DNA of 64,000 nucleotides from Polytrichum commune. Its lineage: Eukaryota; Streptophyta; Polytrichopsida; Polytrichales; Polytrichaceae. The stretch is taken from positions 23,996,001-24,060,000 of the forward strand of contig OX485806.1 of NCBI GenBank assembly GCA_950295325.1, in the 5' to 3' direction. A program made the translations under genes and the position numbers. Under the pieces are notes generated by a model. The model had not been told where the DNA came from and searched no databases. It saw only the letters and a program-made list of their open reading frames with translations. This document shows positions 1-64,000 of this stretch, one piece after another (position 1 is the first letter of the stretch; each line of letters starts with the position of its first letter).

Positions 1-97
1 GCACCCACCTCCCCTCGGTGTGGGCGTGTTTTTTATTTGGTTTTATTCATTTTGGCGTTGGCTAAGTTGGCCTTTTGTCTCAAAACAAAAAAACAAA
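1..97 (+). repeat. 3' tail of a LINE retrotransposon
   Basis: The stretch ends in TTGGCGTTGGC, then a GGCCTTTTGTCTCAAAA block and an A-rich tract. The same tail (TTGGCGCTGGCC, then GGCCTTCTGTCTCAAAA) occurs at 15475-15525, and a looser version at 18265-18330. The one near 18300 follows LINE C-terminal coding sequence, so I read this as the 3' end of a + strand LINE whose body lies left of the window. That reading is inference from the shared tail. Confidence 0.5.
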
Positions 98-239
98 ATG
101 ATCCAATTTTCCAAAGAATAAATTGAAATGGGTATGAGCACTGCCACATGAATGTCTATCCAACCTAACTCATGACATCCAACCCGAGAATGCCATGGGG
201 GCTCCGCATCCCTAACATATGGTTTAACTTCACTAAGAG

Positions 240-1990
240 TAAAGTATTACGACCCAACAATGGATTTAGGGAAAGTACCCATAAATGTAACACTAAATTG
301 GACTAGCTCGAAAACTAACTTCCTTAAAATAACCTTCACTAACCACCCATTCTGACAACTCATCTTCTTGATTCTATACAAACCAACCCATTCTTGTGAA
401 GTGGGATGCGCTTCTTGCTGGAAAATAATCCTATCACAGAACAAATCATAGCGTTCTAGTAGTTTGATCCAAAAATCATAATAAACATTTGCAATGGAGA
501 ATTTGGTATGTGCTTCCTCCCATTCTAAAAAATCATTCCTCCCCGGATCCCAAATATCTCGAAAGTATCTCAAACCTTTACTATAAAGTACGAAGCCCCT
601 ATCCATCGTAATGCCGAAGTACAAACTTTAGTATTCAGTTTGCCACCAGAGGTTAAGTTGTAAAATATCGTCCAAGCAAGACGGAGAAAGAAAAGTCATT
701 GTGCGTGCCATCACCTTCCATCATTGAGCAATATGACGCCAAACTTTTGACCCGCCTTTGATAGAGAAGTTAGGAGAGAACAACTAGAGAGAGAAGAGCC
801 CCATGAACCATGCTAAGAAGGTTGGACTTGCTTAATGTGGTACCTCAACAAGATTTGCATAATCAACTTGGTTGGGTAAAAGTGCTTGAATGATCCACTT
901 ACTTATGAGTGCTTGCATTGCATCCTCCTGGGAAGTAAGATTGAGACCTCCAACTTCCTTCAACATCACACAATCGTCCCAACACACCCATTCTCTTGGA
1001 GTGTTCTCAAACCCTGACTAGAGGTAATTATGCAACAAAGCCTGAATTTTCCTCAAGATTTTCTTGGAACCAACCCAACCCACAATGAATTACCAAAGGG
1101 ATGACATCAACACCTTATTCACAATGAGTAATCTGCCAACAAGCGATAGCTTTGTGGAACTCTAGTACTTGAGTTTGGCCTTGAACCTATCCACAAGAAT
1201 TTGGTTGACATCTTGTAGCTTAAGATTCAAGCCGAAAGGAATGCCGAGAAGCTCGGACAAATCTCCGGTGGCAACCCATTATTATTGATATTTCTCCACC
1301 CAACCCGGTTGAGTACCACATCTGCACCAATATGCCACATTTTTGTGCTAGCCAATCTCCAGGCTAGAGGCAAGCCCAAACTTCCAAAGAATCCCCACAA
1401 GATTATCCATGCTAGCCTCTTTCACTCTCACTTTAAATGAAGTATCGTTTGCATATTGGCTAATTGTTGGGTATGGCATTGAGGAAGGGAAATGCCTCCA
1501 ATACGGCCAGTCCTTACCACAATTTTGACCGCAACATTCAATGCTCCTGCAACTATAATAAAGAAGTAACGAGCTAGGGGGCAACCCTAACGAACTCCTC
1601 TATCTAATCTAAAAAGTTGTGTCATTTGGTGGTCAATATTGACAAAGATCAATGCATCACATAACAACAATCTAATCATATTAATGAAGGAGTTAGGCAT
1701 CCCTAATTTCTTCATAACTTGAAACATGAAGGTCTAATCAACTTTATGATATACTTTGTTAAAGTCAAGATTAAAAAATATTAAGTCCTAACGTGACTCC
1801 TTAGCCCATTGAATTTACTCATGTGTAAGGAGAATGTTATTTAAAATGAATTTGAAAAGGAGGAAAGTAGTTTGGTCATAGTCAATTACCTCCACCAAAA
1901 ATGGTTGAAGACGCCTTTGTATAGCTTTAGTGCAAATCTTGTAGGTGGTAATGAATAAAGTGATAGGCCTCTAGTTTTGTCAATGAAATG
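240..1990 (-). pseudogene. Decayed L1-like LINE reverse transcriptase (ORF2 fragment)
   Basis: Read on the minus strand, this is broken LINE ORF2. Near 1740-1775 is a segment resembling the first catalytic aspartate block (LDFNKVYHKVD). Near 1572-1600 is GVR-stop-GCPLA, matching the GVRQGCPLAP block with one Gln codon turned into TAG. Near 1435-1460 is QYANDTSF, matching the YADD catalytic box with the first Asp changed to Asn. It is followed by a segment like the usual FGLASGLEINW block. Segment 247-624 reads as the C-terminal part. Stops and frameshifts separate these blocks, so no active enzyme is possible. An intact protein would copy LINE RNA at a nicked target site. The L1-like class rests on motif spacing only. 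Confidence 0.7.
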
Positions 1991-2009
1991 GGAGATTGAG
2001 TTCATTTCA

Positions 2010-3420
2010 ATCCCATGTGGCCCCTTTCAACAATGTGAGGTACTAAACCTCCAAGCAACCTAGCTATTTTGAAGTAATTAACTTTAGGCTAGAAAACTTT
2101 GCATGATAACTAAGGTAGATGGTCTTCAATGCATGGTTAGTTGTTCCGACTAGCCTAGTCCTCCTAGGATATGCAGCATGCGATTAGTATGAGGTGATTA
2201 GCAAATCCAAACTAAAGTCGTTGCCATTTTCCTCATTTTTTGGAGATCATATGAATATCTTATTCATTATTAAAATGGGGATTCTCGTACTCTTTAAATA
2301 ATTATATAGTCAATCACCCATTGATGTTGAATATTAAGCTTAGAATGGTTACCATATTTTGAACATGCAATCCAATCTCGTTTAAACACATGTATTTCTG
2401 GTATTCGTTCTTGGAATCACACCAAACCACAAACTATTCAAGTATAGGTGTTCAATTACGGTAAGCAAACAAATTAGGCACCTTTACCTTACTCTAGAAA
2501 TTTGATGTATTGAAACCACAAAATACTTAGGTGTGCCCTTGTAACTCCATTGTGCATATGATATACTATGGCCCGCATTATTCATCATTGACCCACAAGA
2601 TAAGTAAATGGAAACGCAACATCCCAATAAGGACATTAACTACATAAATGATCTTGATATCACTTATTGGTAGTTAAAGACAACAACATGGGACACTTGT
2701 TATTATATGACAAATCATGAAGGCTAAGTACTACAATCAACACGGCACATCAAATCGAATGCTACACACTAAATCATATAGTTTACATAACATTGTAGGG
2801 CATACAAGTGAATTCCATGAATGTAACTATCACAGCATTTGGCACTTGTCTCCAAAGCATAACTCATAACTTTATTCCATCCCGTAGAAATAAATCTACA
2901 TCATCTATAGTCATTCAAGCATCATTTTGTTTTTTCCTTTGAAATCTTCAAGAAAAAATTCATGTTCAAACTGTTCCTTTATGGTGTTGACCCACAATTG
3001 ACCTATTTTGAGAACATAGATCCAAATTATGAGACATTTAGGGGTTAAGCATCTCAAGGCTAAAATACCGCTTGGATGGGCAACATATCTACCACCTAAT
3101 TTTGGTTGTGCCTTACCACCTTACCTCATCAACAAAAGGATAACCGGATAAATCGGTCATTCGTTGAAGACTTTGAGAACCAAAGGATCACAAAGGCCCT
3201 CCAATGCAAAGTCAAAGGCATCCCAATGTCCCAATTGTGATGGAAAAAGAGAATAACTCCTAAGATATCTTTGATAGTCCCCACATGACACTACAAGGAG
3301 GTAGGGGTACTTTGACATGAAAACGGTGGGGTCCCATGACATGAAGATTTTTGTGTTGAGCCAACAAGGATGAATAGTGTTTAGTGATTTTTTTCCCATA
3401 TACGGGAGTTCCACCATTTT
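2010..3420. other. AT-rich stretch without a supported gene
   Basis: I see no protein family in either strand. The only structure I can support is the segment near 2636-2795, which has a diverged relative at 22976-23115. The short minus-strand frame at 3157-3426 has no motif I recognise. Confidence 0.5.
2636..2795 (+). repeat. Diverged dispersed repeat, copy 1
   Basis: The order of short shared words (AAATGATCTTG, then a TTGGTAGT/TTGGCAAT block, then a CACTTG block, a GAAGG block, a CACGGCACAT/CATGGCACAT block and GAATGC) matches 22976-23115 in the same orientation. It is too diverged to assign to a class. Confidence 0.4.
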
Positions 3421-3757
3421 TGTCATGCAAAAGGTCTCTGAAGATTTTCTTATATTTTTGGCAACTCGATAGTGCTAGATTCTATGTTTACTCATTAGTT
3501 ATAGAAACCATTCAAGCTACTCATTAGATATAGATTCCATGTATTTATTGATTGCACATGGAGAAATGTTCTCTCTTTGTTTACTTTGGAGATCTTCTTA
3601 TAATGATGTACTTCCCCTCTTCTAAATTGTTATCTACTTGGCCACTTACCCAAGCTTACTCACTTATTTGATTCCAATTTTATTGTTGATAGTTCATGAA
3701 GGAATGTCCTATCTTTGCGAAGTTTTAGAGATCTTCTAGATCTAGATGTGAGCCACC

Positions 3758-4425
3758 TTAGATGGGGAGAGGGAATTACCGCATACAAGTCCGTGTCTCA
3801 TTAATCCAACACAAAAACCTTGAAATAGTGAATTGTCCATATATATATATATATTTATATATTTAAAATTATTTAGACACCTGAAACAATTTTCAGCCAT
3901 GTGGGTTGGTTCCATGACCCTGGAATATGTAAATTATATTCTATGGGTCCTATGAACATAGTGAGAATATTCATTTGCTATTTATGCACTCAAATTGACA
4001 CTTGGAAATTTGGGTGGAGTTATACTCACAACATTATTCACCTGAATCATTGTTCAACATGGCACTATTCACATGAAGCATGTTCATCTCGGTATTATTC
4101 ACTGAAAACACTATTCATAGCAACACTATCACTGAAAATACTGACACCATTTACAACATTCATACCAACACCATCATTATTCGTATCGGCATCGGTTTCT
4201 TCCTATTATTTAAGTTTCTTCCCATGAGTGTAAGATAGTGGAGTCCCATGTCAAATGCTAAATAGAATGAAACACAACCATGCAACTGAATAATGTTATC
4301 CCATATGTAGGTTTGAAGACCCCAAATTAGTCTAGTCCAAGTCATTTGAGATGAATCTGCCAAAAATCTATAGGGGACAAGTTTTTATGTTGGATGGATG
4401 AGAGGTACTTTACTTGATAAATCCT
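3758..4425. mobile_element. Fold-back (MITE-like) element, copy 1
   Basis: The left end GAGAGGGAATTACCGCATAC, followed by a TCTCATTAATCCAACA block, is mirrored at the right end by ATGTTGGATGGATGAGAGGT. The middle holds the family core AGTCCAAGTCATTTGAGATG. The same arrangement recurs at 5751-5985 and, in opposite orientation, at 26871-27155. No transposase is encoded, so it would be non-autonomous. Superfamily not determined. Confidence 0.5.
3837..3872. repeat. AT microsatellite
   Basis: Alternating AT run with one TTTA interruption, inside the fold-back element. The related position in the second copy (5682-5707) is also an AT run. Confidence 0.85.
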
Positions 4426-4516
4426 TGCAATTCAAGGTAAATCCTTACTTGATAAAAATCCATACATTCCAAGGTAAAAGTGGGCTTCCCATTTAGAATG
4501 GTTAGAGCACTATCTT

Positions 4517-4662
4517 GTACATGTGTAGTGCAATGAGTTGGTGACTTAGGCACCAAGTGGGCCCATGAAGTGCAAGACTTGAATCCCTTGGCCACCACCA
4601 ATGGCCTAGTTTTGTAGGTGGCTATGTACCTAGGCTCTGGTCCATGTTATGCATGCTTTTTA
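4517..4662 (+). repeat. tRNA-derived SINE-like unit, copy 1
   Basis: It contains GTGCAATGAGTTGG, like a tRNA D-arm (box A region), followed about 45 bases on by a weak GACTTGAATCCC box-B-like block, then a conserved GGCCACCACC body shared with 6041-6212. In this copy the box B is degraded compared with the second copy. A pol III origin is inference from box order and spacing. Confidence 0.45.
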
Positions 4663-5681
4663 ACGAGATGACTATAAATATTGAATTCGTAAAACTTACC
4701 ACTAGAAAGCATCGACAAAAATCACAATCCAAAATTTACCACAAACCAAAATTACCATGTTGAAACAAAGAGTTTGTCAGTGTTTGAAAATAAAATCTTG
4801 AGAGTGGCTATGTCCAAAAAGAAGATAGGTCCAGGATGGCTGATGGTTGACATATGTGGCCTTGATGAACCACACATGTCATGCTTAGCCATATGTGTCT
4901 TATTAGTGTCAAGAAAGGTGTCATAAGCACATGGTCCTCCTACTAGCACTAATTCAAAACATGGCTCTTTCAAACATTTGGCTTTGACATGGTTTTTTTT
5001 TGTGTCGAAATTCACACTCATTTGGACCACCGTTAAGGCCATTTTGTCACTTGGACCACCACTAATTTTGTGTTATGAATCTTCTATTTCTTGTTGGTCA
5101 TGCAAAAGTTCCGTGAAGTTCTTTGTTATATTTTTGGCTACTTATTAGATATAGATTCCGTTCAAGCTTACTCATAATATCTAGATACCATGTATATTAT
5201 GAATGTACAATATAAAGGAATTGATGTTCTATTTTTTTTGATTTAGCAATCTTCTTATCAATGTGTATGTTGGACAAATTTCATTAGACGTTCAACTTCA
5301 AATCCAAAGTATCACGTAATGTTTTCAAAAACAAAAAATGAATGTCAATTGACATCTACATATCCTTCTAAAATGTCACCTCAATGTCACATGTCTAGTA
5401 GTACGTGTTATTTCAATTTCTAACGTGTCCATTGATGTGTGGTTTTTCCCTTCACAAGTCACACTACATGTCAATTTCTAAATTGCGCATGTCAATTGAC
5501 GCACATTTTGTTGTGTGCAAGTTTTTGCATGTCAAAAAACTTGCAAAAACTTTGTCAAAAATACACATTGTTTCTTATAGTGATATATTTCCCCTTCTCC
5601 AAATTGTTATATTGTTGGCTACTCACTCAAGCTTACACACTAGATTCGATGTTATTTATTGAATGATCGTGAAGGAATGTA

Positions 5682-5707
5682 CTATATATATATATATATA
5701 TATATAT
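5682..5707. repeat. AT microsatellite
   Basis: Uninterrupted TA dinucleotide run followed by a T tract. Confidence 0.9.
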
Positions 5708-5750
5708 TTTTTAGAGCTCTAGATCTAGATGTGAGTCACCCTCCTAAGTA

Positions 5751-5985
5751 ACTAGTATGCGAGAGAGGAATTTACAACATACATGTGTATCTTTCATTCA
5801 CCCAACATAGAAGTATGGAAATAATAAGTAGCCCATATTTTGCTTCTTTTTAGTTATATAAACACCAAATTTAGGTTTAAAGACCCCAAATTGGTCTAGT
5901 CCAAGTCATTTGAGATGAATTTGCCAAAAATCTATAGGTGACAAGCTTTTATGTTGGATAGATGGGAGGTACTTTACTTGGTAGA
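5751..5985. mobile_element. Fold-back (MITE-like) element, copy 2
   Basis: Left end GAGAGAGGAATTTACAACAT, followed by a TTCATTCACCCAACAT block. Right end ATGTTGGATAGATGGGAGGT. About 235 bases, with the same core word GTCCAAGTCATTTGAGATG as copy 1. It is probably closer to the original size of the family than copy 1. Confidence 0.5.
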
Positions 5986-6040
5986 TTCTTACATTACAAC
6001 ATAAAAGCATCCTTCACATAAAAAGTGCTTCAAAGCCTTC

Positions 6041-6212
6041 ATTTTGCACATGCGCGGTGCAATGAGTTGGTATCTGAGATACTGAAGTGCGGGCCATGAG
6101 GTTTGAGGTTCAAAACCCGTGGCCACCACCCTTGCCCTGACCATGTAGGTGGCCATGTGCCTTAGGTAACTTGGGTGGGAAGGGCCTACCAATGTGTTAG
6201 ACATGCTTTCAT
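6041..6212 (+). repeat. tRNA-derived SINE-like unit, copy 2
   Basis: Box-A-like GGTGCAATGAGTTGG at 6056-6070 and box-B-like GGTTCAAAACC at 6107-6117 have tRNA-like spacing. They are followed by GTGGCCACCACC and a body ending near ACATGCTTTCATG. The copy at 4517-4662 shares the body. No clear A tail or target duplication is visible, so the boundaries are approximate. Confidence 0.5.
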
Positions 6213-6299
6213 GGGATAAGTATGATTTTTCTAAAAATTACTCTTGGGAGTTATCAACAAAATTTATTGCACAAAAGTCATCATGGACTAGAAAATTAC

Positions 6300-9230
6300 C
6301 ATGTTAGAAGAAAGAAATTGTTAGTGCTACAACAATTTTGGTTTGTGTCAAAAGGGGGATGACCCTTAGCACACAACCCGAACAATGCTCTTTGGACCAC
6401 GCTAGGAGCCATGAACCAAAATTTGAACACGCATCAAACGGACGCTTTTTGGCTCTTTTGTGTCGAAACAAGTGTTCAAAAGACGCGTGTTTTGTACTAG
6501 TGTGGTGTGCGTTAGAGTTCCAATTTATTTCATGTTGACCCACAAAAGCCGGAATCTTCCCATTTCCTTTATGCTTTACACTTTATTCTCATCAAGCATC
6601 TAGAGTAGAGGCACTTATGACTTATCACTTAAGAGATTTTGCGCCAAATCTAGAGATGTATAAGGAAGTGTAATTTTTTCATGTGTAGGAAAATAGATAT
6701 CAGGAGGACTACAATTTTTCGTGTTAATATTGTTCCTTAAATTGAAAATACTATGAATTTTTGGAGCCAAAAGTTGGCATCAACATATTACCAGTGTCTA
6801 GAGTCTATCATAACTACTCATTCCTCGTCACTTTAGCACTCAAAACATGACATGTGTCATGGCACTATTGGTCCGGCCTTATTGAAATTCACTCCCAGCC
6901 TTATCAAAATTTTGGTATCCTATAGATTGCCAATGGGGTCCTGATCAAGAATAGGCACCTGCACTATACATCGGTTAAAAAATAAACATAAACATAATTG
7001 GGTTCTATGAGTACATGTGTGTTGGGTGCATAATGCACAATGAAATGCCATTTGGATTTTTGATGCAAAGCTAGCAACAACCCCCCAAACCACATTGCTT
7101 CGTTGGTTTTTTTTTTACCCCTTCCAAGTTTTTTTTTAAAAGGAAAAACTCACCTTACTGTTTTTGGTGCAATTTGGCCTCATCAAGCCATAAATTTTAT
7201 ATTCATTGGCCTCGTTGCCCCACTCATTGACATATAAGGTTAACTGTTTTGTGGAAGTGTGTTCTAACACACAACTTTGTGGTATTGTGATTCTTGATTC
7301 AATTGGGCAAAAATAACATGCCATCGCACAAAACATTGCACTATAGTACTCCTAGGTGAGATCCTATTTACATGCCACATACTCGCACAACATTCATCTG
7401 GTTGTAGTTGTAGTAGTAGAGAATGTGGATTCGTGCCCTTTCAGATGCAATGGTTTAGCGAGAGGGAATTGCTACACACAAGTGCACATCTTCTCCATCT
7501 TTGTTATCACGTTTTCATTGAATGAAGTAATAAGAAGTATGCGCGCATGCAATTATTCTCTTGCCCATTGGCTGGCAGCAGCCTCCAAGTCATATGTCAC
7601 TACACCCACAATCACCAAAAATAAGAGTGCCATACATAACATAATGATGATGGCATTTTGAACCCCGCGTCACATTTGACCGTCACATTGCCCTCACAAT
7701 TTGCTCCTTCACCACTTGAAACCCTTAAGAGTCAAAAAACGCACCAAGTCCTGTTTATCGATTCACGGGACTTCAAATGCATGGCGGTTTGTGTTGGTTT
7801 TGGATCATACGCCTACCTACCTCGACGTGACCTTCAATGACATGGGTTGAAAACGTAGAAACGGCCACAAAGGTTAAACTTATTAGTAGCATGTGTTAGT
7901 AGGCGGCCCGAAACACTTGAAAAGCCCACACTTGGATGAGCGCCCCCCACCCCTCTCCCTCCAGTCACTCATAGGTCACAAGCTACCCAACCCAAGACAG
8001 ATCGGGGCGAAATAAACCGTACACTGGCATCTTGAAGGCATGGTTGCAGTCGTCCACCAAGGAACCAATTATATGAGTTGGTTCGCCCTCCCCCCAATCC
8101 ACTTAAGACACCTTCCTAACCCGTTTCCATTACGATATTTCCCATGAAACAATATGGCATCTGCGAACGCGGGCATGGTCGCAAAAGAGACACTCCCAAA
8201 ACCCTACCGAAAGCGCGCTCCTAGCTAGCTAGCTTGCTTCCTTCCTTCCTTCCTAGTAGCCATATATACTAGTCGAAGGGAGCTAATTGGGCGGGCCGAG
8301 ATACGGATGGATAAACCCACATGCTCCCAATGATTTGAGATGCATGCAGCAGGAGCAGGCCCGCCCTCCCGCTCGAGAGTGTAGGAAAACATGGATAATT
8401 AGTTAGTAGATCCCTTGCCTACCAATGCAGCAACCGCAACCGGGCCCTCCTCCACACGGAATCCAAAACCTCGTACGGCTCACCATGGGGCCAACTTCAT
8501 ACTACATATATACATACTACCTTCATACCTCTACCAGTAGCCTGTAAGTTAGCAAGCTAGCTAGCCCCCTAGTACAACAATTATTATGCTGTTGTGGTAT
8601 TGAGTCGCTCCAGATCCGCGTCTTTGTTGGAAGTTATTAGTCGTCCCCACTCTTGACCCCTGCCGCCTGCCGAAGTAGGCGGAGGGCCTCGTTCTTATCT
8701 TGATGATGATCTCCAACTCGATCGGCCTCATTCATATATATATGTATATGTATATATATATATAAGTATGTATATATATCCTCGTTTGTGTTTTACTTCC
8801 ACTGTTTCGCTGAGCCAATCCCCAAGCCACCCAGATTCCAGTTGGTCTTCCAGTCTGCCTGCGTGCCTGCCTGCCTGTTCACTTTGTTTTGCTTGGAGTC
8901 CTCGCTGGACCCATGCCCATGCCCAGCTGGACCCCACTTTCCTTCCACTTGTTACTATTATTATCGGCAGCAAGGCCACCCCAACATTTCCTGCAGGAGG
9001 GTCGACGCCACTTGAGCTAACTGTCACTCCAAGACAGCACTTGTTCTTATCTACAATTTAGCCAAGCACATGAAGGGGGGGGGGGGGGGGGGGGGGGGGG
9101 AGGCCGCCCTTTTATAACCGATTTTTATTCGCCGTAACTTATCACCCCCTACTGCACTACTTATTACACTAACGCAGTGGCCCACCAGCTGGACCGCATG
9201 CAGTACCCCCTTTCCTCTCGTTACACCATG
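6300..9230. other. Stretch with no recognised gene, partly GC-richer
   Basis: 6300-7660 is AT-rich and featureless apart from GAGAGGGAATTGCTACACAC near 7463, which resembles the end of the fold-back elements. From about 7850 to 9060 the composition becomes richer in GC, with words such as GCGGGCATGGTCGC, AGCTAGCTAGC and CTTCCTTCC runs, an AT tract near 8735-8785 and GCCTGCCTGCCTG near 8865. Open frames of 75-99 codons overlap on both strands at 8728-9061, but they lack recognisable motifs and contain microsatellite-coded residues. I do not call them genes. This could be an edge of a host gene or an old element. Confidence 0.4.
9075..9100 (+). repeat. Poly-G run of 26
   Basis: Twenty-six consecutive G. 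Runs of this length are slippery in both amplification and sequencing, so the length should be treated as approximate. Confidence 0.9.
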
Positions 9231-9231
9231 T

Positions 9232-10746
9232 GTCGAAGTAGCCTGGTCGATGGGGAACACTGGTTGCTGCTGCTGTGTTACCATGCGCATGCTAGTGGAA
9301 GACCCTTCCATTTTGGTAGGAGTTCCTGTCTTGTATGCACTGGTTAAACTGCAATATGTGTGTTACATCTTGTGAGGATATTGTGAGTAGGATAGGGAAA
9401 TAATTTATTGGTAGCAGTAATTTCTAGAAAGAGATGTATTTTCCTTATCAAATGGGACTCCTACAGCGTAGGATCAACGATCACCCCTAGTGTCGTAGCC
9501 TAGTCGATGGCGAACATTGGTTGTTGCTGCTTTGTTACCATGCGCACGCTAGTGGAAGCCCCTTCCATTTTGGGAGGAGTTCATGTCTTATATGCACTGC
9601 TTAAATTGCAATGTGTGTGTTACATGTTGTGAGGATATTGTGAGTAGGATAGGGAAATAATTTATTGGTAGCAGTAATTTCTAGAAAGAGATGTATTTTC
9701 CTTATCAAATGGGACTCCTACAGCGAAGGATCAACGATGGCCCCTAGTGTCGTAGCCCAGTCAAGGGCGAACACTAGTTGCTACTGCTTTGTTACCATGC
9801 ACACGCTAGTGGAAGACCCTTCCATTTTGGTAGGAGTTCATGTCTTATATGTATTGATTAAACTGCAATGTGTGTGTTACATCTTGTGAGGATATTGTGA
9901 GTAGGATAGGGAAAATTTTATTGGTAGAAGTAACTTCTAGAAAGAGATGCACTTTCCTTATCAAATGGGACTCATACACCGTAGGATCAATGATCAGCCC
10001 TTGTGTCGTAACCTAGTCGAGGGCGAACACTGGTTGCTACTGCTTTGTTACCATGCGCACGCTAGTGGAGGACCCTTCCATTTTGGTAGGAGTTATTGTC
10101 TTATATGTATTGGTTAAATTGCAATGTGTTATATCTTGTGAGGATATTGGGAGTAGGATAGGAATATTTTATTGATAGCAGTAACTTCTAGAAAGAGATG
10201 CCTTTCCTTATCAAATGGAACTCGTATAGCTAGGATCAACAACCGGCCCTAGTGTCGTAACCTAGTCGATGGCGAATTGGTTGCTACTTTGTTATCATGT
10301 GCACGCTAGTGGAAGACCCTTCCATTTTGGTAGGAGTTCATGTCTTATATGTATTGGTTACACTACAATGTGTTACATCTTGTGAGGATATTGTGAGTAG
10401 GATAGGAAAAAAATTATTGGTAGCAGTAACTTTTGGAAAGAGAAGCACTTTCCCTATCAAATGGGACTCCTACTGCCTAGGATCAACGATCAGCCATAGT
10501 GTCGTAACCTAGTCGATGGTGAACTGGTTGTTACTTGTTGCCATGTGCACGCTAGTAGAAGACCTTCCATCTTGGTAGGAGTTCTTGTCTTATATGCATT
10601 GGCTAAACTACAACGTGTTACATCTTGTGAGGATACTATGAGTAGGATAGGAAAATTTTCACTAGTAGCAATAACTTTTGGAAAGAGATGCATTTTCCCT
10701 ATCCAATGGGACTCCTACCACCTAGGATCAATGATCGGCCCTAGTG
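9232..10746 (+). repeat. Tandem array, six units of about 246-260 bp
   Basis: Units begin with GTCGTAGCC or GTCGTAACC followed by a TAGTCGA block (first unit variant) at 9232, 9492, 9749, 10005, 10254 and 10501. The last ends near 10746. Each carries CACGCTAGTGGAAGACC, a CCTTCCATTTTGGTAGGAGT-like block, TTGTGAGGATATTGTGAGTA and TCAAATGGGACTCCTA. Unit length falls along the array: 260, 257, 256, 249, 247, 246. No protein family is evident. Short frames recur because the unit itself recurs. Confidence 0.9.
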
Positions 10747-10760
10747 TGGGCATGGTTATA

Positions 10761-11205
10761 CACTCTACACTCCGTAGTATCACACATGTGGCAACCAAAG
10801 TGCACGTAATACTACGGAGTTTTGTAGTGTTAACATGGATGCGTGATACCATGGAATTAGTGTAGCATGTAACATTATGGAATAACACAAAGGAGATGTG
10901 AGGACAATTTGAATTCAATCTCCTGTCACTTGTGCTAGTGTGGTCCACTCCACTTGGCCTTCCCGGGCGATGTGGCGGACGCATGCACCAACATTCAACA
11001 AGTGGCATAAGAAGAAGACGAAGAATAATAAGAAGATGACACTCCACATGTTGACACATGGCGCAATGCGAAGGTGTGGGTTGTATTCTTGGGTGATTTG
11101 CATAAATGACAAATTTCATGATATAAGGGAGAGAAATGTGACAATAAGGAGTGAGATTTGAACTACGAACATCCGTTCCATGGGGTTTTGGGATATTAGA
11201 GAGTG
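10761..11205. mobile_element. TA-flanked MITE, right end lost in the N gap
   Basis: It starts CACTCTACACTCCGTAGTAT right after a TA. Internal words GTGGCAACCAAAG, ATTAGTGTAGCATGT and GAGAGAAATGTGA match 22283-22602 in order. The sequence stops at the gap just where the second terminal repeat should begin (…GATATTAGAGAGTG). It is longer than the other copy because of an insertion around 10905-11040. No coding capacity. Confidence 0.65.
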
Positions 11206-11405
11206 NNNNNNNNNNNNNNNNNNNNNNNNNNNNNNNNNNNNNNNNNNNNNNNNNNNNNNNNNNNNNNNNNNNNNNNNNNNNNNNNNNNNNNNNNNNNNNN
11301 NNNNNNNNNNNNNNNNNNNNNNNNNNNNNNNNNNNNNNNNNNNNNNNNNNNNNNNNNNNNNNNNNNNNNNNNNNNNNNNNNNNNNNNNNNNNNNNNNNNN
11401 NNNNN
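11206..11405. other. Assembly gap (200 N)
   Basis: Exactly 200 N, likely a placeholder of arbitrary size. Any frame crossing it is meaningless. It separates the MITE from the C-rich retroelement remnant. Confidence 0.99.
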
Positions 11406-13430
11406 CACACCTCCACACACCCACTGGCTCCACCCCATGCATCCAATGGCTTCAAAACTAATATCAACAATACCACAACTCCACACTAGTCCCCCTCCTC
11501 AAGACTTCATAACTGAACTAACATGTCTCACCCAAAGATACACAACAAAATTACCCCCATCCTTTTCTACCTCTATTATGTTAAAACAAACCATGACCTA
11601 CAACACTCCCCCCCCCCCCCTCTCTCCATACTAGCATTCATCATAGACACATTCTCACTCACCCGTTCATACTACTCTAGCCCACTAATATGTCCCTCAA
11701 ACTCCACAACTACCACTACCCATACCCACAAGACGCAATCTTTGGCGCCCACAATAACACCTACTCCACCTTGTGGGTGGGGCGAGGTTTAGCCCACCCT
11801 CTGGACTCCCAAACAATAGTAGAAACACTACATTGGGCCAAAATGGCAACATACACAGACCATGGGGCCTTTATCATTCTCATCCTACCACACAAATATT
11901 GGTGCAACAAAAGGCACCCCTTCACCAACCCCCACCAATACACCCATGTGCTTGCCCATATACATCAACCCACATACGCTCAAATACTCCCCACAAACAT
12001 GTTTCCCATCATACCTAGCCAAAACCAAACCCAAAATCGTCACTATCCTATGCATACACCAATTCGAGACATTATCCCCATTTTTGCCCCCCCCCCCCCC
12101 CCAAAAAAATAAAAATAAAAATCAATGTTGCATTCCACTTAACCAAACTCCCCCTCGCACAAAAATCCAACCCACTGGACACACCCACCAAGGCCAACGT
12201 ATCCAAGAAATGGAAACACACCCTACCCCCTCTTAGTACTATGAATGTCCCATCATCCATACCTATCACACAAACAACTCCTTCATTCCCCCACAACATG
12301 GCGATGAAGGCAATGTTGACCTAGGAATATACCATCCCATTGGCAACACCCACCATGCCTATAGACTCCCCGGAAGACACAATATCCTACACGCAGAATT
12401 TATAGCTATCTATGTTGCCCTCTATTCTACCAAAGACAATACCACACACTCATATATCTTCATAAACAACCTCAACTCCATCTACCTCATCTACAACCAC
12501 CTCTGTTGAACCCTCCGCCAAACCCTCCTCCTAACAAATCACCATGACAAATTACTTATACAAGTCTTAATCCGATGACTAACACAACACACATCCCCCT
12601 CACACTCCCAAAAATCCGCACGCACTCGGGAATACTCAACAACAATATCGCCAATAGGCTTTCTAATTTTGGTGCCAACAATCACCCGCCATGAACTACG
12701 CCTCCAATACAAATCACAAATACCACCCCTTTTGGCATCCAAAATCCTTACGGAATACCCCCATACCACACCCATACCACACCTCAAACCTTACATACAC
12801 AAGGAATACACCTGCCAACTCACAACCACAATGTTACCCAATACCTATACCTATACCTATACCTATATATATATATAGATAGCAAAATGGCTCAACAATC
12901 CACTAGTCCACTCCTCCCTCTCCAACCCTTTATGGTTAACACTCCAATGCACAGACATACAAATCACACAAACCCTCAAACTATGACATGGACAATACAT
13001 GGGCAACCAAAGAGAACATATCATCTGGCCCACCCAATTCTCTTTTTCCTCTGCAACTTTTGCCCACTACAAGAAATCGACACATGTCTCCACCTTCTCT
13101 CCATGTGCATGAATATCACCCCCAACAATATCCAAACAACCAAACACAATCATGATGAATGCAAGCACCCATGCAGGGAATACTCATAGAACATAATCCC
13201 AAAAAATGGCTATACCCATGCTTCTACACCACAAGCCCATGCCACTACCTCACCAAACTCAAACATGACATCCTTATCATCACCATCACCTCCCCAAAGA
13301 AAACCACACACTACACCACCCAAAACCCAAGCTTAAAATTCATTGAGTTCACATTGTGTCAAGAACGTGACCCCACCAACACAACCCAACGGGGAAAAAC
13401 TAAAATACCAACCCTTACATACCAATCCAA
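11406..13430 (+). pseudogene. Decayed non-LTR retrotransposon, C-terminal part with RNase H and Cys-His region
   Basis: On + the frame is broken many times, but motifs appear in a sensible order. Near 11720-11850 is FGAHNNTYSTLWVGRG with a downstream LHWA, a block I associate with some non-LTR polyproteins (recall, uncertain). Near 12386-12421 is LHAEFIAIYVAL, like the ExxA segment of an RNase H fold. Near 12605-12660 is PKIRTHSGILNNNIANRL, like the RNase H HSG..GN..AD.L segment with the last Asp replaced by Asn. Near 12973-13018 is LKLWHGQYMGNQ. Near 13050-13107 is CNFCPLQEIDTCLHLLSMC, a Cys-Cys-His-Cys finger typical of the LINE C-terminus. Frames switch between blocks. The + strand is very poor in G and rich in C, unlike its neighbours. 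An RNase H downstream of the RT would place it outside the ordinary L1-like LINEs nearby. Confidence 0.6.
12839..12882. repeat. CCTATA / TA microsatellite
   Basis: Four CCTATA-type units followed by a TA run, embedded in the C-rich LINE remnant. Confidence 0.85.
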
Positions 13431-13439
13431 TGGCGGACC

Positions 13440-14400
13440 AAATACTCACATACTTGGCCTCAAAAGTTTATTAGTTTTTTGCTCTTTAAAAATGATCAAA
13501 CTTCATGGTATGGTTACTTCTTGTGCACTAAATGTGCCACAAGGTAGCACCTCTAAGCATGTCCCATGCATATTCAACTTTGTTAGCGTTAAGTTTATCC
13601 CTATTGCAATTTATAATTCTATTAATGATGTTGGTTTTTCCTTCCATGAGATGCCGAAAAGTTTCCCAAAATTATTCTTCCTTGTTTCTCCAAAAAGGTT
13701 TTCACATTTCTTAGGAATTTTACAATTCATGGACCGATGATTTTGGGTTTCAACCAAGTCTCGCCTACAAATGTGGCACTCTTCAATATTTGATGTACTT
13801 GTGATCCCCACTTTCTAGCATCTATTAGAGAAAGGTCATTGCCAACATCAACATTGGCATAAAAGATACAAGATCAACACACACAAAATGTGAAGTATTC
13901 ATATGGGATATCCTTAGAGGTGCTATTGTTTGACCAAATTGATGCGCTAGATATAGAATGGTTGTCATTGGTGAGGTTATGGTTCTTGATCAAATTTGCC
14001 ATAAGGCATGGAGTGGCACAATCTACGCGAGAATGGTGTGCAAAGGAGCCACATCATGAAGCACTTTGAACTTAAAATTGTAGAGAACCAAACCGCTCTC
14101 AAGGCCATATTTGTTAACATGTGATGTGCCGGTGAGGTGCTTTGTAAGGATGATTTCCATTAAATTCAACAGTAGTTATCCCCTTTTTTTGTCACTAACC
14201 ACAAAGCTTCCCTTTCTTGGGTACCAAACATAGTGGTGGAATCTATTTTGTGTTCTATGAAGTCATTGGTATTCTTTTCAAAATTGAAATAAAATCCACA
14301 CTTCCGCTTTATTGTACTCAATAAATGTAGACTTATAGTTAGTTTGAATAAGGAAAACCCTAGAGAGGGTCCCAGTGAAATAGGGTTATCTTTAAGGGTA
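13440..14400 (-). pseudogene. LINE C-terminal fragment
   Basis: On the minus strand near 13778-13720 is CHICRRDLVETQNHRSMNC, a zinc-binding reverse-transcriptase-associated finger (Cys-Cys-His-Cys). It is followed by a segment ending KLFGISWKEKPTSL, as in LINE C-termini. Upstream on the same strand (to about 14400) I see no clear RT block. It is oriented opposite to the C-rich remnant next to it and differs in composition, so it is a separate insertion. Confidence 0.45.
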
Positions 14401-14793
14401 TGTTGAAGGTGACTCTCACGATCTCATTTCATTCAAATTCCAATCTCCAAGTGAGATGCCGATGCAGATGCATTATGCACAAAACTTATGGAAGGGTTCC
14501 ATAAAAAACATCCATCATATTCAAATAACCTAAGTATGTATTTTGATATACGCAAGTAAGTTGCATTCGCTAATAAGTTACATGTCTACCCACGCAAATT
14601 ACCTTGAGTCAAAACCAGTTGCAAGAGATATGTAACTTACAACTTTGTTTATTCAACTGCATAACAACCACAGTAAAAAAATACTCTATTTTGAAACCAT
14701 GATAGTAAATATTGAAAACATGTGAAGTGCCAATATAGTGTGGGGCAACTCAATTGGACATATTAGTGTAGTAACACTGTAGTCGTCTAGAGG

Positions 14794-15028
14794 TAGTGAT
14801 CGGGGAGATTTTTGGGCATACTAATCGGTTGAGATCCTAGTGTTTGCAAGTCCAACTGGTTACATGTTGACATCCTTCAGTTTTCCCTTTCTTAAATTGG
14901 GGTATAGTCTTCTATAGATTCCTCTAAAATGATCGGTAATTCTTCCTGCCATCTTGATGAACTTCAACCGGTTATTTTTCAGACTCAACCGGTTCATCTG
15001 TAACTAACTGCCTGGTCTCCCCGATCAT
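14794..15028 (+). mobile_element. CCGGTT-type MITE, copy with paired ends
   Basis: The left end GTGATCGGGGAGA is mirrored by TCTCCCCGATCAT at the right end. The body holds GGTTGAGATCCTAGTGTTTG, GGTTACATGTTGACATCC, AAAATGATCGGTAATTC and two AACCGGTT sites. About 235 bases, no coding capacity. Relatives lie at 24020-24262, 26225-26515, 29862-30098, 57465-58236 and 58236-59217. Confidence 0.65.
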
Positions 15029-15314
15029 AGGTCTGGAGGCGGCACTGACTGACTTTCGTATGTAAGCTCCGTACCCTATAATAAATATACACAAGGCAGT
15101 GGAATCCCTTGAATGCTAATGAGTCTCTCTCTAGTCAACTCACAAATATCTGTCAGACACATCCACCATATCTCCTGCACTCTCACAGGAAGCCCACAAA
15201 AGCACCATAACTGAGACTTTAACTACACTAGTACCTCACCTCCTTCATTGCATTGCATTGCATGCATGCAAACAAACGACGGCCGTGACGCAACACAATT
15301 TTGGTGATGGTGAT

Positions 15315-15525
15315 GGTGATGTGAAGTTGTCCGAGATGACCCTAAACTTCTGGATGATGGTGGAGAGATACCCAAATCTCAAGGAAGAGGTTGGCGGTTC
15401 AATTCCCGGTTGTGAAATCTCTTCTCTACTTGACGAAAAACTTGCTAGGTAGTCAACTGCCTCCTGTGCTTTGGCGCTGGCCTATCGGCCTTCTGTCTCA
15501 AAAAGAAAAAGGACAAAAAGATGGT
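15315..15525 (+). repeat. SINE-like unit sharing the LINE 3' tail
   Basis: A box-B-like GGTTCAATTCC lies at 15396-15406, with a weak box-A-like TGGATGATGG about 45 bases upstream. The 3' end TTGGCGCTGGCC, then GGCCTTCTGTCTCAAAAAG, matches the LINE tail at 1-97. A SINE borrowing its tail from a partner LINE explains this, but a short LINE 3' fragment is also possible. The frame through it reads EEVGGSIPGCEISSLLD, which is probably chance translation. Confidence 0.45.
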
Positions 15526-15529
15526 GATG

Positions 15530-16980
15530 TGAAGTTGCAAGCGCAAGACCTTCCGTTCTCTCTTGCAAACCAACATCTAACCGCAAGAACATCTAATGTA
15601 TGTTAATGTTATTTGGTTTGTTTTTCGTGTTCTTCAACTTCTACCAACTATACAACTTTTGGATGCATTAGCAACTCTATGATGAAGGATTGGCAAAAAC
15701 AATATTGAAATCCAAACATTCCTAATGGTTATCAAATATGTGTATGTTTGTTGGTGTCTTCATTGAATACATTGGTCCTCCTGATTGTGTTCACTGTTGA
15801 GTGTGGTGTAGTTTATGACACGATGAAGACATAGTCCAATCTCTTCTAAACATGTGTCTTTATGATGTTTGTTCTTTGATCAAAACACCAATCAAATGTA
15901 AGGGTCAGGTCAAGAGAAGTAACCATCCATATGGATACCTTACACTCATATGTGAAATCAGGTTGTCCCCCTCTAATTTATCGACACTCCACAACTATTT
16001 TGAATATTAATTTGCCACAATTATAAAACTAAATTCAATCGTGGTTGTTACACAAATGAATAAAACAAAGTTGTAAGTTTTTGAATGCCAATTTTGACCC
16101 AAGGTAATTTGTATGGGTATAGAGATAACCAATTCACAAGAGCAACTTAATTGCACATCTTAGTGTGAGAAATGTGTCTTTTCCAAATCACCCCACTTGC
16201 ACATGTCACCTATATCCATTAAAAAAAATGAATCACACTTTGTGTTGACAAATGTATGTCAAATCAATTATATAGGCATAAAATGTGATGTTTTTGAGAG
16301 GTCCTAGATGATAGTGTGTCTAATGGACCATGTCAAAAAGAAAAAGAAAAAGAAAAACCTTTTCTATGAGTTACCTGAGGGTCCTTCACATGACTAGATC
16401 TTGAGTTGAGAACTCAAACTTGAAAATTACATAACTTTACAGCAACTTCGATTTGACAAGCTTCCACCCATGGCTCAAGACTATTGATACACTAACCAAT
16501 TTTCAAGCTTTCAATAGTTTTAGGAAGTATAAAACAATTACATATGTTCAAAGTGAGTGATCAAGGTGTAAACAACTACTAAATGTCGAAGTCCAATCTT
16601 GGCAAGTCCAAACTTCAACTCATGCTTAGGGACATATGGCCAAGGTTTAATCCTAAAAGAGGATGAAGCCATGGGATTAGTCTTGATTGGTTCATTATTA
16701 AGCAACACCAAGGCTTCTCTGGGTCCAATATATGGGGGCACATTGGTGAAGCATGACAAATATGGTGAAATGCACTTACCAACTTCCCACTCACACTCTT
16801 ATGGAATTTCTCAACTCAAACATTTGTTTCCTTGCTAGGCTTGAACTCATTGGTAATGGTTTCTCCTATACCATGGCCCATATGTTAACCGCAAGGATAT
16901 TCAATGCATAGATTACATTTGAGTTAGTGAGAACCAAAATCTCCTCCTGTGGGTTGAGGCGCGTGTTAAGTTTGACCTCG
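15530..16980. other. AT-rich stretch without a supported gene
   Basis: No motif recognised. Overlapping opposite frames at 16538-16838 lack any family signal. A short AAAAAGAAAAAG tract lies near 16338. Confidence 0.5.
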
Positions 16981-16984
16981 CCCA

Positions 16985-18330
16985 AACTAAGGTTAGTGAT
17001 TGGATGACACTTATAACCAAAATTTTAGCTCAACAAAGCCACTCGCTGGACAAGGATCTGAATCAAGCCCCCGGTTAATGGATTGGGCTTTACAGAGACG
17101 GGGAGCCAAACTTGACTTTTGTATGCGTTGCTCAACCACCTACACTCCATCCATCATGAATCACTATTGTTTCTTCATGTCTCTTGCAGTTAAATGCTTC
17201 ACGGTAGACGCCTACTATGCGAGAACCCAGGTTAAAACTATTCATACCACTAGAGAACAAAAGCAAAAGGAAACCTCATTTTTATATGGCAAGACAAGCA
17301 CTCTTAGTGGGGACCCGTATCGTTGGAGTTGGGTGGAGGGGTGACACTTTCTTAACTACAACACGAAGTTCAATAAAGGTTTTGTCATCAATTGGACTTC
17401 AAGGACAACCTGGGCGGTGGACAAATGACAAGGCTACCTCCTGGAGAACTACAAGTTTCATTGGGCACAATTTTGGGATTTACTTCAGTCACGGAAGGAA
17501 GCAATCTTCATGTGGTCCATTTGGCAAAAGACGATTGCAGTAAGAGAATGGAGGGCTCATATTGCACCAACAATTGTCTCCAAGCTATGCATATTTTTTT
17601 AAAAAAAATTGCCTTCTCAACATGAGTGAATTGTTCAAGCAAAAGTTATTGGATTGCATTCGGGCTAGTAGAGCCTCTCAAGGGACCACTTTTATCAAGC
17701 AGGCGAGGACATGAAATTATGATAGCATTCATTGGAAACAAGCCTATTGTGGCAAAAAGATTCCCAATAAGTTTGTTAAAAAGAATAAGACATGTCATTT
17801 TTTTGATAACATTCTTTTTTGGACAATATGGATTGAACGCAATGAGAAAGTTTCAAAGTCGGAGCAATGGCATGAATCCAAGGGCAATGCCTCATTTAGG
17901 ATGACATGATTATGTACACAATGTACATCAAGGTAGCTTGGAAGAGGGTCATAAAGTATGTTAACATTACTTTCTCAACTGAGACATTACTTCCAGGGTT
18001 TGACCAAAGGTGGGGCATTACATGTACTCTTTGTTGAAGAAATAACATGGAAATCTTTTGGAATTGGAAATGGCAATGTATGTAAGTAAGCTTGGCATTC
18101 TTGTTAGTCATTTAGTGGTTTGGGAGTTGTCCTCGATTGGTGGGTATGGTGGATTGCCCTTGATGGGGTTGGGACTTTTGTTACTTTTACATGACGGTGT
18201 AACACATCCGAGGGGTCATATCTCCTCTTGAAGTGGGTGTGTGTGAGTTGGTTCTTATTCATTTACGGCGTTGGCTTGTTGGACTTCTATCAACTTAAAA
18301 ATTTTAAGAAAAGAAAAGTAAAAAAGATTT
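16985..18330 (+). pseudogene. Decayed LINE 3' half with 3' tail
   Basis: Near 17470-17523 the + strand reads FWDLLQSRKEAIFMWSIW, and near 17792-17852 it reads FFDNILFWTIWIERNEKV. Both are typical of the zinc-finger and C-terminal segment that follows the RT domain in plant LINEs (the W..W.ERN block). Frameshifts lie between them. The element runs out into GGCGTTGGCTTGTTGGACTT and an A-rich tract at 18290-18330, a variant of the tail at 1-97. No RT catalytic block is present, so it is 5'-truncated, which is normal for LINEs. It is non-functional. Confidence 0.65.
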
Positions 18331-21190
18331 GGGAAAAGATTAATTGGTATTAGAGGAGGCTACATCCAACTAATCAACAACTAAAATTAGCCACAATTGG
18401 ACCTCACTTAATACCATAATTAGCCATTAGTTATAATATTTTAGGGATTTATGCATCAAGCCAAGCTAGTAGACAAGAAAATGGCCATGAGTTTCTACTC
18501 ACTAAAGTGGCATGGCTTGTATAGACAACATAGCTTTGTTTAGCAATGTCATTTAGCCACCAAATGTGAACCCGCCAATATCAAGCTACCATTATTTCTT
18601 AATTGAGTTGATTTGCAAAACCAAGCCCATGTGAAATTGATAACAATTACTACTTTTAGTTCTATGGCTGGGTAATAATGCTCGGCACATCACCAACCTT
18701 GGCATGGAGCCATCTACTTAGCTAATATAGCCAAGTCGAGTTGTCTTTCAACCATGTCAAGGATTAGTGACAAATGTAGTACAACATGCAATATAACCCC
18801 ATCTTTTGATTGTTGGCTTTTAAATAGATTTTTATTTTCTCGGACATGCAAGGCATTCCAACGACACATGATGCCCTCAAGCTAAAGAAAAATGTGCAAC
18901 CATTGCATGCACACACAAATATTTGAGGAACATGTGAAGGCATTTGTTGTAACAAAAATTACATGACACTTTGATGTTGTTGACCATACTGAACTTATGA
19001 TTAAATGATTAATGTTCCAAAAAATACCTAAATTTTTACCAAAAGTTATAGCAATGCATGGTTTTGTTTTACAAACCACTTTGAAAGAGAATTATTCGAC
19101 TTTCTCATCTATTGGTGAACATCCTTCTAATGTTACCATAAGCATCTTGATACCAACCATCCCAATTCCTTTACAAAGGAGTACTCCATGATTTAATACA
19201 CTAAAGTCAATGGCATTTAGCCTCCAAAGGTGGGAAGAAGGGTTGGATAGGTCTTACAATAAGGCAATTTTCCTTTGGAGCTACAATTCTCTTAGAACTT
19301 CCAATCTCCATCAAAATCTTTGTGCCCATTATGGTTTTATCTCTACACATATGCCTATTTCATAAAGTATGTATGTTTGATGCAGATGATACTTATCTTT
19401 GCTCTTTAAGCAACGGAAAGCCATGAGGGAAAGAACTTACAAAAACTTTGGCCTACCCCTCGGGCATGACTTTACTTTTGATAAATCCCTCCCCTCACGG
19501 CTTTCTCCTATATACAATCTCGTGATGGCAATGAATTGTAGTGCCACTTGCCATGACAATTTTGGCGATTTCCTATGATTTTATAGGGTTGTGAAGTGTC
19601 CCTAGAGATACTACATGTTCGTGACTTGTTGTTTAGAATTTCATTAGACAAGTTCAAGGAGAAGCCCGCCTCGTAGGCCAAGATCCTTGCCCACATAGTC
19701 AACCTATTGCATTTCCCTTTGGCAGTCACAAATTTCAATAGCTTCAAGTTCTTTTAAAGGAGTGTCTATGTGTCAGTGGCATAGTCCTTTGCTTTGGTTT
19801 CTTTGGATGTTGCCATCTAGCCACCACGTATGTTCTTGTGATTGGCCGAAGTTTCAGTTCATCCACTATAATAAAAGTTCCTCATATCACCAAGAAAGTC
19901 GCATGAAGGAGGGCAAGGGAGTGTTTGATGTACACTTACAAATATGTGTAAAGTCTGCCAATACACATTAAAAGGGCTACAAATTAAAGTGGGTTGCTGG
20001 CCTATCCACTTCGTATGACCGCAACCAACAATGCCAATGAAGAGGATGATCCCAATGTGGTTCAATCAATCCCTTAACCTTCATTTAACTTCCCATTCAA
20101 CCCTTCATTCAACCTCTCCTAAACCACTCATGCAACCTTTCATGGAACTCGCGAGCCACCTAATGTTGGCCTCAATCACACCCAAAACCCTAAACAACAT
20201 GCACAATATAGGTATTGCACGCACACTGCTTGCCTTCGTGGAAGGAGATGCATTGTGCAAAGCGAGGGATTTTGTAAGCCTCAAAAGAGCGTTGGCAATG
20301 ACCCATGAAACTCTTGCAACCCACCTCTTTAAGGTTCCCACAAAGTCAAGTGGTACCTATCACATTGCGTGCCAAACTACATCTCTCAACATAGACCTAC
20401 CTCCACCTAACGTGGAGCTACCAACTTAATCTACCAATCTGGAGGCTCCAGCCTCAAGATTTGCAATCCTCCCCAAAAAAAATTTATTGTGGTTGAAGAG
20501 TTTGATGGGAGTTTGACCCAACGTTGGTTTTTAACTTTATGACTTATTCATGACTATCATTCAAATTGTAACTTGGACACAGTTGATGCATTGACTGATG
20601 TTATGAAATAAGGGGTTGAAAATAATGAAATCGACAATGATTAGTATTGTGTGGATTTAGTTTGAAACCAAATTGATGGAAAATAACATAAAAACTAGAT
20701 TTAAGATGTAATGTGCATCAATGGATATTCAAAGGAAATCATCCATTTTGGGTGTAATTTGAAATGAAAAAACGATGGAAACTAACATGGAAAGGGAGTT
20801 TCATAATGTAATGTGGAGTTGGAATTAACATATATTCACAAGGAAATCGTGATTCATAAAACCTACCAATGTGATAAGGACTCCAGATATGAAGGACTTG
20901 CCCCAAATTCCCAATGGGCACCGGACATCACTACACCATTTATTGTGTACAGTGTCATGTATACTATTCGTGAGGGGCATGGACTAAATACCCGAGAGTC
21001 TAGAAGAATCAAGTCCAGTGATTGTCAACACGACGCTAGTTGTCAAAATCTGAATTGCAAAATGATTTACCTCACGACATTTAGCACACATTGAGGTGCT
21101 TGCGATGATAGTTTTTAATACTTCAACATGCGAGAAGGTAATGTGACCACATCAATGACAACGTCCACAAGGTAATCTTCACCTCGATAA
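18330..21190. other. AT-rich stretch without a supported gene
   Basis: The longest open frame, 20031-20429 on +, encodes 132 residues with a repetitive Ser/His/Leu-rich start and no motif I know. A minus frame at 19508-19747 (WARILAYEAGFSLNL) is also unassigned. Nothing else is supported. Confidence 0.45.
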
Positions 21191-21199
21191 AGGATAAAA

Positions 21200-22047
21200 T
21201 ATTCATACGAGCTCCAAAACGTATGAGGAAAATGGCGACATCCTTGACTTGGATCCGCTCACCATCTTGCACTAGGGGAAGTGGGCTAGTCGGGAAAAAG
21301 AGAGTATCCATTCAAGACCCACCTACCGTAAGCAATCAAACCGTTGTTGACAGAGTTTGCCATCCACAACCGCTAGCTTATAATAAGCGTATCGATCGAA
21401 GGAAAGTGAGGGTGAATTTCGCCCCGATTCATCAGTCAAGCAATTCGTGTGCCTGCAAAAGGGGTATATAAAACTTACATATGATGATTGAGCCGCATTC
21501 CGAAACCAGATCCAAAGGCAACCAAGAAACATAAAGGTCTTGAATAAACACGGGATGAAATTAGACAGACAACATACATGTTGTCGAATGGATTGCAAGG
21601 AATTGGTCTGCAAAGACTCGAACAACAGGAGACATAAACCCCCGGGGTGGCCGGCAGTGTGTCTGACGACTGTCCTTCTTTGCTTGCTTGCTTGCTTGCT
21701 TGCTTGCGTGGACTCTTCCCAGGCTTGTGTGGGGGCTGGGGTAAAATAACATAAGTTAATTAAGTGGACAAGCAAGTAAAGAGAGGTGCACATGCATGCA
21801 CAATGGGAATTTTACCCGGTCTCTCAATGCACTTCACAGCTTAGCTTGCTTGCTTACTTAGATCACATGCATCGGGAAACTGGGGGCGTGAGATTTCGGT
21901 CACGAAATGTAGAAAAGTCACCCCCTCCTCATGGGTCGTCAGTCGACCTAGCTAGGCTTGCCAGTTTCGTTTCTGAAGGCCCAGCAGCCACACATTATCA
22001 AAGGTAGCTTTGAAGCACCTGATTCCGTCGGTGACCCTGTGTTGTTG

Positions 22048-22079
<32 letters not shown>

Positions 22080-22250
22080 TTTTGTGCAAAATGGGCAGCT
22101 ACGTACTTCAATATCCTTCATGTGCCTTCAAGCTCAAGCTTGCAAGTCTGGTGGGCGAAGGTGGATGAATTGGGTATCCCTTACATCTGCTTGAACGGGT
22201 GGACCTTTCTTCCTTCTTCTTTTTGATTTTGAAGTTCTAGCCCACTCTTG
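21200..22250. other. GC-richer patch with GCTT microsatellite, function unknown
   Basis: Composition rises relative to the flanks, with CCCCGGGGTGGCCGGC near 21645 and a GCTT run at about 21679-21706. A 156-codon minus frame (21323-21793) crosses the microsatellite, which gives it QASKQASKQ. It shows a stretch of hydrophobic residues but no family motif, so I would not annotate it as a gene without transcript support. A TA run lies at 22057-22079. Confidence 0.35.
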
Positions 22251-22282
22251 ACCTTGTAATGTTTGGCTTCTTTAAGCTTTTA

Positions 22283-22602
22283 CACTCTAACCTCTTTAAC
22301 ATCACGCATGTGGCAACCAAAGCGCACGTGATTTTAAGGAGGTCTGCAATGGTAACATGGATGCATGATGAAAGAGAATTAGTGTAGCATGTGACATTAT
22401 CGAAGAACACGAAGTCACGACAATAATGACAACGTGGTGCATGCGAGCATGTGCTTTGAGTTTTTTGATGGATTATTTTAATGTCAAAACTTGTGACATG
22501 TGAGAGAGAAATGTGATAGCAAGGAGGGAGGTTTAACCGAACACATCCCTTCCCTAGGGTTTGGGGATATAAGAGAGAGAGTGACATTACGGAGGTTAGA
22601 GC
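22283..22602. mobile_element. TA-flanked MITE, complete copy
   Basis: The left end CACTCTAACCTCTTTAACAT is mirrored by the right end, which reads ATTACGGAGGTTAGAGCG just before TA. Both ends are flanked by TA, the mark of Tc1/mariner-type insertion. The body shares GTGGCAACCAAAGCGCACGT and GAGAGAAATGTGATAGCAAG with 10761-11205. 320 bases, non-coding. Confidence 0.7.
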
Positions 22603-22975
22603 GTACAAGTTAGAGGGTGGACTTGAGCTTGAAATTTACCCCCCCCCCCCACCCCCTAAACACAAAAATACCAACCTTGGGATAAAGCTCAACCACCTTA
22701 GGCACATGTATGGGTTTCTTCTTCTTTACATTTTCTTAAAACCTTGATCCACCAAACTTGCAAGCTTGAGCTAAAGCTTAAGTTGTTTGCGGGTATCCCA
22801 TGACTATAAAGAACATGCACAAATTGCTTCATTACAACGTGTCCACGTCAACAAGTTAGCATCTGCAAGTGCAAGTCCACATGCCAATGTTTTTTTGTTT
22901 TTTTATCTACTATTTTTTATTACATTGTGTATGCAAATTAGTATGGTCAACACTATTCACCATCCATCCACGTAA

Positions 22976-23115
22976 ATGATCTTGCAATCATTGGTTGGCA
23001 ATCAAATAAGGTGGCATGAGTCACTTGCTAGAGCAAGGCAAGTCACGAAGGTCACATCTAACTAGCATGGCACATTAATTTGAATGCCACAATAATAGTG
23101 TCATATAGTGTGGCC
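22976..23115 (+). repeat. Diverged dispersed repeat, copy 2
   Basis: Relative of 2636-2795: AAATGATCTTGCAATCATTG, CAAGTCACGAAGGTCAC, AGCATGGCACATTAATTTGA in the same order. Class unknown. Confidence 0.4.
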
Positions 23116-23829
23116 TACTATATGACAAATTATTGTAACCTATTGTTGTTGATTGCATTACTTTGTCCTATTAGTGTGGACCAAAGTAATTCTTTAGAAC
23201 CCATAATAATCTTTAGCCCACACCAACTATGCAATTAGAGTCATTGTGTGGGCTACAACACTAGTTCTTAGGAATTTGATGTGGGTGAATATTTTATTTT
23301 AAGCTACTTTCATCCTCGGTCAACAACCTCTTTGAATATATAGAGGGAAAACCAAAGCCTTAGGCCCACACTATTTTCACCTTGACTAGACAATTAGAAC
23401 GACCCACATTTATTATTTCCACATCATTTCCCCGACCACATGAATTAGACAGTTTAATGTGTTTGTAGTTATTCTCATATTTTTCATAGATTGTTAACCA
23501 AACAAATTCTCCCATATATGTCATTTCACCTTTATTTGGGGTCATGTCAAAATGTTGTTAACTATCCAAACCATCACAACAAGAAAGGATTATTGCACAC
23601 ATGCTTACCTCTCAACCATCCAAATGAGATATTGGAGCAACCTAATTTGATTTCTTTTGAACTATTTTCAATGCCATAAAACAAACATCCAAATCGCATG
23701 CTAATTCATGGCTTTTATGTTGAATGAACGAAAAGTACGCTTGTATTATACACCTCTCGCCAACCATCACCGAAACTGTCATGAGATAAGAGAGAAGAAG
23801 AGTTAAAAAGAAAAGAAGAAGGAGAGAAC

Positions 23830-23986
23830 CATAACATTATTCAGATCCATAACAAAGTGCAGCGGGACTGATAGAACATCCCCGGATATTCTCCACATTC
23901 AGAGCGCATGTGGAGAATATCCAGGAATATTCCATTGAATTCTATCAGCCCCACTGCGCTTTGTTATGAATCTGAATAATGTTATG
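23830..23986. repeat. Long near-perfect hairpin (157 bases)
   Basis: The left arm starts CATAACATTATTCAGATCCA and the right arm ends in its mirror image. The outer ~47 bases pair with about four mismatches. The inner GGATATTCTCCACAT pairs perfectly with ATGTGGAGAATATCC across a 9-base loop (TCAGAGCGC). The right arm has about ten extra bases, giving one bulge. It could be a small fold-back transposon or a microRNA-type precursor. No target duplication is clear. Confidence 0.75.
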
Positions 23987-24019
23987 ACCCAAGTTGCCGG
24001 TGACTATTTATTACGCTGC

Positions 24020-24262
24020 CACAGTATCTGGGCAGATTTTGGAGCATAATCGGTTGAGATTCTAGTGTTTCCAAGTCCAACTGCTTACATGTTGACTCGA
24101 CATCTTTTGGTGTTCTATATTATTGCTTCTTTGAGGTTGTATTCTCTAAATTCCTTTGAAACGAGTGCCGAGTTTCCTGAAGTCCACCGGATATATTTCT
24201 CAAAACCCAGCCAGTCCATCTGCATCCCGACACTGTTGGTGATTGAGGGTGGAGTGGCGTGG
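24020..24262 (+). mobile_element. CCGGTT-type MITE, degraded copy
   Basis: It carries AATCGGTTGAGATTCTAGTG, CTTACATGTTGACTCGACAT and a weakened right half. The CCGGTT sites are mostly mutated. Confidence 0.5.
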
Positions 24263-24269
24263 GTAACTA

Positions 24270-26220
24270 AAGATTGAGTATATATAAATGTATATAAAAG
24301 TGACTTAAGAGAGTGAAGGGTCCCCACATGATTGTGGCCATAGCATGACATGTATGACTCCATAGGAAAAGTTCAATCCCGGGGTTATATGTGAGCCGTT
24401 GTTGGTTGTTTGTTCTTATCATGAGGAACATTTGGAGGCTAATGATAATTCGCGAGAAGGGGAGGGGGGCTCGGTCAAGAGGGCTTTTGAAGTGTTCCGA
24501 CTTGAGTGGCACAATTAGAGAGCTTGGGCGAGCCACATCAAACACCTACCGCACACTTGTGCTTATCTTCAAAAGTTGGCTTCGGGCTCGAGAAAGAGAG
24601 AGACACACACACTTAAGTTAGAGGACGGAAATAAAATGACCCGTGGTGAATGCGGACCACCCACTCGTACTTATCCTCTTCTCCCTCCCTCCCCCCCTCC
24701 AAAAGTGACGAGGTTAAGGCCCAATGTGGCTTTTGTGATGGAATGTGATGTAAGTAATCGGCCATTTTGTTTTTTTCTTGGACGTGGTTGGGGACTCACG
24801 TGCGGTTATAATCTCCCGCGCGTTGTGGATTCGGCGACGTTTCGACATGCTCTCGAGAATCATGTGTGCCCACGGAAACCGTCTTTGCAAATGATGTCGG
24901 AACTTGGGGGATTGTGGATACCAACTAGAAAAACAAGAAACGGTCGCCCCTACTGACTTTACTCTCAAGCCTAACTTAGAATAAGAAAATAAATATCCAG
25001 CCAATCAAGGAAATTGACCCAGAAGTAAGAGCCCAAAGTAGGTGAAGTGGTGGGGTAGTGGTGTCACATAACTACACACATCTCGATCAATATATTATTA
25101 ACACTAGGACCTCACAACCGACAAAATCATGGAAGCAAGTGACCACCGTTTATATGCATATTAAACACATGAAGCCTCGGTGTAGATCAATAGACTCCAT
25201 CATTGTGGTGTCGGTGAAACCATGTGCATGCATGCATGTATGTATATGTGTATATATGTGTGTGTGCACGTGCACGCGCATGTGTTGGGGGCGAGGGGTA
25301 TTATTGACATATATATATATTACTCAATAATCTCCATCATTGGATTGTGTCGGTGGCCACAACATAGGCCACACCATGAAATAGTTATAAATGCATACAT
25401 ACATACCATACATACCATACATATAGTAAAACAAGAAATCCTAGCTACAAAATGAGGTAAATAAACCTGTGAAGTGTGTTTAGTTGAAAACGTCACTCGA
25501 AGTTGATGAATAGATTGCACATATATTCACCTAAGATGAAGAGGTGTGATGGTGACGTGGGCTTGGATTAGCCATAAGCCTCTTACGCTTCCTTGACCTC
25601 ACTCCGTTTCTTCGGCCATTATATTAACTTATAGGTCTAAGTTAGGTAGTTGAGTGAGAGACTCATCACCCGTTCTCGCAAACTCCAAGGTCCATAAGGC
25701 TGCCAGCATCTCAGATTCCTTCCCCACTCTCAATGTAGATCACACTTGTCCATCATTTGGAGTGCCCCTTTTGCATTTTTTAACAGTAGAATTGGGTGTC
25801 CATGTAGCTTCGCTTGACCATATCAAGCAAGCCAAGCAAGACATGCATCACATGCGGAAAATATGCGCTTTTGGGCGCTCACTAACTCCTCGTCTAAGTT
25901 AAGTTGCCATGCACACACGAGGAAATGCTGCGCTTATGCTTTGCCTAATTTAGTGCCCACCTCCTAGCTACATATGCTGCAGTATATACAGTATATATCT
26001 ATCATTTGCACATCTTTTCATACAACTATATACCTAACCTAGCCAGCACACAAACAAAGATGTAAAGCTCATAAGTAGTAGTAGCTGTTATGCCTTGATC
26101 ACACCAAACTTTCCGTCCGGTTCTAGCCGTGAAATTGCTGGGGATTATGTTGAGAAATTGATGTTGGCCCACCACTTTTCACACTATTACAACGGAGATG
26201 TTGACGGATGGTGCCAAAAG
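24270..26220. other. Stretch without a recognised gene; TG/TA microsatellites
   Basis: A TATG/TGTG/TA-rich tract lies at 25215-25320 and a CATACATAC run near 25395-25420. The + frame 24576-24956 (126 residues) contains GAGA and proline-coding simple sequence and no known motif. I see no reliable gene. Confidence 0.4.
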
Positions 26221-26224
26221 TGGC

Positions 26225-26515
26225 CGGTGTGATTAGCCCCAGCTACCGGCTAGGGATTTGTGTTGTCTATGTCAACCAATGAACAACAGGGAGAACCAAC
26301 TGATACTTTAGTTGCAGATGAACACGTTGGGTTTGAGAAATTACCGGTTGAGGTTCAAGATGTTTTTGGAAAATTACCCGATCATTTAAGAGGAAATTAT
26401 AGAATTAGAGTACCCCGATTTAAAGAAGAGGAACCGAAAGATGTCAACATGTAACCGACTGGACTTGGAAACACTAGGGTATTGACCAATTGTGTCTAAA
26501 TTCGTCCTCAAACAC
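26225..26515 (-). mobile_element. CCGGTT-type MITE, inverted copy
   Basis: On the minus strand it shows the family order: TACATGTTGACATCTTTCGG, then CTCTAATTCTATAATTTCCT, then GATCGGGTAATTTTCC and AACCGGTAATTTCTCAAACC. The 64-codon + frame through it is a by-product. Confidence 0.5.
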
Positions 26516-26529
26516 TGATGTGCACTCGT

Positions 26530-27300
26530 CCTTGAGGAGGAAGGTGACAATGCACCGAACTAGTTTATGACTATGTCCGCAATGTAGAAAGTAAACCCCA
26601 CCCTACACCGAGAGGATTCTTGAGCAGGGTTAGGGCCAATGGGCTCAAATTCATGTCGGGTTGCCTGACGTTGGTTATTTATTTAGATTTGATATAACTA
26701 TGTCTACGTTGTTTGACACCAGAAGTGGCATCGAAACTTTGAAGTACTCACATCAGTTAGTGGGGTCTAGTTGGAATGAAATTGGGCTCAACCTTATTGC
26801 GGGTTAGTTTTTACTCTAGTATTTTCATCCAAGATGAATAAGTTTACAAAGAAGCCGAAAACCCCAATCCGAACCCTATCTTATGGAAAGAGGGGTTATG
26901 GCATACGAGGATACGTCTCATCCATCCAACATTAGAACCTGACCCCCCCCCCCTTCTTCAATAGGTTTGTGATTGATTCATCTCAAACGACTTGACCTAG
27001 ACTAATTCGGGGTCCTTGAAGCTAATTTTGGTGTGAAATAAAGTAAAAGAAAGTAAAGTCTAGACTAAATATCAAATTCAAAGCTTCTATATTGGATGAA
27101 TGAGAGGTATGCGCATGCATGGTAATTCCCTCTCGCCCTACGTATGTGCCAGTATGCAAAGAAAGGTGAAAACGCATCGAACTCTTTCACGACTCAAAAA
27201 TAACTATTTTCGGACCAATGGACTCCGGAAATGACATTGAGAATATAGGTTTAGTTTAATGGGATCTAATTGAAATGAAAGTAATCTCAAACCTCACTGG
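26530..27300. repeat. Diverged direct repeat flanking a fold-back element
   Basis: 26535-26825 and 27165-27312 share words in order (a GAAGGTGACAATGCA/GAAAGGTGAAAACGCA block, a GGGTCTAGTTGGAATGAAA/GGATCTAATTGAAATGAAA block, a GCGGGTTAGTTTTAC/GGAGGTTTGTTTTAC block). Between them sits a fold-back element at 26871-27155. A short C run at about 26942-26952 is likely of uncertain length. Confidence 0.45.
26871..27155. mobile_element. Fold-back (MITE-like) element, inverted copy 3
   Basis: The left end GGGGTTATGGCATACGAGG, then CTCATCCATCCAACATT, mirrors the right end ATTGGATGAATGAGAGGTAT, then GGTAATTCCCTCTCG. The core GATTCATCTCAAACGACTTG is the reverse of the core in the copies at 3758 and 5751. 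Confidence 0.5.
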
Positions 27301-27315
27301 AGGTTTGTTTTACTA

Positions 27316-27701
27316 AGGTAGGAGTGGCTATTTCCGTCCAAATTTCAAATGTGCCTAGTTGGGATGCTGAAATTATTTTTTTAATAAATTTTGAGCCCTC
27401 CGCAAAGCTGGTGCAAGAGCAACTATGAAAAAATAAAAAAATTCCGGCATGTTTATGATTTCCTACAAATTTTTAAAGGAAACCTTGTAGAGTGACCAAC
27501 ACTCGCACATAGGGTACGTGGTATATCCACTGGGTGGATTTCTAAAACCGACCGCTGGCAGCCAATGAAATGTTGGCAGCGTTGTGAACGGTAAAAACAC
27601 CTTGATAGGTGCTTTTGTAAACCCAAGTAAAAGCACCTAAAAAGGTGCTTCCGACATAGGGGTCGACTTTAGGACCCGCACGGAAATTGCCACCCCTACC
27701 T
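27316..27701. mobile_element. 385-bp MITE with AGGTAGGGGTGGCAATTTCC ends, copy 1
   Basis: The ends are AGGTAGGAGTGGCTATTTCC and GGAAATTGCCACCCCTACCT, each next to TA. Inside is a pair of opposed GCACCT-type blocks (AAAAGCACCTAAAAAGGTGC). An inverted second copy lies at 33103-33486. Non-coding. TA flanks suggest a Tc1/mariner-like mobiliser. The GGGGTGGCAA core also recalls hAT ends, but no 8-base duplication is seen. Confidence 0.75.
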
Positions 27702-28097
27702 TATAACCCTTTCATCCACAAGCGATGAAGGGGCTCTCATAAAAACAAACCCCCTACAACTTTGGGAACTGACTCGTTTCAATTGGCGTCCATTACATTA
27801 CACTAATTTGAAATCTTTGATACCACTGAAGCCCCAAATCTCCTAAAATAGTCGATTTCAAACTATAAACTACACTAAATAGGATATTTAGTGTTTGATA
27901 CACTAGATACGAACGCATACACTAAATGTTGATAACCCTATGAAAGTAAGTACAATTAAATGTGAACTCAAAGACTAAATATCAACTATGGTAATATGTG
28001 GAAGTTACATGTTTGATTTTAGTGTTAGTAAGAATATGAAGAAAAAAAGGATATAATAAAGGGGGCGGCAACAGGGAAGGTAGCGGCACATTTATGT

Positions 28098-29303
28098 CTA
28101 ACACTAATCGTCAAAGAATTAAAAATTAGTGTTGAGCAAGGTAGGGTGATAACAACACTAAATAACCTATTTAGTGTCGTTCTTTGCGTCGTTTTCACCT
28201 TGCTCATGGATGAGTTTACATAGACACCAAGGATCCCAACATAGTCAAGTCAAGTCAAGCCAAACCAAACCTACCTTGTTGCCTACTTCAGTCATGTGAC
28301 AGTGTGCAAAGGAGAGGAAGGGCAATAAGAGTTACAATTAATTACTGTGGTGCTTGAGTCTGCAGCTCTTCCATGTGATGAAGAGACATGTGTCAAAGAA
28401 TTGAAAATTAGTGTTTAGCAGGATAGGGTGGTAACAACACTAAATATGATCAAACACTAAATATCCTATTTAGTGTCGTTATTTGCGTCATTTTCATCTG
28501 CTCATGGATGAGTTTACATAGACACCATGGATCCCTACATAGTCAAGCCAAGCCAAGCCTACCTTATTGCCTACTTCACTCATGTGGCCTTGTGCAAAGG
28601 AGAGGAAGGTCAGTAATTATGACAATTACTGTGGTGCTTGAGTCGCAACTCTTCCATGTGATGAAGAGATGTGTGTCAAAGAATTGAGAACTAGTGTTGA
28701 GCAAGATAGGGTGGTAACAACACTAAATATGATCAAACACTAAATATCCTATTTAGTGTCGTTCTTTGCGTCGTTTTCACCTTGCTCATGGATGAGTTTA
28801 CATAGACACCATGGATCCCTACATAGTCAAGTCAAGTCAAGCCAAGCCAAGCCAAGCCAAGCCTACCTTATTGCCTACTTCACTCATGTGGCCGTGTGCA
28901 AAGGAGAGGAAGGGCAATAATTGTGACAATTACTGCGGTGCTTGAGTTTACAGCTCTTCCATGTGATGAAGAGACATGTGTCAAAGAATTGAAAATTAGT
29001 GTTGAACAAGATAAGGTGATAACAACACTAAATATGATCAAACACTATTCAAATATCCTATTTAGTGTCGTTCTTTGCGTCGTTTACACCTTGCTCATGG
29101 ATGAGTTTACATAGACACCATGGATCCCTACATAGTCAAGTCAAGTCAAGTCAAGCCAAGCCAAGCCAAGCCAAGCCTACCTTATTGCCTACTTCACTCA
29201 TGTGGCCGTGCCGTGTGCAAAGGAGAGGAAGGGCAGTAATTGTGACAATACAATTACTGCGGTGCTTGAGTGTGCAGCTCTTCCATGTGATGAAGAGACA
29301 TGA
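28098..29303 (+). repeat. Tandem array of ~284-309 bp units, four starts plus partial ends
   Basis: Units begin ACATAGACACCATGGATCCC at 28218, 28516, 28800 and 29109. Each includes a pentamer stretch of AAGTC/AAGCC whose copy number grows along the array, GGAGAGGAAGGGCAATAA, TCTTCCATGTGATGAAGAGA, and a block with CACTAAATATCCTATTTAGTG. That last block is a short inverted repeat resembling the ends of the nearby TTTAGTGT MITEs. Coding frames inside are not conserved between units. Confidence 0.85.
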
Positions 29304-29861
29304 GCATGCATGCAGGTGCTTCAGCCTCGTATTCAGGCGAATTCGGTCCCACCCAATAGCCTTCTCGTGGTTTTGATGATGTTTTTTTGTCCACCGATCC
29401 AGTGACCATGCGGCACCGGCAAAAAAATAAATTAAAAATCCTCCCCTCACACACACATAAGCCATTCATATATATGCTGGCTGATATTTCGTATCACTTA
29501 ATGCAACAATGGAATTTCTGTTAAGGGGTGGCCACAGATAGATAGATAGATACTAGCTAGCTACTCTAGATCGAAACAACAGTCAAACTTCCGTTTCGAT
29601 CGGAACTTGTCTGGCTGGAAGTTCTTTCCTGTGAACTTGCCAACGATCGATTCAGATGCTTAGTAGTTAGGGTCTTTTTCCTCTACGCTTTCCTGTCCAC
29701 CCCCTTAAACCCTGGAAAATATCTAAGTTCTCCACTCCATAATATCTTACTAGGATCAACTAATAAAGCCTGCCTCCAGTGCCCCACTGAACGGTTTTGG
29801 GGACTTCAATGTCAATGTTGGTCTACTGTATGTAGATTTTGAAAGGTTTCATGTGATCTCA

Positions 29862-30098
29862 CCAGTGCCCGGGAAGTTTTTAGGGCATATATAGTCGGTC
29901 ACGATGCTAGTGACTCTAAGATCCAGCCGGTTACATGTTAGACATCTTCCGGTTTTGCTTTCATTCATTTGAGGTATATTCTTATATAGATTCTTCTAAA
30001 ATGATCGGTAATTCTCCCAAAGTCTCCAACTTCAACCGGTTGTTATTTCTCAAACTCAACTGGTTCATTTGTAACTAACTGTTGGTTCTTTCCAGGAG
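29862..30098 (+). mobile_element. CCGGTT-type MITE
   Basis: It starts GTGCCCGGGAAGTTTTTAGG and carries CAGCCGGTTACATGTTAGAC, AAAATGATCGGTAATTCTCC and CTTCAACCGGTTGTTATTTC. This sub-type (CCCGGGAAG start) matches 58236-58470 more closely than 14794-15028. Confidence 0.6.
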
Positions 30099-30161
30099 AT
30101 AGGATGTCCCTATTGAGGACAACTCCTCCTTCCCGCTCATTACACCGATTACCCAAGTTGC

Positions 30162-30343
30162 GTGTTACTATCCGGAGTTTTGCAGTGCTATAACTATTTG
30201 AGGAGAATGTAATACTTTATCAAGCAAAGTCAGTTATGTTCTATTACAATGTCCAAACAATCTATTGGAGTCTCCTTAGTAAAAATTGAACTCCGAAGTA
30301 AGACATTATTGTATTTCGTAATAGTAACTCCAAATAGTAACAC
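30162..30343. mobile_element. Small MITE with GTGTTACTAT ends
   Basis: The left GTGTTACTATCCGGAGTT is mirrored by AACTCCAAATAGTAACAC at the right end (two mismatches). 182 bases, AT-rich, non-coding. Confidence 0.6.
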
Positions 30344-30671
30344 ATTCTAATTAGGATAATTAGTGTGTACAAGAGGGTAGGTTTAGATTAGGGTCTAGAT
30401 TAGGGTCCAAGTTCAAGGAACTTGGGATGCAGAGCAACACTTGTTGGGTCGGGATTGGACTCAAGCATATACAAATATTGGTTTCTCAAACTAGTAGGAG
30501 TATTTTGTTGAGTGGAGACCATCGAAACTTTGTGGAAAAAGTGATGCCAAATTAGAGGCACGTCAAATTCTCATACCTTTAGACCCGGACCCTAGTGTAA
30601 ACTTCTTGGGCCCATTAATTTGTTCTCAACCAATAGGATTGCTTAATATGGGGTTTCTTCGGTCTTGGATC

Positions 30672-32289
30672 TGTGAGCCCAAAATGGTGCCTACATGTGG
30701 TGATTAACTCTTCGGAACCAATTTTAGTTTGACTTTGATGAGTTATGATTATTCACAAAACATAAAAAGAGTGAAGTGTGGTGTGGATTTAACTTTAGGC
30801 ATTAGGGGTGTTGTGTGATTATTTCAAGGTTGATTTCAATAAGAGTATACCTTGATAATGTGAGTAGGGGGTAAGGTGAAGCAAGGTGAGCTCTGCGGGT
30901 TAAATGCCCACTTTTGGATCCACCTTGTTAGTTTAGGAAGAAGGAAGCTTGGTGGATGGGGATTAGTCCCTACTTTGGAGGTGAAGGTTAAGGGATTGTG
31001 ATTGGAGGTGCTAATCTCTCACCCTATCCTCACCTCTCTCTCCCTCTCTCCCTCTCTCCCTCTCTCCCTCTTTGCTACTTAAGATGTTTTCTCTCTCATT
31101 TTCCTCTCTCTCCATCAAGTGCTCTCAAAGGAGCAAGTTCTTAAGAGCTTGAGCCACGTGTGTAGGTTATTAGTTTTAGTGAAGTTAATTAGTTAAGCTC
31201 TCTCTCTCATTGTCTCTCAAGGGGGTGAGCTCTTAGAGCTTGAGACAAGGTGTGTGAAGTAAGTAGCTCCTAGAGTAGTTGTGTGTTAGATTAGTTTAGT
31301 TCATTAGTAGTGTAGGTTAGCTCATTTAGCCAAAGTGCAAAGAAGAAGAACTTAGTGGATGTTTGATTAGCCCTTAAGGTTGTATCATTTAAGGAGGGCA
31401 GCTAGCTAAACTCTGCTATGAATACAACTTGCTGGCCGAGCCAACTCTGGGCAGCTAGCTAAACTCTGCTACGAATACAACCTGCTGGCCGAGCCAACTC
31501 TGGGCAGCTAGCTAAACTCTGCTACGAATACAACGTGCTGGCCGAGCCAACTCTGGGCAGCTAGCTAAACTCTGATACGAACACAACCTGCTGGCCGAGC
31601 CAACTCTGGGCAACTAGCTAAACTTTGCTATGAATACAACCGGCTGGCTAAGCCAACTCTGGGGCAGCTAGCTAACTCTACTGGTCCGAGGCAGATTTTG
31701 GATTAAGCCGGGCTAAGCCTTGTTAGGCCTTCACTCAACAAATCAACACATAGTAACCTTAGTTGCCTCACCACAAATTAACCTTGGACCACAATAGATT
31801 ATTTTAGAATATCTTAGGCCTTAGGTAAGTATTGGATTCATTAGGCTAGGTAGGGCATGTATGACTTTTGAATGTTTTGTTGCTTGAACCATTGAGAAAA
31901 GTGTTTTTCAACACTTGAACCTATTGATCAAAATAAATCACTGGGATTACTAATGGAGAAGGTGGAGGACATCCGCGGTGGCAAGACAAAGGAGGTTAGG
32001 CCGATGGAGAAAGTGGAAGACTCTAGTAATGGAAGAGTGAAGGAGAGGATAATCAAAGGCCAAAGGAGAATATCTTTGAGAGCTTGTGTTGCCAAGGCCG
32101 CCGGTTGGACCCTTGAGAAGGCCAATTCGGCTACAAGTCAAGAGGCTACCATTAATAAACAAAGTGATTCAAAATGACATGAATGCCTTGGGATGTGAAG
32201 GGAGCATTTTCAATACACAAACAATACATGTGATTCTCAAAACCATCACCCGGACTAGGACGCATAAGGGGGGTGGTTTTGGCCTCACA
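30672..32289 (+). mobile_element. Solo LTR (family A), 1,618 bp
   Basis: It begins TGTGAGCCCAAAATGGTGCC and ends GGCCTCACA, in the same sense as the coding strand of the element at 42251-52230. Flanks GGATC and AGATC are a five-base target duplication with one difference. It has no internal domain on either side, so it is the product of recombination between two LTRs. It contains CT-rich runs (31036-31070), a 53-bp minisatellite, and the family's terminal stem-loop at 32229-32289. Frames of 60-74 codons near 31928-32298 are not genes. Confidence 0.8.
31395..31690 (+). repeat. 53-bp minisatellite inside the solo LTR
   Basis: Units carrying GCAGCTAGCTAAACTCTGCT and GCTGGCCGAGCCAACTCTGG repeat with GCTAGCT at 31401, 31454, 31507, 31560, 31613 (variant) and 31667, a 53-base period. 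Confidence 0.9.
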
Positions 32290-32602
32290 AGATCCTAGTG
32301 TAAATGTGCCCGAAACATTTGATTTACTGTATCATTAAAATCCGTACGCCATGTAATTAGAGTGATCTTCGTGACTTTTTGTGTAGCACCAAGCGTCATA
32401 TGACATCCTCTTTAGTTGCCACCATATGATTGCAAGACATTAGTGTGGGTCAAAGATGATAATGCATACCACGCTAAATAAGAAAGATGCTTAGTGTGAT
32501 TGGTGTATGTTCCTCTCCCCAACTTATAGTTGCTAATAAGCTATTCTGTCCCATCCTAGTTTTATATAATGCGCTACGGATCACACGGTCTTACCACTGC
32601 AC

Positions 32603-32799
32603 TGGTTATGATATTTAGTGTCATTGACTATTTGGAATCACCCAATGCTATGATTCTACAACAAATTTCATTTTGAGCCAACAAAGGTCGAATTGGTTAT
32701 AGAACATTAACATCCTTACTGGATACATACTTACATAAACAATAGAATACTAGAAACTACGTATTCCAAATAGCAAGTGACACTAAGTACCATAATTGG
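32603..32799. mobile_element. TTTAGTGT MITE 1
   Basis: The left end GGTTATGATATTTAGTGTCA, then TATTTGGAAT, pairs with the right end, which is its mirror near 32762-32798, over about 35 bases with several mismatches. Non-coding. Confidence 0.6.
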
Positions 32800-32813
32800 T
32801 GTAGTTCCCTTTT

Positions 32814-33024
32814 ACTACACCGTTTGTGGTATTTAGTGTCACTCTCTATCGAGAGTTACGTAGTGCTATAATTATCTACTAAATTTTACCAAGAAGTCAT
32901 GAAAGTTCTATATTTTGCAAACATCATATTCAACCTTTTCTAGTAAAAGCTTAATTCCAAAGTAAGAAGTAGTAGCATTGCATAAATCCTAGAAGTTAGA
33001 CCTTAAATACCATAACCGTAGTAG
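32814..33024. mobile_element. TTTAGTGT MITE 2
   Basis: It starts ACTACACCGTTTGTGGTATT, then TAGTGTCAC. It ends TTAAATACCATAACCGTAGT, the mirror of the start. It abuts MITE 1 with only 14 bases between. Confidence 0.55.
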
Positions 33025-33102
33025 GTGGTTTTACGACGGTGGTAGATTTTCATAGCCCATCTAGTGGAAGGGAACCAATGGCAAGATCACTCAATTTACA
33101 TA

Positions 33103-33486
33103 AGGTAGGGGTGGCAATTTCCATGCGGGTCCTAAAGTCGACCCCTATGTCGGAAGCACCTTTTAGGTGCTTTTACCTAGGTTTACAAAAGCACCTATCA
33201 AGGTGCTTTTACCGTTCACAGCGCTGCCAACATTTCATTGGCTGCCAGCAGTCGGTTTTAGAAATCCACCCTGTGGATATACCACGTACCCTATGTGCGA
33301 GTGTTGGTCACTCTACAAGGTTTCCTTTAAAATTTTGTAGGAAATCATAAACATGATGGAAAATTTTGATTTTTTCATAGTTGCTCTTGCACCAGCTTTG
33401 CGGAACGCTCAAAATTTATAAAAAAATAGTTTCAGCATCCCAACTAGGCACATCTGAAATTTGGACGGAAATTGCCACCCCTACCT
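33103..33486. mobile_element. 385-bp MITE, copy 2 (inverted)
   Basis: Ends AGGTAGGGGTGGCAATTTCC and GGAAATTGCCACCCCTACCT, both next to TA. It is opposite in orientation to 27316-27701 and clearly similar along its whole length. Confidence 0.75.
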
Positions 33487-33489
33487 TAG

Positions 33490-36170
33490 TGGTGGTGCAA
33501 AGGTGGTGGAATGTAATCTAAACAAGCCATTGTGGATAGACCAAGGATTGGAAATAGTCATGCACTCGTTGAAGTGAAACCATTTGGAATCCCTTATAGT
33601 TCAGAACTACTTTCAAGAACAAGATTTGACCCCACAATTAATTTCAACAATCATGAATTAGTCTAATGGCATTAAGTTGGGATGAATCAGTCATAGACCT
33701 ATGAGGGGTAGGACCTTACTAGATTCACTAACATGTTTGTCATGAATTCTAAGCCATCGCGTGGAAGGTAAATGGATATATGAACGTAGATATGAATTTG
33801 GAATTTGACTTAGTAATCACCCACAACAAATACAGGTGGGATATACCACCAACATTTACTTGCAATCAAACCAACAATGTAAATCTATATTGAAATATTT
33901 AAACCTAAGAAGATCACATTCTTTTGAATTCTTTTTTTAATCAAAATCACCATGCTACACAATATCATGTAAATGTGATAGTATGAGAGGTAGAGAAGGA
34001 GTTCATCCTTTAACACATCTATAGAGAATATGGGTTAACATGGAATTACAAGTCTATGTAGAACGTGGTCTATATCCTCAACAAATTCCATAACCTTCAT
34101 TCCACATAGACGATGAACTGATCTAGAATTGTGTCCAACTAATATTATTTAATAAATCAAATGATATACCACACATAATAATAAAGAATTGTGTTATAAG
34201 GTCTTTATGATATATATTCAACAAGTTTGTCCATGTGGTGTAGGAGGTTTGAAGAAGAAAATGTGTTATTAACAAATTTTTGGAGATTAATTGTTCAAAG
34301 GATTTTTATGAGAGAAGAGCTAGAATATCAAGAACACTTTTACCTCCAAGAAGGAATTATGTGGTTTGCAATCTTCATGCAAAAAGATCCAAGAAGCTTT
34401 TCCGAGAGGTATAGAAGGTTTGAAGAACAAATGAGTTCTAAACCAAAAAAAAATTATGGCATGCTTGTGCAAAGAAGAATACTCTTATTAGACTTTTGTT
34501 CAACTAGAAATAGCTAGAAGATTAAGCACATTTTGACCTCCACAAAGAACGTGGAGGTTTGAAGGTGGTTTGCGTAAATACATGAAGAGGACTATCAGGG
34601 CTTCATCTTAAGTTTACATCTAGAAGCAAGCATGGTCAAGTATATGGAAAAGTGCTCTGGTATACTTAAAACCATCATTTTTTGGATCAAATGCTTAAAG
34701 TAGTGGCAAAGTGTTGTTCAAATATTGCTCAAAAGGTAATGACCAATTTTGGTTTTGGACATAAATTTCATGACCATAAATATTTTGAGATTTTTTTTTC
34801 CATGTTCCTTGAATACAATATGAAATTTAGGGCGCATTAAAATTTTCTTCTTAAGAAAAAAAATTTAATGTAATATTATCATGTTTTAAACACATTCTAG
34901 ACAATTATGTGTTCAATATATGTACTTGCACACTACTTGCACCGTCTTCTAAAATATGTAGACTTGCCTTGGAAAACAAGTTGGCAACATAAATTGCTTC
35001 GCTTTGTAGATCAATATGTTTTTCCAATGTATAAGATTTATTCCTTCACGAATCTCAAAGTTAGTACATAGTTTTGAATCACTTCGCTTAAACCTATGCA
35101 GGATAATGGAGTCGTGTACTTGACCATGCTTGTGCCCATCTCCCATATAGAATGTGGACATTCCTCCACACTACTTCATTTTACGTATATAAGGAAGGGT
35201 TTTATAAGTGAACATATGTGCATAATCAACACCTATTACTTTCTGGTGATTGATGCACAAGCCAAAATTGATTTAAATAAAATATTTAAAAAAATAAAAT
35301 TCTTTAACCCTTTTTCTAAGTGTTGAACCGGCATATCATCTTCTACTAAGTGTGTTAGATATTTCTATTATGGGAGTATATTCTTAATAAACTTGGTGCC
35401 TGTGCTCTTAGACTAGTTGCCTAGCCTGTTAATGGTGGCCCGACACATACATTGACTAGTCAAATATACATCCGGTAGTGGATCTAACCAAGATTCAATC
35501 ATAATCAACCAAATAGGGATGGTAACAAGCTAGCTATCATGTCATCCACATGGCAAGAAAAGACTCAAACTAAGACCAGATTGGGTGGAATATTCAAATG
35601 CAAATGTATTGCTATAAAAACATCCCAAATGTTTCGGACCCACAAAACATCACACATCTATTGGGTGATGTTATATACTTTCAAAAGATTGATGAGCTAT
35701 CCATCGCAAGTGTGTTGGACCAACTTTTAACCTAAAATATTTACCACATACGATAATATAATTATTATATATTGATAGCATGTCCAAGTGTATATATATC
35801 ACAAGTAGACTATATTTTAGATTAAACAAGTGCACATAATAGCTTGAAAATGTGACTCACATTAATAAATGGACCAAGTGAGCATATATCATAATTTTGG
35901 AAGAGGAGAATTGGACAAGAAGATCTTTGAACTGAAAAAAGATTGAACACTCCTTCATGAACATTAATAATTAACATGGGATCTAGTGAATGTGTCCGGA
36001 TGAGTGGCTTTTAATGTCACAAATATGTGACATGCCTTCTGCATCTTGACAAGGCCTATCCTTATTCAAGCATTTTCAAAGATACTACAAAACTAAGCGG
36101 TTGTTTAATTAAACTTATCCAATAAGCGACTTGGTCTTAGACTGGTTCCCAATGCAACATTATTGGCCCA
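33490..36170. other. AT-rich stretch without a supported gene
   Basis: The only open frame of note is 34227-34517 on + (96 residues, RRFEEE…YRRFEEQ repeats), with no family I recognise. Otherwise I see nothing. Confidence 0.45.
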
Positions 36171-39100
36171 TGTGAGCCCAATTTTGTGCCCACATGTGTT
36201 CCTAACCTTAAAAAAACCATTCAAACCTTAGGCTTGGTGTTTGCTTGAGTTGCCAAAAATATAAAAAGAGTGAAGTGTGAAAGCTTGGATTTGAATTGAG
36301 CTAAAAGGCTTAGTTAGGTGTATTTAGTGGGTTAAGTCGAAAAGACTTAAAAGAGTGTTCCAAGTAAGGGTCAAGTGTCTTTTGAGGTCAAGTCTTAAAT
36401 TAAAGACGAGTAGCTAGAGTCGAAGTTAGTTGTTGGTTAGTTAATTAGGGAGAGACAAGAGAGAAAAGGGTGGAGAGTCTAACAAAAGAAGTGGAGGCGA
36501 CTGGAAAGTGGGTGTGAAGAGAAAACTCCGGAGGCAGCTGGAAGGGGGTCCGGAGGGAGGAGGTCCAGGGGCTCTCATTCTAAACAGGGTGTGTATGGAG
36601 GAGAGATTGAGCGCTGGAGGCTATGCGAGGGCTTGGTCCAGTGAGCAACTTGGGTTGTTCGACTGGGAATGGGTGAGCTGCCATGACGACAGAGAGGGAT
36701 GACAAGCAAGAGGAGCTTGGGCCGCTGAGTGGGTTGTGTGTGCTTGTTTTGGCTGCCGTGACTCAAAGGAGTTGTCTCTCGCCTTGCACCAGGAGCTTAA
36801 GCGGAAGGAGCGGCAGTGGCTGAAATCATGAAAATGAGGTTGGTGAGTATTAATTAGTGTTTTCTGCACTACTGATGATTTCTCTGGTCGGCACAATAGG
36901 AGTCAGTTACAACCAGATTTGACATTAAAGATTGAGTGATGGAAGAGGCTGCACAAGGCAATGTAGTCATGAGGCAGCGAAGGGAGAGCCACCGGTTCAT
37001 TTGGGGAGCTGGCCTAGCATTTACCAAACTCAGACTCGGCAAACAGAAACCAAATCATGTTGTGCATTCCTTCAAGGATGCCTCAGCGCCCAACACTGCA
37101 GCTGGATTGGCAGAGTAGGAGGGACACCAGTGTGAGGCGAGTGACAGTTTACTACTGAGGGAATGGCGACGCTAGTGTTGCTACCAAGAAACCCAAATTT
37201 CCACCTACATAGGTGATCCGGTCCATGTGCTTGTTGTGCAAGGTGCTTGTAATGCGGGTTCATGTCTAGCCACCAGAGGAGACACTGAATTCACCTAGTT
37301 TCGGGGACTGTGAAGAGGCTCTCAAAAGCCGTCGACGCGGAGAGTGAGGATTGGTCAACTAGCGGAAATTGGCGAATGTGCCGACAGGCAGGGGGTGCAT
37401 TAAGCCCTTGTGTGAGCCCAATATTGTGCCCACATGTCAACTTAACACTAAAAATTATAAAAGACCTCAGTGTTTGTGGTTGATTGTATTGTCAAAGTGA
37501 TAACAAGCGTGAGGCATTAAAATTTAGATATGGTTTTAATTAGTTTAGATTTAGTCGAGTTAAGTGTTGGGTTGAGTCATTAAAATTGAAAAGATCAAAA
37601 AACAAGTAATTAGTTAGTTAAGTTTTAGTTGATACTTGAGTTCAAGTGATTTTAGGTTTGAATTATGGTTGATTGTATGGGCTTTAGGTAGCACTTAAAT
37701 GTAGGTGACTTAGGGCGAGATTTATTGGGGAGTGGGCTTTAAGTTTTAATTGTTTTAGGCTTGTGTTTGGTTCGTTTTAAGGGAGGGGGGTTTCTTTTGG
37801 AATTGGATCAATCCACTGGATTTCCGGATCCGAGAGGGGTCCGGAGAAGTCCCCTGCGAACTGGCTCACTCTCTCTCAAGCTCTCGACTACGGCTCAGGA
37901 GGCTGCCCAAGGCGGCGAAGCTCTACTGGTTGAGGCCTCCAGGGTCAGGAGCAGATAGATAACGGCAATGAGGTTGATTATGGGGTTCCACTGGGGCTGC
38001 AGCCTCCAGCTGCAAGACTACGTTGAGGGGGCGACTATGAACCAGTAGTGAGTGAGCATGACGTCTTGACCAAGGAAATCAACTTAGAGTAGTTAAGGGG
38101 AAAAAACACCGAAGGCAGACGGTTGGATGGGATGGGAGTGAGGAAGTGGTGGAGCTTCAACGAGAGAAAGTGGATTTTGGAGGGCCAAGAAGGAGGATTT
38201 GGAGGAGGAGAGAGGTTGGTGGCCTCTCAGGGGCTTGAATCCTTCCTATTTGGGAGCTTAACAATGCGAACGTTCAGATTTAACAATCTGGGCAGGAGGG
38301 CTAAGGTAAGTAAAAACCCAACTTTAATTAAAACTTAGCCCAGGGAGATTCAGTGAAGGCCGAAGGTGAGAAGCACAGTTGCGGGAAGATCTCCGCCACT
38401 GAACCTAGAAGTTGGTCATCTGCATTGCGACCCTGAGCAAGTCAGGCATGTTGCACTTGAGCCTGGCCTCAGTATCCGAGTTGAGTGAGGGAGGAGGCAG
38501 GCATACAGTTCGGGAGACAACAATGTGCAGGCGTGGGCTTCGACTCAATCAATCATTCCGTAGTATGCAGTGGCTGCGGGGATGAGCTTCTGGCTTTGTG
38601 TCTTCGACGGCTGCGGTGAATGCAAGGACAGAGGAGCAGTGAATTTTGGGTGTGGCTTAAATCATAATTTGGTTGGGCTTTAGGGCGAGTTCATGCTGTA
38701 ATCCGCGGTGCAGGGGCCTCAACACAGAGGTGGCTAAGCAGTATAGGTGGTTGTATGAGAGGAGTTGTCGACACTTTGCCGAAGGAGGAGAGGGATTATT
38801 TTCGGCACTCTTCAGCCGGATTGCAGAGTGCATGGGCGGTGGAAAAAGAGACCGGATGGCTAGAGGAATTCAGTACTGGTTTGAAGGGCCCGAACTGGAT
38901 TCCTAGCAAGTTCGGTGGTTGGATGGCCAGTAGACATCTAATGCCGGAAGCATAATCAAGTTATGAGGTGAAACATGGGAGCTCTACTGTAAGTGGGAGC
39001 CGAGGTCTAGCGCAAGGAGCTGTCCAGGAGTTGGAGCAGCCGAGGGAGGGGATAGAGCTTAAATACTATTTAGTTGTGAGAGGCATAACAATAGACGGTA

Positions 39101-40328
39101 GGAGAGTCAATTTGAAAGTGTGAACTGATGGGTTGAATTGTAGTGGGAAAGGTGACTGACCCGACCAATTGGTTTGGTGTTGGTTTTGACCCACACTTAG
39201 GATAGTTTATTATGGTAGGGTTTAGGGTTTAAGTGTGGCGTGTGAAATTGAGTGGCAAGTGTGTTGGGAAAAAGACTTACAAGGTTAAGAGCATTTTTAA
39301 ATGCTAGTGACTTGGTCCCCTATTGAATAAAGGTGTATGCTTGATATTTACATTGGGGAGCATTTGGAGCCATGTTCTAAGGGTTAAGTTAAATCAAGTA
39401 ATCACGTGTTGGTCACATGCCTCCACCCGGACTATGACGCATAAGGGTGGGGGTTATGGCTGACACCTGGCGAGCTCCGAGGGTGAGGTGGGCAAGCTGC
39501 GAGGTTGCAGATCACGGAAAGTTGGGCTATTCAGGCTAAGATACTTCCTGCTTGCTTACCTTTCGTCCTTGGTAGTTTGATTTATGAAGCTGAACGATGT
39601 GCCGAATCTCCTGGGAGGAGAGTAGCTGAGAGTGCTCACACAACAGCTGGTACAGCAGCAGAGGGCAAAAAATGGGTAGGAGCGGTTCATCAGGGGAGAG
39701 CAATCAAAGCTAGTGGTTGCTGCAATGGGGCTCGAGACAGTGGAGGCAAGGTGGGTTGCTGGAGTGGCCACCAGCATACCGAGAAGGACGAGTATGAAGG
39801 GAGTTGTTGTGGGAGTTCTACCTTGCAAGGAGGCAACTTCTTAAAGCTAAGAGAGGTGATCAGCTGGTGGCAAGCCAGGAGAGGCCGACCTTGGAATTAC
39901 AGTGTGTTTAGAGTAGGAAAAAGTTGTGAATGGATGAGTGATAGCTAGGTGTGATGCTAGGAGGAATTTTAGTAAAGTGGTATGAGTCAATTAGTAAATT
40001 CATAGTGGAAGGTTTGGCCAAGCCTATTGTTTGGTTGGCATTGGCTTAACTCAAATGTGGAATAAATTAGTGTGGTAGGGCTTAGGGTTTAAGTGTGGTG
40101 TGGTGAAGATTTAATAAGTGAGTGTGATTGGCAATGACCACTAGGGCATGGAGTATTTCTAAATACTTGTACCTTGGGCTATTTGAATAAAGAATTGTGT
40201 GTTTAATATTTACACTGCTGGAGGATTGGAAGCCTAATCCTAAGTGTGAAGGGGATTCAATCAAGTACATTTGAGCCATAGGCTCTCACCCGGACTACGA
40301 CGCATAAGGGTGGGGTTTATGGCTGACA
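36171..40328 (+). mobile_element. Solo LTR (family A), split by a nested copy
   Basis: It begins TGTGAGCCCAATTTTGTGCC at 36171 and ends ATGGCTGACA at 40328, with flanks GCCCA and ACCCA (one difference). Removing the inner insertion (37411-39465) leaves about 2.1 kb, the same size as the inner copy. An AATAAA signal near 40187 lies about 140 bases before the end, fitting transcription left to right. The middle is GC-richer and purine-rich on +. Several frames of 60-150 codons in it (for example 39505-39948) have no known motif and are best read as LTR sequence. Confidence 0.75.
37411..39465 (+). mobile_element. Nested solo LTR (family A), 2,055 bp
   Basis: It begins TGTGAGCCCAATATTGTGCC and ends ATGGCTGACA. 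Flanks CCTTG and CCTGG form a target duplication with one difference. The last ~280 bases align with the outer copy (TTTAGGGTTTAAGTGTGG, AATAAA near 39327, then CACCCGGACTATGACGCATA). It inserted into an existing LTR of the same family. Confidence 0.75.
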
Positions 40329-40800
40329 ACCCATGTTGTGTTTAAGAGTTTAAACATAAAATTCATGTGTTTAACACTCCTAACACCGGATGTTTAGTAG
40401 CAAGGGCTAATAATTGGGCCTGCCATCAACCAATGGTCTGTGCTCAAGTTTGAATTTTTGTGGCCATGCAATCTCCATCCCAACTCCAACTCTAACTCCA
40501 AATAGGTTAGTAGGTAGGCCACATAAATAGATGTTGATTGATAGTTGCAGACCAACATCTCCAACACACCAAGACTTTTTTTTAACTCCCTTTAGGATTT
40601 GGGGTTAAATGGACACCAATATGTGGTTCCTTCCGATGATAGCTCCAGTAACAAAATTCTTGAAGAGCTAGGTGACAAGTTCATGGTTATCTACACATGA
40701 TGTTTGTTTGCATTAACACTTGGGAGTTTTTCAATCTTAATGAACTACATGATAGAAGACAAAATGTAGTTAATTAAAACCGCAGTGTGCATGATGTTCT
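40329..40800. other. Stretch without a recognised gene
   Basis: Probably the left part of the dead PIF/Harbinger-like element, but I see no motif in it. Confidence 0.35.
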
Positions 40801-40809
40801 TTTGCATAT

Positions 40810-41470
40810 GAGAGCCATTTCTCAAAATTTCAAGACGCTTACGAGCTTAGATGGTATGGTCAAATGCGGAGGAGCGTGCTTGTTTGAGTACCCCAAACCC
40901 TCACTTTCCCAGATGCATTGATATTGTTGATGAAACCCTTGTGAAGATATGAAAACCTTGGAACCATCCAGAGCACGCAAATTGGTAAAATGGTTGCAAG
41001 AAGATGTGCTATATAGATAATATAGTTGTTGTCTCTCACAAGGGGCTTGTTTTTGTATGTGAACTTGGGTTATCCAAGCTCGTATCACAATGTTTCTATT
41101 GCAACATTCCTACTTGTACAAGAATTGGCAAACACATTTCGAGCACAACAATGACAACCTCTAGTATCTTATGGGAGATCCCAAGTACATGGGTGCAAAG
41201 ATGTTCAATTTATGTCAAATTGGGGTGAATGAGTGTCCGCCTCATGTGCCTCACAATGCTATTGATGCATTCAACAATATGCATGCACGTTATAGAGTTT
41301 GTGTGGAGTGGGGCATTGGAGGCTTGAAGAGAAATTTTGCAAGGTTGATAAAGCCATTTGATGCTATGAATCCAAGTATACATATTTGTTTGGATCTTGT
41401 ACCTTTTAACAAGCTTTCTTCATCAAAAAAGAATAGACTTGTCTCAAGAGATTGTTGGAAATAAAGTGGA
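40810..41470 (+). pseudogene. PIF/Harbinger-like DDE transposase remnant
   Basis: In one shifting + frame I read GLFLYVNLGYPSSYHNVSI near 41043-41100, then a block around YLMGDPKYMGAKMF near 41160-41205, then NAIDAFNNMHARYR and VEWGIGGLKRNFARLIKPFD near 41260-41350. This is the C-terminal half of a DDE_4 (HARBI1-like) transposase: the GYPGS.HD segment, the GDP.Y.G segment with the second Asp, and the catalytic Glu in VEWG.GGLK. Stops and a frameshift separate the first block from the last, so it is dead. An intact enzyme would cut and paste its element. The open part is 41171-41464. Confidence 0.7.
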
Positions 41471-41739
41471 TGATCTTGAAGCACATGGGTGGGAGTAGAT
41501 GATTGGTATGTTTTGAGTTTCATTTTGTACACTTTAGCATTCAAGAGGAATCAATATGGTAGATATGATGTAAACATTTAAATGAATAAGAGATGAGGTT
41601 ACTTGTCACAACTTCACATTTATATTTTTGCATTCACATAATACTTGCAACCACAAGTCACTAGATAGATAGATGTACTCAACCAAACATTTAGATATAC
41701 ATCCTTATCAAAATGTGTAGACACTCTACATATTTGAAG

Positions 41740-42245
41740 CCTTCATCAAATCTATGAACCTAACTGCAAGCCCATGAAGACCTTTACTTGGTCCTTCAAG
41801 CTCTCTTCACTAATGACACCTAGATCACGAGCTTTCTCAAGGTTGGCTATCATGAAGTTTGGCTCTTTGTGTTCACTAATCTTAACCCTAGTTGCCAACA
41901 AGGAGTCCCTAGAGTCACTATTAGCCTCCCACATCCTTGTCATGGTAACCATGCTCTTTGACTATGCTCCTAATATCGTTTCCTTTGTCATAGGCCTCTC
42001 TACATGCTCTTGTGTGGAGGTCATGCTAGCAACCTATAATGTGGCGGGTTGACTAGCTACATTAACATCTACTACAACGGATTGGGGGGGGGGGGGAGAG
42101 GTCTCTTCTCGAGTAGATGTGGAACCTTGCAAAATGGATTGGTGACGCATATGGACATTCCTAGTTGTATGCATGTTGGTACTCCTTAATATCTAAAGTA
42201 TCTTATCACATTGAAGTGCAACCTTACCAATACCTTGTTCATTAG
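41740..42245 (-). pseudogene. Companion ORF of the PIF/Harbinger-like element, 3' part
   Basis: The minus frame at 41752-41952 reads MIANLEKARDLGVISEESL, and the frame continues upstream with stops. PIF/Harbinger elements usually carry a second, DNA-binding protein. Its position next to, and convergent with, the transposase suggests this is its C-terminal part. The coding sequence would continue at 52236-52730, beyond the retrotransposon insertion. I cannot see a clear SANT/Myb motif, so the assignment rests on context. Confidence 0.4.
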
Positions 42246-42250
42246 ACATC
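42246..42250. other. Target-site duplication, left
   Basis: ACATC immediately before the LTR. The same five bases follow the right LTR at 52231-52235. Confidence 0.9.
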
Positions 42251-44145
42251 TGTGAGGCCAAACCCCCCACCCTTAAGCGTCCGTAGTCCGAGTAGTGGGT
42301 TTGGGCTCACATTCCTCCGCGGTATTGGATTTGGACTTGGATGAGTCCATAGTGCAAGGTTCACCCTTCAAGTGGTCTTGGATTTAACTTTGGTCTTTGC
42401 TTCCTTTGTCTTGCCATCGCGAGAGTGCTCCACATTCTCCATTAAGTTGTGCACGTGGTTTCTTTTTAAAGAGAGGATGCAAGTGTTAAAAAAAACACTA
42501 TTCTCTATAGTCAATCTCAAATACATTTACTTGTGAAAGCCACACATAACACTAACTAGCATAATATAACTAACTACTTGTCTATGAGCTAATTAGGTAG
42601 GCTATCTACTAAGCTCCTTCATGAACCCATCTCTTTACTTTCTAATTACATAAACCTAGCTCCTTCATAAACCCAGCTTCTTCATAAACCCAGCTTCTTA
42701 GCTTCTAACTAAACAAACCCAGCTCCTTCATAAACCCAGCTCCTTCATGAACCCAGCTCCTTAGCTTCTAACTAAACAAACCCAGCTCCTTCATAAACCC
42801 AGCTCCTTCATGAACCCAACTCCTTAGCTTCTAACTAAACAAACCCAGGTCCTTCATAAACCCAGCTCTTTACTTTCTAACTAAACAAACCCAGCTCCTT
42901 CATAAACCCAGCTCCTTCATGAACCCACAACTTTGTAGTTGTAATCCCCAACTACCTCACTAATTATTCAAGCCCTTAACTAATCTTCCTACCTAATTTC
43001 CCTAATTCTACTAACAACCCCTTTCTAATCACACAATTCTTCTCTAATCCTAAAATCCTAAAGTCCTAGAGAGGAGAGGGGGAGAGAGAATTTCCTAACT
43101 TCACTAAGACTAACTAATCCACACAAGTATATTTTTGCACTCATCACAACATCAAGTGCTCAACTCTTAAACATGGAACTTGCAACCACGTGTATTCAAA
43201 ACATGAACTTAAAGTACCACAAATTGGAATCATGAATTAACTTTAAAATCCTTCACGTCAACACTAATTCTACCAAGAGGTCAAGCCCTCTTCAAGGCTA
43301 ACAAGCCTTGGCTCTCAAACTAAAAACTAAGCACACACATGTGCTCCAATATGGCTTCCCACACCCACACTTATAACTCGTGGGGTGCCTTGGAGCACAA
43401 AGGAAAGAGAGAGGATGAGTGAGGGAAGAATGAGGGATTATATAGTAAGCTTGAGGGGGTGAGCACCCTCAAGGCTCACGATAAGCCCTTGAGATTTCCT
43501 CCTACTTAGTAGGCGCCAATCCTATCTTCTAAGCCTTCCTCCTTCAAATGATCAACAAGGATCCTAATTCGAACATTTAACTAGCCTTGGCTTTCTACCT
43601 ACCACACTTTACCAAACTTGGGATGCTTCAACCCAAACTTAGCCTCCTTCGCTTTCCGCCGCCATAACTTTCTCCCCTTACTTTCCCAAATCGTCGCTCA
43701 CCACTTAATTCAAACCACGATGCTTAACTTGTGATTTGATTGGTGCTTTGAGAATTTGCTTATCCTCCACCTTGCATTCTTCCTTGGGCCTTCCCCATTA
43801 AGTGGCCATGATGAGGTGGTCCACTTGTGCGCTCCATGTGATCCTCTATTCATCCCAATTCGAATGCACTTGCCTCTTGAGTCACTTTGGTTGTCTCCAT
43901 CCATTTGTACTAGCCTACTCACTAACTACTCAATCCAAGTTCTCCTTACCTATCCTCATTCACTCAAATCCTTCCGAAGGTAAAAACACAATAACAACTC
44001 ACATCCTAGCCTCTTACAACATGGTACTTCTAAGACTAACATTTCACTCTTTTTATATTTTTGTGAAGTAACATGCTACTTCAAAGTGCATCAACTAACG
44101 TTTCAAGGGTCTAAGACTAAATGTGGGCACCCTTTTGGGCTCACA
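42251..44145 (-). repeat. 3' LTR of the retrotransposon
   Basis: 1,895 bases, same as 50336-52230. It holds a minisatellite of CCCAGCTCCTTCATAAAC-type words with a ~62-base higher unit at about 42595-42930, and a stem-loop at its minus-strand 3' end (42251-42311). Open frames at 43710-44071 recur identically in the other LTR and are not genes. Confidence 0.95.
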
Positions 44146-44203
44146 TAATTGGCGACCATCGGGGGATGAATCCAAACATCTCTTGCTCCAAGGGTAAGTT
44201 GCC
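44146..44203 (-). other. 58-base junction between truncated pol and 3' LTR
   Basis: On the minus strand the normal integrase reading is lost directly after the stop, and no purine-rich tract precedes the LTR. Read on +, the junction starts TAATTGGCGACCATCGGGGG, which looks like a tRNA primer-binding site next to an LTR. It may be a 5'-leader piece of another element joined in reverse. Confidence 0.5.
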
Positions 44204-47200
44204 TTATCCATTGAAGTGACCGCCGCAAGCGCTATCGTGGCAAGCGATTAAAATCGCTTCAACCTCCGTTTTTGACACGCATCGTTGTAAAATACCATCG
44301 GACCCCCTTCTAAACAACCTATGGCCCACTACAACAAATTGCCTACTATTTACCCTCACCTTCCTTCTCTCTTCTTTTGTCCACTCTTTGGGCAACTTGT
44401 GGGTTGTTAGAAATTCCACTATGCCCGCATACCACTCCGGTGTAGAAGTGACCACAAAGAGGCTATCATCTACTAACATATCATTTACCGGATTTTTTCC
44501 TATCTCCTCCGACAACCTAGACAAGTGGTCCGCTTGTAAATGCATACGACCCGGTTTATATTCCACCGTGTAGTCGAATTCTTCTAATAACAAAACCCAC
44601 CTAGCTAACCTACCACTTAACTCCGCCTTGTTAATTAGATACTTGATAGCCATGTGGTCAACAAAAAATACAACCGGGTTGCACATGAGGTAATGCCTAA
44701 ACTTTTTAACGGAAAACACCATGGCTAGGCACTCCCTCTCCGTTGTAGAGTAGTTTCTTTCGGCGGGGGTCAATTGCTTACTCGCATAAGCTATAGGTTG
44801 ATCCTTCTCTTTTTCTCCCGTTGCTTGACAAAGCGCACTCCCTATTGCCACATTACTAGCATCACAATAGACGTGAAAAGGTTTACCCCAATTGGGTGGT
44901 ATCAACACCGGATAGGTGCTCAACCTATCCCGCAATTCCTCAAAGGCTTTTTGACAAGCATCCGTCCACTCGAATTTGACATCCTTTTTGAGCAAATGGG
45001 TAATGGGCACCGCTATCTTTGAAAAATTAGGAATAAGTTCCCGGTACCATCCCACATGTCCTAACAACTTAGAGATCCCCTTGGAATTGGTTGGAGTTGC
45101 CAAGTCGCTTATGGCCGCAATCTTATCCGGATCGGGTTCTCTACCTTTCTCACTAACAACATAACCCAACAACACTCCCTTATTCACTCCCAAAAATGTC
45201 TTATCCGGGTTCAATGCTAACCTCATCTTCCTACACCTAACCAATGCCTCCCTAACACAATGTAGGTGATCATCCACATTACTTTGTGTGCTAAAATCGT
45301 CCACAAAGACGGTCATGGATTTGAACAACAAGTCGGTGAAGATATACATTACTAATCGTTGGAAAGTAGCCGGGGCATTACATAACCCAAATGGCATCAC
45401 TACCCACACAAAAGTACCCCAAGGTGTAGTAAAAGCCGTTTTATGGATATCTTGGAGGGCTATGGAAATTTGATTATAACCCGCATACCCATCCATAAAG
45501 GTATATCGCGAATGACCTCCAACCTCCTCAAGCAACAAGGTGATAAAAGGTAAGGGGAAGTGATCCTTTTGTGTGCACGAATTCAATTTCCTATAGTCGA
45601 CACAAACCCTTAATTTCCCATTTTTTTTCTTTACTAAGACCATAGGAGAAACCCAATTCGTGATTTCCACCGGCTTGATAAACCCGGCCTTCAATAACCT
45701 TTCCAATTCCGCTTTCACCAACAATTGCAATTGAGGATTCATCCTCCTCTCCTTTTGTCTAATTGGCCTCGCCCCCGGAATTAAAGGAATCCGGTGCTCT
45801 ACCATTTCCCTAGGAATTCCCTTAAGCTCATCGTAGGACCATGCAAAAGTATCACTAAACTCATCCACCAAATTGCTATACTCCCTAACCTCTTTCTCCC
45901 CCAATTTGGAGCCCATCTTCATTTGTCGGGTTTTTCCATTCTTTAATTTCACATCCACGTACCGCCAATCCGCTTCCGACACATGTGCTTGTTCCTCTTT
46001 GTTCCGATACCAATCGGAAGGCACATTGGGGTAATCTTTCACATCTTGACCTACAACTATCCCCGTAGACGTGGTCTTGAAATGTAAAGGCTCCTCCAAT
46101 TTCGATGACTCAATAATCACATCCTCCTCTTGAGTCCCATCTACATGAATTAAACTAACCTCACCCTCTTCCACGTCATCTACCCAAGGTGTTAACCCAC
46201 CGCTAACCCACTCTTTCTCGGTGAGCACCTCACATGGCTCCAACAATGAGCCCTCTCCTAAACTAACACTAGGAAATTCACTCCCTAAGCCTACTTGGTG
46301 AAATGTAACCATTACATCAACCTCGGACTCGGGGTACTCCCTTAGCCATTGGGCATAATCCCCATTATCCCCATAATTGTAAAAATTAGGACCTAGACTT
46401 CCCGAGCCCGAATCTATAACAACCCTTTGACCTTCGGGATGGACGACTCCCACCAATGCCTTGCCAATCTCATTCTCGTTTAAGTCATCAATTTCCTTCT
46501 CCAATGGCAAATACATCTCCTTCTTCATCCATCCTTCTAATGAACCAATGGACACTATGACCCTATTACCCTCCGGACCATAAGTGATGGATGGTTTAGG
46601 TCCACCCCAATTGACCATAGCATTCGCCATCCGCAACCAAGGCCTACCTAGCAAAATGGGGAAGGTGTCCTTGTTGGAGTGCATTTTAATGACATGGAAG
46701 GTGACCAAGTACTCCTCACCTCCCGTAGTCATTCTACAATCCTTGATCATCCCCAAAGGCGTAGTCGAACTTTGATTTGCCATATTTATGACCAAAGGTG
46801 AAGGCCCCGTGAGTCCAAGTCCCAATTTTTTCATAGTATCCTCCGGTAGTATATTTAGACTACTCCCTCCGTCGACTAGCACATTAGGAACCACCTTATC
46901 TACTATAACAACTTCTATTTCTATAGCTTTCACGTCTCTTCCACCTTGTGATTGGATCCTAGCGGCTATTTTAGCTTTCACCTTCCTCATCCTCTTGTGT
47001 ACCGGCATTCCCTCCTTTAATGTTTTCCTTGCCGTGGGTGAAATTTCCAATAGTTGGCCGAAAGTAATATCCGCCTTGAGTGTACTAAGGTCCGCCCACA
47101 AGTCGTACCCGGTAGATCTTTCCACCTTAGAATTACCCACTACGTCGAATTCGTCTACGGGAACCCCCGGTCCTTCCCATTCACCCACATCGCTATTATC

Positions 47201-49426
47201 CAAGTCATGTACCGCATTAGTCCTCTCCCTATCTTGTAAAATTATATTTTCCCTCTCCACATCCTTAGTAGCTCTTCTAGCTACCCTATCCAACTCGGAG
47301 AGATTAATCTCTTCATCCGAAGAGTAATTTCCTTGCTCTCCTATTCCTACCTCCAACGGGGCATCCCCTCTCCTAGCCCTAGTAGTTACCGCTAGTGCAG
47401 GTGCTTCTTCAACCACACCCTTACCCTTCACTAACTCATATGTAATAGCATTGGTGTGAGGAGGCCATTGACTTTGCTCCTCTCCAATTCTCGTTGGGAG
47501 AGGAAGCATGTCATCACATGTGGCCTCCAACACTCCATCCATGAACCTAACATCTTGGGAGTTAGATGGTCCCGGATCCGTTGGAGGCGCTTGTCTCCCG
47601 TTACTACCATTAGGTGGAACTCCTTGTCTATTTTGTATTGGAATGTAACCGGTTGTAGTTTGCAAGCCCGCCGGTGGATGAAAAGTTTGCCTAGCATTAC
47701 TATGGTCATAGTATAAGTTAGGTGGCCTAAGTTCATTGGCCGGTACTCCTTGTGGCCTAGCACCTCGCATATTATCCCTTGCTTGTTGTTGTGGATTAGC
47801 CACCGGGTAAGGGACATTAATTATTTTGTCCGGTTGGCGACACGTATCCGAGGGATGATTTCCTCCACAATTGCTACAATTAAACTCTTGACCTTCGGAC
47901 CAACATTGTCCTTGAGCGTGCCACCTTCCACAAAAGGGATGAAATTCCTTCTTCTCTAAATTTTGGCCACCTTGCCCTCTAGGTTGTGGTCCTCTATTGC
48001 TTCCATTTCCATAGTGAGGTGGCGCTTGACCTCGTTGATTTTGTTGAGGTGGGTTACCGTTTCCTCTTTGGTCACGGTTTTGTCCACTTCTACAAAATTG
48101 ACGCGTGTGGCCCGGTTGGCCACATTGGACACACCATAATCCGGAAGAATGCCTACCCGACTCAACCGGGGGTGGAGGCCCCGGTTGTTGACTCCGGATC
48201 ATTAATGACATTTGATCCGTGAGGCTTTGCATTTGTTTTATCATAGCCTCTTGGAATCCTAGTTGGCTAGCACCTAGTCTTCTCTCAACCTCCTCCAAGT
48301 GTGGATCCGTTCTAGGGGCCGGTAGTGCCAAAAGAGGTGCCGGTTCCCTAACCGCTAAAGGTCGGGGACCGGTGTCCACAATGGCATATGGAATTTGGTT
48401 CTCATACTTAGCGGGCTCTACCGCTACCACCCTAGGGCGTATGGGGATGAATTGTGGGATCAATTCATCCTCCCTTCTCCATAGCCTTTCGTGATCTTTA
48501 TCCAAGTTTTCAATATCTCTAGCCGCACGCTTGGCATCCGCCAAGGTCAAGGGATTCCTTTCTAGAACACCCCTAATAGTTCCGGACTTAAAAAACCCTT
48601 GAATGAAAAATTGCTTTAGCGTGTCGTCGTTGAGCATGGTACCCACAAATCTAGTGCACACTAAATCAAACCTCCTAATGTAAGCCGAAATTTCTTCCTC
48701 CCTTCCTTGCTTCAATGACGACAATGCCCTTAATGCGGTACTTTGACCCACTTCCGGCCTAAATTCGTTAAGAAACTCCCTTTGTAATTGTTCCCATCCC
48801 CTAAAATGTCCCTCGGCATGATCCCGATACCATTCATAGGCTTCCCCCTCTAGAGTGGTAGGAAACCACACTAACCAATAACCCGGGTCGGTTATGAGGA
48901 AGCTAGCCAACCGTTCGATATACCGTTCCATGTGCCGAGAGGGGTCCTCATCCTTGGTCCCATAAAATTTAGGGAGATGAGATGGCATATCCATCGCCGC
49001 TAAATTTTGTGGAACCACAATTGGTAGGCCTCTTGGCCTAACCAATGGGTCTATTGGAGGTATAGGAGGTATGGGCGGAATTGGGGGTATGGGTGGTGGA
49101 TCCATCCCCCGTTCCTCGGCCATGGTGACCGGTGAACTATTCAACAATCCCCTATCAACTTCTACCGGGAATTCTTCTCTAAGTGTGTAATTTTCCGAAG
49201 AAGTTTCACCACTCAATTTGGAGGGAGTGATCTCCTCTTCAAGTTGAGCTCCAAGTTCTAAGGTGTCTAGAATTGACCTAGTCCTAGGTTCGACGTTCAA
49301 ACAACTCTCTATTCTAACATTATCTTGTTCTAATCTATCACTGATTTTAGAGGACCGCCTCTTTCGAGTAGATTTCTCTAGTCCTACTATCAAACTTGGT
49401 TTTTGTGAGCGAGTCCTACCTTGCAT
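44204..49426 (-). CDS. Gag-protease-RT-RNase H polyprotein, truncated before integrase
   Basis: 1,740 codons without a stop. Residues 110-125 are a PPI repeat. About 150-320 is a retrotransposon gag domain. CCHC-type fingers lie at 432-445 (CVQCGQPGHTRQFC) and 517-529 (CSNCGGNHPSDTC). The aspartic protease covers about 835-945, with VDGGSSLN at 851-858 (Gly in place of the usual DTG or DSG middle residue, as in some plant gypsy lineages) and ILLGRPW at 924-930. The RT covers about 1220-1440, with MDGYAGYNQI at 1311-1320 and the catalytic FVDD at 1374-1377. RNase H covers about 1515-1637, starting at YCDAS. The frame then enters the integrase zinc region (CHDSACGGHF, 1729-1738) and stops two residues later. 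It therefore codes for virus-like particle, processing and reverse-transcription functions, but cannot integrate. An open frame this long in decayed surroundings supports recent activity. The Met at 49426 is the first in frame; its use is not proven. Confidence 0.93.
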   Translation of the reverse strand: MQGRTRSQKPSLIVGLEKSTRKRRSSKISDRLEQDNVRIESCLNVEPRTRSILDTLELGAQLEEEITPSKLSGETSSENYTLREEFPVEVDRGLLNSSPVTMAEERGMDPPPIPPIPPIPPIPPIDPLVRPRGLPIVVPQNLAAMDMPSHLPKFYGTKDEDPSRHMERYIERLASFLITDPGYWLVWFPTTLEGEAYEWYRDHAEGHFRGWEQLQREFLNEFRPEVGQSTALRALSSLKQGREEEISAYIRRFDLVCTRFVGTMLNDDTLKQFFIQGFFKSGTIRGVLERNPLTLADAKRAARDIENLDKDHERLWRREDELIPQFIPIRPRVVAVEPAKYENQIPYAIVDTGPRPLAVREPAPLLALPAPRTDPHLEEVERRLGASQLGFQEAMIKQMQSLTDQMSLMIRSQQPGPPPPVESGRHSSGLWCVQCGQPGHTRQFCRSGQNRDQRGNGNPPQQNQRGQAPPHYGNGSNRGPQPRGQGGQNLEKKEFHPFCGRWHAQGQCWSEGQEFNCSNCGGNHPSDTCRQPDKIINVPYPVANPQQQARDNMRGARPQGVPANELRPPNLYYDHSNARQTFHPPAGLQTTTGYIPIQNRQGVPPNGSNGRQAPPTDPGPSNSQDVRFMDGVLEATCDDMLPLPTRIGEEQSQWPPHTNAITYELVKGKGVVEEAPALAVTTRARRGDAPLEVGIGEQGNYSSDEEINLSELDRVARRATKDVERENIILQDRERTNAVHDLDNSDVGEWEGPGVPVDEFDVVGNSKVERSTGYDLWADLSTLKADITFGQLLEISPTARKTLKEGMPVHKRMRKVKAKIAARIQSQGGRDVKAIEIEVVIVDKVVPNVLVDGGSSLNILPEDTMKKLGLGLTGPSPLVINMANQSSTTPLGMIKDCRMTTGGEEYLVTFHVIKMHSNKDTFPILLGRPWLRMANAMVNWGGPKPSITYGPEGNRVIVSIGSLEGWMKKEMYLPLEKEIDDLNENEIGKALVGVVHPEGQRVVIDSGSGSLGPNFYNYGDNGDYAQWLREYPESEVDVMVTFHQVGLGSEFPSVSLGEGSLLEPCEVLTEKEWVSGGLTPWVDDVEEGEVSLIHVDGTQEEDVIIESSKLEEPLHFKTTSTGIVVGQDVKDYPNVPSDWYRNKEEQAHVSEADWRYVDVKLKNGKTRQMKMGSKLGEKEVREYSNLVDEFSDTFAWSYDELKGIPREMVEHRIPLIPGARPIRQKERRMNPQLQLLVKAELERLLKAGFIKPVEITNWVSPMVLVKKKNGKLRVCVDYRKLNSCTQKDHFPLPFITLLLEEVGGHSRYTFMDGYAGYNQISIALQDIHKTAFTTPWGTFVWVVMPFGLCNAPATFQRLVMYIFTDLLFKSMTVFVDDFSTQSNVDDHLHCVREALVRCRKMRLALNPDKTFLGVNKGVLLGYVVSEKGREPDPDKIAAISDLATPTNSKGISKLLGHVGWYRELIPNFSKIAVPITHLLKKDVKFEWTDACQKAFEELRDRLSTYPVLIPPNWGKPFHVYCDASNVAIGSALCQATGEKEKDQPIAYASKQLTPAERNYSTTERECLAMVFSVKKFRHYLMCNPVVFFVDHMAIKYLINKAELSGRLARWVLLLEEFDYTVEYKPGRMHLQADHLSRLSEEIGKNPVNDMLVDDSLFVVTSTPEWYAGIVEFLTTHKLPKEWTKEERRKVRVNSRQFVVVGHRLFRRGSDGILQRCVSKTEVEAILIACHDSACGGHFNG

Positions 49427-50317
49427 TCCATAAGAATCGATCGACCCTCACTTGACCACACATAATCCTAGCAATTCCCCTCTTAATATTTTCACTTGTC
49501 TTGGTGTGGTTATAATTTTTTTAGGAGGTGAGGAAAAGAACCTGCAAGCCCACTTAGGTGAAAGAATCCCAATAGAGGATAGGCATGTTCATGTTAATTT
49601 TTTGGTTAAGTCGGAGCATCACCTCCGCACCTTCCCGCAAATTAACATTCACCACAATACCGATTGTGAGGGGGTGACCTTCCGAGTAGATTATGTTAAA
49701 AGTCGAGGCTTCACCCTTCAACTTCTCACACCATCCACAATTCGGGAATTACCCTCTACAACGGATAACAACAATCACGAGTACAAAAGGCATTCCTTAA
49801 TTAGTTAATGAGTTCACTTTGAAGAAATAAACATACCTTGAGCAATCGCATCCCCCTGTGAGTTAGCACTCCCCTCAATCGTGACTCAATGTAACAACAC
49901 CATAAACTTTGTGAAATATTAATTCAATCTAGAGCATGAAATGACAACTCCCAAAACTTTGAGACTCACCCCGAGGTGAGTGTCAAAGTTCAATGTCCTA
50001 AGGTGAATTTACCCTCTAATGTTTTAATGAGCTACTCGGTTATAGGTTCCTTTTAAATTCTTAGCAAATTCCCAAAAAGGTTGAGGACGTACCTTCACCG
50101 CGCTCCTTCCTCAAAAATGAATTTGCGTAATTGACAATGCAATTCATTCCAAGGAATAGTTGAAATACAATGAATTCAAATGTAACCCACAGAGAGAATA
50201 CTTACCGAGTTTCGGGTGCTCCTTCCCTTCTCTCAAGTTTGTGTCTCCAATTTTTCCTAGTTGCCTCCAAGTCTCCTAGTCGCCTCCAAGTCTTGTAACT
50301 ACCTTCCGCTTCGCTCC
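49427..50317 (-). other. Untranslated leader of the retrotransposon
   Basis: About 890 bases between the primer-binding region and the gag start codon, with no conserved protein on the minus strand. An antisense + frame of 118 codons (49452-49808) lies here. I see no motif in it and do not call it a gene. Confidence 0.6.
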
Positions 50318-50335
50318 CGGCGGACGCACCAATTA
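50318..50335 (-). promoter_or_regulatory. Primer-binding site
   Basis: On the minus strand the LTR end CTCACA is followed by TAAT, then TGGTGCGTCCGCCGGGAG (starting within the last bases before 50336). The TGG start (pairing with a tRNA CCA end), the short spacer and the position fit a gypsy primer-binding site. The tRNA is not identified; the pattern loosely recalls the Asp-type site of Athila elements. Confidence 0.65.
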
Positions 50336-52230
50336 TGTGAGGCCAAACCCCCCACCCTTAAGCGTCCGTAGTCCGAGTAGTGGGTTTGGGCTCACATTCC
50401 TCCGCGGTATTGGATTTGGACTTGGATGAGTCCATAGTGCAAGGTTCACCCTTCAAGTGGTCTTGGATTTAACTTTGGTCTTTGCTTCCTTTGTCTTGCC
50501 ATCGCGAGAGTGCTCCACATTCTCCATTAAGTTGTGCACGTGGTTTCTTTTTAAAGAGAGGATGCAAGTGTTAAAAAAAACACTATTCTCTATAGTCAAT
50601 CTCAAATACATTTACTTGTGAAAGCCACACATAACACTAACTAGCATAATATAACTAACTACTTGTCTATGAGCTAATTAGGTAGGCTATCTACTAAGCT
50701 CCTTCATGAACCCATCTCTTTACTTTCTAATTACATAAACCTAGCTCCTTCATAAACCCAGCTTCTTCATAAACCCAGCTTCTTAGCTTCTAACTAAACA
50801 AACCCAGCTCCTTCATAAACCCAGCTCCTTCATGAACCCAGCTCCTTAGCTTCTAACTAAACAAACCCAGCTCCTTCATAAACCCAGCTCCTTCATGAAC
50901 CCAACTCCTTAGCTTCTAACTAAACAAACCCAGGTCCTTCATAAACCCAGCTCTTTACTTTCTAACTAAACAAACCCAGCTCCTTCATAAACCCAGCTCC
51001 TTCATGAACCCACAACTTTGTAGTTGTAATCCCCAACTACCTCACTAATTATTCAAGCCCTTAACTAATCTTCCTACCTAATTTCCCTAATTCTACTAAC
51101 AACCCCTTTCTAATCACACAATTCTTCTCTAATCCTAAAATCCTAAAGTCCTAGAGAGGAGAGGGGGAGAGAGAATTTCCTAACTTCACTAAGACTAACT
51201 AATCCACACAAGTATATTTTTGCACTCATCACAACATCAAGTGCTCAACTCTTAAACATGGAACTTGCAACCACGTGTATTCAAAACATGAACTTAAAGT
51301 ACCACAAATTGGAATCATGAATTAACTTTAAAATCCTTCACGTCAACACTAATTCTACCAAGAGGTCAAGCCCTCTTCAAGGCTAACAAGCCTTGGCTCT
51401 CAAACTAAAAACTAAGCACACACATGTGCTCCAATATGGCTTCCCACACCCACACTTATAACTCGTGGGGTGCCTTGGAGCACAAAGGAAAGAGAGAGGA
51501 TGAGTGAGGGAAGAATGAGGGATTATATAGTAAGCTTGAGGGGGTGAGCACCCTCAAGGCTCACGATAAGCCCTTGAGATTTCCTCCTACTTAGTAGGCG
51601 CCAATCCTATCTTCTAAGCCTTCCTCCTTCAAATGATCAACAAGGATCCTAATTCGAACATTTAACTAGCCTTGGCTTTCTACCTACCACACTTTACCAA
51701 ACTTGGGATGCTTCAACCCAAACTTAGCCTCCTTCGCTTTCCGCCGCCATAACTTTCTCCCCTTACTTTCCCAAATCGTCGCTCACCACTTAATTCAAAC
51801 CACGATGCTTAACTTGTGATTTGATTGGTGCTTTGAGAATTTGCTTATCCTCCACCTTGCATTCTTCCTTGGGCCTTCCCCATTAAGTGGCCATGATGAG
51901 GTGGTCCACTTGTGCGCTCCATGTGATCCTCTATTCATCCCAATTCGAATGCACTTGCCTCTTGAGTCACTTTGGTTGTCTCCATCCATTTGTACTAGCC
52001 TACTCACTAACTACTCAATCCAAGTTCTCCTTACCTATCCTCATTCACTCAAATCCTTCCGAAGGTAAAAACACAATAACAACTCACATCCTAGCCTCTT
52101 ACAACATGGTACTTCTAAGACTAACATTTCACTCTTTTTATATTTTTGTGAAGTAACATGCTACTTCAAAGTGCATCAACTAACGTTTCAAGGGTCTAAG
52201 ACTAAATGTGGGCACCCTTTTGGGCTCACA
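50336..52230 (-). repeat. 5' LTR of the retrotransposon
   Basis: It begins on the minus strand TGTGAGCCCAAAAGGGTGCC at 52230 and ends at 50336. As 5' LTR it should carry the promoter. I could not pick out a confident TATA box. It matches 42251-44145 in length and in all frames compared. Confidence 0.95.
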
Positions 52231-52235
52231 ACATC
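52231..52235. other. Target-site duplication, right
   Basis: ACATC, matching 42246-42250. Confidence 0.9.
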
Positions 52236-52730
52236 CATGTCTTAGTGGAGCTCAAAGCATCTCTCAAATCTCTCCTTGAGTGTCTCCCCTTGGTATGTGA
52301 TATTAGGGATCTCCTTATGAAACTCGCCATACATACATATTTTGTCACACTAGAGTAAGCACAAGTTGCATGACATTTATCTTTGTATGGGAATACTTTG
52401 CAAAATGCACATAATAAAAATGAGACTTTTGGCCAACATCTCCAACTCCAGCATAGGCTTGTACCTCTTCTCCTATCCTGGTCTCTTTGAGGGCGGTGCA
52501 TTTTAGGGCATGCTCTCAGGTGGGGGGAGTTGAGTTGGAAAATATGGTTGCCCTGAATGGGGATCTCCCATGCCATCTACCACCCAACAATCCTTCATCT
52601 AAGCTGAAGTGGTGGTCATGATTGCAAGCTAGCTCAACAACTATCAAGGTCTCATAGTTTGGTGATGACAACCCTGGCCATGCCATTTTGCCACAAAAAT
52701 AAACCCTTGTGAGTAATGACATTTATTGGG
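52236..52730 (-). pseudogene. Companion ORF of the PIF/Harbinger-like element, 5' part
   Basis: The minus strand has open stretches reading PYFPTQLPPPESM and EFHKEIPNITYQGETLKERF in shifting frames. They lead toward the insertion point and resume at 42245 on the other side of the retrotransposon. The frame is interrupted by stops as well as by the insertion, so it was dead or dying. Function inferred only from its position beside the transposase remnant. Confidence 0.35.
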
Positions 52731-53217
52731 ATACTCAAGGCATGAATGGGAAAATGTAAGCATGTTTGGGAAACTCAAATAAAAAGTCTAGCATGGCCTT
52801 TGCATGTGCAAATGGATTAATTCCAACTCAAATATGCATTGGGAAAATCTAGGCAGGGCTTCTACACATGCAAGTGATTTTGGATAAATCAAATTACACA
52901 TTCCACCTAGAAGCATATGAACTCACCATCAAGCTATGAGAAAAGGTTCAAGAATTCAAACCTAAATGCATGTGAATAAGGTGACGGAATGAATTTATAC
53001 ATGGATTAAAGGCCATGCCTGATTAGTAGAAAGACTTTATTAACTTGAGTTGCTTCCAATCTTAATTAATTCCGAGACAAAGCAACCTCCTCCTCCCCCC
53101 TAACTTGTAGTTTGTAAGCTCAACTACCTCACAACCTCATGTGTTATGTAGACGCAACTACCTCACAACCCCTTAGCCTCACCTACCTCATAGCTCTCTA
53201 ACCTCTACCTTTAAAGT

Positions 53218-53249
53218 ATTGAAACTCAATAGGACTAGAGATGATATTC
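53218..53249 (+). repeat. 32-base direct repeat, left
   Basis: Core AACTCAATAGGACTAGAGAT at 53223-53242 is repeated at 56073-56092. With flanking bases about 32 positions match with two differences. The pair brackets the copia relic. Confidence 0.7.
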
Positions 53250-53424
53250 AAATGCCCGAGTCAACGGTGCCAAAGCTCTATTGGATCTCCTCCTACACGT
53301 GAACGCATGAAGTTGGCTGCATACCTCCGTGAAGGTCATTTGGTATAAATTCCCTCCACGTTGAGCTATTGTAACCACGTCGCCGTTCGCACCTCCCACA
53401 ATGCATTTATTTACGTGAAATCAC

Positions 53425-54440
53425 ACCTTCAACCCTTTGACAAAAAATTGCCTATTGATAACAAGTTGGCTTGCAACTTTGGCACATGAAACACATCCGT
53501 GATGCAAATTCTAGTCGTTTTTCCTTTCGTTAACTTTGACAACAATGAACACCATTCCGATAGCTTCGTCACGCTATTATCACCCAAACGCACATTAAGT
53601 GTAGAAATTACCTCGTAGGTATTGAATGCCACCCTATGCGAAGTCATGTGCTTTGTGGCTTCCATGTGCATGATCCATTTGCAAACGCTCTTCGAAAGCG
53701 CTTCATGTTGCATTGCAAATGCGAATTCGTCGTCGTCCTTTGCATTTTTGGCATTCTCATTCTCATTGTTCTTTGTTTTTTAGCACAACCGTGCAATGTG
53801 GCCCGGTTTTCCACAATAGAAGCACGTCCTTACGCCTTGCCATGAAGGTGGATCGTCTGCTTTGCTTTGACGCGACATCATTATCGTGTCTTCGCATTGG
53901 GGCTCATTCTCATTGCGTTTTGACATCTTGTACATCAAACATGCCGACACGTACATCATCGTCAATTCCTTCAGCGGCATCATGTCTAAGGCAGTGATCA
54001 AGTACTCGTACGATGCCGGCAAATTCTTGAGCAAAGTCATGACGATGTCTTCCTCCCGCATGGTACCTCCAAATATGCGAGTTGATCCATAAGCACTTTG
54101 ACCTTATTGACATGGTCCAACAAGTTAATGTCTCCTTGCAACTTGCATGTGAAAAACTTGTGACGAATGAAGAGGATGCTGGACAAACTTTTTGTCTCGT
54201 GAATATTACAAAAGGTCTTCCACACGTCCGTGGGACCTTTGCAACTCTTGATGTGCGCAAGCTTATTGTCCGCCAAGTTAAAGCCGATGACATACATGGC
54301 CTTCTTGACACGCCTTTACTACTCCTTCAACAATTTGGGATCCACGTTGGAGGATAGAGCCTTCTTGGATCTATCTACAATGTCCAAAGGTCCTTTTAGC
54401 TAAAACCATCTTCATTTTGAGCTTCCAAAAGCTAAAATTT
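53425..54440 (-). pseudogene. Ty1/copia gag-protease relic
   Basis: Read on the minus strand from 54440 down: a UBN2-type gag region (GFNLADNKLAHIKSCKGPTD, then a block with LDHVNKVKVLMDQLAYL near 54130, and MTLLKNLPASYEYLITAL), a CCHC knuckle CFYCGKPGHIARLC near 53821-53780, and a protease-like segment (WIMHMEATKHMTSHRVAFNT, then LTDV-like ITDVFHVPKLQANLLSIG near 53490-53440). The protease D-S/T-G centre has decayed to HMEAT, and at least two frame changes are needed, so it is not functional. RT, integrase and RNase H are not present on either side. Confidence 0.8.
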
Positions 54441-54539
54441 TCTCCATGAGAATTGTCCATAATTCTAGCCCTTTGATTTCAAGATATGTAAATTTTTGCT
54501 CGAAAAATGAGTTTGTACGCTTAAAACTTGCAAATCGTA

Positions 54540-55900
54540 TCTTCCACCCCAAAAGAATCTTAGGATACTCAAAACATTCAAATAAGGTCTTCTTGACCTC
54601 AAATATGCCTTACGCTCTCAAATACCTCAAGTCCAATGTTCTACACCTCAAGAGAAGTCTTAATACACTCAAATCACTTAAACAAGATCTCCTTCATCTC
54701 AAAGGTGCCTTACATTCTCAAATACCTAAATTGAAATCCTCTCCACCTCAAGAATAGTCCTAAGACATTAGAACCATTCAAATCTTCTTCACCTCAAACG
54801 TGCCTTACACTCTCAAATTCATAAAGTCAAATCTTGTACATCTCAAGATAAGTTATGAAATACTTAAATCACTCAAACAATATCTTCTTCTCCTCAGATG
54901 ATTATATTATCCCTCAAATGTTCTTTCCAATATTCAAGTAATTCAAAACACTTTTGTTTGCTCATTTTGAGTTCAAATGACTAGCCTATCTTTGAAATCA
55001 ATGTTTCAACACTCAAAAGACCCAAGTCAAATCATTTCAAACTCGAAATGAACCCTCTTGCCTTCAAATTTTGTGCTTCCACTCCAATCTACTCAAACAA
55101 GGTCCATTTCAGCTAGAAATTGGCCTCATGGTGTGAAGTGGAGTTTTAGTCTCTCAAATCACTCAATTTGGATTTAGTTCACAACAAATAAAAGCGCTTG
55201 CTCTCAAGTATGTCCTAGAACTGAAGTCAGATCTTCTTTATCTCAAATGAGTATACTTTCTCTCCAAAGTGCCTAAAGACACTCTATTCATTCAAGTCGG
55301 ATCTCTCACACCTCAAATAAGTCCACTTGCTATCAAAGATGTATTAGGTTTTTTATATCACTCAAGTTTGATTTTGTTCCACTCCAATAAATGCACTTTC
55401 TTTTAAATGTGCCCTTGGCACTCTCTAAACACTCATGTTAGATGATCTTGATCTGAAATTACATTCAATGCACTCACATAAGCTTTTCCACACTCAAGGC
55501 TCTCAAACAACATTTCCTTCAACTGAAACCCGTTGAATGGTTTCAAAAAAGCCTTTCAACACTCAAGCCTCACAAATAAATCGTTAAACACTCAAAACAC
55601 TCAAGTCATATGCTTTTGAAGTTTAAACACCTCTAAACCTCTCAAACAAGCTTCTCAATACTCACTTTACTCGAGTCAAACCATTCTAAAATCTAAACAC
55701 CTCCAAACCTCTTAAATAAGCCTCTCAATACTCAAAACACTCAAGTCCAATCCTTTAGAAGTCTAAACACCTCCAAGCCTCTCAAACAAGCTTCTCAACA
55801 CTCAACACTCAAGTTTGGTGATTCCCAACCCTTAACACCTCAAATGCTCTCAAATTAATGCAAATGTTCTCAAACCATTCAAGTTATCACTCTTTGTATC
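54540..55900 (+). repeat. Degenerate CTCAAA / ACTCAAGTC repeat tract
   Basis: Words such as ACACTCAAGTC, CTCAAACAAGCTTCTCAA and CACCTCAAATA recur every ~50-70 bases for about 1.3 kb without a strict period. + strand G content is low. It directly precedes the copia gag start on the minus strand and could be its old 5' region. No gene. Confidence 0.65.
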
Positions 55901-56067
55901 TGACAACATTCAAGCAAATGAAAACCAAGAAGCAACACTGACAACAACCAAATGCGCCTTCTCCAACGCTCAGAAGCTTCAAAACGCCAACTCCTCAAGA
56001 TCCACTCTGCAACCTCAAAGCAGTCAAATCTCCAGGCTGTTCATTTGCATGCGTGGGTCCATAACCT

Positions 56068-56099
56068 ATTGGAACTCAATAGGACTAGAGATGAGATTG
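56068..56099 (+). repeat. 32-base direct repeat, right
   Basis: Partner of 53218-53249, in the same orientation, 2.85 kb away. Confidence 0.7.
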
Positions 56100-57460
56100 C
56101 ACAAGCAAGAACACATACACAAAGGCATATGAACAATGCTTGGAGTGAGATAGTCATCCTCACCCCTTGCCTTATCCTTTATTGTTCATTTTTAACTTGG
56201 TTCTTACAAACAATAGGCGACAACTCCTTTCCCACTACAAACCAGCCTTGTAGGCTTATTACAACCTTATTCTTTCTAGTATAACATTTTTATGACTACG
56301 AGCAATCTAATGTTCCACCTTCAACATGAAGTCTATGCATGCCCCTCATGATGTAATATGGTCTAAGAATTGACGGAACGCACATCCAAGATTGAAAAAC
56401 CAAGGTTGAGCTTACCTCTTAGCCCAGTTGAAACCCAAGCCAAGACTCCGAAGTTCAATTGCCGAACTACATGCTCATTGCTACATGCTCCGAAGTATAG
56501 GCTCCTCGCAACAACCTCCGAAGTTGAGGTTCCAAACTCCAAGCTCCAATCTCGGCTCAGGCTATGAAGGAGCCTCAATGCTACAACTCTAAGCGCAACC
56601 TAAACCTCCAAAATTGTAGGTGAGGAATGGAAAGTCTGAGTGTTTGGAGAGGGAGGTCGTTCAATCACAAACTTAGGATGAAGGGAAAACCCAAGAAAAC
56701 CTGAGGTTATGCACCGAGAGTGAGTTGCTACTGGGTTTATTTTACAAAAATAAAGAGCCTATAAATTGCACACCTAGCACTCTTCATTGAAAACACATGG
56801 TTTTGATCCTAGGGCTATTACTTTTTGGATAATTTTATTATTTGACAAAAGGGAGTTTTATGCCATAGCCTTATGTTAAGAATGCCCCCAACCTTACTAG
56901 TGATCACTCTATGTCCCATAAAGTCACAAAAAACAGGGACATAATCCCCACTTTTGAAAGAGTCTCTCGTATTTGCCACTTCCCATAACCATGTCAGTGA
57001 TTAAAAAAGCTGAGGTTGAAGTTACTCTTGATTCTTCTTGGAAGCTGTAAAACCTTTCGAATTATTCGAATTCATAGTACGAGTTTGCTTTACTTTGGGA
57101 TTACCCATATCTTGAGAAAAGCAAAGAGTGCCCAATCAAGACATGTGTATATAGGTGGCAAAGAAATTGAGAGAATTCTTCGTTATGTAAAAATGAAACA
57201 TGTGAACACTAAAACTACTTCAAGGAGCCCTCCAAAATTTTCTGATTACACTCAACGTAGGGGAATCCAACTTACATCCCCCCAAACTCTCTGGTTTCTT
57301 CACAATCAATTGTAATGTTGTTAGTTTTCTTCTTCTGCTGAAATCATGGAGCTTTCTTGTAACTGTTCCTAACACATGCTTGGTGGGAAATCAAACCCTA
57401 CAATGACGGGGAGAAGCCACAGGTAGTTACACATATGAATTAGTTGAGTTTGAGAATCAA
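56100..57460. other. Stretch without a supported gene
   Basis: Short frames at 56363-56578 (both strands) and 57016-57315 show no motif. The 56390-56590 segment has several CTCCGAAGTT-like words, a weak local repeat. Confidence 0.4.
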
Positions 57461-57464
57461 CCAG

Positions 57465-57640
57465 TTGAAGTTCAAAACTCCATTACAAATACCGTTCATT
57501 TTAGAGGTATTTGAAAACTGCACCCCAAATTAATAAAGAAAAAGCGAAAGACGTCAACATGTAACCAGTTGGAATTGGGAGCACTAGGATCCCAAACAAT
57601 TATGCTCAAAATTTTCTCCAGACACACATGAGAAATTCAT
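57465..57640 (-). mobile_element. CCGGTT-type MITE fragment, inverted
   Basis: On + it reads GAGTTTGAGAATCAACCAGT, TTTTAGAGGTATTTGAAAAC and GACGTCAACATGTAACCAGT, the family read backwards. The CCGGTT sites are mutated to ACCAGTT. Confidence 0.5.
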
Positions 57641-57676
57641 ACAATGAGCAGGGAGAACCAGCAGATACACTAAACA

Positions 57677-58025
57677 TGGTATTTAGTCTCACCAATTCTA
57701 ATTGTCTTGCTCAATACTAATTGTAAACCATGGTACAGTGTCACCAACACTAGTACATGTAAACCCAACATCATTTGTCATTTCTTGTATTTTTTTGGGG
57801 GGGGGGGGGGGTTAAAGATTTATAGTGTTGCAATTGTTGTCACTTACCAAGTGATTTTTCATCCAAATTTTCATCATCCATGACAATATTTCACCACAAG
57901 TTGCTGACAAGAGAAGGTAGGGTTTTGGCCAATGGATGAACTCATCCATCATCCATGTTAGTATCTGTTCACTTTTTCATAAGAAGCGACATCCAAAAAG
58001 TTACCATAGTGACACTAAATACCAT
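57677..58025. mobile_element. TTTAGTGT MITE, larger copy
   Basis: The left end ATGGTATTTAGTCTCAC is mirrored by GTGACACTAAATACCAT at 58009-58025. The body is AT-rich with a G run at about 57797-57810. It relates by its ends to 32603-33024. Confidence 0.55.
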
Positions 58026-58049
58026 TTGACACTAAATATCAAATGTAGT

Positions 58050-58236
58050 GTAGTTATAGATCAACCGGCTGAGTTTGAGAAATAACCAATTGAAGTTGAA
58101 GACCTCAAGAAAACTACCGATCGTTTTAGAGGTATCTAGGTTACGGAATAAATATCAAATCTTAACATGTATTTCATTGGACTTAAAAGCACCAGGATTT
58201 TGGCCTATTATGCCCAACAATCTTCCTGAACACTGA
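58050..58236 (-). mobile_element. CCGGTT-type MITE fragment, inverted
   Basis: On + it reads CAACCGGCTGAGTTTGAGAA, CTACCGATCGTTTTAGAGG, TTAACATGTATTTCATTGGA, then TATTATGCCCAACAATCTTC. It lies back to back with the next copy on +. Confidence 0.55.
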
Positions 58237-58470
58237 AACTAGTGCCCCGGGAAGTTTTGGGCATATATAGTCGGTCAAAATCCCAGTGATTCTAAATCCA
58301 ACATGTTACATGTTAGACATCTTCCGGTTTTTCTTCCATTCATTTGAGGCATATTCTTCCATAGATTCCTCTAATATGATCGGTCATTCTCTTGAAGTCT
58401 CCAACTTCAACTGGTTATTTCTCAAATGCAACCGGTTCATCTGTAACCAACCGCCGGTTCTCCCTGAGCC
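58236..58470 (+). mobile_element. CCGGTT-type MITE, sub-type with CCCGGGAAG start
   Basis: GCCCCGGGAAGTTTTGGGCA start, GTTACATGTTAGACATCTTC, ATGATCGGTCATTCTC, ending GCCGGTTCTCCCTGAGCC. Closest to 29862-30098. Confidence 0.6.
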
Positions 58471-59217
58471 AGTGATCGGGGAGATTGTTGGGCATACTAA
58501 TCGGTTGAGATCCTAGTGTTTGCAAGTCCAACCGGTTACATGTTGACATCCTCCGGTTTTCCTTTACTAAATAGGGGTTATTCTATAAATTCCTCTAAAA
58601 TAATCGGTAATTCTCTTGCAGTCTTGAACTTCAACCGGTTATTTCTCAAACACAACCGGTTACATGTTGACATCCTTCGGTTTTCCTTTACTAAATTGGA
58701 ATTATTCTATAAATTCCTCTAAAACGATCGGTAATTCTCTTGTAGTCTTGAACTTCAACCAATTTTTTCTCAAACTCAACCGGTTACATGTTGACATCCT
58801 TCAATTTTCCTTTACTAAATAGGGGTTATTCTATAAATTCCTCTAAAATGATCAGTAATTCTCCTGTAGTCTTGAACTTCAACCGGTTACGGTATTTCTC
58901 AAACTCAACCGGTTACATGTTGACATCCTTCAGTTTTCCTTTACTAAATTGGGGTTGTTCTATTAACTCCTCTAAAATGGTCGGTAATTCTCCTGTAGTC
59001 TTGAACTTCAACCAATTAATTCTCAAACTCAACCAGTTACATGTTGACATCCTTCGGTTTTCCTTTATTAAATTGGGGTTATTCTATAAATCCCTCTAAA
59101 ATGATCGGTAATCCTCCTGCAGTCTTAAACTTCAACCGGTCACTTCTTAAACTCCACCGGTTCCTCTGTAATCAACCGGTGCATCTGCAACTAACCGCCG
59201 GTGCTTCCCGAGCAGTG
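58471..59217 (+). mobile_element. CCGGTT-type MITE with internal 120-bp amplification
   Basis: It starts AGTGATCGGGGAGATTGTTG, as in 14794-15028, and ends GGTGCTTCCCGAGCAGTGAT. Between, the core (CCGGTTACATGTTGACATCC, then TTTACTAAATTGGGGTTATT, then AATTCTCCTGTAGTCTTGAA) recurs with starts near 58541, 58659, 58780, 58908 and 59034. Short leucine/serine frames here arise from the repeat. Confidence 0.75.
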
Positions 59218-60457
59218 ATTGAGAGCCGTAAATGTTTTCATTCCATACAAGTACAAGGTGGGAATCAGAGCCCAGGTAGTTCTCGGTGTATCAATAAATT
59301 GTGCACGAATGACATAAATGCTCAAACAATGAAGGGCTCTGTTTGTACTTCTCTGAGTTCATTCCACAACTCATGACTAGACGACTAGACTCGCTCTCAC
59401 GCTCCCACAAACAAATTTCTTTTTGCTTATTCTTCTTTTAAAATATAATACCAAAAGCATGTGTCCATATATAGCTGGTATGTGCAGGAGAACCAGGCCT
59501 TCAGTGCGATTTTGGGTTTGTCTTATTGGTGTTATTTTGGAAGGCCGGTACACTTGAAGGTTGTTTATAATTATACCTATTTGAAAGTACGTAACCCAAT
59601 TATGAGGTCGGGGATTCACAACGTCCACGTAAGCCCATTCGGAAACCATGTGCACTCGTTGAGTTTGGAATTTGTTTTTTTCAAATTTATTGAGCCGGAG
59701 TGGGCGGGAGGGTGTGCATGATATGGCTTTGAATTGATTAACATTGATCATTAATATTTATTTAATGATGTTTATTGTCAATCAACTTCGCTTAATAGGT
59801 GCTTATATCTTCGATTTCTAGTATTTTATTTTGTTATTTAACCTCTCATTGTTGAAAAACACACACATGTTTTCTTATATAATATTACAGTATATATTGT
59901 GTCATATTTTGGCTATTAAAACACTTACATCAATAATCATTTACTTATCATTATGCCAAATAAGTACTACTATATGGGATTGTTAAATCACATTTCAATT
60001 GTCAAACGTGTTCAAATGTCTTTGTTAGAGTACCGATTGAGAATATGTGTTACAGTTGATGCCTTGCTGTAGTTAGGTTTTTGCTATCACTTAAAACAAC
60101 AACCCAGGGAACTAAGTCTCCAAGACGACTGAGATAGTGTCTATAAGGGTTAATGTAACATTGGTTTAAGGATTATAATAACAATCTAGAACCTTTCCTT
60201 TCTCATTCCTTCTTTATTATACTTATTCTGCACTCTTATGGTTCATTATGCTTTCTCGGTCGTGAGTGATTCCGTCCTATCTTCAAGGAATTATCTATCA
60301 CTCTATGTCTTGACCTATTTCCGTCGTGAAGCTCAAAAGCTTGGCAAGTAGTCAATGGCGATTTGTCAGGACATAGTCTAGGGTAATGTCTTTTGAATGC
60401 CACATCATCTTTGCATCTCAAGAATTATGCTTTGCAATCAATTCAAATTAAATTCTT
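59218..60457. other. Stretch without a recognised gene
   Basis: A 124-codon minus frame (59377-59751) and an overlapping 86-codon + frame have no motif I know. On minus near 60400-60360 a CKDDVAFKRHYPRLC segment looks vaguely like a zinc knuckle. A minus frame at 62385-62575 (LPDKLKRKLVIIVLEEWLN), beyond the LTR insertion, may belong to the same old gag-like sequence. This is weak. Confidence 0.3.
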
Positions 60458-62367
60458 GTGAGCCCTAAACCTCCACCCTTGAGCGTCGTAGTCTGGGTGG
60501 AAGCCTAGGAATCACATGCACTTCCTTAACCTCACTTAGCCCTTGGGAATTGGCACCCCATGCTATGAGCCGGGATTACACCCACCCCTAAATGCATTGT
60601 GGTCCGGGTGAGAGATCCCCTGTGCACATGATAAGTTTCCATACATGCATGCACTTCAATTCACTCAAGTGGGAGAAGTGGTGTAGATAACACCTTTGTG
60701 TCTTGGTAACCAAGCAAGCATTCGCAACCACTTAATTGGTTACTATGCCCTCATTCACAAGTTCATCACATTCCCCGTGCATTCTAGCATGGTAACACAA
60801 TTCCACCATACAAAGGGTAATCCAACTTATACTACCTTCCCCACCTTCGACTGCCTACAAGCCAATGCCCAATTGCCGCTTCTCCACCCTACATACACAC
60901 CTCTTATTATCCTAGCATACCTAAACTCTACCAAGTCTCATATCCAGCAGTTGCCCACAGTGAGAGGGCCTTAACTGCCATCCCCTTGATAACTAACTAC
61001 CACACCCATTGGGCAACAACCCAAGTATCTCAAGTCCTTTGGCCCTCCGAATTACCCTGTAGTCAAGGTCGACGTTGTTGCAAGCACAACGATTTTTCCC
61101 TCCTTCCTTAGTTGAGGTTGGCATCTCCACGCTGGCAGCATTCGCCTCAATTCCCCCGACTCCCACAAAACAGAGTCACCTCCCAGCAGGTAAAGGTTAC
61201 GGCGCTGCCAGCATTGCTGCCGACAACAAAATTCACCCAACTCCCTAGAATGCAAAACCAAAAGAAAAAAATGTTGGCTCACCGCCCAAAATTCACCTGC
61301 CACGGCCTCAACCACTGCCATTCAGCAGCAAGGGCCCTCGATTCGACATGTCCCATCAGCCCGCAAGAATCCCAGACATCAATCCTTGAATGCAGAATCG
61401 CAACCAAACCATTATTTCTACTCGGCAGCTAAGTTCCTCACGCTCCTGCTGACTCCTAGCAGAACGTAGCCTCGCCAATATGCATTGACCTCCCTGTTCC
61501 CACAATTAGTAGTTTCCAGCCGGAGTTACGTGCCATCCATTCGTTTTTAATCAAATGCCCACATGCCTCATTTGCACTCACAAAAAAAACCACTAGGGTG
61601 AGCTCAATTGCACCCAAGGCGAGTCATTTCAGAATTTCGGTTGTTTGCTGGATCTATGCCGAAGTCGACAACATGTGGGCACTCGTGGCAGCTGGATCGA
61701 CTATGAACCGGCTCACACGACTCTGCTTCAATGCAGGAAATTCCGGCTTGCCGAGATTCAACCTTCGCGGCTGGTGTCTCTTTTCTGCTTTGCCTTCGCC
61801 TTCAGTTCCGCCCATAGCAGTGCTGCCTCCCGGTAGTAGCCTCCTTCTGGGTGGAAGTTGTGATTCTTTTCTAAAAATGGAGCGGTTGGGGGTTTCGGCA
61901 ACCTCTCTGACCTGGCCCCAAAATCTCGACAGGGGCTCCGCCTTCCTGCAGCGGCTCTCCGTGCCAGTTGAGAGAGAGAGAGAGAGAGAGTCTCTTCCCT
62001 CCGAGCATTCCCATGACCCCTTGCCCCTTGATCCAAGAATCAAGCTCCTGATCCACAATTTGGAGCCCCCCCAATCCTAAAACAAACAACAACCTAAGCC
62101 TAAACCAACGATGCTCTTGCCTCAAGCCACTTGAGCTTAAGCAATTTGAGCTTAAGCATCGCCCAAACATAATTGAACCACCTACTTGTTTTTATTTTGG
62201 TTTTTTTTCTCTTTAATTACACACCGTCTCACAACTTAACTTAACTCTACTTAACTTTTAAACTTCAATACTTCCTAGCTTTTAAACTAACACAACAAAA
62301 TGCTCATACTAATGTTTGGAGGTTGTTAAGGTTAATCTTGAAATGTGGGCACATGGTTGGGCTCACA
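60458..62367 (-). mobile_element. Solo LTR (family A), 1,910 bp
   Basis: On + it begins TGTGAGCCCTAAACCTCCAC and ends TGGTTGGGCTCACA, so its sense strand is minus, as in the 42251-52230 element. Flanks ATTCT and ATTCC are a target duplication with one difference. The terminal stem-loop lies at 60458-60517. The interior is GC-richer with a GA run at 61969-61990. Frames of 90-160 codons at 61052-62170 overlap on both strands and carry no known motif. Confidence 0.8.
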
Positions 62368-63034
62368 ATTCCTTATTAATTCAACTCACAGTCGTTCAAC
62401 CATTCTTCTAAAACTATAATCACCAGCTTCCTCTTCAACTTATCTGGCAACTTCTCACCACAATTATCCACAAGATCATGTATAAACAATGCATCAACAA
62501 CTAGGCTATATTCCTTTATTGAAACCTTAGTCCAATTTAATCATAAATTGAATTGCCTTTGGTAATGTCTTACACTAAGTAGGCAACTTCTCTTTCTCGA
62601 GATGGTAATGTCTTTTGCAACTTATAGCCTGCTACTAAGTATGTCCTTTATCTGCAATCACGACGTGAGCTTCATGCCAGGTAAAGTCTAGGACTGACTA
62701 TTAGGCTATGCTCTGTCAAACTGGCCTCTATGCCTTTTCTTTTTCTCTCTGGGACAATACCTATAAACTCTTTGGCATGCCATGCTTCTTCTCTCACGAC
62801 TCTACCTCTTACGTCTCTCTACACAATTCCTTTCCCAATCTGGCTAATCGTCTCTCTAACTGCCCCGCTTAGGCTTTTCCTCTCTCATCGCACATAGGTG
62901 ATAAGCTGACATCCCAAGCAATAGCCCTTCTTTGATGCACCGGCTTTTTCCCTTTTCAACAGGCAATTGCCTCTCTCAGACTAATTGCCCTTGTTGGTTT
63001 CTCTCAAGATTGCTCGCCTACCCTCAACTTTGGA
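62368..63034. other. Pyrimidine-rich stretch without a supported gene
   Basis: The + strand is rich in CTCTC and CTTTTC words. No gene or repeat assigned beyond the weak gag-like segment near 62385-62575. Confidence 0.4.
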
Positions 63035-64000
63035 TGTGAGCCCAAGATTGTGCCCACATGTCCTCTTAACATTTAGAAATGTTAAAATTAAGTATTTGGG
63101 TTGTGAGAATAGTCAAAATGGACAAGTGTTAGATTTAGTTAAGTGTGTTAGTTGTTAAATTGATTTTGTTGAGTTTTTGTTTGAACTCCTTGTTATTAAA
63201 AGAAAAAAACCAAAAAAGAGTGAAGTTGTTTTAATTAGTGTGTGGGCAATGCTAGGTTGAAGTGGCTAGCCCTATTATTAATGTTCGAATAGGGCCAGAG
63301 TTGTGTTCGTTGAAAGAGGGGGTGGGGTTCCTTCGCCTCGAGTTGTTTTTTCTGGATTAGGCTACTGGAATGTAGGATCAGAGGAGAGGCACAAGGGGGC
63401 TCTCGGTGCGACAAATCTCTCTCTCTCTCTAGGAGATGGTGGTGGATAAGGTGCGGGAGCTCTGCCGGCTAAAGAGCTTCCAGCTTCGGGGAGGATGCCG
63501 CGAGGACGGTCTAGAAGGAGTCAGGCGCTGCTTCGGTGAATGAGGAGTGAGGGTGTGTGAGCTCAAAGTTGTTCCCACATGTCCAATTAACTACCTGAGA
63601 AGTTAAAACTTGACATGGGGTGTGGTGCACAGTGCTAACAAGATAGGTAGGAGAGTAAGGTGTTGAAATTAGGTTTAGATGAGTTAATTAGTGGTTGTGG
63701 GTAGAGTGGGAAGTTTGAAGCTTGTGGACTGAAAATATAAGGAAGTGGTAGGGTGATATTTTAAGCACGAGGCTAGGCTAGGGGTGTGGGCATTGGGCTG
63801 GTGTAATTGTTCGTTTTGGGTAACTTGGATGTGGGAATTAGGAAGGGGTCCTCCCAGCTCGGATTAGGCTCAAAATTTGTGGATCAGAGGGGGGGACCTG
63901 GCTAATCTCTTCGGCCAGGCAGAACATTCTCTCTCTCTGCCGGATGCCTGGGTGCAACAGGGGAGGCTGCGCAAGGTGCGTGGAGACGGTTGCCGAAGGG
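63035..64000 (+). mobile_element. Family A LTR start, interrupted and cut by the window edge
   Basis: It begins TGTGAGCCCAAGATTGTGCC, then CACATGT. GC-richer sequence with CTCTCTCTC runs follows, as in 36171-40328. A second LTR start lies inside at 63556. The right boundary is outside the window. Confidence 0.65.
63556..64000 (+). mobile_element. Nested family A LTR start, cut by the window edge
   Basis: It begins TGTGAGCTCAAAGTTGTTCC, then CACATGTCCAATTAAC. It repeats the pattern of nesting seen at 37411. Confidence 0.6.

What the first reader, a model, noticed from the sequence alone, without database searches (positions are those of the whole stretch)
42251..52230. Recently inserted gypsy element with a complete gag-RT-RNase H frame but no integrase
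Seen: LTRs of equal length with no difference found, a perfect ACATC duplication, a 1,740-codon open frame, and a stop two residues after the CHDSACGGHF start of the integrase zinc region, only 58 bases before the 3' LTR. Known: integration of LTR elements needs integrase. Inference: this copy moved using integrase from a full-length relative, yet still codes for its own particle and copying enzymes. That makes it a half-autonomous derivative rather than the usual gag-less or coding-free kind.
Basis: partly seen in the sequence, partly recalled or inferred. Interest (0 to 1): 0.72.

Follow-up and report, generated by a model that had tools for sequence, protein, structure and literature searches.

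The report
Retrotransposon with tRNA-copied 3' end
A young plant Ty3/gypsy element that lost its integrase (one other copy shares the loss) belongs to a lineage in which the usual purine-rich start site of second-strand DNA synthesis is replaced by a copy of a mature arginine tRNA, and the integrase deletion itself carries a fresh scrap of that same tRNA, suggesting that two different tRNAs prime the two DNA strands.

Summary
In detail: 1,895-bp LTRs with no difference, 5-bp duplication ACATC, a 1,740-codon gag-PR-RT-RNase H frame, integrase cut off in its zinc region 58 nt before the 3' LTR. The family bears integrase (302 places carry its 3' end; 37 of 38 scored relatives have an integrase-length stretch). 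Exactly one other copy shares the deletion; it has its own duplication (GAGGC) and identical LTRs, so the deleted form moved at least once with integrase in trans. Two copies, not an amplified subfamily.

The unexpected part is the 3' end. No polypurine tract was found before the 3' LTR, here or in related families (integrase DNA down to 62% identical). Instead a stretch homologous to mature tRNA-Arg(ACG), CCA included, ends 4 nt before U3, mirroring the 5' end, where an 18-nt PBS for tRNA-Gly(TCC) starts 4 nt after U5. Its last 10 nt are about as conserved as second codon positions. The 8-nt filler at the integrase deletion is the exact continuation of tRNA-Arg, seen in this setting only in the two deleted copies. 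Best reading: tRNA-Arg primes plus-strand synthesis, and a template switch onto it made the deletion. Priming is inferred, not shown.

The parts
42251..44145 (-). 3' LTR of the element, 1,895 bp, with internal 17/46/63-bp tandem repeats
   Evidence: Identical to 50336-52230; tandem repeats
44146..44149 (-). 4-nt spacer ATTA between the CCA of the tRNA-Arg-like stretch and U3
   Evidence: a 4-nt spacer (ATTA, GTTA or ATAA) in 31 further loci
44150..44212 (-). tRNA-Arg(ACG)-like stretch ending in CCA, at the place where a polypurine tract is expected; includes the filler 44205-44212
   Evidence: Local score 76 against tRNA-Arg+CCA, 0 of 2000 shuffles reach it, best shuffle 32; tRNA gene sequence
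44205..44212 (-). 8-nt filler AATGGATA at the integrase deletion junction, exact continuation of tRNA-Arg
   Evidence: Not at this place in full-length relatives L003 and L004; nowhere else in the element or in L003; in this setting at 2 places genome-wide
44204..49447 (-). gag-protease-RT-RNase H open frame (1,740 codons from the first ATG), integrase truncated in its zinc region
50314..50331 (-). PBS TGGTGCGTCCGCCGGGAG, 18 nt complementary to tRNA-Gly(TCC)+CCA, starting 4 nt (TAAT) after the 5' LTR
   Evidence: tRNA genes found
50336..52230 (-). 5' LTR, 1,895 bp
42246..42250 (.). target site duplication ACATC, one side
52231..52235 (.). target site duplication ACATC, other side

Best explanation
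The window copy is an integrase-deleted derivative of a young, integrase-bearing Ty3/gypsy family and was inserted by integrase from full-length relatives (shown: shared junction in two insertions with different duplications; inferred: which copies supplied the enzyme). The lineage starts minus-strand synthesis from tRNA-Gly(TCC) at a conventional PBS (18-nt complementarity) and has no recognisable polypurine tract; just inside the 3' LTR it carries an inherited copy of the 3' part of mature tRNA-Arg(ACG), CCA included (shown). The minus-strand DNA there reads CTCACA-TAAT-TGGCGACCAT, arranged like the PBS at the other end. Most likely packaged tRNA-Arg anneals to this second PBS on the minus-strand DNA and primes the plus strand, so that both cDNA ends are set by a tRNA 3' end 4 nt outside the LTR (inferred). 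The integrase deletion arose when reverse transcriptase, copying the tRNA-Arg-like stretch of the genomic RNA, switched to a real tRNA-Arg molecule, copied about 8 nt more, and jumped back into the integrase gene (inferred from the filler).
For: Identical LTRs, ACATC. Junction pattern with up to 3 mismatches: 2 places; the second copy has identical LTRs, duplication GAGGC, other flanks. Of 38 scored relatives without the junction, 37 have an integrase-length stretch to the 3' end; the two read have Integrase_H2C2 and rve in an open frame. tRNA-Gly: 10 of 16 tRNA-like places end CTCCCGGCGGACGCA and give the PBS exactly with CCA, 6 differ by one base. tRNA-Arg homology of the 3' end: score 76, 0 of 2000 shuffles. 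Related loci: 40 of 52 read; 33 hold the integrase C-terminus, 31 of these have the tRNA-Arg-like stretch 4 nt before U3, 1 a broken one, 1 none; one of the 31 (L046) is of the window's own family, so 30 of 32 outside it. Exact PBS in 4 of 9 upstream stretches read, three families. U3 boundary confirmed in a second family. Last 10 nt: 0.7 changes per site on the tree, against 2.67 for tRNA positions 27-65, 1.12 and 5.53 for second and third codon positions. ATGGTCGCCA-NTWA-TGTGAG at 418 places, reversed control 0. Filler equals tRNA-Arg, in this setting at 2 places. Purine runs of 9 or more in the 200 nt before U3: none in 6 loci checked. Transitions that keep a wobble pair with tRNA-Arg: 33 of 58 against 42.5% expected, p = 0.019, post hoc. 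Folding of the stretch itself shows no covariation.
Against: No cDNA, priming or packaging data. Only the last 10 nt pair perfectly with tRNA-Arg; position 66 is aligned as missing in all 32 rows and the T-arm part is eroded. Of 31 stretches 24 have the exact ATGGTCGCCA, 7 have changes in it, three of them within CCA. A primer cut from the genomic RNA itself would also end at this CCA. The two deleted copies share no private base besides the junction, and differ from each other (19 of 6,123) about as much as from 11 full-length copies (window copy 19-27, second copy 12-23), so their descent is not a simple clone. 7 of 40 loci lack an integrase C-terminus and say nothing; L052 has it but no tRNA-like stretch. 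The terminal 10 nt are not significantly more conserved than second codon positions (0.13). No conventional family of this genome was examined as a positive control for PPT detection.
Confidence: 0.55

Rival explanations
1. The plus-strand primer is cut from the element's own RNA: RNase H spares or cuts at the tRNA-like stretch after CCA, and the stretch works as an unusual polypurine-tract substitute. No tRNA-Arg takes part today; the sequence is only a relic of how it arose.
For: The CCA-ended stretch is part of the genomic RNA, its end is strongly conserved, and one shared loss (position 66) points to vertical inheritance.
Against: The end is not purine-rich; conservation follows the tRNA acceptor end; the deletion junction acquired new tRNA-Arg sequence, most simply from a real tRNA-Arg template at this place; changes lean towards keeping tRNA pairing, weakly.
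Confidence: 0.25
2. The tRNA-like stretch acts as folded RNA, for example for packaging or 3' end recognition, and plus-strand priming uses some other unseen site.
For: Anticodon-arm pairs are kept in 86% of cells; parts of the T- and anticodon arms are conserved.
Against: No covariation above shuffles (74.1% paired against 74.8% shuffled mean); T-stem pairs in only 62%; no Rfam tRNA match in the window stretch or in 3 related loci; the U3 start must lie next to the plus-strand start.
Confidence: 0.12
3. The deletion is an ordinary end-joining scar in one genomic copy and the 8-nt filler matches tRNA-Arg by chance.
For: Filler sequences are common at end-joined breaks (established knowledge, recalled).
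Against: Chance of the exact 8-nt continuation is about 1.5e-5; AATGGATA occurs nowhere else in the element or in L003; two insertions carry the junction.
Confidence: 0.05
4. The second copy got the junction by gene conversion, so neither insertion needed integrase in trans.
For: The two copies share no private base outside the junction and have different LTR types.
Against: Conversion would have to move a 1-kb deletion between copies about 22 Mb apart on one contig while both LTR pairs stay identical; template switching between co-packaged RNAs explains the mosaic as well.
Confidence: 0.1

Closest known systems
Yeast Ty3 and Ty1 (bipartite PBS, PPT recycling; PMC5371799, passages seen)
   Same: Short tRNA complementarity at an element end; PBS not refreshed from the tRNA
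Non-chromovirus Ty3/gypsy of plants (OTA, Phygy, Selgy; PMC6317226, passages seen)
   Same: gag-PR-RT-RH-INT order without a chromodomain match; compact internal region nearly filled by the polyprotein, as described there for Phygy and Selgy
   Different: No additional RNase H of the Tat kind found; [quoted passage not shown] tRNA-Gly is not among the primers it names as most frequent
HIV provirus deletions with a reverse-transcribed tRNA-Gly ending in CCA at the 3' LTR (PMC12220202, abstract and one section seen)
   Same: Mature tRNA copied into DNA, CCA retained, linked by the authors to deletions
   Different: There the tRNA lies outside the 3' LTR in a cultured clone; here it lies inside, is inherited in a lineage, and supplies the deletion filler
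Non-autonomous plant LTR elements such as BARE-2, LARDs, TRIMs (recalled)
   Same: Depend on relatives for missing functions
   Different: Those lack gag function or coding sequence; here only integrase is missing and only two copies were found

Membership tests
Ty3/gypsy (Metaviridae) LTR retrotransposon | LTRs with TG..CA ends and 5-bp target duplication | tested here: met
   TGTGAG...CTCACA; ACATC and GAGGC
Ty3/gypsy (Metaviridae) LTR retrotransposon | Domain order gag-PR-RT-RH-INT | tested here: met
   gag-PR-RT-RH in the window copy, RT-RH-INT in the relatives L003 and L004; the window copy itself lacks INT
Ty3/gypsy (Metaviridae) LTR retrotransposon | tRNA PBS next to the 5' LTR | tested here: met
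   18 nt complementary to tRNA-Gly(TCC)+CCA
Ty3/gypsy (Metaviridae) LTR retrotransposon | Polypurine tract next to the 3' LTR (common, not strictly defining) | tested here: not met
   tRNA-Arg-like stretch instead
Tat lineage of plant Ty3/gypsy | Additional archaeal-type RNase H domain | tested here: not met
   Only the RT-linked RNase H region matched in the window frame and in L003/L004
Phygy or Selgy lineages | RT-RH-INT phylogenetic position | not tested
   No reference sequences of these lineages were available; only the compact layout agrees (PMC6317226 passages)
Half-autonomous (integrase-less) mobilised element | Insertion made after the loss of integrase | tested here: met
   Two insertions with one junction and different duplications; gene conversion not excluded
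tRNA-primed plus-strand synthesis | tRNA attached to plus-strand DNA | not testable with these tools
   Needs cDNA end mapping

The most novel reading that the evidence does not exclude
A lineage of LTR retrotransposons has abandoned the polypurine tract and uses two different host tRNAs as primers, tRNA-Gly for the minus strand and tRNA-Arg, annealed to the minus-strand DNA, for the plus strand; template switching onto the second primer generates internal deletions.
Probability: 0.45. Interest if true: 0.9.

Novelty: new variant of a known kind. Interest (0 to 1): 0.76.

Why it matters
PPT-primed plus-strand synthesis is described as common to retroviruses and LTR retrotransposons (PMC5371799, passages). 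A lineage that keeps moving (young copies with identical LTRs) with a tRNA copy in its place would be an exception, would show how a cDNA end can be re-specified, and gives a directly testable system. It also accounts for an integrase deletion by its junction sequence, and gives a natural case of integrase most likely supplied in trans.

Tried and rejected
Amplified integrase-less sub-family: rejected, 2 places. The antisense PBS-like end as a hint that the 3' LTR is inverted: rejected, both LTRs have the same orientation and are identical. A tRNA gene whose acceptor stem exactly matches the element's 3' end: none; a looser pattern found the Arg tRNAs. Conserved RNA fold: no covariation. Rfam: no tRNA match. 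Relatives in viral contigs: none confirmed. Clonal descent of the two deleted copies from one backbone: not supported by private bases; recombination with full-length relatives is suggested by one shared transversion and different LTR types but not proved. No relative among 7 compared carries all of the window copy's private leader bases (7 of the 39 other rows). A second family's insertion (L035) showed no clean duplication. A sliding control of the tRNA-Arg alignment along the window did not run (script error); the shuffle control did. Search for a conventional LTR element in fetched loci as a PPT control: none found in 4 loci.

Literature: searches (0 papers; 0 papers). In the titles and abstract starts that I saw none describes a tRNA-derived plus-strand start; that is absence from these searches of one open library only.

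Correction to my notebook: the entry says 22 of 52 motif places lie in one region of C4; the list gives 19.
Full report
OBSERVATION. The element lies on the minus strand. Its LTRs, 42251-44145 and 50336-52230, are 1,895 bp without a difference, flanked by ACATC. The frame 44204-49447 has 1,747 codons stop to stop and 1,740 from its first ATG. Pfam finds Retrotrans_gag, RVT_1 and RT_RNaseH, an aspartyl protease just under its cut-off, and nothing of integrase (the last 198 residues again). With 0 differences in 1,895 sites the 95% upper bound on divergence is about 0.16%.

THE FAMILY HAS INTEGRASE. A 551-nt query across the 3' end of the frame gave 41 rows: 2 match throughout, 38 match only up to the deletion point (query 1-288, all listed as 100%), 1 matches only the LTR part (40 of 1,614 candidates scored, so a lower bound). 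For 37 of the 38 the normal 3' end follows at an integrase-length distance: 33 at 1,025-1,028 nt by the 3' UTR pattern, 4 more by the end motif at the equivalent distance; 1 has none. The two copies read, L003 and L004, have an open frame through Integrase_H2C2 and rve. The 3' UTR pattern with up to 3 mismatches occurs at 302 places.

THE DELETION IS SHARED BY ONE OTHER INSERTION. The junction with up to 3 mismatches occurs at 2 places, the window and C4:1890782. The second copy has identical LTRs of 1,965 bp (compared in two overlapping pieces, 330 of 330 and 1,696 of 1,696), the duplication GAGGC and different flanks. Thus at least one insertion happened after the deletion, with integrase from elsewhere, unless the junction spread by gene conversion. 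Against simple descent: over 6,123 bp the two differ at 19 sites; the window copy differs from 11 full-length copies at 19-27 sites, the second copy at 12-23; and the two deleted copies share no base absent from those 11 (13 were fetched, 2 dropped as interrupted). Their LTRs are of different types. Recombination with full-length relatives is a likely reason; I do not claim it as shown.

THE 3' END. Relative to full-length copies 1,028 nt are missing and 8 nt stand instead. The sequence from there to the 3' LTR is the normal 3' end of the family. It is not purine-rich. On the 5' side the PBS is TGGTGCGTCCGCCGGGAG after a 4-nt spacer. A tRNA pattern gave 17 places, 16 of which look like tRNA-Gly genes (anticodon TCC read by eye); 10 of the 16 complement the PBS exactly when CCA is added, 6 differ by one base. 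On the 3' side the sense strand ends ATGGTCGCCA-ATTA before U3. A pattern for tRNAs with a similar acceptor end found 12 places, 8 of them a tRNA-Arg with ACG at the anticodon position. Aligned to that tRNA plus CCA, the window's stretch scores 76; none of 2,000 shuffles reaches it, the best has 32. The pattern would have matched a tRNA-Arg(ACG) gene followed by CCA and matched none, so CCA in the element points to a mature tRNA as source.

THE FILLER. AATGGATA at the deletion continues the homology to tRNA-Arg exactly (13 nt CAATGGATAAGGC, of which the first C also fits the integrase side). Full-length copies L003 and L004 do not have it. AATGGATAAGGC followed by ATGGTCGCCA within 25-45 nt occurs at 2 places genome-wide, the two deleted copies. 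The 8-mer is nowhere else in the element or in L003. So tRNA-Arg sequence was acquired with the deletion, most simply by a template switch of reverse transcriptase to a real tRNA-Arg and back.

OTHER FAMILIES. An integrase motif with a codon that excludes most of the window's own family gave 52 places; families with the other codon were not sampled. I read 40 of the 52 (20 as loci, 20 as 850-nt pieces). 33 hold the integrase C-terminus. In 31 of the 33 a tRNA-Arg-like stretch ends 4 nt before TGTGAG or a one-base variant; L067 has only the beginning of the stretch and L052 has none. One of the 31 (L046) belongs to the window's own family, so 30 of 32 lie outside it. 24 of the 31 have the exact ATGGTCGCCA; L030 ends in TCA, L057 and L060 in CTA instead of CCA, and L059, L061, L063 and L066 have another change in the last 10 nt. 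Integrase DNA identity among the 32 rows of the tree (31 plus L003) goes down to 62% (L066 against L003), median 70.5%. In 4 of 9 upstream stretches (L069, L072, L075, L076; three families) the same 18-nt PBS appears; L070 has a degraded match; the other four gave none, but their positions were guessed. In family L035 the U3 start was checked against the 5' LTR start. The string ATGGTCGCCA-NTWA-TGTGAG occurs 418 times, its reversed control 0.

CONSERVATION. On a FastTree of the integrase stretch (32 rows), the last 10 nt changed 0.7 times per site, tRNA positions 27-65 2.67, first, second and third codon positions 1.77, 1.12 and 5.53. Against the rest of the stretch this is far too few (Poisson 7e-6); against second codon positions the difference is not significant (0.13). 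All 32 rows are aligned without tRNA position 66, which points to one capture in a common ancestor. Departures from the tRNA gene are frequent at positions 26, 34 and 37; from memory these can be modified in mature tRNA-Arg (m2,2G26, I34, m1G37), and inosine would be copied as G, found at position 34 in 10 of 32 (T in 20). That is a suggestion only. Covariation for tRNA-like folding is not above shuffles (24 rows including the tRNA). Transitions that keep a wobble pair with tRNA-Arg are 33 of 58 against 42.5% expected from third codon positions, p = 0.019, a test thought of afterwards.

MECHANISM. Since the target duplications abut the LTRs directly in both copies examined, the plus strand must begin within a few nucleotides of U3. 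No run of 9 or more purines lies in the 200 nt before U3 in the 6 loci checked. The minus-strand DNA presents CTCACA-TAAT-TGGCGACCAT, the same arrangement as CTCACA-TAAT-TGGTGCGTCC at the PBS. The simplest reading is a second PBS, on DNA, for tRNA-Arg. The alternative is a primer cut from the genomic RNA at the same CCA. The junction filler suggests real tRNA-Arg near this site during reverse transcription and favours the first; it does not prove it.

KNOWN WORK. Ty3 uses a 12-nt PPT next to U3 and a bipartite PBS for its minus-strand tRNA (PMC5371799, passages). A survey of plant LTR elements states that most have a polypurine tract and lists tRNA-Met, Arg, Lys, Asp and Asn as the most frequent PBS types (PMC6317226, passages). 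A study of HIV reports a reverse-transcribed tRNA-Gly with CCA at the outer side of a 3' LTR and links it to deletions (PMC12220202, abstract and one section). No search listed a tRNA-derived plus-strand start in what I saw (listings only). The organism was not identified; seven large contigs of 42-78 Mb are consistent with n = 7, and a moss is only a guess.

Noticed in passing
L082 (C2:42917650-42918050), right of the 3' LTR of family L035: The flank after the 3' LTR reads TAATTGGTGCG, the first 11 nt of the LTR/PBS boundary, then unrelated sequence, with no clear target duplication: an end integrated untrimmed with a partial tRNA-Gly copy, or the remnant of a tandem LTR array.
   Followed up: partly
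G000:C7 39268285/39277466/39286647 and 25937558/25946661/25955764: LTR matches at exactly equal spacing (9,181 twice; 9,103 twice) suggest tandem LTR-internal-LTR-internal-LTR arrays of full-length relatives.
   Followed up: no
G000:C4 41.8-59.0 Mb: 19 of 52 places with the divergent integrase motif lie in this one region, as if older relatives persist there, perhaps a region of low recombination.
   Followed up: no
window 42612-42925 and 50697-51010: The LTR holds a 17/46/63-bp tandem array whose length and sequence differ between family members.
   Followed up: no
window 10715-11485: A run of N inside a minus-strand frame (200 N in the window in all) marks an assembly gap or withheld stretch.
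   Followed up: no
window 9238-10747 and 28160-29179: Tandem repeats of about 257-bp and about 300-bp units.
   Followed up: no
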